This document shows positions 1 through 41,210 of a DNA stretch of 41,210 nucleotides, one piece after another (position 1 is the first letter of the stretch; every line of letters begins with the position of its first letter). Under the pieces are notes generated by a model. The model had not been told where the DNA came from and did no database searches. It saw only the letters and a program-made list of their open reading frames with translations. A program made the position numbers and the translations under genes. Source of the DNA: a virus. The DNA lies in IMG/VR virus record IMGVR_UViG_3300031576_001286, positions 1 through 41,210 of that record. One strand, written 5' to 3'.

Positions 1-1053
1 CTAGAGGCGGGCGATGTCGCGGTCGAAGCCCTGGACCAGGTGGGCGTAGATCTGGGTCGTCCGCACGTCGCGGTGCCCTAACCATTCGCAGACCTTGTAG
101 ACACTGACGCCATGCTGGACTAGGTTCGAGGCGAACGTGTGGCGCAGGGCGTGCCAGGAGCGGCCCGGACCCTCGAGGCCCACCGCACTAAACAGCCGGC
201 GCAGGATCTGGGCCCGGGGATCGCTGCGGTAGGCCGCGCCGGGATTGCGGAGGGCATCCGGCGGCGTCGTGAAGCAGATGCCATCGGGTCGTCGGATCGA
301 CCACAGGATCTTCCGCAGGGCCGGATGGAGCGGGACCATCCGGCCTGTTTTATTCTTCGGCGCCCACCCCACCTTCGGCCGGACCCGGATCACATTGGCC
401 TCGAAATCCACGTCCGCCCACTCCAAGTGTTGCAGCTCTCCGTAGCGCAGCCCGGCATAGAGGGCGGTCGCGATCATCGGGTAGTGATGCGCGCTCTGGC
501 GCTTCGCCAGGAGCAGGAACTGCGCGCGCTGCGCGCGGGTCAGCCAGATCCTCGAGCGGGTCGTGATTTTGATGCGGGCAATGCCCGCCGTGAGGTTCTC
601 GAAACAATAGCCGCGCTCCACACACCACGCCCCGAAGGCCCGCAGGAGCTTCAGATAGTGGTTGCGTGTGGCCGGGGCGATGGGCGACTGGCTCCCGTCA
701 GGCCGACGGTACGTGAGGCCCGCGAGGAACTGCTCAATGGCGACCGGGGTGAGCTGGGAGAGGCGCCGCGGACCGAAAGCGGCCCCGAACTTCTTCAGGC
801 GCAGGACGTCGGTCAGGTGGCTATGCGGGGTCTTGCGGACCTCGCAGACGAGCCGGTAGGCCTCGAGGGCGTCCGACACCAGCCCGTCGCTGGCATGGCG
901 AAACCGTCGGGACGAGAGCAGCCGTTGTTCGAGCGTGGCCTTCTCGAACTGCGCCACGCGGCGATTGCGGGTCTTGCAGCTGCGGTAGAAGAACCGGCCG
1001 CCGTGATACCAGCGCAGCCACCAGATCTCACCGCGTCGGTAGAGCCGGGCCAT
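1..1053 (-). CDS. int: Tyrosine recombinase (phage integrase)
   Basis: Site-specific recombinase expected to integrate and excise the phage by attP x attB recombination. From the ATG at 1053 it is 350 aa: an Arm/core-binding half (about 1-165) and a C-terminal catalytic half with the full set of residues, Arg203 (AGLRYGE), a Lys around 233-235, HxxR at 301-304 (HALRH), His327 (LGHRD) and the nucleophile Tyr336 (TTQIYAHL). An upstream in-frame extension to 1176 exists, but its sequence is low-complexity and lies inside the neighbouring gene, so 1053 is preferred. It is the last gene of the leftward operon that starts with the repressor and overlaps the previous gene by 26 bp. Its stop is the first base triplet of the window, so any att site beyond it is not visible. 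Confidence 0.96.
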   Translation of the reverse strand: MARLYRRGEIWWLRWYHGGRFFYRSCKTRNRRVAQFEKATLEQRLLSSRRFRHASDGLVSDALEAYRLVCEVRKTPHSHLTDVLRLKKFGAAFGPRRLSQLTPVAIEQFLAGLTYRRPDGSQSPIAPATRNHYLKLLRAFGAWCVERGYCFENLTAGIARIKITTRSRIWLTRAQRAQFLLLAKRQSAHHYPMIATALYAGLRYGELQHLEWADVDFEANVIRVRPKVGWAPKNKTGRMVPLHPALRKILWSIRRPDGICFTTPPDALRNPGAAYRSDPRAQILRRLFSAVGLEGPGRSWHALRHTFASNLVQHGVSVYKVCEWLGHRDVRTTQIYAHLVQGFDRDIARL

Positions 1054-1336
1054 CGGACTTCCGGCAGATGAGGCGCAGCTCGCCGAGGAAGGCGGTCGCC
1101 TCCACGTCGTAGCCCCGCCAGCGGAAGGTAGCCGTCTTCGGTTGGGGCAATCTGATGACGACGCCAACGCCTCCACGACGGCCAGTCACGACGTCCATGC
1201 AGAGCGCGCTGAAGTGTTTTTGTTCCAGCAGCCAGGCCTGCAGGGCGGGCCAGTCGGCCTCGACCTCGAGGCCTTCGATCGTGCACTTGATGAGCGCCGC
1301 GTCTGGTCCGGGCGAACGCTCTCCGCTCATGATCAT
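1028..1336 (-). CDS. Small unknown protein between membrane protein and integrase
   Basis: About 102 aa, function not recognised. The ATG at 1336 overlaps the stop of the upstream membrane-protein gene as ATGA, which suggests translational coupling; an ATG two codons later (1330) is equally possible. The protein has a Trp-rich middle (ADWPALQAWLLEQ) followed by predicted beta-rich sequence and ends in a basic tail. No catalytic motif or signal peptide is visible. Its 3' end overlaps the integrase start. An excisionase or recombination accessory factor is conceivable from position, but nothing in the sequence shows that. Confidence 0.6.
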   Translation of the reverse strand: MIMSGERSPGPDAALIKCTIEGLEVEADWPALQAWLLEQKHFSALCMDVVTGRRGGVGVVIRLPQPKTATFRWRGYDVEATAFLGELRLICRKSDGPALPTR

Positions 1337-1602
1337 TGCGATGAGAGCCGTCGATTGTAGGCGGAGGCCGCACCGGCAGCCCAGAAGATCGAAATGATCC
1401 AGAGTAGTGGCACCAACAGGATGAGGCTCAGCCCAAACGTCGCAATCCCCGCGATGAAGGCCACGCCGCTGGCGAGGCACATCACGATCGCTCCAGGGAT
1501 AGTAGAGTAGAGCATCCCGAGTGGGCCGAATACGATCGTTAGGAAGATCGCGAGACCGATGTTTTTGGTCGGCGTCACAACCACAGGCTTGTTTGGCTGC
1601 AT
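1333..1602 (-). CDS. Small two-TM membrane protein
   Basis: 89 aa. A short polar N-terminus (about 14 residues) is followed by a hydrophobic helix (about 16-34, GLAIFLTIVFGPLGMLY) and one or two more hydrophobic stretches (about 38-80), ending in a basic tail (YNRRL). The FGPLGMLYST loop resembles small TM2-like membrane proteins common in bacteria. A good Shine-Dalgarno (AAAGGAG) precedes the ATG. It sits between a repressor-linked lipoprotein and the integrase, so it is probably made in the lysogen. A role in lysogenic conversion or superinfection exclusion is an inference from location only. Confidence 0.8.
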   Translation of the reverse strand: MQPNKPVVVTPTKNIGLAIFLTIVFGPLGMLYSTIPGAIVMCLASGVAFIAGIATFGLSLILLVPLLWIISIFWAAGAASAYNRRLSSQ

Positions 1603-1611
1603 CGCGCTCCT

Positions 1612-2034
1612 TTAATATGCTGACGTCTGGATGCTGCTGAGTTTCTCATCGTCGAAGTAGAGATAGCGCCCGCCTTGGCATCCCCATTGTTCAGAAGTTC
1701 CCCAGCCAGTTGTCACGCGATTAGCGACGTAGCACGGTGACGCCAAAACAACCTTGACCTGTTCCTGGGTCATGCCGATCTGCAGCTGTCCTTCCAGCAT
1801 CGTTTGTTTCAGTTCTGGTTTCGTATCAGGGTGGGTTTTCAAGTACGCAGCCAGCCTGACTTCACGCAAATACGCCACCGCTTGATTGTCTGAATAGCCC
1901 ATGAGGGTAGTGGTCTTGTACATCGTGAATCCGCTGTATTTCTTTCCTGTGATAGGGCCGATCTGAGCGGCGCATCCGGAGATTACACAGGCCGCCATCG
2001 CCACCAGTGCTGTTCGCAATCCGCCCAATGTCAT
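1612..2034 (-). CDS. Lipoprotein with BamE/SmpA-like domain
   Basis: 140 aa from the ATG at 2034, which overlaps the repressor stop as ATGA. An 18-20 residue signal peptide ends in a lipobox (VISGC), so the mature protein should be lipid-anchored. The C-terminal half (LQIGMTQEQVKVVLASPCYV, then WGTSEQW and YLYFDD) follows the pattern of SmpA/OmlA (BamE-like) domains: G-M-T-x-x-Q-V, a G/S-P turn, then a beta strand with W/Y. Two Cys in this domain (SPCYV, WGCQGG) could form a disulfide. Being coupled to the repressor, it is likely expressed during lysogeny; cell-surface exclusion is a reasonable but unproven role. Confidence 0.82.
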   Translation of the reverse strand: MTLGGLRTALVAMAACVISGCAAQIGPITGKKYSGFTMYKTTTLMGYSDNQAVAYLREVRLAAYLKTHPDTKPELKQTMLEGQLQIGMTQEQVKVVLASPCYVANRVTTGWGTSEQWGCQGGRYLYFDDEKLSSIQTSAY

Positions 2035-2735
2035 TTTAGTCGCTTCATCCACACCGCCTCGACGACCCCGCGGATCTGCACGTGGGTGGAACGGCTAAAG
2101 ATCATCGGCTGATGTTTCATGTTCGTCGAATCCGGCATCAAGGTGATTTGGGCGTCGGTTCGGTAGAACCGTTTGCAGGTGCATTCTTCCTCGTCGATCC
2201 GCGCGATGACGATGTTGCCATTCTTCGGCTGCTCGTCAGCGACGACGAACACGGTGTCGCCGTCCTCGATGCCGGCGCGGTTCATGCTATCGCCCTTAAT
2301 CTTGAGCAGGTAGACGCGTCGATTACGGACCTCTTCCTTTGGCAACTCGATCCAGCGCTCGATCTCATCATTCGAGAACTGCTTCTCGGAGGCCGGGCAG
2401 GAATCGAGGAGCGGTACGGCGATGTAGTTCTTCTTTGCGGGCACCTCCTCACGCACTATGCCGGCGCCGCTGAAGGCACGCTCCAGGTAGAGCCGGACGT
2501 CAGCCGGAGAACGCTCCACGCTGGCCAATCGGATCAGTTCTTGCAGCTCAGCGGGGCTCGCATCCAGGAATCTGGCGGCTTGTTGGCAGCGCTCGACGGT
2601 TAACGGTTTGACTTTGCCATCTTCGACGGCCGAGATATAGGTGACCGTCACCGGGGGCAGGAGGGCCCTGGCCAGATCGGTCTTGCTGCGATCGGCGCGC
2701 TCACGGAGCTGTAACAGGTAGGATCCAAAGGTCAT
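2031..2735 (-). CDS. CI/LexA-type phage repressor (HTH + S24 peptidase)
   Basis: 234 aa. The N-terminus (about 3-68) is a Cro/CI-type helix-turn-helix with the typical LARALLPPVT...VEDGKVKPL pattern. The C-terminus (about 103-230) is a peptidase S24 domain with the nucleophile Ser150 in KGDSM and the general-base Lys188 in TCKRF. An Ala-Gly pair at 91-92 (SGAGIV) is the expected autocleavage site. This predicts RecA/SOS-responsive inactivation. It is the first gene of the leftward lysogeny operon, divergent from the Cro-like gene. No clear Shine-Dalgarno precedes the ATG, so initiation may be weak or from a very short leader. Confidence 0.94.
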   Translation of the reverse strand: MTFGSYLLQLRERADRSKTDLARALLPPVTVTYISAVEDGKVKPLTVERCQQAARFLDASPAELQELIRLASVERSPADVRLYLERAFSGAGIVREEVPAKKNYIAVPLLDSCPASEKQFSNDEIERWIELPKEEVRNRRVYLLKIKGDSMNRAGIEDGDTVFVVADEQPKNGNIVIARIDEEECTCKRFYRTDAQITLMPDSTNMKHQPMIFSRSTHVQIRGVVEAVWMKRLK

Positions 2736-2746
2736 CTACGTCGCTA

Positions 2747-2752
2747 ATTCTA
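2747..2752 (-). promoter_or_regulatory. Possible -10 element of the repressor promoter
   Basis: On the minus strand the sequence reads TAGAAT, 5/6 to the sigma70 -10 consensus, 11 bases upstream of the repressor ATG. The matching -35 region is poor (about 3/6 at a 16-bp spacing). A start about 6-7 bases downstream would give an almost leaderless repressor mRNA, similar to lambda cI from pRM; that is inference. Confidence 0.35.
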
Positions 2753-2790
2753 GCATGGCCGTCGTGAGAATCGAGCATAAAAGGTCATGC

Positions 2791-2802
2791 AAGAAACTTC
2801 TT
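2791..2802. promoter_or_regulatory. Candidate repressor operator (inverted repeat)
   Basis: AAGAA-AC-TTCTT is a perfect 5-bp inverted repeat whose right arm overlaps the -35 of the rightward promoter. A related ACTTCcAAGAA sequence lies at 2827-2837, on the far side of the -10. Two related sites flanking the promoter fit operator placement in lambdoid control regions. The sites are short and imperfectly alike. Confidence 0.4.
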
Positions 2803-2829
2803 GACAACACTCAATCGGTTGACTATACT
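2801..2829 (+). promoter_or_regulatory. Strong early rightward promoter (PR-like)
   Basis: TTGACA at 2801-2806, a 17-bp spacer, and TATACT at 2824-2829: 6/6 and 5/6 matches to the sigma70 consensus at optimal spacing. The expected start, near 2836, is at or just before the ATG at 2838, so the Cro-like message would be leaderless or nearly so. This is the best promoter-like sequence noticed in the window and presumably drives the early region. Confidence 0.85.
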
Positions 2830-2837
2830 TCCAAGAA

Positions 2838-3068
2838 ATGCCTAATACGATGCTCTTCAAAGGCCGCCTCATCAAGGACGCCCGCATCGCCCTGGGATGG
2901 TCCAGACCCGACCTGATCCGGAAGCTGCAAGAGTTCGGGTTCATTCTCGCGGAGCGCACCCTCGCCAATTGGGAAGAGGAGGAAACCGCGCCCGGAGCCG
3001 ATGATCTCGCCATTCTGGCCAGAGCTCTCTCCAAGCCGGTGATGGCTTTTTATTTGCGCGACGAGTGA
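2838..3068 (+). CDS. Cro-like XRE-family regulator
   Basis: 76 aa, essentially one helix-turn-helix domain: IKDARIALGWSRPDLIRKL, then the recognition segment AERTLANWEEEETAP and DLAILARALS. It is divergent from the S24 repressor, so a Cro-like role (shutting down the repressor operon and tuning the early promoter) is likely. The ATG at 2838 lies only 9 bases after the -10, so translation would be leaderless; an alternative ATG at 2850 also lacks a good Shine-Dalgarno. Confidence 0.86.
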   Translation: MPNTMLFKGRLIKDARIALGWSRPDLIRKLQEFGFILAERTLANWEEEETAPGADDLAILARALSKPVMAFYLRDE

Positions 3069-3082
3069 AGTCAAGGACTTGA

Positions 3083-3268
3083 ATGGATAAGCGCGACGAC
3101 AAGGTCACCGTCCGAGTGCCGCACGAACTCAAGCGCCGCATCAGGAAGCGCGCGGCCAAGCATGGACAGTCGATGAGCATGGCGATTCTCCGACTCCTCG
3201 ATTACGCGCTGCACATTGAAGATTATAAACCGAGTGCGTGGAGCGAGGATGTGCCGGATGAGGACTAA
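3083..3268 (+). CDS. Arc/MetJ-like ribbon-helix-helix protein
   Basis: 61 aa. VTVRVPHELKRRIRKRAAKHGQS matches the ribbon-helix-helix fold: a beta strand with alternating residues (KVTVRV), PxxL, a basic helix A, then SMSMAILRLLDYAL as helix B. It should bind DNA as a dimer. It lies 14 bp after the Cro-like gene and overlaps the next gene by 11 bp. Role inferred as an early-gene regulator like P22 Arc. Confidence 0.85.
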   Translation: MDKRDDKVTVRVPHELKRRIRKRAAKHGQSMSMAILRLLDYALHIEDYKPSAWSEDVPDED

Positions 3269-3458
3269 AACGGTCGAAATGGGACAAACGGTGCCAGCCC
3301 CGTCGCTGACGGCCCGGCAGGTCGGCGAGCGGCTGCAGCTGTCGATCTCCACAGTCTATCTCTACGCGGTGACGGGTGAGCTCCCCGCGGTGCGGATCGG
3401 GAAGCATTGGCGGTTCCCGGCGGCGGCGATTGAGGCGAAGGTGCGGGGAACAGTCTGA
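3258..3458 (+). CDS. Excisionase-family (HTH_17) DNA-binding protein
   Basis: 66 aa from the ATG at 3258, chosen because GAGCGAGG lies 9 bases upstream; a longer frame opens at 3216. It carries the MerR-like excisionase fold: LTARQVGERLQLSISTVYLYAVTGELPAVRIGKHWRFPAAAIEAKV. The RIGKHWRF wing is diagnostic of this family. Candidate Xis for the integrase at the left end, or an early regulator. Confidence 0.82.
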   Translation: MRTKTVEMGQTVPAPSLTARQVGERLQLSISTVYLYAVTGELPAVRIGKHWRFPAAAIEAKVRGTV

Positions 3459-3469
3459 TGAAAACAACA

Positions 3470-3495
3470 CGCCCTCGCGCGTCAACGCGAGGGCG
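3470..3495. terminator. Perfect 10-bp hairpin before recT (terminator-like, no U-tract)
   Basis: CGCCCTCGCG, a 6-base loop, then CGCGAGGGCG: a perfect 10-bp GC-rich stem between the Xis-like gene and recT. There is no T-run after either arm, so it may be a partial terminator, an antitermination or RNA-processing element, or a protein-binding palindrome. Confidence 0.55.
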
Positions 3496-3568
3496 GTAAG
3501 ACGTAGGCCGGTGGATCGGCTTGCTGTTTAGTGTAGGGCATCGCAGGACGAAACGCAAGGAGGCAGGG

Positions 3569-4609
3569 ATGGCCGGACGAGCATTGAAGCCGGCGGAGGC
3601 GCTCGAGACGGTGCGCGGGTTGCTGACGAAGGCGCGGCCGCAGCTGACCGCCGCGCTCCCGAAGCACTTGGGCGGCGTGGACCGCTTCACGCGGATCGCG
3701 CTGACCGCGTGCCAGAAGCAGCCGCAGCTGCTCGAATGCGCGCCGATGACCTTCATCGGGGCGCTGTTGCAGAGCGCGCAGCTGGGACTCGAGGTCAGCG
3801 ATGGAACGGGCAAGGCGTGGCTGGTGCCGTTCTTCAACAACAAGAAGGGCCGGCGGGAGGTCCAGTTGATCATCGGCTACCGCGGGATGATCGACCTGGC
3901 GCGGCGCGGGATGCCGGCGTACCCGATCGAGGCGCGGGTCGTGTGCGAGGGCGACACGTTCAGCTACGCCTACGGCACGAAGGCGGGGGTCGTCCACGTC
4001 CCGGCCGACCCCTCGAGCGGCAAGCCGACGCACTTCTACGCGGTCGCCCGTTTCCCGAACGGCACGGTCCAGTTCGACGTGATGACGAAGGTGGCGGTCG
4101 ACCGGATCCGGGCCCGCGCGAAGGCGCAGGAGACCGGGCCGTGGAACACCGACTACGAAGAAATGGGGAAAAAGACCGTCGTCCGTCGGATCTGCAAGCT
4201 GCTGCCGTGCAGCGTCGAGCTCTTGCGGGCGATCGATCTCGACGAGCGACACGAGCTCGGCAAGCCGCAGGATCTCGGGACGTTGGCGACGGACGAGGAG
4301 TTTGGCACCGTGATCGACGGCGATATCCTCGGCGACGAGGAACCCGCCCCGGTGCCGAGCGCTGCCAAGCCGGCCGCGCCGGGCGAGCTGGCACTCAAGG
4401 GGGCCTCGGACGGGGAGCGGCTCTGGAACGCGCTCATGGACGACGTGGGCGGCAACAACGAGGAGGCGTCGAACCGGCTCGAGCAGCTCTCGGCGTTCAA
4501 GGGGCGCAGTGGGATCGTGCCCGGTGTGCGGGACTGGAAGCGGCTCTCGGACGGGCGGGCGAAGCGGACGCTGGATGACTACCTCAAGTCGCGCACAGCC
4601 ACGGCCTAA
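3569..4609 (+). CDS. recT: RecT-family single-strand annealing protein
   Basis: 346 aa from the ATG at 3569, which has an excellent Shine-Dalgarno (AAGGAGG). RecT hallmarks are present: AALPKHLGGVDRF near the N-terminus, QLLECAPMTFIGALLQSAQLGLE, then the beta core VQLIIGYRGMIDLARR, and FYAVARFPNG with the later MGKKTVVRRICKLLP helix. The C-terminal ~100 residues are acidic and variable, as usual in this family. It anneals complementary strands in phage recombination. The next gene, overlapping by 35 bp, is a PD-(D/E)XK nuclease that may supply the 5'-3' resection role of RecE. Confidence 0.95.
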   Translation: MAGRALKPAEALETVRGLLTKARPQLTAALPKHLGGVDRFTRIALTACQKQPQLLECAPMTFIGALLQSAQLGLEVSDGTGKAWLVPFFNNKKGRREVQLIIGYRGMIDLARRGMPAYPIEARVVCEGDTFSYAYGTKAGVVHVPADPSSGKPTHFYAVARFPNGTVQFDVMTKVAVDRIRARAKAQETGPWNTDYEEMGKKTVVRRICKLLPCSVELLRAIDLDERHELGKPQDLGTLATDEEFGTVIDGDILGDEEPAPVPSAAKPAAPGELALKGASDGERLWNALMDDVGGNNEEASNRLEQLSAFKGRSGIVPGVRDWKRLSDGRAKRTLDDYLKSRTATA

Positions 4610-5198
4610 GCTCGTCTGCACGCCGGACCACCGCTACTTCCTCGGGACGCGCGAGATCCCGGGCAATACGGCGGTCCTGCGGGCATCCGGGTACGGGCAT
4701 GACTTCGGTGGGTGGGCCGACCTGCAGCGGGGCCGGCACGTGCACGCCGAGTGCCGCTACCTGACCGAAGGCCGGTTGCGGTGGGCGCTAGTGACGGAGC
4801 GCCGTCTGCCGTACGTCCAGGGGTGGGCGGGGTTCCTACGGGTCAGCGGGTTCAAGGCCAAGCCCGGGTGGCTCGAGCGGCCGACGCATTGCCGTCGGCA
4901 CGGCTTCGCCACGCGCCCGGACGTCGTCGGATACCTCAACCGGCGACTGGTGGTCGTACAGATCAAGACCGGCTCGGCGGATTCCTCCGTCGGGCCGCAG
5001 ACGGCCGGAGAGGCGCTGGCCGTGGAGGACGCGCTCGGCGTGCGGCCGGAGCGGTTCGTGGTCGTGCTGCCGGGCAACGGGTGGTTCAAGCTCAAGCGAT
5101 TGACGTCGCGCGCGGACCGGCAGGCGTTCTTGGCGGCGCTGACGACATGGAACATGCGGAGGCAGCTCGGATGGAACGGAAAGCAGGAAAAGCGTTGA
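4575..5198 (+). CDS. PD-(D/E)XK nuclease-like protein next to RecT
   Basis: 207 aa from the ATG at 4575 inside the end of recT; a longer frame opens at 4509. The core RPDVVGYLN-RRLVVVQIKTG matches the phage PD-(D/E)XK pattern (PD, a hairpin, then an (E/D/Q)xK strand), followed by a PQTAGEALA helix and a C-terminal FLAALTTWN segment typical of these RecB-like phage proteins. The usual D/E before xK is Gln (QIK), a variant known in the superfamily, for example in Mrr-type enzymes. Likely the nuclease partner of RecT; activity is not proven by sequence. Confidence 0.7.
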   Translation: MTTSSRAQPRPKLVCTPDHRYFLGTREIPGNTAVLRASGYGHDFGGWADLQRGRHVHAECRYLTEGRLRWALVTERRLPYVQGWAGFLRVSGFKAKPGWLERPTHCRRHGFATRPDVVGYLNRRLVVVQIKTGSADSSVGPQTAGEALAVEDALGVRPERFVVVLPGNGWFKLKRLTSRADRQAFLAALTTWNMRRQLGWNGKQEKR

Positions 5199-5845
5199 TG
5201 CGGATCGAGCGACAGGCGGTAACCCTGGCCGAGAAGTTCCTGGCGATCACGGTGACGGACAACGAGAGCTGCGAGGCGGCAGGCGCGGCGCTGAACAAGG
5301 TCATGGCGATGGGGCAGTCGTGGGAGGATCACACGAGCCCGAACATCGCGCGCTGGTACGACGGCTGGAAGGCCGCGTTGGCGGAGAAGGCGCGGGTCGC
5401 CGACCAGATCAAGCGAGCCGAGGTGTGGCTGAAGGGCCAGATCGGGGCGTGGAAGCTGAAGCTGAAAAACGAGGAGGCGCGCCGGCAGATCGCAGCGGAA
5501 CAGCGAGCTGAGCAGGCGGCGCAGAAGGACCGAGTGAAGGAGGTCGCATCGCTCAAGCGGGCTGGCGAGCATCGGGAGGCGCGGCAGCTGGCGCATCGGC
5601 CGGTCGTGATCGCGCCGGTCGTGGCCCGGGTCGAGCAGCCGGTCCTGCACAAGATCACGGTCGCGGAGAAGTGGGAGTTCGAGATCGAGAACGAGGCAGC
5701 GCTGCCGACGGCCTACACCAAGCGGGTGCCGGACATCAAGAAGATCCGGCAGGTCGTCGAGTCGATGGGCGCCGAGACGCGGATCCCGGGTGTGCGCGTG
5801 TTCGCCCGGGCGATCGTCGCGGCGGGCGCGGCGGAGCTGGCGTGA
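5198..5845 (+). CDS. Coiled-coil phage protein of the recombination operon
   Basis: 215 aa starting at TGATG with the nuclease stop. The central part (about 60-145) is a long K/E/A/R-rich helix, probably coiled coil. The C-terminal ~70 residues form a compact domain (KWEFEIENEAALP, VPDIKKIRQVVESMG, IPGVRVFARA) often seen next to RecT genes in temperate phages. I know no firm function; a scaffold or partner in recombination is inferred from location. Confidence 0.78.
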   Translation: MRIERQAVTLAEKFLAITVTDNESCEAAGAALNKVMAMGQSWEDHTSPNIARWYDGWKAALAEKARVADQIKRAEVWLKGQIGAWKLKLKNEEARRQIAAEQRAEQAAQKDRVKEVASLKRAGEHREARQLAHRPVVIAPVVARVEQPVLHKITVAEKWEFEIENEAALPTAYTKRVPDIKKIRQVVESMGAETRIPGVRVFARAIVAAGAAELA

Positions 5846-5874
5846 TGGCAGACATCGCCAGGAGGCTTAAATGA
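5845..5874 (+). CDS. Nine-codon bridging minigene
   Basis: Starts at TGATG with the stop of the coiled-coil gene and ends with TGA overlapping the ATG of the next gene as ATGA. It encodes MADIARRLK and contains the Shine-Dalgarno AGGAGG of the downstream gene. It may simply be chance or may let terminating ribosomes reach the next start. Confidence 0.25.
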   Translation: MADIARRLK

Positions 5875-6209
5875 AGATCGAGCAGGCAATCGAGGAAATG
5901 AAGCGCCGCTATCCAGACAAGACATGGGCGCTGACGGCGGAGGCGATGTTTTACGGCCCTCCGACCGGGGCGTTGAAAATCCGGCTCTCCGGCTATGTCG
6001 ATCCGGGGCCAGGCGCCAGTGGGTTCAAGACGGATGATCGCGGTTCCTGGGAGGCGGTGCTGGTTGAACTGGAACTGACGGAGCGGCTGCGACTGCTCAA
6101 GCGGGATGACCGGATCGAAGCAGAGCCGGAGCACTTGAACGACATGCAGAAAGAGGCGACCGTCCAGGCAGAAACACCAGCGGACGCAACAAACCAGGCG
6201 CCGTTCTGA
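5871..6209 (+). CDS. Unknown early protein
   Basis: 112 aa, good Shine-Dalgarno (AGGAGG, spacing 5). Predicted mixed alpha/beta: an N-terminal helix (IEQAIEEMKRRYP), beta strands (TGALKIRLSGYV) and a C-terminal polar tail ending NQAPF. No family recognised. The gene sits between recombination and nuclease genes and its stop overlaps the next ATG as TGATG, so it is part of the DNA-metabolism operon. Confidence 0.72.
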   Translation: MKIEQAIEEMKRRYPDKTWALTAEAMFYGPPTGALKIRLSGYVDPGPGASGFKTDDRGSWEAVLVELELTERLRLLKRDDRIEAEPEHLNDMQKEATVQAETPADATNQAPF

Positions 6210-6937
6210 TGGCCGAACACTACGTCTCACCATCAGCGCTCGGGGACTTCCGGAAGTGCCGGCGGTGCTTTTGGCTGGATCGCAATCAGAAGATCAAACG
6301 GCCGCGCGGGGCGTTCCCGACGCTGCCGGGCGGGATCGACCGGGTGATGAAGGCGTACTTCGACGAGCACCGGGCCAAGGGGACGCTGCCGCCGGAGATT
6401 GCGGACGCAATGCCGGGCGACGGGGAAGGGACGACGCTCTACAGCGACACGGTGCATCTGACGGCGATGCGGAACGCGCGCAAGCCGGTGCTGCAGATGA
6501 TCATCGGCAACGTGAAGCTCGTCGGCGGGATCGATGACTTGCTCGTCGGACCAGGAGGAGGCGTCTCGCCATTCGATGTAAAGACAAAGGGGAGCCTCAT
6601 CAAGCCGGACGCGGACCCGTTCGAGTGGTACCGGATGCAGCTCAACGACTACGGGCTGCTGCTCCAGGCGGGCGGGTTCGCGCTGACCGGGCAGGGCTAC
6701 CTCGGCTACTGGTCGCCCGTCCAGGTGATGGCGAAGCCAGCCGACCTGAAGGCGATGCCGACGTCGACGTGGATGGCGTTCCAGTGCCAGGTCTTCGAGA
6801 TGGACCTCGACCTGGAGGCTGCGCGCGCGGAGGTCATGGACGCCGGGACGTGCCTGGATGGCGAGCTGCCCGAGGCGGACCCGGGCTGCGAGACGTGCGC
6901 CTTCGTGGCCGAGGCCGCGACGGCGGTGGCGGCGTAG
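6209..6937 (+). CDS. RecB/Cas4-like PD-(D/E)XK exonuclease with Cys cluster
   Basis: 242 aa. It opens with VSPSALGDFRKCRRCFWL, the start motif of RecB/Cas4/AddB-type nucleases. The catalytic core is GGIDDLL followed by PFDVKTKG (D and D-x-K), then a QLNDYGLLLQ helix (the conserved QxxxY motif). Cysteines C17/C20 at the N-terminus and C215, C227, C230 at the C-terminus could hold a 4Fe-4S cluster as in Cas4/AddB. Starts at TGATG with the preceding stop. Probably a phage exonuclease for recombination or replication end processing. Confidence 0.85.
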   Translation: MAEHYVSPSALGDFRKCRRCFWLDRNQKIKRPRGAFPTLPGGIDRVMKAYFDEHRAKGTLPPEIADAMPGDGEGTTLYSDTVHLTAMRNARKPVLQMIIGNVKLVGGIDDLLVGPGGGVSPFDVKTKGSLIKPDADPFEWYRMQLNDYGLLLQAGGFALTGQGYLGYWSPVQVMAKPADLKAMPTSTWMAFQCQVFEMDLDLEAARAEVMDAGTCLDGELPEADPGCETCAFVAEAATAVAA

Positions 6938-6967
6938 CACGCGCGGCACGGCAGAGCGGATGCGCTG

Positions 6968-7738
6968 ATGGCGAAATACCAGGGCGTGCTGACGAGCGTC
7001 TGGGACGATCCGGTCTTCCAGGCCTGGCCGAAAGACGCGAAGCTCGTGTTCCTAAACCTCATCACGAGCCAGCGGCACAACCCGGCCGGGCTCTACGCGG
7101 TGACGCGCGAGACGCTGCAATTCGAGACCGGGCTTTCCGCGGAGGAGTTCGCCGCGGCCTTCAAGGTCCTGCTCGCGGTGCCGGCGGACGAGGACTACGC
7201 GCGTGTCCGCTTCGATGAGCGCCACAAGGTCGTCTGGCTCGTGAACGCGCTGAAGCATCAGCCAGCGCTGACGGAGGAGAACGCGAACCTGATCCGCAAT
7301 GTGCAGGCGGTGCTGCGGCAGTACGTCGAGAGCCCGCTGGTCGGCGAGTGCGTTGCGCTCTACCGGAAGCGTGACTGCGGGTTCGTCTTCGCGGGGTTCA
7401 ACGGGTACGTGAAGAAGGGGCTTATAAGGGGCTCGCTAGGGGCTTCCAAGCCCCCCAATAAGGATAGACCTAAAGATAAAGCTATCAATAGAGATACGGG
7501 TACAGCCAAGGCCTTGACAGAGCCGGACGTCGCGGCGCTCGTCAAAGACTTTGGGAAGCCGCTCGTGGAGCGCGAGCTGCCGCGGCTGGCGCGGTGGCTG
7601 AAGGGCAAGCCGGACCTCATGCCGAAGATCCGGGACATGGCGGCGTTCGCCCGGCGATGGGTCGAGCGGTCGTCTCAGGGCGAGCGCGACCTCGAGAAGC
7701 TCGCGGGCTTGGCGCGCGGGATCGCGAGGAGCGGCTGA
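6968..7738 (+). CDS. Phage replication initiator (DnaD/O-like)
   Basis: 256 aa. The N-terminal ~120 residues (VWDDPVFQAWPKDAKLVFLNLITSQRHNP...GLYAVTRETL) match the winged-helix domain of phage replisome organizers. A charged, low-complexity linker (about 150-180, NKDRPKDKAINRDTG) is encoded by unusually AT-rich DNA that forms the origin-like block at 7417-7497, as in lambda O where the origin lies inside the gene. The C-terminal helices (LVERELPRLARWLKG) may contact helicase loaders. No helicase or primase gene is evident nearby, so host helicase recruitment is likely. Confidence 0.8.
   Translation: MAKYQGVLTSVWDDPVFQAWPKDAKLVFLNLITSQRHNPAGLYAVTRETLQFETGLSAEEFAAAFKVLLAVPADEDYARVRFDERHKVVWLVNALKHQPALTEENANLIRNVQAVLRQYVESPLVGECVALYRKRDCGFVFAGFNGYVKKGLIRGSLGASKPPNKDRPKDKAINRDTGTAKALTEPDVAALVKDFGKPLVERELPRLARWLKGKPDLMPKIRDMAAFARRWVERSSQGERDLEKLAGLARGIARSG
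7417..7497. other. Candidate replication origin inside the initiator gene
   Basis: Three direct repeats of GGGGCTY begin at 7417, 7428 and 7439, spaced exactly 11 bp (one helical turn). The third forms a perfect inverted repeat GGGGCTT-CC-AAGCCCC (7439-7454). Immediately after comes an AT- and purine-rich tract (7457-7497, AATAAGGATAGACC... to AGAGATA) that stands out in this GC-rich genome and would suit duplex unwinding. Iterons plus AT-rich tract inside an initiator gene mirrors the lambda origin in O. Confidence 0.65.
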
Positions 7739-8310
7739 TGGACGCGCTGCAGGAGCTCGACGAGCTCGAGCGGGCATGGAACGAGCACCGGATCCGGGAG
7801 GCGTCGGCGATGTTTCAAGAGGCCGGGCGGATCTGGACGGCCGCCGCGTTCGCGCGCTTCATGCTCCTGAGCGCGGCCGCCGTCGCGCTCATGATGGCGC
7901 TCGCGACGATCGTCTTCGCGGCCGCGCCGAACGTCGTCCAGGTCGCCCGGAGCTACGTCGGCGAGGGGAACGTCTTCAACGACGACGGAGCGAATTACTG
8001 CGCGGACTTCGTTGTCCGGGTGTTCGGCGACCAGCTGCCGGTCCCGCCGAGCCGAAGCGCGAAGGCGCTCTGGAATGCGATCCAAGCCACCGGCTTGGCG
8101 ACGGACGATCCGCAACCCGGGGACCTCGTCTTCTTCTGGCGGGTCTCGCCGCAGGATTGGCGCGGCCACGTCGGGATCGTCGTCGTGCGGCAGGGGCGCT
8201 TCATCGGGACGGTCGAGGGGAACGTCGGCGGGAAGGTCGTCATGCGGCGCTACGTGCTCGGCGAGATCACGCAGCTGCTGGGCTTCGGGCGGACGGGCGA
8301 GCGAGGATGA
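7738..8310 (+). CDS. Membrane-anchored CHAP-domain hydrolase
   Basis: 190 aa from the TGATG-coupled ATG. Domains: a charged N-terminal helix (1-35), one transmembrane segment (about 40-63), then a CHAP/NlpC-like papain-fold domain with Cys88 (NYCADFV), His144 (GHVGIVV) and a third polar residue near E160/N162 (EGN). The segment PQPGDLVFFW is the typical CHAP/NlpC strand. It should cut peptidoglycan (amidase or endopeptidase) while tethered in the inner membrane. It is the only obvious free-standing endolysin candidate, yet it sits in the early replication operon; the alternative is a signal-arrest type endolysin or a non-lysis role. Confidence 0.82.
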   Translation: MDALQELDELERAWNEHRIREASAMFQEAGRIWTAAAFARFMLLSAAAVALMMALATIVFAAAPNVVQVARSYVGEGNVFNDDGANYCADFVVRVFGDQLPVPPSRSAKALWNAIQATGLATDDPQPGDLVFFWRVSPQDWRGHVGIVVVRQGRFIGTVEGNVGGKVVMRRYVLGEITQLLGFGRTGERG

Positions 8311-8591
8311 CCTACGTCATCGCCGGCACGCAGGCCGAGGTCGACCAGTGGCGAGGCACCGGGGGCACCAAGCGGGCGAAGGCAGTCTGGTCGATGGGCG
8401 ACCTGCCGGCCGCGCCAGCGACGCTCGTCCGGATCGGGACGTGGTTCAACAATCCGGTGGCACAGGATCCCCGGTTCTACGAGTGGAGTAGTCAGTACGT
8501 CGGCTGGCCGTCCTGGACAGCCGAAGGCCGCGCCGCGCTCAAGCAGACGCTGGCCGCGTTCCCGGGCGCGACGGCGGTGAGGCCAGGATGA
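8307..8591 (+). CDS. Small unknown early protein
   Basis: 94 aa, ATGA overlap with the CHAP gene and a Shine-Dalgarno-like GAGCGAGG. Aromatic-rich (WFNNP, FYEWSSQYVGWPSW). No recognised family, signal peptide or TM segment. Its stop overlaps the next start, so it is part of the early operon. Confidence 0.65.
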   Translation: MTYVIAGTQAEVDQWRGTGGTKRAKAVWSMGDLPAAPATLVRIGTWFNNPVAQDPRFYEWSSQYVGWPSWTAEGRAALKQTLAAFPGATAVRPG

Positions 8592-8878
8592 CGCTGCACA
8601 TCAACACGCTGGCCAGCTACGACGCCGTGAAGCGCACGCTCTCGACGAGAGAGCACGAGGTCCTGGCCGCCCTGGAGGCCGCGCCGTTCGGGCTGACCGG
8701 CGGCGAGCTGGCCGGCGTGATCGGGCGGCATCCCTACGTGATCCGGCCGCGCGTCACCGGCCTGGTGAAGAAGGGGCTCGTCATCGACGCGGGCCAGTCG
8801 CGGGTCAACCGCGCCGGCCGTCGAGAGACGGTCTGGCGCCGCTGGCAGGGCCAGGAACAGCTGGAGCTTGCGCTCTGA
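8588..8878 (+). CDS. Winged-helix DNA-binding protein (MarR-like)
   Basis: 96 aa. TREHEVLAALEAAPFGLTGGELAGVIGRHPYVIRPRVTGLVKKGLVI is a clear winged helix: helix 1, a T-G-x-E-L helix 2, recognition helix with PRVTGL, then the wing (DAGQSRVNRAGRRETVWR). Common as a small phage regulator. It overlaps both neighbours (ATGA and TGATG). Target unknown. Confidence 0.75.
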   Translation: MTLHINTLASYDAVKRTLSTREHEVLAALEAAPFGLTGGELAGVIGRHPYVIRPRVTGLVKKGLVIDAGQSRVNRAGRRETVWRRWQGQEQLELAL

Positions 8879-9132
8879 TGCCGGCGCGCCGCACGTTCCC
8901 GGACCCGCCGCGCGCGCCGACGGACGTCCGCGTCTTAGCGATTCGTCGCTGCTGGCAGATCCTCATGGCCGAGGCGCGCGGGAAGATTGCCGCCACAAAA
9001 GCGCTCGGGGCGATCATGCATGTGACGATGGAAGGGCTGCGCGACCAGACATCTGAGTTGCCGTGTGAAATGTGTAAACCAGAGCGTCCTCAGTTCCACG
9101 AGCGATTTGTTGGAGCGGGCCATGCTCAGTGA
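8878..9132 (+). CDS. Small unknown early protein
   Basis: 84 aa, TGATG-coupled. Basic N-terminus with prolines, a helical middle (RRCWQILMAEARGKIAATKALGAIMHV), and a CEMC pair near the C-terminus that could bind metal. Family not recognised. Confidence 0.55.
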   Translation: MPARRTFPDPPRAPTDVRVLAIRRCWQILMAEARGKIAATKALGAIMHVTMEGLRDQTSELPCEMCKPERPQFHERFVGAGHAQ

Positions 9133-9436
9133 GGGGCGGCGGGTCTGCCTGACGCTGGCAGCGCTGGTCGAGCAGGCGCGGGCGGCCGGGGTCAAGACGC
9201 TGACGCCGGAGGTCGTGCTCGGCTGGATCGCGAAGGCCGCGGGCCGGGCCGTGCCTGAGGAGATCCTGGGCGCGCAGGAGCGGGTGCGATTTCATGCCGC
9301 CTGCACAGTGGCGGAGTTGGCGCAGCTGCTCGTACAGTACGACGCGCACAGGCTGGCGGACTTGTCGGTGAGCGCCGAGCGGCGGCTGGCCGGTCAGATG
9401 CCGGACGGCGGCATCTCGTCGAGTGTCGGGACCTAA
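9122..9436 (+). CDS. Small unknown helical protein
   Basis: 104 aa from the ATG at 9122, which has GGAGCGG just upstream; an earlier in-frame ATG lies at 9065. Mostly alpha-helical (LTLAALVEQARAAGVKTLTPEVVLGWIAKAAGR). No recognised family. Overlaps the previous gene by 11 bp. Confidence 0.55.
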   Translation: MLSEGRRVCLTLAALVEQARAAGVKTLTPEVVLGWIAKAAGRAVPEEILGAQERVRFHAACTVAELAQLLVQYDAHRLADLSVSAERRLAGQMPDGGISSSVGT

Positions 9437-9450
9437 CCATGGAGGCCGGG

Positions 9451-9720
9451 ATGGGCGAGGCAGTCAAGACGCGCGTGCGGCGGGGCAAGCAGTTGATGCT
9501 CTTTGAGGTCACCGAGCACGACAGTTCGCTGGCGAAGGCCTGCGATCAGTTCCTCGAGGCGCGCGATGGGCTGGAGCAGGCCAAGGAGGCGGTCGAGGCG
9601 GCGCGGAACCTGCTGGTGGTCGAGATGGAGAAAGTCCGCCGGACGTCGGTCAAGCATAGTGGGCGAATCTTCACGCTGCGGCAGACGGATCCGAAGGTGA
9701 GCATTACGGTCAAAGAATGA
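9451..9720 (+). CDS. Small coiled-coil protein upstream of HerA-like ATPase
   Basis: 89 aa from the ATG at 9451 (GGAGG six bases upstream); another ATG lies at 9439. Residues about 25-60 form an amphipathic helix (KACDQFLEARDGLEQAKEAVEAARNLLVVEMEKV), then a beta-rich tail with R-x-F-x-L. The stop overlaps the ATPase start as ATGA, so the two are translationally coupled and may act together. Function unknown. Confidence 0.65.
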   Translation: MGEAVKTRVRRGKQLMLFEVTEHDSSLAKACDQFLEARDGLEQAKEAVEAARNLLVVEMEKVRRTSVKHSGRIFTLRQTDPKVSITVKE

Positions 9721-11120
9721 GCCCGCAGACGCTCGACCTCGGGACGACGGCGACGGGGCGGCCCTTCACGATGCCGCTGGACGCCGCCGTACAGACCTTC
9801 GCGATCTTGGCGATCCGCGGGGCCGGGAAAACCTGTACGGCGACGGTGATCGCCGAGGAGTTCTGTCGCGCACGACTGCCGTGGATCTGCTTCGATCCCG
9901 TCGGTGTCTGGTGGGGGATCCGGGCCACGCACGAGGGCAAGCCGGGCGGGTTCCCGGTCGTCGTCATCGGCGGCGACCATGCGGACATCCCGCTGGAACG
10001 GACGGCCGGGGCGAAGGTCGCCGAAGCGCTGATGGCCGAGCCGGTGGCGGCGGTGATCGACCTCAGCACGGAGTCGAAGCGCTTCTGGCATACGTTCCTG
10101 ACGGACTTCTGCCTGGCGCTGATGACGATGAGCCCGGAGATCCCGCGCCACCTGTTCATCGAGGAGGCGCCGGAGTTCGTGCCGCAGCGGACGCGGGTCG
10201 AGCTGACGGCGCGGTGCAAGGAGGCGATCGATCGGATCGTGCGGCTCGGACGCAATCGCGGCTATGGCTGCACGCTGATCTCGCAGCGGCCGGCGACGGT
10301 CGACAAGGACGTGCTGAGCCAATGCGAGAACCTGCTGGTGCTGCGGACCGTCGGGACGCACGACCGGAAGGCGCTGCAGGAGTGGATCGAGGCGAAGGCC
10401 AGCGACCGGCAGCTTGACACGTTCTGGAAAGAACTCGCCTCGCTGCCCAACGGGACGGCCTGGTGGTGGTCGCCGCATTGGCTCGGACGGTTCGAGAAAG
10501 TGCGGATCCGCGAGCGCATGACGTACCATCCCGGGGCGACGCGGCAGGTCGGCAAGGCGGCGAAGTCCGTGGCGCTGGCGGACGTCGGCCAGTTCGTCGA
10601 AAAGCTCCGACGGCAGCTGACCAAGACGAGCGTGCCGGCGGGCGCGACGGGGCTCGTGCGTCCGCCGCGCTCGAGCGTCGTCGGCACCGGCACCGTCGAG
10701 ACCGGCACCGGGCGCGTCCTGTCCGTCGAGGTCGACGTGGACAAGCTGCAGGTGATGGCGCGCCAGCTCGCCGACTGGCGTGGGCGGGCCCAGGCCGCCG
10801 AGCAGAAGCTCGAGGCGGTGCGGAAGCTGCTGCGTCCGGACTACGAGGCGTTGCGCGCGCTGTTCGACGAGCTCAAGGCTGGCGAGATCGTGCAGGCCGA
10901 CGGCCATCTCTACGGGCCGTGGCTGGAGAAGGCCGGTGGGAAGGGCTGCAAGCGGCTATTGGAGGTGATGATCGAGCGCCGCGAGCTGACGAAGCATCAG
11001 CTGGCGACGCTGGCGACGGTGTCCTTCAAGAGCAGTACCTTCCGTGGCTACATGGCGTGGCTCAAGCGCAACGGGCTCGTCGAGGTCGACGGCGAGACGG
11101 TGCGGCTGCGGAATCTGTAG
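9717..11120 (+). CDS. HerA-like (DUF87/DUF853-type) ATPase with C-terminal winged helix
   Basis: 467 aa. N-terminal HerA/FtsK-fold ATPase: a P-loop IRGAGKT at 33-39 (no Gly at the first P-loop position), Walker B HLFIEEAPEF (E149/E150), an arginine-rich RIVRLGRNRGYG stretch and the sensor motif LISQRPA (Gln190) typical of HerA translocases. Residues about 275-400 contain a helical linker with predicted coiled coil (LQVMARQLADWRGRAQAAEQK), and the C-terminal ~60 residues form a winged helix (ELTKHQLATLATVSFKSSTFRGYMAWLKRNGLV). Such proteins pump or track along DNA. The VRR-NUC-type nuclease 330 bp downstream in the same operon is a plausible partner. Confidence 0.85.
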   Translation: MSPQTLDLGTTATGRPFTMPLDAAVQTFAILAIRGAGKTCTATVIAEEFCRARLPWICFDPVGVWWGIRATHEGKPGGFPVVVIGGDHADIPLERTAGAKVAEALMAEPVAAVIDLSTESKRFWHTFLTDFCLALMTMSPEIPRHLFIEEAPEFVPQRTRVELTARCKEAIDRIVRLGRNRGYGCTLISQRPATVDKDVLSQCENLLVLRTVGTHDRKALQEWIEAKASDRQLDTFWKELASLPNGTAWWWSPHWLGRFEKVRIRERMTYHPGATRQVGKAAKSVALADVGQFVEKLRRQLTKTSVPAGATGLVRPPRSSVVGTGTVETGTGRVLSVEVDVDKLQVMARQLADWRGRAQAAEQKLEAVRKLLRPDYEALRALFDELKAGEIVQADGHLYGPWLEKAGGKGCKRLLEVMIERRELTKHQLATLATVSFKSSTFRGYMAWLKRNGLVEVDGETVRLRNL

Positions 11121-11127
11121 CGCGATC

Positions 11128-11292
11128 ATGGAACCGACCGGCTGGTGCTGGAACTGCGGTCGCGCGTGTGCCGGGCTCTTTTGTGATGAGAAGTGCCTCC
11201 GCGCCCACGCGAGAGAGCAACGCACGCAGGAGCGGCAGGTGTTTCGGCGCGGCAAGCGCGACGGCTATGGGCCGGTCGGGAGCACGCATTGA
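11128..11292 (+). CDS. Small zinc-finger protein
   Basis: 54 aa. WCWNCGRACAGLFCDEKC gives a Cx2C...Cx3C treble-clef-like metal site in the first 25 residues, followed by a basic helix (RAHAREQRTQERQVFRRGKR). Probably binds zinc and nucleic acid or protein; exact role unknown. Stop overlaps the next start as TGATG. Confidence 0.65.
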   Translation: MEPTGWCWNCGRACAGLFCDEKCLRAHAREQRTQERQVFRRGKRDGYGPVGSTH

Positions 11293-11453
11293 TGCGTGCG
11301 GTGCCGGCCTGGTTCGTCGTGGCGCTCCTCTGCCTCAACCTCGGTGCGGCCGGCGCGTTCTTGTGCTGCCGGCCACCGGCGCAGCGGCCGTGGGCGCTGA
11401 TCTACCTGGGCGCGGCGTTGATCCAAACCGGCACGTTGTGGCTGATGCGATGA
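11292..11453 (+). CDS. Small two-TM membrane protein
   Basis: 53 aa with two hydrophobic segments (about 6-24 and 32-51) joined by a short RPPAQRP loop. TGATG and ATGA overlaps tie it to both neighbours. A holin-like size and topology, but there is no further support for that function. Confidence 0.6.
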   Translation: MRAVPAWFVVALLCLNLGAAGAFLCCRPPAQRPWALIYLGAALIQTGTLWLMR

Positions 11454-11782
11454 GCGAGTCGACGCTCGTGACCGCGTGCCTGATGCTCCTGAAGGCGCAC
11501 CGGATCCGGGCTTGGCGGCAGAACGCTGGCAGCATGGCGGCGAGCGCCGGGGGGAAGCGGTACTGGATGCGGCTGGGCGAGAAAGGCATGAGCGACATCG
11601 GCGGGGTCCTGCCGGACGGGCGCTACCTGGCGGTGGAGTGCAAGCGGCCGGGCAACCGGCTCACGCTGGAGCAGCGGGCGTTCCTGGTGGACGTGAACGC
11701 GCGCGGCGGGGCCGGGATCGTGGTCTGGTCCTCCGACCAGCTGGAGCGGGAGCTGCGGGGGCGTGGGTTGTGGAGCGCATGA
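11450..11782 (+). CDS. VRR-NUC-type nuclease (PD-(D/E)XK)
   Basis: 110 aa. GMSDIGGVLPDGRYLAVECKRPGNRLTLEQRAFLVDVNARGG carries the VRR-NUC core: D of SDI, E-x-K in AVECK, then a Q-R-x-F helix. These minimal PD-(D/E)XK proteins act on branched DNA, as Holliday-junction resolvases or similar. In phage early operons they may resolve replication or recombination intermediates. ATGA overlap with the preceding TM gene. Confidence 0.87.
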   Translation: MSESTLVTACLMLLKAHRIRAWRQNAGSMAASAGGKRYWMRLGEKGMSDIGGVLPDGRYLAVECKRPGNRLTLEQRAFLVDVNARGGAGIVVWSSDQLERELRGRGLWSA

Positions 11783-11792
11783 GGAGGCGGCG

Positions 11793-13232
11793 ATGAGTGA
11801 GGCAAAACAGGGGGTGCTGCTGTTGGAGAAGGTGCAGCCGTCGAAGACCAACCCGCGGCGGCACGTCGATCCGGCGCGGCAGCAGGAGCTGACGGCCAGC
11901 GTGGTCAAGCACGGCGTCATGACGCCGATCCTGGTCCGGCCGGTGAACGCGCACTTTGAGATCGTCGCCGGCGAGCGCCGCTTCCGCGCGGCGAAGGCCG
12001 CCGGCCTGAAAGAGATCCCGGCGGTCATCCGCGAGCTGAGCGACGCGGACGCGCTCGAGCTGCAGATGGTGGAGAACCTGCAGCGCGATGATCTCCATCC
12101 GCTCGAGGAAGCCGAGGGCTACCGGCAGCTACTGCAGGTGAAGTTCGGGCCCGGTCGGCAGGCCTACGATGCCGCCAAGATCGCCGAGCGCGTCGGCCGC
12201 TCGGTCAAGTACGTCTACGACCGGATCAAGCTGCTGCAGCTCATCGAGCCGATCCACAAGGTGTTCCTGGAAGGGCGCATCACCGCAGGGCATGCCATCT
12301 TGCTGGCACGGCTCTCGCCGCAGGATCAGAAGCTCGTCGCCGACCGGAACCACGGCGGCCTGTACGCGCATGAGGACGCGCACTTCAAGGAGATCGTCGG
12401 CGAGTCGGACGGGTACAAGGTCCGCAGCGTGCGGGAGCTGCAGCAATTCATCGACGAGCACTGCCGGTTCGTGCCCGAGCGCGACGCCGACCCGATGCTG
12501 TTCCCGGAGACCGCGGCGATCCTCAAGACCGCGGACGCGAAGAAGAAGTCCGACAAGATCGTGCCTATCACCTACGGCTACGTGCAGGACTCCGCGCGGC
12601 ATGGCGAGAAGCACATCGCGCCGACGTCCTGGGAGCGGGCCGATGGCAAGAAGGGCTCGAGGACGTGCGAGTTCTCCGTGATCGGGGTGGTGGTCGCCGG
12701 CGAGAACCGCGCCCAGGCGTTCCGCGTCTGCACGAACAAGGAGAAGTGCAAGACCCACTGGGCGGCGTGGCAGAAAGCACGCGCCAATCGCCTCGGCACG
12801 ACCGGCCTGAAGACCGAAGGGATGAGCGACGCCGAGCGCCAGCGCAAGGAGCGCGCGGCACGCGAGGCCCAAGAGGCCAAGCAGAAAGCGGAGAAGGAGC
12901 GCTGGGAGCGGGCGGTGCCGGCGATCGCCCAAGCGCTCGCCGCCGCGGTGAAGAAGGCACCGGCCAAGGCCACCGGGCTCCTGGCGGACCTGATCCTGGA
13001 CAGTATGGGGGACAGCTACCTGGAGAAAGGCGCGGACAAGTATCTCGCTCGCGGGACCAGCGCCGAGGACTTGATCCGGTACATCGCCTTCAACGTGGTG
13101 TACGGCCAGATCGACAACCAGTGGGACCGAGAGAACTTCCTCAAGACCGCGAAAGCGTTGGGCGTGGACGCGCAGAAGATCCTCGACCAGGTCGCCCCAG
13201 TGCAGACGTCTGCAGCGAAGGCCAAGAAATGA
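11793..13232 (+). CDS. ParB-like DNA-binding protein
   Basis: 479 aa from the ATG at 11793 (GAGGAGG upstream). The ParB/Spo0J N-terminal domain is plain: KVQPSKTNPRRHVD, LTASVVKHGVMTPILVRP, then the GERRFRAAKAAG CTPase motif and MVENLQRDDLHPLEEAEGY. A KorB-like helix-turn-helix follows (DAAKIAERVGRSVKYVYDRIKLLQL). The C-terminal half has a Cys-pair segment (RVCTNKEKCKTHW), a charged helix (about 350-385) and a conserved end domain. It resembles plasmid/PRTRC-type ParB proteins. No ParA is seen, so classic partitioning is not assured. Confidence 0.9.
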   Translation: MSEAKQGVLLLEKVQPSKTNPRRHVDPARQQELTASVVKHGVMTPILVRPVNAHFEIVAGERRFRAAKAAGLKEIPAVIRELSDADALELQMVENLQRDDLHPLEEAEGYRQLLQVKFGPGRQAYDAAKIAERVGRSVKYVYDRIKLLQLIEPIHKVFLEGRITAGHAILLARLSPQDQKLVADRNHGGLYAHEDAHFKEIVGESDGYKVRSVRELQQFIDEHCRFVPERDADPMLFPETAAILKTADAKKKSDKIVPITYGYVQDSARHGEKHIAPTSWERADGKKGSRTCEFSVIGVVVAGENRAQAFRVCTNKEKCKTHWAAWQKARANRLGTTGLKTEGMSDAERQRKERAAREAQEAKQKAEKERWERAVPAIAQALAAAVKKAPAKATGLLADLILDSMGDSYLEKGADKYLARGTSAEDLIRYIAFNVVYGQIDNQWDRENFLKTAKALGVDAQKILDQVAPVQTSAAKAKK

Positions 13233-13250
13233 ACATCGCCTGCTGGAGGG

Positions 13251-13592
13251 ATGCAGTTGGGCGAACAAGGACCACGCGCTGTGCACGGCGTGCGTGCCGA
13301 CAGCGAGCGTACGATGAAACTGCGCCGTGACGATTTGATCGCGTCGCTGATCCGCCAGTTCGGCGGCCGGCAGACCGGCACGCTCATCCTGACGCAGGAT
13401 CTGCTGACTCAGGATGGCACCGAGTGGGAGACCGCGGTCGGGATCTGGCGGGCGCTCCGGCCGCGGGCCCGGGTGGAACGGCGCTCGCTGGCGGAGGTCC
13501 GTTCGGCGCTGCGGATCCTACACCGCAAGCGGTGGGTACGACGCCGGCAGGCGTTCGCCAAGGCGGCGTTTGAATGGAGCTGGGGTAGATAA
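13251..13592 (+). CDS. Small basic unknown protein (HTH-like)
   Basis: 113 aa if started at 13251, 92 aa if at the ATG at 13314 where conserved-looking sequence begins (MKLRRDDLIASLIRQFGG). The 13251 ATG has GGAGGG directly abutting it, which is too close. The C-terminal part (RSLAEVRSALRILHRKRWVRRR) looks like a small winged or helix-turn-helix unit. No family recognised. Confidence 0.55.
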   Translation: MQLGEQGPRAVHGVRADSERTMKLRRDDLIASLIRQFGGRQTGTLILTQDLLTQDGTEWETAVGIWRALRPRARVERRSLAEVRSALRILHRKRWVRRRQAFAKAAFEWSWGR

Positions 13593-13605
13593 CGGAGGGG
13601 GCGAG

Positions 13606-13872
13606 ATGCCGGGACGACACAAGGGCGGGTGCAGTCCGGGGTGTGACAAGTCCTGCGGGCAGGAGTGCTGGTGCCACAACAAGTCAGCCGTGGCGGTGAA
13701 GAAGGGGCCGCGGGCCCGGGCGGCGAAGGCCGGCGCGGAGCTCGGGCTGAAGGCGGCGGTCGTCCGGCTGCGGACGGCGCTCGACGCGGCCAAGGCGTTC
13801 ATCGCGTCAGTCAAGCGGGACATCGAGGCCACGGCCGAGGAGCTCGAGGGGATGATTGGAGGCAACGACTGA
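13606..13872 (+). CDS. Cys-rich N-terminus plus helix, unknown protein
   Basis: 88 aa, strong Shine-Dalgarno (GGAGGGGG). Residues 9-23 hold five cysteines (GCSPGCDKSCGQECWC), likely a zinc or metal knuckle; the rest is a basic linker and a long helix (LRTALDAAKAFIASVKRDIEATAEELEGM). Function unknown. Confidence 0.62.
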   Translation: MPGRHKGGCSPGCDKSCGQECWCHNKSAVAVKKGPRARAAKAGAELGLKAAVVRLRTALDAAKAFIASVKRDIEATAEELEGMIGGND

Positions 13873-13915
13873 GGAGGCCAGCTTCATCAAACACGGGGAA
13901 TGGGGTGAGAAGCAG

Positions 13916-14185
13916 ATGAGCAAACGCGCGTGGTGGGTGGTCGGACTCGTGCTGATGGGGTGTGCGGGGAAGTCGCCGGTCGTGACCGTGCCGATGGATC
14001 CGTTCGTGCGGCAGAGCAGCTTTATGAGCCAGCTCGAAGTGCCGCTGCAATGCAAAGAGGTCGCGCGGGGGCCGGAGTGGGTGGAGGTTCAGCAGGTACA
14101 TGGCGGGTGGGCCGGTGAACGCCGCCTGGTGCCGGCGTCCTGGGTTGAAGTGGCGCCGTGCGAGTGGGCGCCGCCTGGGCGATGA
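13916..14185 (+). CDS. Small phage lipoprotein
   Basis: 89 aa from the ATG at 13916. A short signal (SKRAWWVVGLVLMGC) ends in a lipobox with Cys14, so the product should be lipid-anchored. The mature part has two further Cys (PLQCKE, APCEW). A longer frame from 13856 would bury the signal. It resembles Rz1-type lipoproteins in size, but not in proline content, and no Rz partner is adjacent. Function unknown. Confidence 0.65.
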   Translation: MSKRAWWVVGLVLMGCAGKSPVVTVPMDPFVRQSSFMSQLEVPLQCKEVARGPEWVEVQQVHGGWAGERRLVPASWVEVAPCEWAPPGR

Positions 14186-14697
14186 TCCTCGATCGCGCGC
14201 CACGGTTTCTCAAGGGGCCGGTGCCGGAAGGCCGCAACCAATGGCCGACGGTCGCCGCGCTCGGCCGCTTGGCGCTGGCGCTGCGGCAGTACGAGTTGCA
14301 GGTCCGCACCTACTGGAGTTCGGTGATCGGCCGGCCGCGGAGCTGTCTGGATTGGGACGGCCCGGAGGCGCAGAGCTTCTACGGCGTGTGTCTGCTCGCG
14401 CGGTTCATGTATCTTACGGACGTGGGGCGGCGCGGCAGCATGACGGATCCCGCGACGCTCTCGGCCACGGTGGAGCGGTGGGCCAAGCAGGTCCGGGGCG
14501 CACAGCAGGTGGATCCGGCGGCGGCGCGGGAGCGCGCGGATCGTCGGCAGCGCGCGCTCGTGCAGGACAAGCGCCGCTATCGCGCACGGCAGAGCCGGCG
14601 GCGCCTGGGGGAAGTGATCGTCTGCCGGCCGCGCACCAAGCAGGAGCTCGTGGCACAGCTGGAACTGGCGCTGCCGGAACGGTCACGGTCGGCGTGA
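14182..14697 (+). CDS. Unknown protein at end of early region
   Basis: 171 aa, ATGA overlap with the lipoprotein gene; a GTG at 14158 is an alternative start. Predicted helical N-terminal half (VAALGRLALALRQYELQVRTYWSSVIG), then a strongly basic segment (ADRRQRALVQDKRRYRARQSRRR) that could bind nucleic acid. Its place just upstream of the early/late junction is where lambdoid phages carry the antiterminator Q, but no similarity to Q is recognisable. Confidence 0.65.
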   Translation: MILDRAPRFLKGPVPEGRNQWPTVAALGRLALALRQYELQVRTYWSSVIGRPRSCLDWDGPEAQSFYGVCLLARFMYLTDVGRRGSMTDPATLSATVERWAKQVRGAQQVDPAAARERADRRQRALVQDKRRYRARQSRRRLGEVIVCRPRTKQELVAQLELALPERSRSA

Positions 14698-14930
14698 TGG
14701 ACGAGCGGATCGAGCTTCGGTTCGCCGTCGTGAACGGCGCGCTGTGCACCGAGTTCAAGTGTCCCAAGTGCAGCCAATGGAGCCCTGCGAAGTTGACGCC
14801 GGATGATCTGGGGATGGTGTGCAAGCCGGAGCCTGGCGTCGATGTTTACGAGCTGCGCTGCATCCATCTCTGCGACTTTCGGTTGGTATTCAGCGTGAAG
14901 CGCTCTACGCTAGTCGAAGGCACGGCTTGA
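14697..14930 (+). CDS. Zinc-ribbon protein at early/late junction
   Basis: 77 aa, TGATG-coupled. CPKC at 22-25 and a second set (C42, RCIHLC) suggest one zinc ribbon. It is the last early gene before the terminator at 14968. Could be a transcription factor acting at that junction, by position only. Confidence 0.62.
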   Translation: MDERIELRFAVVNGALCTEFKCPKCSQWSPAKLTPDDLGMVCKPEPGVDVYELRCIHLCDFRLVFSVKRSTLVEGTA

Positions 14931-14956
14931 CAACGATCCCTTCGGCGGGGTAGGCT
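14927..14956 (+). promoter_or_regulatory. Promoter-like sequence at early/late junction
   Basis: TTGACA (14927-14932), an 18-bp spacer, TAGGCT (14951-14956): 6/6 and 3/6. The flanks around the -35 (GCTTGACAACG) are identical to those at 20765. The expected start near 14963 lies just before the terminator hairpin, an arrangement reminiscent of lambda pR'-tR'. Confidence 0.5.
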
Positions 14957-14967
14957 TGAGGCGAAGA

Positions 14968-14994
14968 GGCGTGGCCGGGGCCATGCCTTTTTTT
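14968..14994 (+). terminator. Intrinsic terminator at end of early region
   Basis: GGCGTGGCC paired with GGCCATGCC (one G-U pair) followed by seven T: a textbook rho-independent terminator. It ends 14 bases before the methyltransferase ATG, so late-gene expression from upstream would require read-through. Confidence 0.88.
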
Positions 14995-15008
14995 GTTGAG
15001 GAGAAACG

Positions 15009-16337
15009 ATGGACGTGGTGCATGTCCCACTCGCCGAGCTGACGAAGGTCGACTACAACCCGCGGAAGATCACGCCGCCGCAGTTCGAGGCGCTGAAGCA
15101 GTCGCTGCGTGCGGATCCGGAGTTCTTCGCGTCGCGGCCGTGCCTCGTGAACCAACGCGACGGGCAGCTCGTGATCTACGCCGGCAATATGCGCTTCGAG
15201 GCGGCGAAGGCGCTCGGCTGGGCGACGGTGCCGTGTCTCATCGCGACGCTCCCGCTCGCCCAGGAGCGGGAGCGGAATCTCAAGGACAACAACGAGTACG
15301 GCGAGTACGTCGACGACGCCTTGGCGGCGATGCTCTACCAGATGGCACAGGGCGGCACGTCGGTCGACGCGCTGGGCTTTAATGAGCGCGAGCTGCGCGT
15401 GCTGATGGACGAGGGCCGCGCGGCGATCGAGGGCGCGGGCCCGCCGGAGGATGACGTGCCAGCGCCGCCGGTGGAGGCCGTCACCCAACCCGGCGAGCTG
15501 ATCACGCTCGGGGCGCATCGGCTGCTCTGCGGGGACGCGACGAAGAAGGAGGACGTCCAGCGCCTCCTGGCCGGCGAGCAGGCGGATCTGTGCGCGACGG
15601 ATCCGCCGTACCTGGTCGATTACACGGGCTTGGCACGACCGGGGGGGGGCAAGGACTGGAGCGACACGTATCGCGAGGTCGACATCAAGAACGCGCAGCA
15701 GTTCTTCCACGAGACGTTCGCGCGGGTCCTCGAGGTCACGAAGCTGGGGGCGGCGATCTACTGCTGGCACGCGCATCGGCTGGTAGGCGTCATCATGGAG
15801 ACATGGAAAGGGCTCGGCATTCTCCCGCACCAGCAGATCGTCTGGGTCAAGCCGGCCGCGATGGCCAACTTCGCGTTCTGGGACTGGCAGCACGAACCCT
15901 GCCTGATGGGATGGCGTCAGGGTCACAAGCCGAACCATGACGGGATGAAGCGCGGCGCTCGGACGACAGTCTGGATCGTTGGGCTGCAGCGTAGCGGAGA
16001 TTCGATGGAAACGGACTACTACAGCGACGTCTGGGAGATGGACTGGGAAGGGCGCAAGCGCAACAACGGCGGCCTGCACCCGACGACGAAGCCCGTCGAG
16101 ATTTTCGCGCGGCCGATGCGCGTTCACACCGCGCAGGGGGCGCTCTGCTATGAGCCCTTTGCGGGCTCCGGCTCGCAGCTCATCGCGGCGGAGAAGCTGG
16201 CGCGGCGCTGCGTGGCGATGGAACTGGAACCGCGCTTCTGTGACGTCATCCGAGACCGCTACGCGGCCTACGTCGGCGAGCCGAAGTGGGCGGCGCATCC
16301 GAGCGCGGTCGAGCAACAATTGGCGGCGAGGACATGA
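15009..16337 (+). CDS. ParB-domain/DNA methyltransferase fusion (N6/N4 type)
   Basis: 442 aa. Residues 1-~90 form a ParB-like nuclease/CTPase-type domain (LTKVDYNPRKITPPQFEALKQSL, YAGNMRFEAAKALG; the ERR of true ParB is replaced by NMR). Residues ~160-430 are a DNA_methylase_N6_N4 domain with DPPY (198-201) preceding the SAM-binding motif FAGSGS (384-389), the order of the beta class. It should methylate adenine-N6 or cytosine-N4 in a short site. No restriction enzyme is nearby, so it looks like an orphan protecting or marking phage DNA. A run of nine G at 15641-15649 encodes part of residues 210-214. Good Shine-Dalgarno (GAGGAG). Confidence 0.93.
   Translation: MDVVHVPLAELTKVDYNPRKITPPQFEALKQSLRADPEFFASRPCLVNQRDGQLVIYAGNMRFEAAKALGWATVPCLIATLPLAQERERNLKDNNEYGEYVDDALAAMLYQMAQGGTSVDALGFNERELRVLMDEGRAAIEGAGPPEDDVPAPPVEAVTQPGELITLGAHRLLCGDATKKEDVQRLLAGEQADLCATDPPYLVDYTGLARPGGGKDWSDTYREVDIKNAQQFFHETFARVLEVTKLGAAIYCWHAHRLVGVIMETWKGLGILPHQQIVWVKPAAMANFAFWDWQHEPCLMGWRQGHKPNHDGMKRGARTTVWIVGLQRSGDSMETDYYSDVWEMDWEGRKRNNGGLHPTTKPVEIFARPMRVHTAQGALCYEPFAGSGSQLIAAEKLARRCVAMELEPRFCDVIRDRYAAYVGEPKWAAHPSAVEQQLAART
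15641..15649 (+). repeat. G9 homopolymer inside the methyltransferase gene
   Basis: Nine consecutive G, the longest mononucleotide run I noticed in the window, just after the DPPY codons. The frame is intact here. Loss or gain of one G would truncate the enzyme before its SAM motif, so the tract could act as a phase-variation switch. Confidence 0.7.
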
Positions 16338-16819
16338 GCAAAGGTCTAACCGAATCGACCGCGACGCGCGAGGCGGTAAAGGCGCGGGCGATCAAAGTTT
16401 ACACCCACCTCATCCGCGGGCTGCGGCCGCAGGAAATTGGACAGCTCGAAAAGCTCCCGCACAGCACCGTCTACTGGCTCATCCAGGAAGGCGGGCGGCT
16501 CCTCGGCGGCGATCTGACACGGCTAGCCAAGAGCGGCATCCTGCGCGAGATGTTCATCAAGTCGCAGTACCGGGAGCGGAACTTCTGGACGATCCACGCC
16601 ACGGCGACGAAACCGAAAGAGAAGCTGCAGGCACTGGAGCAGCTGCGTGAGGAGGCGCTGTTTCAGTTGAACCTCGCGGAGCGGCTGCATCTGGTCGACG
16701 AGAAAGCTGATCTGAGCAAGGCGGTCAACACGCTGTCCGATCTCATTGCGTTGGCCTCCAGCAATGGCCACGCGTCACCAACCGACCATGCCGGCCTCCT
16801 CCCCGCAAGCCGCAGCTGA
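16334..16819 (+). CDS. Probable small terminase subunit
   Basis: 161 aa from the ATGA-coupled ATG at 16334. An N-terminal helix-turn-helix-like segment (YTHLIRGLRPQEIGQLEKLPHSTVYWLIQEGG) would bind the packaging site, and the helical C-terminal half (KLQALEQLREEALFQLNLAERL) could oligomerise. It lies directly upstream of and overlaps the large terminase, the usual place for TerS. Family assignment is by context. Confidence 0.72.
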   Translation: MSKGLTESTATREAVKARAIKVYTHLIRGLRPQEIGQLEKLPHSTVYWLIQEGGRLLGGDLTRLAKSGILREMFIKSQYRERNFWTIHATATKPKEKLQALEQLREEALFQLNLAERLHLVDEKADLSKAVNTLSDLIALASSNGHASPTDHAGLLPASRS

Positions 16820-18302
16820 GTCGCTGCGGATTCTTCAGGCGCGCTGGCAGCGGGACTGGCGGTTCTTCTATTACCAGACGCTGGGCGGGCCGCCGCTGAC
16901 GTGGGACCAAGAGGCGCTGTGGGACCACGTCGCGGCGCATGAGCGGACGGTCGTGACGAGCGGCCATGCGACGGGCAAGGACTTCGAGATCGGCCGGATC
17001 GTCCCGTGGTTTCTGTTCTCGTGGTCGCCGGCGATCGTTATCACGACGGCCCCCACGGACCGGCAGGTCGAGAAGATCATCTGGGGCGAGATCCACGCGG
17101 CGGAGGCCAAGGCCCGCATTCCGCTTGGGGGCAAGCTCCTCGAGAAGGAGTGGGTCGTCGATGCCAAGAACAAGTACTACGCGATCGGCTTCACGTCGAA
17201 GGACACGCAGGCGAGCTCGCAGCACTTCCAGGGGTTCCACCAGGCGCACGTCCTCGTCGTGCTCTCCGAGGCGCCGGGCGTCCACGACTCGGTGTGGGAG
17301 GCGCTCGAGGGGCTGACGACCGCGCAGCACGTCCGGGTGCTCGCCGTCGGGCAGGCTATCGGGTCGGTCGGCGCGTTCTACGAGGTCTGGCGGCACGCCT
17401 GCCGGCGCGGGCCGCAATGCCGCTGCGCCGAGTGGCATCATCTGGCGCTGAGCAGCTGGGACGCGGCGGCCTGGAACGAGCAGATCGGGATCCCGGGGCT
17501 CGCGACGCGGGCCTGGTGCGAGCGGCGCCTCCTGAAGTGGGGCGAGGACAGCCCGCTCTACGTCAGCCGCGTCCTCGGCCAGATGCCGGAGGGGGCGGGC
17601 GACCGGATCATCGCGCTGGCGTGGGCGGCGCTCGCGCAGGAGCTCGAGCTGCCGACCGGCGGGGCGTGCGGGATGGGGATCGACCCGGCCTGGCGCGGGG
17701 AGGACGCGAGCGCCTTCTGCGTCGTGCGCGGGCAGCGGCAGACGCGGCTCGAGGTCGCCTACGGGCAGAACACGCTGGAGGTCGTGAACCGTGCCGTGCG
17801 GATCATCCGCGAGGAGCAAGAGGCGCATCCGGAGCAGCCGCTCAAGACGGTGTGTGTCGATCTGGGCTATAACCCGGGCGTGTACGATCAGCTCTGGTCG
17901 GTGAGCGAGGAGCTGGGCTTCACGGTGATCGGGGTAAACTTCGGCGGGACGGCGGAGCGCGAGGCAGAGTACTACGACAAGGGCGCCGAGATGTGGTGGA
18001 CGCTGCGGGAGGCGCTGCGGGTCGGGACGTTCCAGCTCCTCCCGCAGGACCACCAGGAGAGCGATGAGCTATTGAACGAGCTGACGGCGCGGCGGCTCTC
18101 GAAGAAGCCGGACAAGCTCGGGCGGATCCGCCTCGAGTCGAAGGACGAGCTCAAGAAGCGCGGCGCGCACAGCCCGGACCGCGTCGACGCGCTGATCCTG
18201 GCGCGCGAGGCGTGCCGGCAGTTGACGTCGCCGATGCTCTCCTCGACGGCGGCCGAGCCGGAGCCCAGCGAGGACGAGGCCGCCGTGTGGACGCCGGCAT
18301 GA
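16764..18302 (+). CDS. terL: Large terminase subunit (packaging ATPase/nuclease)
   Basis: 512 aa from the ATG at 16764 (16788 also possible; no strong Shine-Dalgarno). The ATPase has a P-loop SGHATGKD (K72) and a Walker B with the catalytic Glu in VLVVLSEAPG, where Ser replaces the usual Asp. The C-terminal RNase H-like nuclease has GMGIDPAWRGEDAS, VCVDLGYNPG and SPDRVDALILA acidic motifs. It packages DNA into the prohead and cuts concatemers. Overlaps TerS by 56 bp and the next small gene by ATGA. Confidence 0.93.
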   Translation: MATRHQPTMPASSPQAAAESLRILQARWQRDWRFFYYQTLGGPPLTWDQEALWDHVAAHERTVVTSGHATGKDFEIGRIVPWFLFSWSPAIVITTAPTDRQVEKIIWGEIHAAEAKARIPLGGKLLEKEWVVDAKNKYYAIGFTSKDTQASSQHFQGFHQAHVLVVLSEAPGVHDSVWEALEGLTTAQHVRVLAVGQAIGSVGAFYEVWRHACRRGPQCRCAEWHHLALSSWDAAAWNEQIGIPGLATRAWCERRLLKWGEDSPLYVSRVLGQMPEGAGDRIIALAWAALAQELELPTGGACGMGIDPAWRGEDASAFCVVRGQRQTRLEVAYGQNTLEVVNRAVRIIREEQEAHPEQPLKTVCVDLGYNPGVYDQLWSVSEELGFTVIGVNFGGTAEREAEYYDKGAEMWWTLREALRVGTFQLLPQDHQESDELLNELTARRLSKKPDKLGRIRLESKDELKKRGAHSPDRVDALILAREACRQLTSPMLSSTAAEPEPSEDEAAVWTPA

Positions 18303-18481
18303 AGGGCGCGACCGCGTGCACCGCGCTGTTCCTCGCGGGCCTCGGCTGCCTCGTCGGCGCCGCCTGGTGCGCGGGCCTCGCCGCCGGGCTGGCCGCGACG
18401 GGCGCGGTCGCCGTGCTCGTCTCGGGGTTGACGTACCGGAGCCTGCAACAACAGAAGGAGCACACGACCGATGGGACTTGA
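18299..18481 (+). CDS. Small two-TM protein between terminase and portal
   Basis: 60 aa from the ATGA-coupled ATG. Two hydrophobic, Ala/Gly/Cys-rich segments (about 5-22 and 24-45) and a polar C-terminus. It overlaps the portal start by 11 bp. Function unknown. Confidence 0.6.
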   Translation: MKGATACTALFLAGLGCLVGAAWCAGLAAGLAATGAVAVLVSGLTYRSLQQQKEHTTDGT

Positions 18482-20546
18482 CCTGCTCTCGCCGATCCTC
18501 CGTGCGCCGCGGCGCCCGCCGTTCGGGGCCATCCTGCCCGGCGACGCCGCGACGGGGCGCATCCCTCCGCGCGACTTCCGCGCCATGGTGAAGGCCGACA
18601 ATGACTGGGTCTACCGCTGCGCGCGCGTCAACGCGGAGAACATCTCGAAGGTGCCGCTGCGCCTGTACCGTCGGTCCACCGGCGAGGAGGTCGTGGAGCA
18701 CCCGTTCCTCGACCTGCTGCGGAACGTGAACCCGGAGCAGGGGCGCTTCGACCTGTTCGAGATGACGGAGCTGTTCTTGGAGCTCGTCGGGAACAGCTAC
18801 TGGTACGTCGCGCCGATGCTGCTGGAGAACCCGGTGACGAAGCGGCGGGTGCCCGGGGAAATCTGGACGCTGCAGGCGCAGTACGTCAAGATTGTGCCGG
18901 GCCGGTCGCGCATGGTCGACGGCTACCTGTACCAATCCCCAGGGACGCCGACGGTGGCCTTCGAGCCGGAGGAGATCCTGCACTTCAAGTTCCCATCGGC
19001 GGAGAGCCTATACTACGGGAAGGGCCCGGTGGAGGGCGGACGCGCGGCGGTGAACACGCACGAGTCGATGGCCGCCTACGAGGCCGCGCTCTTCCGGAAC
19101 ATGGCCAGGCCCGACGGGGCGCTCATCACGGACAAGGACCTCGCGCCCGAGCAGATCAAAGCCTTGCGGGCCGAGTGGGCGCGGATCCACCAGGGCGCGG
19201 ACCGCAGCGGCAACGTGGCGATTCTGCAGCGCGGCCTGAAGTACGAGGCGATGGGGACGACGCCGAAGGAGCTCGACTACCTCGCAGGGAAGGCGTACAA
19301 CCGCGAGCAGATTGCCGCGATGTTTGGCGTGCCGCTCTCGAAGCTCGGGATCGAGATCGCGGCGGACCGGGCGGCGGCGGAGGCGCACGACCTGACGTAC
19401 CAGAAGGAGACGATCGCGCCGCGGCTGGAGCGGATCGCCTCGAAGCTCAACGAGCGGATGCTGCCGATCTACGACGCGGACTTGGAGGCGCGCTTCGACG
19501 ACCCGGTGCCGGAGAACAACGAGATGGCGCTGAAGAAGCGCGACTCGGACCTGGACCGCGGCGTCATCACGATCAATGAGGTCAGGCGTGAGGAGGGCCT
19601 CGAGGACGTCGAGTGGGGCGACGAGCCGTTCGTGAAGTCGCCCGTGATCAACTTCGGGACCGGCGTGGACGGCGGCGCGCAGGACGACGAGGACGAGAAG
19701 GCGATCATCACGATCTGCGGCGTCGATTCGAAATCTGCCCAGGCGTTCCTGCATCGGAACGCCGGGACGCTCGAGGAGATCATCAGGCGCACGCGCAAAG
19801 CCGGACGCTGGGAGCGGTTCATCGCGGCGACGTGGCCGTTGGAGAAGTCCACGCGCCGACAGATGCGGCAGTTCTTCGTCGAGCAGCGCCGGATCGTCGA
19901 GGGGAACCTGGACAAGATGCGGAGCCTGCCGTCGCGGAAAGCGGTGGACCCGCTCGTGGCGTCGATCCTGTTCTCGCTCGGGGCCGAGAAGGTCCGGCTG
20001 GCCGGCGTGGCGAAGCCGTTGCTCGAGCAAGCCCTCGCGATCGGCGCGGCCTTCGGCGGTGAGGGACTGAGCGACATCGACTTCGACGTGCTCAACCCGC
20101 TGGTGCTGGAGGCGTTGCGGGAGCGCGTCGAGTTCCTGAGCACGCGGGTCAATGAGGAGACGGCACGGGCGCTCACCGAGCAGATCGCGGCCGGGATCGA
20201 AGCTGGCGAGACGACGCAGCAGATCGCGGACCGGATCGCGGACGTGTACGAGCAGGCGACCGGCTATCGGGCGATTCGGATCGCGCGGACCGAGATCCTG
20301 AGCGCCTCAAACAAGGGCGCGACGGCCGCGTACAAGGCCGGTGGCGCGACCGGCAAACGGTGGGTGACGGCCGGGGATGAGCTGGTCCGGGAGAGCCACC
20401 GCGCGGCCAACGGGCAGGTGGTCGGGATCGCGCAGAAGTTCACGGTGGGGGACTCGCAGCTGGACCACCCCGGGGACCCAGCCGGAGCGCCCGGAGAGAT
20501 CATCAACTGCCGGTGCACCACCGTTGCGGTCGTTGAGCGCGGATGA
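18471..20546 (+). CDS. Portal protein fused to MuF-like head morphogenesis domain
   Basis: 691 aa. Residues ~1-400 are an HK97-family portal (DNDWVYRCARVNAENISKVPLRLYRR, FEPEEILHFKFPSAESLYYGKGP, EQIAAMFGVPLSKLGI). After an acidic linker (GAQDDEDEK near 405) and a helical spacer, residues ~560-691 carry a MuF-type minor head domain ending AGAPGEIINCRCTTV, the diagnostic C-rich motif. Usually these are two genes (portal and Mu gp30/SPP1 gp7-like); here they are one chain. Shine-Dalgarno AAGGAG. Confidence 0.92.
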   Translation: MGLDLLSPILRAPRRPPFGAILPGDAATGRIPPRDFRAMVKADNDWVYRCARVNAENISKVPLRLYRRSTGEEVVEHPFLDLLRNVNPEQGRFDLFEMTELFLELVGNSYWYVAPMLLENPVTKRRVPGEIWTLQAQYVKIVPGRSRMVDGYLYQSPGTPTVAFEPEEILHFKFPSAESLYYGKGPVEGGRAAVNTHESMAAYEAALFRNMARPDGALITDKDLAPEQIKALRAEWARIHQGADRSGNVAILQRGLKYEAMGTTPKELDYLAGKAYNREQIAAMFGVPLSKLGIEIAADRAAAEAHDLTYQKETIAPRLERIASKLNERMLPIYDADLEARFDDPVPENNEMALKKRDSDLDRGVITINEVRREEGLEDVEWGDEPFVKSPVINFGTGVDGGAQDDEDEKAIITICGVDSKSAQAFLHRNAGTLEEIIRRTRKAGRWERFIAATWPLEKSTRRQMRQFFVEQRRIVEGNLDKMRSLPSRKAVDPLVASILFSLGAEKVRLAGVAKPLLEQALAIGAAFGGEGLSDIDFDVLNPLVLEALRERVEFLSTRVNEETARALTEQIAAGIEAGETTQQIADRIADVYEQATGYRAIRIARTEILSASNKGATAAYKAGGATGKRWVTAGDELVRESHRAANGQVVGIAQKFTVGDSQLDHPGDPAGAPGEIINCRCTTVAVVERG

Positions 20547-20635
20547 GCCAGCGTCGGGAGATGCGACCGAGCGCGGCAAGAGCCTCGTCGACCAGTGGCT
20601 CTGACAGCGACGGAGAGGTCGTGTGTGTCGTCTAA

Positions 20636-20745
20636 GGGGCTTGTTGGGGGCTTAGAAAGGACTAATAAGGGGCTTGGGACCCCCTCATTAAGGATAAGGA
20701 TAGGAATAAGGCTAGATATAGCTTTATAGATCCCGTAAAGCTTTA
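20636..20745. other. Second origin-like iteron block (intergenic)
   Basis: GGGGCTT at 20636, 20647 and 20669, with a degenerate copy (AGGACTA) at 20658: four units at exact 11-bp period. The last leads into CCCCC, then A-T-TAAGGATA and an AT/purine-rich tract to a perfect palindrome TAAAGCTTTA (20736-20745). The order iterons, G/C inverted segment, (A)TAAGGATA tract, AAGCTATC/TATAGCTT matches the block at 7417-7497. One reading frame (PLIKDKDRNKA...) also resembles initiator linkers, so it could be a relic of a replication gene. Confidence 0.6.
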
Positions 20746-20765
20746 GTACTTGTCAGAGAAAATGC

Positions 20766-20795
20766 TTGACAACGCCAAGGCAATAGGAACAGAAT
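20766..20795 (+). promoter_or_regulatory. Promoter-like sequence before the protease/capsid operon
   Basis: TTGACA (20766-20771), an 18-bp spacer, CAGAAT (20790-20795): 6/6 and 4/6. The surrounding GCTTGACAACG is identical to that at 14926. It would start transcription of the capsid operon near 20802. Confidence 0.6.
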
Positions 20796-20831
20796 CGCCG
20801 CGTACGGTCTAACCGGGGGGTGCGAGGTGTG

Positions 20832-20888
20832 ATGAGCAGCGCGGCTCTTTTTATTTGCCTGGAAAATCAAGTCAAGGGCTTAAGTTGA
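20832..20888 (+). CDS. Putative 18-aa leader peptide of the protease gene
   Basis: ATG at 20832 with GAGGTG upstream encodes MSSAALFICLENQVKGLS and stops two bases before the protease ATG at 20891. A small GAGC/GCTC hairpin and the TTTTTATTT run lie within it. The protease start has no close Shine-Dalgarno of its own, so reinitiation after this leader is plausible. Confidence 0.4.
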   Translation: MSSAALFICLENQVKGLS

Positions 20889-20890
20889 CT

Positions 20891-21955
20891 ATGCTCACCG
20901 TAACCGAACCGGTTGAATCCCTCCGCACGCAGAAGCTGTCCCTGGTCGATCCCGCGAACGCCGAGCTCGCCCAGCGCCTGGGCCTGCCGGGAGGCGAGCT
21001 CATCCGGATCTTCTGCCTCGGCCTCGAGCAAGCGAAAGACGCCGACGGCCAGCGCCCGGTGCTCGTGAGCACGGACGACGTCGACCGCATGGGCGACATC
21101 GTCGAGCCGGACGGCATGGACCTCGGCAACTACCGCAAGAATCCCGTGATCCTCTGGGCGCATGACTACACGCTGCCGCCGATCGGCTCGTCGCTGTGGA
21201 TCCGGCGCCAGGAGCACGGCCTGCTCGCCAAGCCGCGGTGGGCCTCGACCGAGTTCGCGCAACAGATCAAGCTGCTCTACGACGAAGGCCACCTGCGGGC
21301 GTGGTCCATCGGCTTCCTCGTGAAGGAGTGGGAGCCGATCGTCGCCAAGGACAAAGACGGCCAGGAGCGCACGACGGGCTATCGCTACACGAAGTCGGAG
21401 CTGCTGGAGTTCTCGGCGGTGCCGGTGCCGGCGAACCCTGAGGCGCTGAGTGAGGCGATGGCGAAGGGCCTCACCGTCGGGAAGGCGCTGCGCGAGCAGC
21501 TGGTGCCGACCAAGAGAAATAGCGTGGGCTATACCTCGACCGCTGTGCCTGGAGATCCGCTGCACCGGACGCAACAGCAGATCGACAATGCGACGGCTCC
21601 CGTCGCGGCGGCGTGCGACGTATGCGCGGCGCTGCGCGAGCAGGTCGAGGCGCTGCGCGTGGAGCGTGACGACGCCAAGAACGCCAACGATCGGTTCGCG
21701 CAGGCCGTCGTTGAGTTGAACACGAAGATCGCCGCGCTCGAGGCGCAGCTGGCAGCGGCGACCGAAGAACTGACGAAGATCAAGGACACAGGGAACCAGG
21801 CGATCCGCATCGACATCGCGCGGATCAAGGCGCAGGGCGCGGAGGCCGTGATCAAAGTCGACGGCGTGGAGCTCACGAGGCAGGAACTGATCAGCCTCGT
21901 GCGCGAGACAGTCGACGGGTTGATCCGGAAGCGCGCGGGCGTCGTGTCGGCGTGA
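20891..21955 (+). CDS. HK97-type prohead protease fused to scaffold domain
   Basis: 354 aa from the ATG at 20891 (in-frame TTG codons at 20885 and 20855 are alternatives). Residues ~40-200 are a peptidase U35/S78 domain with His91 (LWAHDY) and Ser139 (AWSIGF). After a linker, residues ~245-310 form a coiled coil (LREQVEALRVERDDAKN, KIAALEAQLAAATEEL) like HK97 scaffold/delta regions, and a C-terminal domain follows. It cleaves scaffold and capsid delta domains during maturation. Confidence 0.9.
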   Translation: MLTVTEPVESLRTQKLSLVDPANAELAQRLGLPGGELIRIFCLGLEQAKDADGQRPVLVSTDDVDRMGDIVEPDGMDLGNYRKNPVILWAHDYTLPPIGSSLWIRRQEHGLLAKPRWASTEFAQQIKLLYDEGHLRAWSIGFLVKEWEPIVAKDKDGQERTTGYRYTKSELLEFSAVPVPANPEALSEAMAKGLTVGKALREQLVPTKRNSVGYTSTAVPGDPLHRTQQQIDNATAPVAAACDVCAALREQVEALRVERDDAKNANDRFAQAVVELNTKIAALEAQLAAATEELTKIKDTGNQAIRIDIARIKAQGAEAVIKVDGVELTRQELISLVRETVDGLIRKRAGVVSA

Positions 21956-21992
21956 TGGGCGTAGCGGACCACAGACCAGGAGGGGCAAGCGA

Positions 21993-23123
21993 ATGATCGA
22001 GCTCAAGGACAAGGCGGAGCTGCTCGCGGTGATCGGCGAGGCCGTCGACCCGCTCGTGCAGCGCATGACGAAAGTCGAGCGGAAGTGGGGGGCGTTCCCC
22101 ATCGGCGTCACCGACGAGGAGATCAAGAAGCTCGCGTGGGCCGAGAAGTTCGGCAAGTTCCTGCGGGCGCTCACGCGCGGGCAGGTCGTCCAGTGCGACG
22201 AGCTGCAGCGCAGCTGGGCCTCCGAGGCGCAGATCAAACAGATGACCGAGGGCACGGACACCGCCGGCGGATACCTGGTGCCGGAGGAGTTCCGCGCCGA
22301 GGTCGTCCGCATCATCCCGAAGTTCGGGCTGCTGCGACGCTTCGCGCGCGCGATCCCGATGGGATCGGACACGCTGCGCGTGCCGCGCCAGACGACCGGC
22401 GTAACGGTGAGCTGGCCGGGCGAGGCGAAGAAGGGGACGGCCAGCAAGCCGGTCCTCGGGCAGGTGCAGCTCAACGCCCAGACCGCGGTCGGGCTGTGCA
22501 GCTACTCGCTGGAGTTCCTGCAGGACGCCGGCGTGCCGGTGATCGAGTACCTGCAGACGATCTTCGCCGAGGCGTTCGCCGGCGAGGAGGACCTGCAGTG
22601 GCTCAACGGGAGCGGTGCGCCGTTCTTCGGGGTCCTGCAGGTGGCCGGGACCGGCAGCTTCACGCCGGCCAACGGCGGCGGCAAGAGCGTGATCACCGGG
22701 CTCACGATCGACGACCTGATCGACACGATGGACGTGGTCGACAAGGACGCCGACGAGGGCGCGATCTTCATCTTCCACAAGAAGCTGCTCAGCATCATGC
22801 GGAAGGTGAAGGTGACCTCGGACTACGCGCTGGCTCCGGCGAGCCAGGGCGCGCCCGCGACGATTGCGGGGGTGCCGTACTACACCTCGAACAAGATGCC
22901 GAGCGTGACGGCGGTCTCCACGGCCTTCGCGATCTACGGCAACCCGCGCTACACGCTCCTCGGGGACCGGCAGCAGATGACGGTCGACGTCGCCCGGGAG
23001 GGCACCATCGGGGCCGACAACCTGTTCGAGCAGAACATGCAGGGGCTCCGGATCACGGAGCGGATCTCGATTGTGACCGCGGTCCCGGCCGCCTACTCGA
23101 AGCTGATCACGGCCGCGTCGTAA
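21993..23123 (+). CDS. HK97-family major capsid protein
   Basis: 376 aa, strong Shine-Dalgarno (AGGAGGGG). A helical N-terminal delta-like arm (1-~85) is followed by TEGTDTAGGYLVPEEFRAEVVRI, the usual start of the mature HK97 capsid domain. Typical later motifs are present: GEEDLQWLNGSGAPFFGVL, IFIFHKKLLSIMRKVK, GVPYYTSNKMP, and C-terminal RITERISIVTAVP. The N-terminal arm is probably removed by the upstream protease. Confidence 0.95.
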   Translation: MIELKDKAELLAVIGEAVDPLVQRMTKVERKWGAFPIGVTDEEIKKLAWAEKFGKFLRALTRGQVVQCDELQRSWASEAQIKQMTEGTDTAGGYLVPEEFRAEVVRIIPKFGLLRRFARAIPMGSDTLRVPRQTTGVTVSWPGEAKKGTASKPVLGQVQLNAQTAVGLCSYSLEFLQDAGVPVIEYLQTIFAEAFAGEEDLQWLNGSGAPFFGVLQVAGTGSFTPANGGGKSVITGLTIDDLIDTMDVVDKDADEGAIFIFHKKLLSIMRKVKVTSDYALAPASQGAPATIAGVPYYTSNKMPSVTAVSTAFAIYGNPRYTLLGDRQQMTVDVAREGTIGADNLFEQNMQGLRITERISIVTAVPAAYSKLITAAS

Positions 23124-23151
23124 GGCGGCGAGCACCCAAGGAGGACGCACC

Positions 23152-23550
23152 ATGGCATTGCAGGTCGAGAAAGCGATCACCCCGAAGCTCGGCATCACTC
23201 CGCAGACGGCGACGGCGACCGTCACCGGGACCGGGATCGACTGCTCCGGACACCAGGAGGTCGTGTACGCCTTGATGGTCGGGGCGGTCTCCGGCACGAC
23301 CCCGACGCTGGACGTCAGCATCCAGGAGTCGGCGACCGTCGGCGGCACGTACACGGCGCTGTCGCCCGCGGTGGCGTTCGCGCAGGTGACGACGGCGACG
23401 CACCAGCTGCACGTCGGTGCGCCGGTGAACGCGGCCAAGCCGTTCCAGCGGGTCCTGGCGACGATCGCGGGCACGACGCCGAGCTACCTCATGTCGGTGG
23501 CGCTACTCAAGGTCAATCCGGAGCTGCTGCCGGCCGCGGCCGGCGCGTAA
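23152..23550 (+). CDS. Probable capsid decoration/minor head protein
   Basis: 132 aa, AAGGAGG Shine-Dalgarno. All-beta, Thr/Val/Ala-rich sequence (ATATVTGTGIDCSGHQEVVYALMVG, LDVSIQESATVGGTYTALS) suggestive of a jelly-roll or Ig-like structural domain. Position right after the capsid gene supports a decoration or head-stabilising role; no family is certain. Confidence 0.65.
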   Translation: MALQVEKAITPKLGITPQTATATVTGTGIDCSGHQEVVYALMVGAVSGTTPTLDVSIQESATVGGTYTALSPAVAFAQVTTATHQLHVGAPVNAAKPFQRVLATIAGTTPSYLMSVALLKVNPELLPAAAGA

Positions 23551-23559
23551 GCCGCGTCA

Positions 23560-23601
23560 GCGAGGCGGGAGGTGCGGATCGAACGCGACCTCCCGCCTCG
23601 C
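23560..23601. terminator. Perfect 14-bp hairpin after the capsid genes
   Basis: GCGAGGCGGGAGGT and its exact complement ACCTCCCGCCTCGC flank a 14-base loop. No T-run follows. Likely a transcription or RNA-stability element limiting read-through from the highly expressed capsid genes into the connector operon. Confidence 0.7.
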
Positions 23602-23628
23602 GGCTCGACTCTGAGGCGAAGGAGAGCC

Positions 23629-23835
23629 ATGACGGCCATGACCGCATCCGACGTCGTCCGGATCCTGCCGGACGGCACGCTGGAGCTGATCTGTCCCAAC
23701 TGCGGCCGCACGAAGCGACTGACGGGCGCCGAGTCCGTCGGCAATGCAACGACGACCTGCCCGAGCCCCACCTGTGACTTCTCCCGTCGTCTGAACTGGC
23801 ACGAGTGGCTGCGTCGCCACGCGGTGCAGAAGTGA
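23629..23835 (+). CDS. Small zinc-ribbon protein
   Basis: 68 aa from the ATG at 23629 (AAGGAGAG upstream). CPNC (near 23-26) and CPSPTC form a Cx2C...Cx4C ribbon. C-terminus is Trp/Arg-rich. Located among head genes; role unknown. Confidence 0.68.
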   Translation: MTAMTASDVVRILPDGTLELICPNCGRTKRLTGAESVGNATTTCPSPTCDFSRRLNWHEWLRRHAVQK

Positions 23836-23839
23836 CCCG

Positions 23840-24394
23840 ATGGCGCTGACGACGCTCGCCCGCCTGAAGGGGCTGATGGGTCTCAAGGCCGATGACACGA
23901 CGAACGACGTCGCGCTGGCGGAGACGATCGAGCGCGTCTCGGCTGAGCTGAGCAAGAAGTGCGGCCGCACGTTCGAGTACGAGGCCGCGGTCACCGAGTA
24001 CCACGACGGCGACGGCCTGAGCGGCGTCCTACACGCGCGCCGGGCCCCAATCGTCGCTGTGACGACCCTCCACGACGACCCCAACCGCGTCTACGGCACG
24101 GCCGAGCTCATCGCCGCCACCGACTACGTGATCGACGCCGAGAGCGGGCTCATCACGCTCGATGGCTTCCGGTTCGCGGCGGGCCTGCAGAACATCAAGC
24201 TCGTCTACGGCGCCGGCTACAAGGTCATCCCGCAGGACCTGGAGCAGGCCGCGCTCGCGATCATGGCGGCGACGTTTTGGGATATCCACGGCGAGCTGAA
24301 GGCCGTGGTCGGCGAGCAGGTCATCGAGCGCGTCGCCTCGCTGCGGAAGCGGGCCGACGAGACGGTCAACCGCTACGTCCGCTGGCAGATGTGA
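23840..24394 (+). CDS. Head-tail connector (gp6-like adaptor)
   Basis: 184 aa. LARLKGLMGLKADDTTNDVALAETIERVSAELSKKCGR is the typical N-terminal helix bundle of gp6/phage connector proteins, followed by a beta insertion (TEYHDGDG, APIVAVTTLHDDP) and a C-terminal helical part (DLEQAALAIMAATFWD). It should dock below the portal. Position after capsid fits. Confidence 0.82.
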   Translation: MALTTLARLKGLMGLKADDTTNDVALAETIERVSAELSKKCGRTFEYEAAVTEYHDGDGLSGVLHARRAPIVAVTTLHDDPNRVYGTAELIAATDYVIDAESGLITLDGFRFAAGLQNIKLVYGAGYKVIPQDLEQAALAIMAATFWDIHGELKAVVGEQVIERVASLRKRADETVNRYVRWQM

Positions 24395-24915
24395 TGCCAA
24401 GCGACCTGACGCTGAACGTCCAGCCGGATCCGCGGACGACGCGGCTCTTCGCGCAGCTGCCGGAGCGCGTCCGCGAGAAGGGGATCCGTAGCGGGCTCCT
24501 GAAGTCCGCGATCCTGCTCGGGTCGCACATCAAGCTCACCAAGCTCAGCGGGAACCCCTTGCATGCGCGCAGCGGCCGGCTGCGGTCCTCGATCGCGCAT
24601 CGGATCGAGGGGCGCGGCGATGAGCAGCGCGCGGTCGTCGGGACGCGGCTCGTCTACGCGCGGATCCACGAGTACGGCGGCATCATCCGGGCCAAGCGCG
24701 CGCCCTACCTCGTCTTCCCGATCAAGGGGATCCGCACGACCGGCGCGAGCGGCGCGCTGCTGAAGCGGCCGCGCCTCGAGACGACCGGCTGGGTGCGGGT
24801 CAAGCAGGTGACGATCCCGAAGCGCTCGTACCTGCGGATCTCGCTCGTTGAGAAGCATCAGGAGATTCTCGAGACGGTGAACGCCGAGATTAAAAAGGCG
24901 ATTGAGCCGACATGA
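24394..24915 (+). CDS. Head-tail joining/tail completion protein (gp10/Mu gpG-like)
   Basis: 173 aa, TGATG-coupled. LHARSGRLRSSI and YARIHEYGGIIRAKRAPYLVFP are hallmark strings of virion-morphogenesis/HK97-gp10-like proteins. The C-terminal PKRSYLRISLVEKHQEIL matches too. It should sit at the head-tail interface. Confidence 0.86.
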   Translation: MPSDLTLNVQPDPRTTRLFAQLPERVREKGIRSGLLKSAILLGSHIKLTKLSGNPLHARSGRLRSSIAHRIEGRGDEQRAVVGTRLVYARIHEYGGIIRAKRAPYLVFPIKGIRTTGASGALLKRPRLETTGWVRVKQVTIPKRSYLRISLVEKHQEILETVNAEIKKAIEPT

Positions 24916-25388
24916 GCACCACGAAGGCGATCCTGCAGGAGATCCAGACGGTGCTCAAGGCCAACGCGACGCTGAAGGCTGCGACGTACGTCTCGGACCG
25001 GGTCTACCTGGGGACGCGGCGCAACGTGGCCGACCTTGGCTTCCCGCTCATCTTCATCGAGCCGGACGGGATCACCGAGGCGGTGCCGGCCTATCCGAAG
25101 GTCGACGGCACGCTGCGCGTCCTGCTGGCCTGCTACACGCGGACGCTCGACATGGACGCGCAGCTCCTCGGCGATGCGAACTACAAGGGCATCCTGGAAC
25201 TGGAGAAGGACGTCAAGGCCGCGCTCGGCGCGACGTACCCGGACCTCGGCGTCACGGGCCTGACGATCGAGTTCACGTTCCCGCGCACCGAGTTCGGCGT
25301 CCGGGAGGACCTGGCGGCCTTTCCGGTCCGGGCGGTGCTGATCGACATGGAGCTTCACTACCGGACGGATCTCACCGCTCGGACGTGA
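24912..25388 (+). CDS. Tail terminator/completion-like protein
   Basis: 158 aa, ATGA overlap. Alpha/beta layout with an N-terminal helix (KAILQEIQTVLKANATLK) and beta strands (FPLIFIEPDGITEAVP, VRAVLIDMELHYRTD) fits the tail terminator fold found between connector genes and the tube gene. Assigned mainly by synteny. Confidence 0.68.
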   Translation: MSTTKAILQEIQTVLKANATLKAATYVSDRVYLGTRRNVADLGFPLIFIEPDGITEAVPAYPKVDGTLRVLLACYTRTLDMDAQLLGDANYKGILELEKDVKAALGATYPDLGVTGLTIEFTFPRTEFGVREDLAAFPVRAVLIDMELHYRTDLTART

Positions 25389-25400
25389 GAGGAGGATCAC

Positions 25401-26339
25401 ATGGGCTTGATGCGGAAGGCGCTGGTGCTCGCGAAAGAGGAGACGACCTACGGGACGGACAGCGTGCCGACGAACACCGCGAACGCGCTGCTCGTCTACA
25501 ACCCGCGGATCAACCCGGTCGGCGACAAGGTCACGCGCGACCCGGTGCGCGACAGCGTCAGCCCGTCCGGCGGGATCATCGGCAGCCGGTACGCGGAGCT
25601 GACCTTCGAGACGGAATACTATGGCGGCACCGGCGCCGGCGTCGCCCCGCGCTACGGCGATCTCCTCGAGGCCTGCAGCGCGACCGAGACGATCGTCGCC
25701 AGCACGAGCGTGACCTACAAGCCGAACAGCCTCGGGACGGCCGCGAAGTCGGTATCGCTCTATGCCTACTTCGACGGGCGGCTGCACAAGCTCCTCGGGG
25801 CCATCGGTAACGTCGAGCTCGCCATCACGGCCGGCCAGCCGATGCGGCTGCGCTGGACGTTCCGCGGGCTCTACAGCGCGCCGACCTCGGTGTCTGTGCC
25901 GGCGCCGACCTTCGAGGCCGCCGTGGACGCGCCGCCGAAGGCCGAGAGCCTCACGTTCACGTACAACGCGCTGAGCACGCTGGTTGCCCGGCAGCTCGCA
26001 ATCAACCTCGGCAACCAGGTGGCGAACCGGCCGGACGTCAACGCAGCCACGGGGATCAAGGGCTTCGTGGTGACGCATCGCCAGGGCGGCGGGACGATCA
26101 CGCTGGAGAGCTTTCCGCCGTCGACCTATGACGTCTTCGCCGACTGGGTCGCCTCGACGCTGCGGCAGCTGCAGTTCGTGATTGGCACCGGCGCGGGCAA
26201 GGTGCTGACGGTGACGGCGCCGAAGGTGATGATCGACGACATCCGGCAGGGCGAAGGCGACGGGGTCGAGCTCTTCGAGGTCGCGTTCAGCTTGGCGCTG
26301 AACGCGGGGGACGACGAGCTCAGTCTCGCCCTAACGTAA
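25401..26339 (+). CDS. Major tail (tube) protein
   Basis: 312 aa, GAGGAGG Shine-Dalgarno. LVLAKEETTYGTDSVPT at the N-terminus is typical of siphovirus tube proteins, and the body is beta-rich with duplicated strands (RYAELTFETEYYGG, MRLRWTFRGLY, VELFEVAFSLALNAGDDELSL). It lies directly before the frameshifted chaperone pair and tape measure, as in lambda gpV. Confidence 0.83.
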   Translation: MGLMRKALVLAKEETTYGTDSVPTNTANALLVYNPRINPVGDKVTRDPVRDSVSPSGGIIGSRYAELTFETEYYGGTGAGVAPRYGDLLEACSATETIVASTSVTYKPNSLGTAAKSVSLYAYFDGRLHKLLGAIGNVELAITAGQPMRLRWTFRGLYSAPTSVSVPAPTFEAAVDAPPKAESLTFTYNALSTLVARQLAINLGNQVANRPDVNAATGIKGFVVTHRQGGGTITLESFPPSTYDVFADWVASTLRQLQFVIGTGAGKVLTVTAPKVMIDDIRQGEGDGVELFEVAFSLALNAGDDELSLALT

Positions 26340-26348
26340 GGAGGCGGA

Positions 26349-26789
26349 ATGATTCGGGCCATCAATCCAGAGGCGACGGCCGAGTATGTGTGCGAGGCGG
26401 ACCGGGAGAGCCCCGAGCCGACGGTCTTCATCATCGGCACCATCGACGCGCGGTTGCGGAGCCACATCAACGACCGCGCCTCATCCTTCGATGGCGATGG
26501 GCGCAGCGGCAAGGAGCCCGTCGAGCAGCTGATCCGCGGTGGCTCTTGGCGGTGGATGACATGCAAGTACGGGATCCGCGGATGGCGGAACCTGGCCGAC
26601 CATGCCGGCAACCAGATCGCGGAGCGCTTCGACACGTTCCCCTATGGCGGGAAGTCCTACCGCGTCGTCAGCGACGTGGTGCTCACCATCCTGCCGGAGG
26701 ACGTCCTCATGGAGCTGACGACCGAGATCAGCAAGATGAACACGCTCCAGGAGGCGGAGAAGCGCCCTTTAGCATCGCCGTCGAGCTGA
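26349..26789 (+). CDS. Tail assembly chaperone, short form (gpG-like)
   Basis: 146 aa, AAGGAGG Shine-Dalgarno. The N-terminus (NPEATAEYVCEADRESPEPTVFIIGTID) is of the kind seen in phage tail chaperones upstream of tape measures. Near its end the heptamer CCCTTTA allows a -1 shift into the downstream frame, giving a longer gpGT-like protein. Not a virion component in lambda; helps tape measure fold. Confidence 0.75.
   Translation: MIRAINPEATAEYVCEADRESPEPTVFIIGTIDARLRSHINDRASSFDGDGRSGKEPVEQLIRGGSWRWMTCKYGIRGWRNLADHAGNQIAERFDTFPYGGKSYRVVSDVVLTILPEDVLMELTTEISKMNTLQEAEKRPLASPSS
26765..26771 (+). promoter_or_regulatory. Slippery heptamer for -1 programmed frameshift
   Basis: C-CCT-TTA in the reading frame of the short chaperone fits the X-XXY-YYZ rule exactly. 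A -1 slip joins codons up to 26771 with the frame ending at 27088, producing a ~246-aa G-T fusion between tube and tape measure genes, as in lambda. Confidence 0.85.
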
Positions 26790-27088
26790 GGGGTTGGCGA
26801 CGCGGCTGTCCGGACTGCCCCGGCAAGGAATGCGAAGGGCCGATCCAGCCATGGATGGAGTTCAGGGACGACGGGACCGGGGAGCGCATCCCGATTGTCG
26901 GTTGCCCACTCGGCTACGTCACGACGCAGATCGTCGGCTGGCTGGGGTGGCATGCGCTGTGGCAACGGGGCGTGCTGCCGTGCGCCGGCGGCCTGCTGGA
27001 TCAGCCCGCGAAGTACGTCGACGTGATGGAGTTGCTCGACATGCTGATCGCTAACAAGCCACCGACCGACCATGCCGACCGCCGCTGA
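26771..27088 (+). CDS. Frameshift extension of tail chaperone (gpT-like part)
   Basis: 105 codons in the -1 frame without a fitting start of their own. Cys pairs (CPDCPGKEC, GCPLG) and a hydrophobic Trp segment (IVGWLGWHALW) are followed by a helical end (VMELLDMLIANKPP). It overlaps the tape measure start by 17 bp. Translated mainly as the G-T fusion by the -1 shift. Confidence 0.8.
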   Translation, partial: SIAVELRGWRRGCPDCPGKECEGPIQPWMEFRDDGTGERIPIVGCPLGYVTTQIVGWLGWHALWQRGVLPCAGGLLDQPAKYVDVMELLDMLIANKPPTDHADRR

Positions 27089-28301
27089 GCTCTCCCTTAT
27101 CCTGAAGTTCCGCGACCAGGCCTCCGCGGCCGCACGGACGGCGTTCAATGCCGTGGCACAGGCGGGCGTCCAGGCCGCGACCATCCCGCAGCGCGCCTTC
27201 GCGGCGTTCCACGGCACAGTCAACGCGGTCAACGCCGCGATCCGGTTTACCCGCCGACTGCTCTTCGAGATCACTTTAGCCATGTCGCCATTTATTGCCG
27301 CCATCGCGATCGCCGGACAGAACAACACCGTCGTCGCCGAGCAGCTGCAGCGCCTGCAGCGCGTGATCCGCGACGTGGCGACGGAGATCGGGATCCGGCT
27401 CTTGCCGGTCCTGAGGCAGTTCGCGGATTGGGTCGAACAGAACGCGCCGAAGATCATCAAGGGATTCGAGAACATCGCCATCTCCATCGCCGCAATCGGC
27501 CCGATCGCGAAGCGCACGTTCGAGAACCTAAAGTTCGGCCTGCCGGCGGCGCTGCTCATTGGAATCTCAAAGGGGGCGAAGGAGGCCGGTCAGGCGGCGG
27601 TCACGATGGCGAAGGATATGCGCCAGGCGGCCATCGAGACGAAAGAAGTCGCCAACACAATCGGCTCCGGGATCAGGCTCTCGCTGAACGAAGCCTACGA
27701 CAGCCTGAAGAACTTCGGCAATCTGGCTAAGGAGATGACGACCGGCGCGATCCGCGGGTTGCAGGGCAGCATGGAGACTCTCTTCACGACGCTCATCACC
27801 CGCAGCCAGAGCGCGAAGGAGGCCTTCCGGAACTTCGCCCTCGGGGTGCTGACGATGATCGCACAGATGATCGCCAAGCTGATCGCCGCCGCGATCCTGA
27901 TGACTATCCTCGGCTTCATCCCAGGCGTCGGTCCGGCCATCCAGGCCGCGAGCGTGGCGCCCGGGGCGATTAGGCACATTCGCGTCGGCTCGCCGCAGGA
28001 AGTGAAGCACGCCGGCGGGGTCGTCGGGCGGTACCACAGCGGCGGCGAGGTCAATGCCCTGCTCGAGCCGGGCGAGTTCGTGGTGAACCGCCGATCGACC
28101 GCGAAGAACCTCACGGCGCTGCAGCGCATGAACGCCGGCGGGGAAGCATCGCCCACCGTCCAGAACGTCTTCATCATCAACGCGACGGACGCCGCCAGCT
28201 TCCGCGGGCGGATCCAGGAGAGCGCCGACGTCATCGAGGCCATCTTCCAGCGCGCCATGCGCCGCAACAGCGGGGCGATGCGCGAGGCGGTGCGGATCTG
28301 A
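27072..28301 (+). CDS. Tail tape measure protein
   Basis: 409 aa. N-terminal LSLILKFRDQASAAARTAF helix, hydrophobic helices (about 65-80 and 255-295) and the conserved C-terminal HSGGEVNALLEPGEFVVNRRSTAKN segment seen in many short tape measures. By the usual ~0.15 nm per residue it would specify a tail of about 60 nm, short for a siphovirus. Overlaps the chaperone extension. Confidence 0.85.
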   Translation: MPTAAELSLILKFRDQASAAARTAFNAVAQAGVQAATIPQRAFAAFHGTVNAVNAAIRFTRRLLFEITLAMSPFIAAIAIAGQNNTVVAEQLQRLQRVIRDVATEIGIRLLPVLRQFADWVEQNAPKIIKGFENIAISIAAIGPIAKRTFENLKFGLPAALLIGISKGAKEAGQAAVTMAKDMRQAAIETKEVANTIGSGIRLSLNEAYDSLKNFGNLAKEMTTGAIRGLQGSMETLFTTLITRSQSAKEAFRNFALGVLTMIAQMIAKLIAAAILMTILGFIPGVGPAIQAASVAPGAIRHIRVGSPQEVKHAGGVVGRYHSGGEVNALLEPGEFVVNRRSTAKNLTALQRMNAGGEASPTVQNVFIINATDAASFRGRIQESADVIEAIFQRAMRRNSGAMREAVRI

Positions 28302-28513
28302 TGACCCAGCAGGAGCTCGACGCCCTCGCGTGCAGGCTGAACCGCTGCCTCCGGTGCGGGCACCGGATCTATTGCAACGACCTTGTCGTCAAGATCATCC
28401 TGGGCGATTCGTGGGGCGTCGCGCATAGCTGGTCGTCGTGCTTCTCGCCGCGGGAGGACGTCGTCGCCTGGACGGGCATCGCCGGCGAGCTGTCCCGGAT
28501 CGAGTTTAGCTGA
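28301..28513 (+). CDS. Small Cys-rich protein in tail operon
   Basis: 70 aa, TGATG-coupled. CLRCGHRIYC suggests a zinc knuckle; a fourth ligand may be C47. Unknown role; possibly tail assembly. Confidence 0.58.
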   Translation: MTQQELDALACRLNRCLRCGHRIYCNDLVVKIILGDSWGVAHSWSSCFSPREDVVAWTGIAGELSRIEFS

Positions 28514-28797
28514 TGGTCGGCCGTCGCGTCTATCCGAACGACCAGGGGCAGCTGTCGTTCTCCGAGGGCGAGTACGCGCAGAGCATCGAAGATCCCGCCA
28601 AGTGGCACATCCGACCGCCTGGATCGCACCTCGGCACCATCTTCAACCAGCGGTTGACCAAGAACCCCGAGCACCACGACATCGAGGAACACGAGGATGG
28701 CACGATTACCGTCTCGCCATCGATCCAGCTCAGCACCGGCGACCCGTCCCTGGACTGGCATGGCTACCTTGAGCGCGGCGTTTGGAGGAAGTGCTGA
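28513..28797 (+). CDS. Small tail-region protein (DUF6527-like)
   Basis: 94 aa. The segment EDGTITVSPSIQL and the end WHGYLERGVWRKC look like the C-terminal part of DUF6527 phage proteins. TGATG overlaps on both sides. Function unknown. Confidence 0.55.
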   Translation: MVGRRVYPNDQGQLSFSEGEYAQSIEDPAKWHIRPPGSHLGTIFNQRLTKNPEHHDIEEHEDGTITVSPSIQLSTGDPSLDWHGYLERGVWRKC

Positions 28798-28928
28798 TGC
28801 GCTTCCTCAGCGATGAGCAGATCCGGCACCAGTTCAACGGGATCATGGCCAGCCTCGTCCTGCTCACGGGGGTCGTGCTGGTGGTTTTTTTCCTGCTCCT
28901 GCCGGCCGCGGTCATGGGGACGCGTTGA
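28797..28928 (+). CDS. Tiny single-TM protein
   Basis: 43 aa, TGATG-coupled on both sides. A polar N-terminus (RFLSDEQIRHQFNG) precedes one strong TM segment (about 18-37). Such short TM proteins are common in tail operons and of unknown role. Confidence 0.6.
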   Translation: MRFLSDEQIRHQFNGIMASLVLLTGVVLVVFFLLLPAAVMGTR

Positions 28929-29536
28929 TGGGCCTCACCCACGTCCTGCCGGTCGACCCGAGCTTCGTCGTGGAGCTGCAGCTGGTCCGCAACGTCCTGA
29001 TCACCGAGTTCGACAGCGGCCAGGAGCAGCGCAAGGAGAAGTGGGCCGGCACGAAGCGCCGCTACCGGCTCAAGACCGAGGCGATGAACGCGGCGGAGCT
29101 GGAAAGCATGCGCGACTTCTACGAGGTGCGTGGCGGGCCGTTCGACGTCTTCATCTTCCTGCCGCCATTTAACCTCGACCGGCTGGAGAAGGCCGTCGCG
29201 TGCGGGACGGGCACCGGCTCACAGACCGTCTTCAACATCCAGAACAGCGCCACACCGCGCCGGTACATGAAGGTCTTCACCGGGGCGGGCACGCGCAACC
29301 AGGCCTACGTGGCCGGCACGCCCACGGCGGCGACGTTCGCCAACGATGACACGAACAAAAAGAGCACGATCACCTTCGGCACCGCGCCGGCGAACCTCGC
29401 GGCGATCACCGCCGACGTCGATCGCTATATCATCGGGCGCTTCGACAAGAACGAGTTCACCTTAGCGCTGGAGCACTATGCGATCGGCTCGGCGCCCGAG
29501 TACGAGATCGTTGAAGTGCTCCGGTCCTCGATCTGA
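28928..29536 (+). CDS. DUF2460-like distal tail protein
   Basis: 202 aa. An N-terminal beta domain (VVELQLVRNVLITEFDSGQEQRKEKW...RRYRLKTEAMNAAELESMRDFYEVRGGPFDVFIF) fits the DUF2460/GTA gp12-like distal tail family, which forms a ring at the tail tip. The C-terminal part is Thr-rich beta. It precedes the DUF2163-like hub gene, the same order as in gene transfer agents. Confidence 0.75.
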   Translation: MGLTHVLPVDPSFVVELQLVRNVLITEFDSGQEQRKEKWAGTKRRYRLKTEAMNAAELESMRDFYEVRGGPFDVFIFLPPFNLDRLEKAVACGTGTGSQTVFNIQNSATPRRYMKVFTGAGTRNQAYVAGTPTAATFANDDTNKKSTITFGTAPANLAAITADVDRYIIGRFDKNEFTLALEHYAIGSAPEYEIVEVLRSSI

Positions 29537-29574
29537 GTCGGCTCGCGGACCCGGGGCAAGCAGAGGAGGGGCGC

Positions 29575-29745
29575 ATGGGGAATCGGGGCGAAGTGACGAT
29601 GGCGTTGGCGGTGGTGCTGGCGATCGCGGCGATCGGCGGGATCATCTACGCCGAGACCAAGACGGCGTGGGGCCAGCGGGAGCAGACCCGCGGCCGCCAC
29701 CAGGGCGAGACGCACCACCCGGCGGCGCCGTTCGTGCAGGACTGA
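29575..29745 (+). CDS. Tiny single-TM protein
   Basis: 56 aa, strong Shine-Dalgarno (GAGGAGGGG). One TM segment near the N-terminus (about 8-25, MALAVVLAIAAIGGIIYA) then a polar His/Gln/Arg-rich tail. Function unknown. Confidence 0.6.
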   Translation: MGNRGEVTMALAVVLAIAAIGGIIYAETKTAWGQREQTRGRHQGETHHPAAPFVQD

Positions 29746-29758
29746 GGAGCGGAGAGGA

Positions 29759-29791
29759 GCGCGCGGCCCGGGCCTTCCCGGCGCCGCGCGC
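29759..29791. promoter_or_regulatory. Long GC hairpin just before the DUF2163-like gene
   Basis: Outer arms GCGCGCGGC and GCCGCGCGC are perfect complements, with an inner CCGGG/CCCGG pair: about 14 bp of stem. It ends 10 bases before the ATG at 29802, which has no clear Shine-Dalgarno. It may be a terminator-like element or a translational control hairpin. Confidence 0.6.
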
Positions 29792-29801
29792 GCCTTGAGC
29801 C

Positions 29802-30698
29802 ATGCGAACCACGACCGCGGCGTTCAACACCGAACGCGACAAGAAGCAAAACCACCCGATCGAGCTGCTGGACCTGTTCTTCGGGTCGCAGACGGTGGAC
29901 GATGTGTCGACGCTGCACTATGCGATCCACGACGAGGACGTGAGTTTTTTCAACATCGACGGCGGCGCCAAGACCTACACGGCCATTGGGGTGCGCCGCT
30001 CGGACGTGAGCAACGTCATGGACAACGAGGCCCGGCAGACGACGCTGGAGATCGACAACATCAAACGGGACTTCCAGTCGTTCTTCTTCCAGAACGCCGA
30101 CTTCATGCGCGACAAGCGGGTGCTCTTGCGGCACGTCTTCCAAGGCGCGACTGGCGCGCTGGGCGATGCCATCGTGATCCTGGACGGGGCGATCTCGACG
30201 GTGCGGATCACCCAGAAGGTCTGCCAGTTTGAGCTGGCCGGCGTGATCGGGCAACTGCAGTTCCAGACCGGGCGGCAGCTCGATCGGCTCTGCCCGCTCA
30301 ATTTCGTCTCGGCGCTGTGCGCGGCGGGCGTCACGGTGGCGACGCTGACACAGGAGGCGACGGATACGGTCGCCGCGGGCTCGACCAAAACCGCCGTCCG
30401 ATTGGCGACGGTTACCAGGCCAGACAAGTATTACGCCATCGGGACGATCGAGTTCACGTCCGGGCAGAACAGCGGGTATCTCCGCAAGGTGATCAAGTGG
30501 ACGAGCAGCACGAAGCAGGCCGACCTGGACTTCGGGCTGCCGTTCACCCCGACGGTCGGTGACTCGGTGAAGATCAAGCGGGACTGCGACAAGACCTTCA
30601 AGGAGTGCCGGGATCGCTACACGGAGATCGACCCGGTGACAGGCAACACGGCCAACTTCCACGGCTTCCCGAGCGTGGTGCAGACGATCAACCCATGA
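29802..30698 (+). CDS. DUF2163/BR0599-like tail hub protein (GTA gp13-like)
   Basis: 298 aa. The C-terminus CDKTFKECRDRY...NTANFHGFPSVV is a clear signature of the phage BR0599/DUF2163 family, with the conserved Cys pair. The N-terminal half is beta-rich (LLDLFFGSQTVDD, VSFFNIDGGAKTYTAIG). In GTAs this protein is part of the hub that binds a Zn/Fe site. Lies directly upstream of and overlaps the giant hub fusion. Confidence 0.86.
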   Translation: MRTTTAAFNTERDKKQNHPIELLDLFFGSQTVDDVSTLHYAIHDEDVSFFNIDGGAKTYTAIGVRRSDVSNVMDNEARQTTLEIDNIKRDFQSFFFQNADFMRDKRVLLRHVFQGATGALGDAIVILDGAISTVRITQKVCQFELAGVIGQLQFQTGRQLDRLCPLNFVSALCAAGVTVATLTQEATDTVAAGSTKTAVRLATVTRPDKYYAIGTIEFTSGQNSGYLRKVIKWTSSTKQADLDFGLPFTPTVGDSVKIKRDCDKTFKECRDRYTEIDPVTGNTANFHGFPSVVQTINP

Positions 30699-33600
30699 CC
30701 GAACCGTTGACACAGGAACTCCCCTACGTTCCGGAGGCCGAGCGGTCGCCAGACGAAGCCCTGGCGCCGATGGACGGGCTTCCAGCTACGGATGCCAGCG
30801 CGCCGGAGGTGACAGACGCGGAGTATCAGCAGGTCGTCCATGGGTGGATTGGGATCCCCTACCGGCTCAACGGGCAGGACCGGGCGACCGGCCTGGACTG
30901 CCGGACGCTCTGCATCCAGTTCCTGCGGGCGCAAGGCGTGGCGGTCAAGGACACGGACAGTGAGCCGCTGCCGGAGACGATCGACGTACTGGACCTGGCG
31001 CGTTACGAGGCGGGCGTCAAGGCCGCTGGCCAGGCCGTCGAGCTGAAGGATCTCCGGCGCAACGACGTGGTCTACTATAAAAACAAGGTCGGGCGGTTGC
31101 ACGTCGGGATCTGGATCGGCTACGACCGGATCCTGACGACGGGCCAGGCGCACGGGAGCCATCTCTACCGGATCCGCCGGGAGCAGCTGCTCGGGGCAGT
31201 CCGGGGTGCGCGCGGCGTCTGGCTGGACGTGAGCCCGCTAGAGGTGCCCCCCGGGCGCGATCCGATTACCTTGGCCCTCGTCGGTGGGGTCGTGGGGGCC
31301 GGGCTGGTCGGCGGAGCCGGGGTCGTGGCGACGATCGTCGGGTTCGGGGTCGGGTTTGCGGTGGTCGGGGCCATCAGCTTCGGCATCGGGGCGCTCACCA
31401 GCGGGCGACAGGCCTTCGACTTCGATGGGTCGGCCGGGGCCGGGCTGGACGCCTCGCCGCGCTACGCCTTCGACGGGGCGCGGAACATTCGCAGTAACCA
31501 GTACCCGGTCCCGCTGATCTATGCGGGGCTGGGGATCCGCGTCCTAAACACTCTTGAGATTTGGAACAGCGGCCAGGGCGCGCAGACACAGCGGCGGCTC
31601 GTCGTGATCGGCGAGGGGGAACTCGGCGGCATCACGGAAGTACAGCTGAACGGCTCGCCGATTGCAAACTTCGCCGGGAGCTCGGCGGTGATCTACCTGG
31701 GCACGACGAGCCAATGGGCCAACCTGCCGGCGGAGGTGCCCGGCATGAAGAACGTCGCCGGGCTCGACCTGACGCTCGCGGCGAGCGAGAAGCTCTCCGG
31801 AGATCCCGTCATCACCTGCAAGGTCACCGGGGGCCGGAAGATCAAGACCTGGAACGGGACGATCTGGACGGGGGCCACGGCGAGCGGAAACCCGGCGGCC
31901 ATCATCCGGGACTACCTGACGCTGACGCGCGAGCGCGGGGGCTGCGGCTTCCCGGAGAACGCGCTCGATGACGCCAGCTTCGGCGCCGTCTACGACTACT
32001 GCGAGGCGACGGTGACGAACCTAGACGGGACCACCGAGGCCCGGGCCCGCCTGGACATGATCATCGACACGTTCCGCCCGTGGCTCGACACCTGGCAGGA
32101 CCTGATGGCGACCTTCGGCGCATTCCCTACGAGCGATGGCCGGAAGTTCTCCCTGCGCGTGGAAAAGAGCGAGAGCGCGGTGCAGGCCTTCACGGAACAC
32201 AACGTCACCGAGGTCGAGTACCAGACGTTCAGCAAGGACGACCGCCCCAACCGCATCATCGGGGTCTACATCGACCCGACGACCGACGGCAACGACGCCC
32301 GCACGCGGGTCTCGGTGGACGATCTGGTGGATCAGGCGAAGAACCCACGCGGCCTCGTCCCGCGCGAAGTGAACCTGCTGGGCTTGAGCCGGCAGACCCA
32401 GGCGATCCGAGAGGTCACGAAGGTCCTGAACGACCTCCGGGCGAACTGGTATGCCATCTCCTTCGTCTCCGACGTCGAGGCGATCGCCCTGGAGGCTGGG
32501 GACGTGTTCACGATCACGCACCCGGTCCTGGGGGACGGCGTGACGGCGTACTCGTTCCGGGCGATCCGCATCCTCGAGATGGCCGATCACAAGCGTCGGA
32601 TCATCGGGAAGGCCTACACGGCCGGCGTCTTCAACGACCAGATGGAGCAACAGGCGGTCGTGCTCGACTACACGCCGCCGCCGAACCCCTTCACGCCGGT
32701 GGCCGACGTGACCGGCCTGACCGCCACGGCCGTGGGCTTCCTCCAGGTCGACGGAAGCTTCGTGAGCAACCTGCAAGTCGCGTGGACGGAACCCGCGGAC
32801 AAGATCAACCTCAAGATGTACACGCTGGAGTGGGGCGAGAACGGCGGCGCCTACGTCGAGCGGGACAACGTCTTCCCCGGCGCGACGTCGGCGATCCTGC
32901 CCGGTGCGAAGATCGGCGCCACGTACACCGTGCGGGTCAAGACCGTGAGCAAGGTCGACGTCCGGTCCGACGGCGCGATCTCGGCCTCGGTCGTGCCGAA
33001 CGGGGACACCGCCCCACCGCTCGACGTGGCCGGGTTCGACGTGCAGCAGCGCGGCGACGAGATCAGGCTCAGCTGGAACGGCAACCCGGATCTCGACATC
33101 TGGGGCTACGAGATCCGCGAGGGCGGGACCACCTGGGAGAGTGCCGCGGTCATCGACACCGTGGTATCCGGGAGCCGCTACACCATCCGCGACTTCTCCG
33201 GGGGCACGAAGACCTACCGGATCAAGGCGATCGACGCCAGCCTGAACTACAGCGTGAACGCCGCGAGCGACTCGCTGATCGCCACCGCCCCGGGCAACAG
33301 CAACATCCTGTTCAAGTACGACGTGTTCAAGAACGGGCTCAAGGACGGCGTCTTCTCGGCGGGGGCCGAGCTGCAGACGACGGCCGATTTCGCGCCGGCC
33401 TACTTCCGACCGGCCATCGGCCTCAAGACCATCCTGCGCGTCGACACCTACGCCAGCACGTACACGCAGCTGGAGACCGACCTCAACTGGGACACCGAGC
33501 AGCGCGAGACCACGCTGGAGAACTACACCAGCGAGGCGGTGGATATCGGGTCGATCCAGACCGCGATCTGCTCGATCGCCCACAAGGAGATCGTGCCGTC

Positions 33601-34015
33601 GGGCACGGTGACCATCGAATGGGCGAAGTCGGACACGGACCCGAACCCGTCGACCTTCGTGGCCTTCACCGAAGGCATCTACACCATCCGGTACTTCAAG
33701 ATCCGCATCAAGGTCCAGACGACCGACACGACCAAGAACGTGCGGGTCTACGAGTGCAACTTCCAGATGGACGTGAAGGACCAGGAGGAAACCGGGACGA
33801 ACGTGGCGATCGCGGCGGGAGGGACGACGATCACCTTCGCCAAGAGCTTCTCGCAGACCCCGAACATTCAAGTGAGCACCGTCGGCGCGAGCGCCTTCGT
33901 GCCCGTGATCACCGCGCAGAGCAGCGTTAGCTTCACGGTGAAGCTGTGGGACTCGAACGCCGTGCCGCAGGCGTTTGTCGCGGGCAACGTCAACTGGAGA
34001 GCGAAAGGGTTCTGA
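30695..34015 (+). CDS. NlpC/P60-gpI-gpJ fusion: tail hub/fibre with peptidase
   Basis: 1106 aa from the ATGA-coupled ATG. Residues ~41-180 are an NlpC/P60 domain: Cys69 (GLDCRTLC), His136 (GRLHVGIW) with the DVVYY strand. Residues ~189-240 are a glycine-rich hydrophobic segment (GGVVGAGLVGG...GALTSG) like lambda gpI. The rest is a gpJ-like central hub (YAFDGARNIRSNQYPVPLIYAG, EVEYQTFSKDDRPNRI, EAGDVFTITHPV), then at least two fibronectin III-type domains and a C-terminal beta domain. In lambda K, I and J are separate genes. It should both cut peptidoglycan and hold the tail tip. Confidence 0.88.
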   Translation: MTEPLTQELPYVPEAERSPDEALAPMDGLPATDASAPEVTDAEYQQVVHGWIGIPYRLNGQDRATGLDCRTLCIQFLRAQGVAVKDTDSEPLPETIDVLDLARYEAGVKAAGQAVELKDLRRNDVVYYKNKVGRLHVGIWIGYDRILTTGQAHGSHLYRIRREQLLGAVRGARGVWLDVSPLEVPPGRDPITLALVGGVVGAGLVGGAGVVATIVGFGVGFAVVGAISFGIGALTSGRQAFDFDGSAGAGLDASPRYAFDGARNIRSNQYPVPLIYAGLGIRVLNTLEIWNSGQGAQTQRRLVVIGEGELGGITEVQLNGSPIANFAGSSAVIYLGTTSQWANLPAEVPGMKNVAGLDLTLAASEKLSGDPVITCKVTGGRKIKTWNGTIWTGATASGNPAAIIRDYLTLTRERGGCGFPENALDDASFGAVYDYCEATVTNLDGTTEARARLDMIIDTFRPWLDTWQDLMATFGAFPTSDGRKFSLRVEKSESAVQAFTEHNVTEVEYQTFSKDDRPNRIIGVYIDPTTDGNDARTRVSVDDLVDQAKNPRGLVPREVNLLGLSRQTQAIREVTKVLNDLRANWYAISFVSDVEAIALEAGDVFTITHPVLGDGVTAYSFRAIRILEMADHKRRIIGKAYTAGVFNDQMEQQAVVLDYTPPPNPFTPVADVTGLTATAVGFLQVDGSFVSNLQVAWTEPADKINLKMYTLEWGENGGAYVERDNVFPGATSAILPGAKIGATYTVRVKTVSKVDVRSDGAISASVVPNGDTAPPLDVAGFDVQQRGDEIRLSWNGNPDLDIWGYEIREGGTTWESAAVIDTVVSGSRYTIRDFSGGTKTYRIKAIDASLNYSVNAASDSLIATAPGNSNILFKYDVFKNGLKDGVFSAGAELQTTADFAPAYFRPAIGLKTILRVDTYASTYTQLETDLNWDTEQRETTLENYTSEAVDIGSIQTAICSIAHKEIVPSGTVTIEWAKSDTDPNPSTFVAFTEGIYTIRYFKIRIKVQTTDTTKNVRVYECNFQMDVKDQEETGTNVAIAAGGTTITFAKSFSQTPNIQVSTVGASAFVPVITAQSSVSFTVKLWDSNAVPQAFVAGNVNWRAKGF

Positions 34016-34018
34016 GCG

Positions 34019-35542
34019 ATGGCGACACCCGCATTGGCCGTCTATACCCAGAGCGACCTGACCGGGTCGTTCGACAAGGCGAACTTCTCGGCGCGGCTGC
34101 ACTCGCTCCACCAGACCGACTTCGAGCCGCTGCGCTGCCGGGCCCAGGCGACGCCGGTAATGACGGTCCAGGTCCAGGCGGCTTCCGCGCAGAGTTTCTA
34201 CACGGGGGCCTACCTCAACAACGTGAAACTTACCTATGCTGGCGGCAACAGCGGAACCTTCACGGCCCCGACGACCAATCCACGCATCGACGACCTCTCG
34301 ATGAGCGCCAGCAACGTCCTGGTGATCACGCAAGGCACCGAGGCGGCCAGCCCGACCGCGCCGACCACGCCGGCCGGCAACTTTCCGATCGCGCAGATCT
34401 TCTTGCGCGTCGGTATGACGACCATCGTGGATCGGGAGAACAGCGGGGCCAACCCGACGCAGGGCTACGTCTACGCCGACATCCGGCCGAAGATGGTCGC
34501 GGGCGGCGTGACGGCGCACAGCGCCTTGACGGGGCTGACCACCGGGGACGATCACACGCAGTACGCGAAGGTGGCCGGCCGAGCGGCGGGGCAGACGCTG
34601 CAAGGCGGGACGGCCGCTAGTGAAAACCTCACTCTCGAATCTACAGCCCATGCCACGAAGGGCGCGGTAGTCATCAAGGGCGGGCGCGCCAAGTTCGAGG
34701 ACGCCGCGGCCGATCCCACAGCCGACGGCCAGTTCTTCCGCAACGCCGCGAACTACAAGTTCCACGACGGCGCGGCGGTGCGGACGTTCGTCCACAGCAA
34801 TACGGCGGCCGGCGGCGATCTCTCCGGCACCTACCCGAATCCAACGGTGGCGAAGATCCAAGGCACCAGCGTCCATACGGTGGCCCCGACCGACAAGCAG
34901 GTGCTCAGTTATGTGGCCGCCAACACTCGGTACGAGGCGACGGCGTTACCGTTCAGGAATATCCAGGTCATTACGGCTACCGGCACTTGGACACGACCTG
35001 CTGGCGTCACAGATGTCTTTGTCATCGTGATCGGTGGCGGTGGCGGCGGGGGTGGTGGCACGTCAACCGCAGGCGGCGGTGGCGGGGGCGGCGGAGAGTA
35101 TGCTGCAGGGTTTGTCGCGGTCTCCGCCGATGTGACCGCCACGATTGGGGAGGCGGGAACGGCAGGGGCAAGTGGAGGAGGCACCGGCGGGGCTGGCGGT
35201 CAGTCGAGCTTCGGCGCGAGCGTGATTGCCAAGGGAGGGTCTGGTGGCGTTGGCTCAACGGGTGGTGGTACTGGCGGGGCCGGTGGAACTGGTGGAACAG
35301 GGACGCACAAGATTGACGGTGGCCGGGGTGGAAGGGCTGGGACTTCTGCTGGGAACAAGGATGGCGGCGCTGGCGGTGGTGCGCCGTGCGGAGGGGCAGG
35401 CGCTCCGGTTGATCCTGACGGAGCGAATGACGTGAAAGCTGGCACCGAGCCAGGCGGCGCAGGCGGCGGGATTGATGGCAATAGCGGATTTAGTGGGGCA
35501 GGTGGTGCCGGGGCGAAGGGTCGGATCATCGTGATGTGGTAA
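34019..35542 (+). CDS. Tail fibre/tip protein with glycine-rich C-terminal domain
   Basis: 507 aa. The N-terminal ~300 residues are beta-rich and contain fibre-type motifs (HSALTGLTTGDDHTQYAKV, AGGDLSGTYPNPTVAKI). From about 320, TGTWTRPAGVTDVFVIVIGGGG begins a domain with long glycine runs (G8-G9 and many GGxGG) like the polyglycine-II sandwich of phage receptor-binding tip proteins. Likely host recognition. The GC-rich repeat DNA could recombine. Confidence 0.8.
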   Translation: MATPALAVYTQSDLTGSFDKANFSARLHSLHQTDFEPLRCRAQATPVMTVQVQAASAQSFYTGAYLNNVKLTYAGGNSGTFTAPTTNPRIDDLSMSASNVLVITQGTEAASPTAPTTPAGNFPIAQIFLRVGMTTIVDRENSGANPTQGYVYADIRPKMVAGGVTAHSALTGLTTGDDHTQYAKVAGRAAGQTLQGGTAASENLTLESTAHATKGAVVIKGGRAKFEDAAADPTADGQFFRNAANYKFHDGAAVRTFVHSNTAAGGDLSGTYPNPTVAKIQGTSVHTVAPTDKQVLSYVAANTRYEATALPFRNIQVITATGTWTRPAGVTDVFVIVIGGGGGGGGGTSTAGGGGGGGGEYAAGFVAVSADVTATIGEAGTAGASGGGTGGAGGQSSFGASVIAKGGSGGVGSTGGGTGGAGGTGGTGTHKIDGGRGGRAGTSAGNKDGGAGGGAPCGGAGAPVDPDGANDVKAGTEPGGAGGGIDGNSGFSGAGGAGAKGRIIVMW

Positions 35543-35555
35543 CGAGGAGGCAGCG

Positions 35556-35744
35556 ATGGTGAGCGATGCGGATCGGATCAAGCAGATCAGGGACGACATG
35601 CAGGCGATCGCGGACAGGCACGCGCTCGAGTTCATCTACCGACAGGGCGTCGACGGGCAGATCCTAATGCAGGTCGGGGTCACGCTGACGCCGACCAAGC
35701 CCGCCGCGCCGCAAGAGCCGCCGCCTGCGACGCCGGATGAGTAG
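35556..35744 (+). CDS. Small unknown protein in fibre region
   Basis: 62 aa, Shine-Dalgarno GAGGAGG. N-terminal helix (ADRIKQIRDDMQAIADRHA), a short beta hairpin, and a Pro-rich tail (KPAAPQEPPPATPDE). Function unknown. Confidence 0.6.
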   Translation: MVSDADRIKQIRDDMQAIADRHALEFIYRQGVDGQILMQVGVTLTPTKPAAPQEPPPATPDE

Positions 35745-35769
35745 GAGCAACCACCACAGGAGGGCACGT

Positions 35770-36291
35770 ATGGAAAATCGTGAGGAGATCGGCATGTCTG
35801 ACAGCCTGACGAAGGACGTCGGGAAGCACCTCACCGAGGACCTCAAGCTGACCGGCGAGTTCGAGCTGATTCACCAGGGCGCCGATGGGCAGGTGAAGGA
35901 GCGGCGCCTTGTGAAGAACCTCGTGGTGAGCGCCGGCAAGGCGGGGGTCGCCGGGCTCATCAACGGCGTCATCACGAACTTCTTCGAGCACATCGCCATC
36001 GGGACGGGCACGGTCGCGGCGGCGGCGGGCGATACCACGCTCGGCACGGAGATCACGACGGGCGGCGGAGCCCGAGCCGCCGGCACGACCTCGCGAGTGA
36101 CGACGACCGTCACGAACGACACCGCGCAGGTGGTGTTCGCCTTCGCCTTCACGGCCAGCTTCGCGGTGACCGAGGCCGGCCTGCTCGACTCGATCTCAGC
36201 CGGCACGCTTCTCTGCCGGCAGGTGTTCGCGGCCGTCAACGTGGTGAACAGCGACAGCCTGACGATTACCTGGAAGGTTGCGGTGAGTTGA
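35770..36291 (+). CDS. Phage tail/fibre-associated structural protein
   Basis: 173 aa from the ATG at 35770 (AGGAGGG upstream; ATGs at 35737 and 35794 are alternatives). NLVVSAGKAGVAGLI, then HIAIGTGT, TTLGTEI, TEAGLLD and DSLTITWKVAVS match a widespread phage beta structural protein, often annotated as tail fibre. Good synteny with neighbouring fibre genes. Confidence 0.72.
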   Translation: MENREEIGMSDSLTKDVGKHLTEDLKLTGEFELIHQGADGQVKERRLVKNLVVSAGKAGVAGLINGVITNFFEHIAIGTGTVAAAAGDTTLGTEITTGGGARAAGTTSRVTTTVTNDTAQVVFAFAFTASFAVTEAGLLDSISAGTLLCRQVFAAVNVVNSDSLTITWKVAVS

Positions 36292-36294
36292 CGC

Positions 36295-36522
36295 ATGGCG
36301 AGGCGCCACGGCGTGACGAGGCACAATCCGTTCGTGCCGACGGCGCGGCCGTGGTGCCACCACTGCCAGGACGAGACTGACGTGGATCTGCAGGGTTCGT
36401 GGAAGGGCGGCATCTTCCACTACAAGGAGTTCTGTCGGCGGTGCAAGAAGGTCATTCAGTGGGGGACGTATAACGCCCCGCTCATTGGAGGTGAGAGAAC
36501 GTCATGCCTCGTTTCAGTCTGA
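36295..36522 (+). CDS. Small zinc-ribbon protein
   Basis: 75 aa. CHHC (near 21-24) and CRRC (near 47-50) form a two-CxxC zinc ribbon. It overlaps the next gene by 19 bp. Unknown role in the fibre region. Confidence 0.62.
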   Translation: MARRHGVTRHNPFVPTARPWCHHCQDETDVDLQGSWKGGIFHYKEFCRRCKKVIQWGTYNAPLIGGERTSCLVSV

Positions 36523-36974
36523 CATTCCCTGGGTTTGCGACCTCAACAGCGTACAAGACCGGGCTGTTGATCCACGCCGACGGGACAGGTGAGCGCGCTG
36601 AAGTCCTTGAAATTATCGGCTCTGGCGCAGGAGCGACGGCCCCGGCCGATACGGAACACCAGGCGGCGCTGCAGCGCGTGGACGCGACAACCGCTGGCAC
36701 GAGTACCGCACAGACCCCGGAAGAGCTTGACGTGCAGGGCGCAGCCTCGGCGATGACTGGCGCGGTCAACTTCAGCGCCGAGCCGACGACCTACCAGGGC
36801 AAGGAGATCATCCTGTTCGGATTCAACCAGCGCGGCGGGATGCGATGGGCAGTGCCGCGTGGACTTGGGGTGCAAATCTACAACGCGATCTCAGCGGCGG
36901 TGAAGGCTGGGCTCAAGATCAAGTCGCACCAGGCCGGGGCCGTGGATCTCAGCATGATTTGGGAGGAGCCGTAA
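36504..36974 (+). CDS. Unknown structural-region protein
   Basis: 156 aa, Shine-Dalgarno GGAGGTGAG. Mixed alpha/beta: SLTFPGFATSTAYKTGLLIHADG, a central Ala/Thr-rich part, then GKEIILFGFNQRGGMRWAVP. No certain family; likely a virion component by position. TAATG overlap with the next gene. Confidence 0.65.
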   Translation: MPRFSLTFPGFATSTAYKTGLLIHADGTGERAEVLEIIGSGAGATAPADTEHQAALQRVDATTAGTSTAQTPEELDVQGAASAMTGAVNFSAEPTTYQGKEIILFGFNQRGGMRWAVPRGLGVQIYNAISAAVKAGLKIKSHQAGAVDLSMIWEEP

Positions 36975-37315
36975 TGCCACAGAAGGCGATCATTCATGTT
37001 GCGACCCGCGTGATTCGCGCCGTCACGACCGACCCCAACCCGACGGTGGGGCCGGGGCATGGCGTCGTGACGTTGTTGTTGCCGGTTAACCTGGCCGGGG
37101 GCCCCTGGAAGCTGGACACCGACGACCAGACCCTTAAAACGCCCACGCAGGCCGAGATTGATGCGTCAGGGGCCGATGAGGAGCGCGTCGCGGCCGAGAA
37201 GCAGAGTACGATTCGTGATTTTAAGACGGCGGTACAGACGATGCTGAATGATCCACTTGTTCCACCCACGATCAAAGACACGTTCACCGCCTTTCTTAAA
37301 ATGTTCCGGGGGTAA
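36974..37315 (+). CDS. Unknown fibre-region protein
   Basis: 113 aa. An N-terminal beta half (KAIIHVATRVIRAVTTDPNP) and a helical C-terminal half (DEERVAAEKQSTIRDFKTAVQTML). TAATG-coupled to its upstream neighbour and immediately adjacent to the next gene. Function unknown. Confidence 0.62.
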   Translation: MPQKAIIHVATRVIRAVTTDPNPTVGPGHGVVTLLLPVNLAGGPWKLDTDDQTLKTPTQAEIDASGADEERVAAEKQSTIRDFKTAVQTMLNDPLVPPTIKDTFTAFLKMFRG

Positions 37316-38566
37316 ATGGCGCTCTCGGTAAAGTCCGGCTCATTCCAGACCAATACCGGCACTGGCAACCAGGCGATCACCGGCGTCGGGTTCACGCCGA
37401 AGATCGTCATTTTCTTCAGTCTGATGCGGACGAGCGCCACGACGGGAAACTCTGGTGGCGCGAGGCTCGGCTACGGCGCGGCGGTGAGCAGCACCAAGCG
37501 GTGGGCGCTTGGGAATTGGGAGAATGACGCCCTCTCCCCCACGACCTGCGACCTGCGTTTCCTGACCACCAAATGCTTCACGCTGGATAACAACGGCACC
37601 GTGAACCTGGAGTTTGATTTCGTCTCCCAGGACGCCGACGGGTTCACGGTCAACATCACCACCGCCAACGCCAGCGGCCGCTCGATCTACTACCTCGCGC
37701 TCGGCGGGACTGATCTCTCGGTCGATGTCGGCACGTTTAACTCCATCACGACGACCGGCGACCAGGCCGTGACGGGCGTCGGTTTCCAACCCAAAGCCAT
37801 GCTGTTCTTCGCCGGCAAGAACAACACCACGGCCGGTAGCCAACAAGACACGCGCTCAAGCATCGGGGCCGGGACGGCGACGGCTGCGGAGTGGGCGTTC
37901 ACATTCTTTGGTGACGACGCCGCCGCGCCGACGAACGAGGACAAGCGTGGGAGTACGTCCGACGTGATCCTGATTACCAGTAATGCCAGCGTGCTCGATG
38001 CGGCTGATCTCAAGACCCTCGACGCTGATGGATTCACGCTCGACTGGATAACCAACAGCGGGACGGCCAAGATCATCGGCTATATCGCGCTCGGCGGGAC
38101 GATCCAAGTCAAGGTCAGCACCCTCGCGCAGCCAGGCAGCACCGGCAATCAAGCGACGACGGGCGCTGGCTTCCAGCCGGCGGTGGTGCTCTTTGCCTCG
38201 CATAATGCAGCCACTCTTGGCTCGATGGTGGCCGACGCGCATCAGGCCATCGGCGTCGGTGTCAGTTCAAGTGAACGCTCAACCGCAATGATGTACTCAG
38301 ATGATGCCAACGGCACCGCAAGCGACTGTGCGATGCGCGCCAGCAATTCTCTCTGTCTGACGTTGGCAACCGGCGGCACGCCGACGGTGGATGCTGAAGC
38401 TGATTTTGTGTCGCAAGATTCAGACGGCTTCACGATCAACTGGACGACCGTAGATGCCACGGCTCGCGTCGTCGGCTACCTGGCGATTGGTGCCGCCGCA
38501 GCCGGGCTCGATGTGGCGCAGCAGCTCCCAGCCTGGCGGCAGCCGATCATGGCGGGGGAGGTCTGA
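37316..38566 (+). CDS. Three-repeat beta protein, probable fibre/receptor-binding protein
   Basis: 416 aa made of three tandem copies of a ~130-residue unit. Each starts with a TG(N/D)QAxTGxGFxP(K/A) motif (near 16, 147, 276) and ends with D(A/S)DGFTxx followed by a Y(L/I)A(L/I)G strand. Period is 129-131 residues. All-beta composition suggests a fibre or shell domain, possibly a trimer mimic from one chain. Start abuts the previous stop. Confidence 0.78.
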   Translation: MALSVKSGSFQTNTGTGNQAITGVGFTPKIVIFFSLMRTSATTGNSGGARLGYGAAVSSTKRWALGNWENDALSPTTCDLRFLTTKCFTLDNNGTVNLEFDFVSQDADGFTVNITTANASGRSIYYLALGGTDLSVDVGTFNSITTTGDQAVTGVGFQPKAMLFFAGKNNTTAGSQQDTRSSIGAGTATAAEWAFTFFGDDAAAPTNEDKRGSTSDVILITSNASVLDAADLKTLDADGFTLDWITNSGTAKIIGYIALGGTIQVKVSTLAQPGSTGNQATTGAGFQPAVVLFASHNAATLGSMVADAHQAIGVGVSSSERSTAMMYSDDANGTASDCAMRASNSLCLTLATGGTPTVDAEADFVSQDSDGFTINWTTVDATARVVGYLAIGAAAAGLDVAQQLPAWRQPIMAGEV

Positions 38567-39366
38567 TGATCGGACTCCTCTACGAAGGCCAGGACGAGCA
38601 AGAGCTGCAGGAGTGGTTCCTCGGCCAGAAGTGGGAGGACTACACCGCCGCGACCCGGCCGACCGGGACCGCCTATAGCCAGGTGCTGACCGAGACGGTC
38701 ACCCTCAACGACTCGCTGACGCGGGCCACCAGCAAGCCCCTCGTGGAGACGCTGACCCTGGCCGACACGCTCGTGAAGGGCGCCGAGAAGATCCTCGCCG
38801 AGACGGTGGCGCTGGCGGACACGGTCACGAAGGCGACGACGCTGCACGACCTCGCCGAGACCGTGACCCTCACCGACAGCGTAGCCAAGCAGGCAGCGAA
38901 GGTCTTGGACGAGAACCTCACGGTGAGCGACGTGATCGCGAAGGCTACGGGCAAGACGCTGTCCGAGAGCCTGAGCCTGGCCGATGCGCGGATCATGGCG
39001 ACGGCGAAGGCGCTTTCGGACGCGATCGCGCTCACGGACGCCATCCGGAAGGACGTCACGAAGGTCCTGGCCGAGACCGTCACGCCGGCCGACATTTTGG
39101 CGAAGGGGACGAGTCGGATCCTCACGGAGAGCGTCACGCTCTCGGACACCGTAACGTCGCTCGTGCAGAAGCTCGTCATCTACCTCAAGGCCTCCGGGGC
39201 CGCGATGGGCTCGGCTGGCGGATCCGGGGCGGGCAACGCGCCGCGCGTGGGATCCGCCGCGAGCGAGACGCCGGCGGACGGATCAGCGGCCGGTAATACA
39301 CCCTCCGGCGGATCCGGGGCGAGCCTCGGCCCGGGCAGCGGCAGCGGAGCAGCATTCAACCCGTAG
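38566..39366 (+). CDS. Repeat protein: nine 18-residue units plus Gly/Ser tail
   Basis: 266 aa. Residues ~39-201 are nine units of 18 residues (one is 19) with the pattern K-x-L-x-E-(T/S)-(V/L)-(T/A)-L-(x)-D-x-(x)-x-K-x-x-x. The C-terminal ~55 residues are Gly/Ser/Ala-rich with repeated GGSGA-like units encoded by recurring GGATCC sites. A fibre shaft or adhesion spacer is likely. TGATG-coupled to the previous gene. Confidence 0.75.
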   Translation: MIGLLYEGQDEQELQEWFLGQKWEDYTAATRPTGTAYSQVLTETVTLNDSLTRATSKPLVETLTLADTLVKGAEKILAETVALADTVTKATTLHDLAETVTLTDSVAKQAAKVLDENLTVSDVIAKATGKTLSESLSLADARIMATAKALSDAIALTDAIRKDVTKVLAETVTPADILAKGTSRILTESVTLSDTVTSLVQKLVIYLKASGAAMGSAGGSGAGNAPRVGSAASETPADGSAAGNTPSGGSGASLGPGSGSGAAFNP

Positions 39367-39374
39367 GAGAGCAG

Positions 39375-39761
39375 ATGGCCTTCCTCGCGCAGGAGCGGAC
39401 CAGCTCGCAGTACAAGGTGACGCTGAAGGACGAGACCGGGGCGGCGATCGCGAAGTCGGCGGTCACGAGCCTGAAGGTGACGCTCTATAACCTGGACGAC
39501 GACGCCAAGACCATCATCAACAGCCGGAGCGCCCAGGAGCAGGCAACCGCGTTCAGCGGCGACGTCACGATGGGCGCCACGGACGGGATCGTCACCTTCA
39601 ACATGACGCCGGCGGACAACCAGATCATCGGCCTCTCGCCAGGTCAGAACCAGCGCTATGAACGGCACGGCCTCGTGCTCGACGTCACCGTGACCGGCGG
39701 CAAGCGGCTCGTCTTCCAGGATGAGATCCTGGTGGAGAACGCCGAAAAGGTGACCACGTAA
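39375..39761 (+). CDS. Beta-rich structural protein (fibre region)
   Basis: 128 aa. FLAQERTSSQYKVTLKDETGAAI then VTSLKVTLYNLDDDAKTIINSR and LVLDVTVTGGKRLVFQDEILVENA are consistent with an Ig-like or baseplate-upper-domain fold. Unassigned, virion location inferred from position. Confidence 0.66.
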   Translation: MAFLAQERTSSQYKVTLKDETGAAIAKSAVTSLKVTLYNLDDDAKTIINSRSAQEQATAFSGDVTMGATDGIVTFNMTPADNQIIGLSPGQNQRYERHGLVLDVTVTGGKRLVFQDEILVENAEKVTT

Positions 39762-39829
39762 GATGCTGCCGCTGTGGAGCGGATGGGTCGGCGAGGACCA
39801 GCGCGCGCCGTCGTAGCGCAGCGCATCCC

Positions 39830-40045
39830 ATGCCGACGCAGACGGTGGCACGCATGAATATCGCGCTCGACATGTCCAGGGCGGCGGCGCCTTGGCGGCG
39901 CGAGGGCGCGGCGAGGTCCGCGGCGCCACCAGGGGGAACCCAGAGGGATCCGAGGCCGGACGACGACGAGCTCGCGCACAAGCGGTGGGTCAACAGCTGG
40001 CACCAGTGGTATCTCCAGCACGTCGCGCAGACGTGGAGGGTCTGA
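39830..40045 (+). CDS. Small unknown protein before lysis-type genes
   Basis: 71 aa, basic and Trp-rich at the C-terminus (KRWVNSWHQWYLQHVAQTWRV). No family seen. A 68-bp gap precedes it in which I see no clear element. Confidence 0.52.
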   Translation: MPTQTVARMNIALDMSRAAAPWRREGAARSAAPPGGTQRDPRPDDDELAHKRWVNSWHQWYLQHVAQTWRV

Positions 40046-40050
40046 GGACG

Positions 40051-40353
40051 ATGAATCCGATCACTGCCGTCGAACAGGGCGCAAAGGCGGCCGACAACTA
40101 CGGCCTAGAGGTCGTCCTGGCCATCGGCGTGTCCCTGATGTTGTTCTTCGTCATTAAGTGGATCCTCGGCTACTTCAAGGACACCGCCGCGTCAATGGCG
40201 AACATCATCAATGTCACGTTGGTCAACCAGACGGCCGCGCTCAATGAGATCAAGAATACCCTGATGATCAACAACGAGTGGGCGCGCGAAGCGGTGAAGC
40301 GGATGCGCGACGAACATGAGCAGTTGATCCACGAAATGCAACGCCGGCCATGA
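40051..40353 (+). CDS. Holin-like TM/coiled-coil protein
   Basis: 100 aa, one TM segment (about 22-40, VVLAIGVSLMLFFVIKWIL) followed by a long polar helix with coiled-coil character (NQTAALNEIKNTLMINNEWAREAVKRMRDEHEQL). Single-TM-plus-helix architecture resembles XhlA/BhlA-like phage holins, and the right end of the structural region is a usual lysis site. The alternative is an Rz-like spanin. Confidence 0.58.
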   Translation: MNPITAVEQGAKAADNYGLEVVLAIGVSLMLFFVIKWILGYFKDTAASMANIINVTLVNQTAALNEIKNTLMINNEWAREAVKRMRDEHEQLIHEMQRRP

Positions 40354-40368
40354 GGGCGGAGCCGGCCG

Positions 40369-40620
40369 ATGTGGAGCATGGACGCGGCGCGTGACTACAT
40401 CCACGTCCTGCCGCCGATCGTGATCGGCGGGCGCGAGCTCGCCCTGGAGGTCGAGATCGTCGGCGCGTGGGCCGACGGGACGTACGTGAGCGAGGGGGAT
40501 CTGCGGAATCCGAAGGACGCGGAGCACGCGGCCGTCGCGGAGGCGGCGAGCGGGGCGTTCCGGCGAGTACGCGACGCCGTGATGGCGGCGCGCCAGGCGC
40601 AGCAGGAGGGTGGACCATGA
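40369..40620 (+). CDS. Small unknown protein in lysis-like cluster
   Basis: 83 aa; ATG at 40369 (a second ATG at 40378). Beta N-terminal half (IHVLPPIVIGGRELALEVEIVG) and helical C-terminal half. No family recognised. Its stop overlaps the last gene as ATGA. Confidence 0.55.
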   Translation: MWSMDAARDYIHVLPPIVIGGRELALEVEIVGAWADGTYVSEGDLRNPKDAEHAAVAEAASGAFRRVRDAVMAARQAQQEGGP

Positions 40621-41210
40621 AGATGAAGCGAATGATCCTAGCGATCGGCATCGGGCTCCTCGCGGTCGGCGCGGGGGGGACCGGGTGCAAGCTCGTGGAG
40701 TACCAGCAGCAGGGCCGCGCGGCCATCGCGGCGGACCCAGTGCTGCAGGCGCAGGCGGACGCGGAGCTCGGGCGGTGGCGCGCGATCGCGGAGGCGCTGC
40801 CGCACGGCGCGGTGGCATGGCCGTTCCTCTCGCCGCTGCTCCTCGGCCTCGTGCGGTTCCGGCTCGGCAAGCGGCTGCACAAGGCGAAGGCGCCGAGTGT
40901 CACCCCGATCTGGGGCAACATCGGCCAGGTCACACAGCTGGAGAACCTCACGCATGGGCTGGAGCAGTTCCGGGCGGGCATGCTGGAGCTCGGCGCGGAC
41001 GGCTCGGCGACAAAGCGCGGCTACAAGGTCGGCATCATCACGGCGCTCTCGATCGGGGCCATGGCGACCGCGTTCCCGGACTTCATGACCATGATCCAGG
41101 GGCACCTGCAGCCGTTCCTCGCGATGCCGTTCGTCGCGGGGCTGCTGGCGGGCGTCGAGAAGAAGCTCAGCACCGTCAAGCCGCTGGCGGAGGTGCCGCC
41201 CACCGTGTAA
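40617..41210 (+). CDS. Terminal lipoprotein/membrane protein
   Basis: 197 aa from the ATGA-coupled ATG. A signal sequence (MILAIGIGLLAVGAGGTGC) ends in a lipobox-like AGGTGC. There are further hydrophobic segments near 66-78 and 140-185. It may be a membrane-anchored lysis accessory (spanin-like) or a conversion factor. The window ends on its stop codon. Confidence 0.6.
   Translation: MKMKRMILAIGIGLLAVGAGGTGCKLVEYQQQGRAAIAADPVLQAQADAELGRWRAIAEALPHGAVAWPFLSPLLLGLVRFRLGKRLHKAKAPSVTPIWGNIGQVTQLENLTHGLEQFRAGMLELGADGSATKRGYKVGIITALSIGAMATAFPDFMTMIQGHLQPFLAMPFVAGLLAGVEKKLSTVKPLAEVPPTV

Follow-up and report, generated by a model that had tools for sequence, protein, structure and literature searches.

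The window analysed here, comprising the 41,210 bases of IMG/VR virus record IMGVR_UViG_3300031576_001286, carries at 7417-7506 a series of repeats followed by a ladder of TA dinucleotides, which, judged from its sequence, is probably a replication origin lodged in the linker codons of the phage's own initiator gene (a probability of roughly 0.85). Direct repeats and an AT-rich element thus lie together inside an initiator gene, as in origins of the lambda and SPP1 kind, and a second module of the same type is found in the non-coding late region, as in the two-origin layout of SPP1.

The initiator gene and its surroundings

The gene at 6968-7738 (plus strand) was assigned to an initiator or replisome organiser with a winged-helix N-terminus, a disordered linker and a helical C-terminus on the basis of protein profiles and an AlphaFold2 model. 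Its N-terminus matched PHROG 1701, a DnaD-like helicase loader family (E 5.4e-10, residues 1-119), and PHROG 6251, a replisome organizer family (E 2e-8, residues 1-63). No Pfam family was matched at E 0.01, and a RepA_N domain hence had no profile match either. The C-terminal part of the initiator family profile matched DnaD domains (2zc2, E 1.1e-5), the window protein's own family match ending at residue 119. The model, computed from 49 sequences, had a mean pLDDT of 77.6; residues 11-139 scored mostly 80-98 and comprised a winged-helix and helical region that was mostly confident up to about residue 139, and pLDDT fell below 50 at residues 152-181, which are the codons of the repeats and the ladder. 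These codons therefore specify a predicted disordered linker between the winged-helix domain and the helical C-terminus. Residues 1-93 of the model aligned with the chains 5kbj, 4pql, 4pt7 and 4pta (Z 5.4-5.9), which we take to be pSK41 Rep-type N-terminal domains; CRP-type winged helices tied with these plasmid initiator chains in Z, so that the alignment gives a fold class and not kinship. A Foldseek search with the model returned no match at E 0.001.

The left end of the window encodes an integrase, followed by a CI/LexA-like repressor (2031-2735), RecT (3521-4609) and a PD-(D/E)XK nuclease (6209-6937), the upstream neighbour of the initiator gene. The initiator stop codon overlaps the next start at 7736-7740 (TGATG), and the downstream gene (to 8310) encodes a CHAP/NlpC-P60 domain protein, an odd neighbour for an initiator. 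Further into the early region lie genes for a HerA-like ATPase (9717-11120), a ParB protein with ParB_N/HTH_ParB domains (11763-13232) and a ParB-like/DNA methyltransferase fusion (15009-16337). Among those early proteins that were scanned, none was recognisable as a DnaB-type helicase or loader. An Rfam scan of the window gave no match, and GC skew along it showed a clear switch at neither module.

Phased iterons and a TA ladder within the initiator gene

Sequence inspection placed three plus-strand iterons in the linker codons, GGGGCTT at 7417-7423, GGGGCTC at 7428-7434 (+11 from the first) and GGGGCTT at 7439-7445 (+22), together with a minus-strand inverted half-site AAGCCCC at 7448-7454, 9 bp past the start of the third iteron. 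The first-pass annotation of this DNA had reported three GGGGCTY repeats with an exact 11-bp period, a perfect 7-bp inverted repeat and an AT/purine tract at this place. Its observation on the repeats is confirmed, the inverted repeat being formed by 7439-7445 and 7448-7454 around a 2-nt centre, and GC content does fall in the tract, to 0.45-0.48 as against about 0.65-0.7 around it. The GC3 of codons 165-180 was 0.25, compared with 0.92 in the rest of the gene, and an equally low value arose in 0 of 20,000 synonymous recodings. The pattern GGGRCTY-N4-GGGRCTY was found three times in the window where 0.02 occurrences were expected, the third being an array at 20636. Synonymous recoding produced a triple 6-mer at 11-bp steps in 70 of 200,000 trials for the linker and in 6 of 20,000 for the whole gene. 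It is the arrangement and not the word that is unusual, since GGGGCTY on its own occurs 15 times in the window, no more often than expected (17.3).

The AT-rich tract of this first module is a regular TA ladder, a feature missed in the first-pass annotation: eight TA dinucleotides follow each other at exactly 6 bp over 7459-7506, making up a putative unwinding element. The window holds only two runs of at least four TA at this period, the longest at 7459 (eight) and the other at 20689 (seven), and each follows a repeat array. No TA run of at least four was detected at periods 3-5 and 7-11, and those at period 12 are the same two ladders. The maximum run at 6 bp was 2-4 in 100 first-order Markov shuffles of the window and never exceeded 3 in 20,000 synonymous recodings of the linker.

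A second module between late genes

The array at 20636-20675 (plus strand) consists of GGGGCTT at 20636, 20647 and 20669 and a degenerate copy, AGGACTA, at 20658, all in 11-bp phase. A degenerate inverted half-site, GACCCCC, occupies 20678-20684 on the minus strand with the +9 offset seen in module 1, and the second ladder, of seven TA at exactly 6 bp, spans 20689-20730. Module 2 can be aligned to module 1, from which it is separated by about 13.2 kb, and in both, counted from the start of the last iteron, the distance to the inverted half-site is 9 bp and that to the ladder 20 bp. The region 20547-20854 is broken by stops and has no initiator-like reading; it lies between a portal gene (PHROG 2662, E 2.9e-120) and a head maturation protease gene (PHROG 80, E 4.5e-22). 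Because module 2 is non-coding, the 6-bp period of its ladder is not a codon effect. We also noted that the dyad at 20662-20691, read on the minus strand, has the score of a terminator-like hairpin, and that a promoter-like TTGACA-18-CAGAAT is located at 20766-20795, downstream of module 2 and ahead of the head protease gene.

The spacing is kept in distant relatives while the word changes

Close relatives of the window initiator were not found, the best segment identity in an alignment-based protein search being 39% or less, and the comparison was made with distant relatives taken from this search and from phage records (238 of 244 genes were kept, those shorter than 500 nt being dropped, and formed 57 clusters at 60% identity). 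Peptide-pattern searches of viral and genome contigs with the initiator alone had yielded no relatives, and the neighbouring PDDEXK and RecT genes, when used as queries, led to loci without a recognisable initiator.

Exact repeats of at least 9 bp at a lag of 11 bp were present in the linker (gene nucleotides 271-540) of 19 of the 57 clusters, as compared to 0.32 expected from synonymous codon shuffles; the window itself is not among these 19, since its own longest exact run at this lag is 8 bp. The same test on the winged-helix region gave one cluster versus 0.30 expected, and no other linker lag indivisible by 3 was represented in more than 5 clusters, a count reached at lag 22. The repeated word differs between phages: it is of TACGGTA or TACAGTA type in Geobacillus virus E2 and Psychrobacillus PVJ1, of AACGGTT type in four loci (L012, L028, L039 and L044) and GGGRCTT in the window and in L033, L098, L105, L107 and L152. 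In L033, the sequence GGGACTT-ATAA-GGGGCTT lies within a full-length replisome-organiser match (E 1.4e-75). Constant spacing with a changing word is what co-evolution of the winged helix with its site would be expected to produce. This comparison, which the first-pass annotation had named as its own refutation test, supports its interpretation: the 11-bp period was retained in the same linker and some relatives kept GGGRCTT. The module is not common to all such initiators, since TP901-1 rep, an annotated experimental replication protein, has neither a lag-11 repeat of at least 9 bp nor a TA ladder.

GGGRCTT occurs in 63 copies in 23 of 72 clusters, a proportion that is not a frequency because 40 of the 278 genes counted had been recruited with a 20-mer described below. 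All three codon phases are represented among these copies in both orientations, and the peptides that they encode vary (for example KGLIRG, GAYKGL and SPLQAPYKPL); pairs in the same orientation are spaced by 11 bp in 27 cases and by 22 bp in seven. The earlier proposal that coding constraint alone is insufficient for the exact spacing is borne out, given that relatives keep the 11-bp period with the word read in other frames or reversed and that recodings rarely match it. A purely peptide-level cause of the linker repeats, through repeat expansion in a disordered segment and without any role of the DNA, is hardly credible: linker lags of 12, 18 and 24 bp are also enriched (28 clusters versus 13.7 expected at lag 12), and many of these repeats derive from charged or alternating residues, but 11 is not a multiple of 3, one DNA word, read in three frames and in either orientation, yields peptides that differ, and the non-coding module 2 has the same 6-bp TA ladder.

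Additional arrays were observed near some initiator genes. One locus (L301) has three, located just upstream of the initiator start codon (G005:6159), in winged-helix codons (6388) and in the linker (6653), which suggests autoregulation. Two others carry a second array in the opposite orientation near the start of the initiator gene (L263 at 8490 and L250 at 640).

Runs of at least five TA at 6 bp were found in 15 of the 72 clusters, compared with 2.6 from synonymous shuffles. The same test gave 0 or 1 cluster at periods 3, 4, 5, 7, 8 and 10 and nine clusters at period 11, the latter reflecting the iterons themselves; the TA run of L110 may be iteron-like too. Among 32 whole records, picked mostly for carrying arrays, 13 had runs of at least six TA at this period, in 16 distinct places, 13 of which, when read by coordinates, are no more than about 60 bp from an array (the exceptions being G011:9609, G011:17032 and G029:11305); a reversed control pattern was matched in 5 of the 32. 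The ladder is common, not universal, since one of at least four TA in the 60 bp that follow the array was seen in just 8 of the 23 GGGRCTT clusters. Plain DnaA-trio runs ([AT]A[AG], at least seven) were less clear, with 18 of 72 clusters as against 6.7 expected, and many of them are runs of charged-residue codons; we make no claim for them.

The module recurs in other viral contigs, inside and outside initiator genes

A search conducted at the DNA level only, with the 20-mer AAGGGGCTTATAAGGGGCTT derived from the window's word, retrieved 46 viral contigs, and in 40 of these the 20-mer lies within an ORF that the winged-helix profile recognises (E < 1e-3). The other six include three borderline cases (L250, L261 and L288), two with the 20-mer in no long ORF (L255 and L276) and one with an E-value of 7.3 (L294). 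The L276 contig does encode an initiator with further arrays, the 20-mer being located just upstream of its start. In L255 the 20-mer occurs twice (3291 and 3726) in dispersed-repeat-like sequence outside initiator genes. When the 116-bp module was compared with phage records by DNA similarity, a single chance-like match of 22 bp was obtained.

The combined pattern, AAGGGGCT followed after a gap of 5-35 by TAARGATAARGATA, was present in 70 contigs. It lies in an initiator-profile ORF (E < 1e-2) in 30, in another ORF of at least 150 aa in 17 and in no such ORF in 23. Non-coding location as such is not enriched, since 144 of 420 random places in the same loci also fall outside such ORFs. Ten of the 17 contigs with another ORF were scanned: seven matched families of replication initiation, DnaD or O, with two of these matches being weak, two matched only families of unknown function and one was a radical-SAM-like gene (L321). 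The shortest gaps between iteron and ladder were 5 (23 cases), 10 (5), 21 (36) and 32 (9), with a few others; 10, 21 and 32 are separated by 11-bp steps, gap 5 forms a separate class, and both window modules, with a gap of 14 bp, stand outside the 10/21/32 series.

Several of the non-coding modules neighbour packaging or head genes. In L332 and L346 the module immediately precedes a terminase large subunit gene, and in L318 and L367 it lies upstream of terminase small; the L304 module follows a tape-measure gene, and one long ORF flanking that of L303 has a head-morphogenesis match. No informative neighbour was seen among the flanking genes scanned for L329, L312 and L296. Three contigs of the L332 type by sequence (L307, L323 and L342) hold, beside terminase, the module together with an initiator carrying GGGGCTT-type sites. 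Record G004 carries an array at 40617, within its initiator gene, and another at 18282 that is outside genes, with a ladder-like tract after each. Five records including the window hold both an in-gene array and a non-coding module, a count that gives no frequency because most of the other contigs are fragments.

Discussion

One of the two closest published layouts is that of the Bacillus phage SPP1, which has two origins separated by about 12-13 kb, each combining direct repeats with an AT-rich unwinding element (PMC6316719, PMC3485210). Gene 38 contains oriL, and oriR occupies a non-coding part of the late region, where bound gp38 has been proposed to halt replication forks and to set off concatemer replication. 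The window resembles SPP1 in layout, with one site in the initiator gene and another in a non-coding late region, and in encoding an annealing recombinase (gp35 in SPP1, RecT in the window). It differs in that a loader and helicase of the gene 39/40 type were not identified among the early proteins scanned. A second parallel is pSK41, for which PMC5703833 describes an origin central in rep, a linker dispensable for the protein, a winged-helix N-terminal domain and a DnaD-like C-terminal domain; this matches the winged-helix domain, the linker encoded by the putative origin and the helical C-terminus of the window initiator, which differs in its repeats and in having no RepA_N match in Pfam. 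The first-pass annotation had likened the site to the lambda origin in gene O. This analogy holds in so far as lambda, too, has iterons and then an AT-rich tract midway along its initiator gene; SPP1 oriL/oriR and pSK41 are nearer, as lambda has 18-bp iterons at a spacing of 20-24 bp and shows neither an 11-bp repeat nor a TA ladder, whereas the window has 7-bp sites at 11 bp. The ladder also recalls the DnaA-trio and DRE of the B. subtilis oriC, where a regular short-step single-strand motif adjoins duplex initiator sites and where, according to PMC10201434, DnaD binds single-stranded TnnT pairs opposite the DnaA-trios. The complementary strand of the window ladder presents regularly spaced TnnT, as opposite DnaA-trios, a resemblance in sequence only; the window step is 6 bp with TA, and a reader protein can be proposed only by analogy.

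In the mechanism that we propose, the winged-helix domains would occupy the GGGGCTY sites, which the 11-bp phasing places on the same helical face, together with the inverted half-site. The bound initiator would strain the adjacent ladder, with its TA step every 6 bp, which would then melt, and the C-terminal domain of the initiator or a loader would engage the single strands and bring in the helicase. By analogy with SPP1, module 2 (20636-20730) seems, on balance, to be a second initiator-binding site resembling oriR, and it probably would serve as a late origin or as a fork barrier promoting the switch to concatemers, as is proposed for oriR.

The repeats could alternatively be an operator through which the initiator or a phage repressor controls transcription. 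The array of L301 upstream of the initiator start codon and the promoter-like site downstream of module 2 would suit such a role, which we nevertheless consider improbable as the main site lies about 450 bp inside the gene, in a disordered linker, across many phages, and is frequently coupled to a TA ladder that an operator does not need. Very unlikely, in our estimate, is a partition or packaging site used by the ParB-like protein (11763-13232) or by terminase: the phage does encode ParB_N/HTH_ParB domains and terminase or head genes are frequent neighbours of the non-coding modules in other phages, but the initiator gene is by far the commonest location, reached from DNA alone, and helically phased sites beside a melting-prone ladder fit initiation better.

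Within the reading of module 1 as an origin, a broader and more tentative idea, which we hold to be possible though doubtful, is that of a widespread portable module with two clocks, 11-bp duplex sites and a 6-bp TA ladder read as single strand by a DnaD-like initiator. It might be a viral counterpart of DnaA boxes with the trio or DRE, and its non-coding copy among packaging and head genes might couple fork arrest to concatemers and packaging. As far as our searches show, the 11-bp and 6-bp architecture and its portable non-coding copies are not described in the open-licence literature, which was searched by title and start of abstract and contained no description of the module; strings of the module sequence were also without match.

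For most phages, to our knowledge, replication origins are unknown. If the module is an origin, a simple rule (11-bp iterons in the initiator linker, often followed by a 6-bp TA ladder) would call origins from sequence, and it would apply to phages of several bacterial phyla. Module 2 would offer a direct test case for the idea, developed for SPP1, that the initiator at a late site triggers the switch to concatemers, and the ladder would allow a test of the idea that phage initiators, like DnaA and DnaD at chromosome origins, recognise single-stranded motifs of regular spacing.

Follow-up and report, generated by a model that had tools for sequence, protein, structure and literature searches.

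Results

Block B lies in a non-coding gap between the portal and protease genes

The window, by which I mean the whole 41,210-nucleotide stretch of viral DNA analysed here, comes from one metagenomic contig that is classed as linear. It encodes a tyrosine integrase and an S24-type repressor, and the phage is therefore probably temperate. A 344-bp non-coding gap in the head-gene region contains a repeat-bearing element that extends from 20635 to 20745 (hereafter block B). A related element (block A, 7416–7491) is found 13,230 bp away, in the same orientation. The features of the two regions are as follows.

3521–4609, plus strand: RecT-family recombinase (PF03837, E=1.7e-43), relevant to recombination-dependent late replication
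6209–6937, plus strand: PD-(D/E)XK nuclease, adjoining the initiator gene (PF12705, E=2.6e-7)
6968–7738, plus strand: replisome-organizer/DnaD-like helicase-loader gene, here called the initiator gene (PHROG matches phrog_1701 and phrog_6251)
7416–7448, plus strand: block A iterons AGGGGCTTATA, AGGGGCTCGCT and AGGGGCTTCCA, within the initiator gene
7449–7459, plus strand: block A inverted half-unit, AGCCCCCCAAT
7457–7496, no strand: block A AT-rich tract, the least stable 40-bp duplex of the window
18471–20546, plus strand: the gene immediately before block B, encoding a fusion of the portal protein with a Mu gpF-type head domain
20547–20890, no strand: the non-coding gap holding block B (344 bp)
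20635–20678, plus strand: block B iterons AGGGGCTTGTT, GGGGGCTTAGA, AAGGACTAATA (degenerate) and AGGGGCTTGGG, with an 11-bp period
20679–20689, plus strand: block B in-phase C-run unit, ACCCCCTCATT, counterpart of the block A inverted half-unit
20688–20747, no strand: block B AT-rich tract with TAAGGA hexamers, the least stable 60-bp duplex of the window and a candidate DNA unwinding element
20717–20745, no strand: inverted repeat TATAGCTTTA-N9-TAAAGCTTTA, which ends the block B AT-rich tract
20766–20795, plus strand: sigma-70-like promoter TTGACA-18-CAGAAT facing the protease gene, 20 bp past block B (a consensus match only)
20834–20858, plus strand: short GC hairpin followed by TTTTTATTT, just before the protease ribosome-binding site (read by eye)
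20891–21955, plus strand: prohead protease (Peptidase_S78), the first gene past block B, with its start at ATG 20891 or TTG 20885

The original prediction described block B as four GGGGCTT-type units at an 11-bp period. The period is indeed kept throughout, but only three units are exact (20636, 20647 and 20669); the fourth, AGGACTA at 20658, is degenerate, with three mismatches. The C-run and the TAAGGATA tract predicted to follow are both present, the former as CCCCC at 20680–20684, in phase with the iterons, the latter at 20689 and 20695, so that GGGGCTT units, CCCCC and AAGGATAAGGATAGGAATAAGG succeed one another in one phase. Block A consists of three units, the inverted half-unit AGCCCCCC, of which block B has a weaker version, and then AAGGATA. 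The number of units in block A is three and not four. The TAGCTT/GCTATC piece is common to both blocks but not in the same orientation: ATAGCTTTAT at 20718–20727 matches the reverse complement, 7485–7476.

Folding of the gap as RNA (20547–20890) gave no structure exceeding shuffled sequences, and an Rfam search returned zero matches at gathering thresholds. The hairpin at 20834–20858 was not called by a terminator scan and folds no more strongly than shuffled sequences. Promoter-like sites at 2800, 14926 and 20765 share CTTGACAAC, and each is followed, before the next ribosome site, by a short hairpin and a T-run, an arrangement that possibly reflects antitermination control. The 3' part of the gap (20845–20890) is similar to 3044–3089, where the Cro-like gene ends and a ribosome-binding site follows (31 of 46 positions, the next best place giving 23). 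Elsewhere, the window encodes two ParB-like proteins (15009–16337 and 11763–13232), one of them fused to an N6/N4 DNA methylase, and, in the early region, a HerA-like ATPase (9717–11120); no DnaB-type helicase was recognised among the window genes scanned. GC skew is uninformative here because most genes lie on one strand.

The likeness between blocks A and B is specific and confined to the blocks

Without gaps, blocks A and B are identical at 51 of 76 positions, compared with 37 of 76 for the next best non-self place and a window mean of 18.8 (sd 3.6). Local alignment gives a score of 27, whereas none of 500 dinucleotide shuffles exceeded 15.5. The composite motif GGGGCTT-N5-CCCC-N5-AAGGATA occurs at just two places in the window, 7439 and 20669, even when three mismatches are tolerated (0.00 matches expected in shuffles), and these results together confirm that block B is a real feature. 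No further exact match to the composite was found in IMG/VR. A self-comparison of the initiator gene picks up block B at E=1.6e-6. In a scan for 11-bp self-similarity that uses no knowledge of the motif, the highest-ranked positions of the window are 7412 and 20631, together with a GC-rich site of equal rank at 39881. In duplex stability, no 40-bp segments of the window lie lower than 7457–7496 in block A and 20688–20727 in block B; over 60 bp the least stable segment belongs to block B.

An assembly artefact produced by a repeat join was considered and rejected, A and B differing at a third of their positions, which is too many for collapse.

The likeness does not extend beyond the blocks: flanking sequences gave similarity scores that were reached by 191 of 500 shuffles upstream and by 90 of 500 downstream. 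Within the blocks it is unevenly distributed. In the three units that can be aligned, 20 of 24 motif letters are identical but only 2 of 9 spacer letters, which is the chance level (p=0.002). Such sparing of the motif against randomised spacers is unlike the neutral decay of a copied block. Finally, in the frame equivalent to that of the initiator, block B is interrupted by stops at 20633, 20663, 20666 and 20744.

Block A belongs to a widespread class of in-gene origins

Block A encodes the linker of the initiator, and in the AlphaFold model this linker, at residues 147–200, has the low confidence of a disordered segment. A fold search with this model gave no significant match (best E=0.33); the weak matches include several winged-helix plasmid initiators. 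No close relatives of the initiator were found in IMG/VR. The protein matches phrog_1701 at 1–113, whereas the gp38-type protein of the SPP1-like phage 049ML001 matches phrog_1701 at 187–303, and phrog_428 and phrog_2514 better. Different halves of phrog_1701 being matched, the window initiator would be a remote relative of SPP1 gp38 at most.

The exact iteron triple has at least 120 matches in IMG/VR. Of 93 distinct arrays, 87 lie in open reading frames of at least 100 residues, most of which have linkers of the initiator type, for example SPSEAPSKPLRSQEQEQEQ or KGLIRGLQGRKDKDMDMD; in-gene phage origins of this class are therefore widespread, and block A is an unremarkable one. It shares with the in-gene origins of DnaD-like or replisome-organizer initiators the thrice-repeated AGGGGCTTNNN, the inverted half-unit, purine-rich hexamers and a K/P/Q/E-rich linker, and it fits the GGGGCTT-iteron class in having at least three units at 11 bp, such hexamers and a position in an initiator linker. 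Block B differs from this class, since it stands outside any initiator reading frame, in a portal–protease gap where the linker frame is stopped. The mutual match of A and B (51) exceeds the best match of either to any of 120 array-bearing loci (45 and 42).

Whole-record scans of 94 array-bearing records, with up to three mismatches allowed, showed that extra arrays are common but always lie no more than about 500 bp from the first, either inside the initiator gene or immediately upstream of it; none of the 94 has a distant array in a head-gene gap. In many records a second array is found some 230–275 bp from the linker array, often in the opposite orientation and toward the 5' part of the initiator gene, the spacing being nearly constant across phages. 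In L116/G057, arrays at 6159, 6377 and 6642 are clustered near one initiator gene, one of them directly before its ribosome-binding site, a placement that suggests autoregulation by the initiator. Another record, L131 (IMGVR_UViG_3300035148_000260), has a four-unit GGGGCTT array with AGTAAC hexamers at 9493–9532, non-coding and beside a terminase-small-like gene. It is possibly another origin that lies outside the initiator gene; the 18-kb contig contains no second array.

The gap has no counterpart in the relatives inspected

In six nearer relatives (portal or protease identity 29–71%), the portal–protease junction measures 3–25 bp. Among 78 relatives of the protease, the gap before the protease gene is at most 50 bp in 58 and exceeds 60 bp in about 20; 15 of these larger gaps were read and none contained an iteron array. 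Comparison of the gap DNA with known phages gave only a 39-bp match at chance level, and a scan of the genome collection with a capsid alignment gave no match. Given the short junctions and the lack of arrays in the gaps inspected, the gap is, within the collections searched, an insertion seen in this phage alone. No relative carrying the A/B pair or a matching replication module was found. Absence of the second block from relatives had been named in advance as evidence against it, and it is literally absent from the structural relatives; however, the five of these that were scanned have no array anywhere in their contigs, so that this absence does not bear on the pairing.

Discussion

Block B as a candidate distal origin

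In Bacillus phage SPP1, oriL lies within gene 38, which codes for the replisome organizer, and oriR about 12–13 kb away in a segment that interrupts the head genes; gp38 binds both, and each is made up of direct repeats and an AT-rich unwinding element (PMC6316719, PMC3485210). Replication starts at oriL, and gp38 bound at oriR is proposed, though not proven, to act as a barrier that stalls the fork and triggers the switch to concatemers (PMC6316719, PMC3485210).

By analogy, block A can be assigned the function of an oriL-type origin inside the initiator gene, and block B is probably (I put it at about 0.62) a second place where the phage's own replisome organizer binds and unwinds DNA, a distal origin of the oriR type. 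In either block, the 11-bp GGGGCTT units would be the binding sites of the initiator, which would melt the AT-rich tract beside them. At block A this would lead to helicase loading and the start of theta replication. At block B, 13.2 kb ahead and beside the head genes, it would provide either a late origin or a fork barrier that aids the switch to concatemers for packaging, a stage at which the encoded RecT and PD-(D/E)XK nuclease could assist. The sequence shows the paired grammar with its statistical significance, the duplex instability, the position and the parallel with SPP1; binding, melting and the late or barrier role are inferred.

Several explanations had been offered for block B, and they are supported to unequal degrees, best of all the second origin or initiator-binding site. 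In favour of a second origin are the origin grammar with its unwinding-prone tract, the mutual best match of the two blocks and a layout like that of oriL and oriR. Initiator binding might instead serve transcription. Block B would then be an initiator-binding operator acting on the promoter at 20766, so that expression of the protease, capsid and tail genes would follow replication or the level of the initiator. The distance of only 20 bp fits such a function, as does the recurrence of the CTTGACAAC -35 region upstream of the Cro-like and ParB-methylase genes, and the array directly before the initiator ribosome site in L116/G057 indicates that arrays may be control sites. However, an operator has no need of the full AT-rich tract that block B has kept, and the promoter is known as a consensus match. 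I therefore regard a purely operator function as unlikely, while control of the late promoter from block B would be a real alternative to the distal origin, or a role added to it.

Block B might also be a relic without function, left when illegitimate recombination carried part of an origin or initiator linker into the head genes. The gap appears to be private to this phage, it may be a mosaic of early-region pieces, as the resemblance of 20845–20890 to 3044–3089 would suggest, and a PLIKDKDRNKA frame can be read in block B. The linker fragment of the original prediction (PLIKDKDRN) is weakened by the same observations that speak against a relic. Since homology stops at the block edges and four in-frame stops break the linker frame, block B is not simply a linker fragment; motif positions are conserved while spacers are at chance; and the hexamers and the unwinding tract of block B equal or surpass those of block A. 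A relic is rather improbable on these grounds. A packaging (pac/cos) or partition (parS-like) site is far less credible still, and nothing specific was found in support of this part of the prediction. Block B does lie in the head module of a phage that encodes two ParB-like proteins, but it repeats initiator-linker sequence and is not built as a parS-like palindrome, the end of the terminase large-subunit gene is 2.2 kb upstream, and no sequence evidence links ParB to it. The motif/spacer contrast, the mutual best match of A and B, the unstable tracts, the edges of the homology and the stops thus lead me to favour the view that block B is a maintained origin-type element, apparently adapted to the phage's own initiator.

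Comparison with known two-site systems

I take phage P4 to offer a partial likeness to the A/B pair, in that ori and crr are presumably two distant iteron regions served by one initiator. P4 is unlike the window phage in its primase-helicase alpha initiator and in having crr and ori outside the head genes, and it serves as a lead only.

The closer likeness is to SPP1, whose layout was put through the same tests as the window, using the published SPP1-like phage 049ML001 (MN176227). A self-comparison of its initiator gene shows that the in-gene block at 35985 recurs at 4641–4725 (E=4.5e-14), in a 335-bp gap after portal and head-protein genes, and the lag-11 scan returns these two, the in-gene origin at 35985 and the gap site at 4641, as its top two sites. 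In Geobacillus phage GBK2 and Bacillus phage Silence, whose portals are related, in-gene repeats occur but self-comparison finds no distal copy; the dual layout is therefore not universal. Self-matching of the initiator gene, combined with lag-11 periodicity, constitutes a simple computational test for further cases, and a non-coding gap in a head operon can evidently carry replication signals that gene annotation leaves unmarked.

The two pairs differ in several respects. The iteron is AAARGACA in the SPP1-like 049ML001 and GGGGCTT here, and the initiators are at most distantly related. The window phage has a high GC content, an integrase, a repressor and an HK97-type protease, no moron genes flank block B, and its pair is known from sequence alone. 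What they share is the arrangement. In both, one block lies in the replisome-organizer gene and the other in a non-coding gap that follows the portal and head-protein genes and precedes the capsid genes; the blocks have the same orientation, are about 12–14 kb apart and combine direct repeats with an AT-rich unwinding tract. Recombination functions are alike too, RecT and a PD-(D/E)XK nuclease being encoded here, with a putative role in the switch. Both blocks carry that phage's own iteron, and the two iterons differ completely, so each distal site copies the in-gene site of its own phage. The window phage thus appears to be a new example, in an unrelated bacterial virus, of the dual layout known from SPP1. 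With an independent case that has other iterons and a distant initiator and keeps the relative position, the role of oriR becomes testable by comparison, as does the question whether oriR is peculiar to one group of phages. It is tempting, if still doubtful, to suppose that phages unrelated to one another, and with unrelated iterons, have repeatedly arrived at a distal origin placed after the portal or head-protein gene and about 13 kb in front of the in-gene one. The position itself would then be functional, for instance as a programmed fork barrier that starts concatemers or as a link between replication and head-gene expression.
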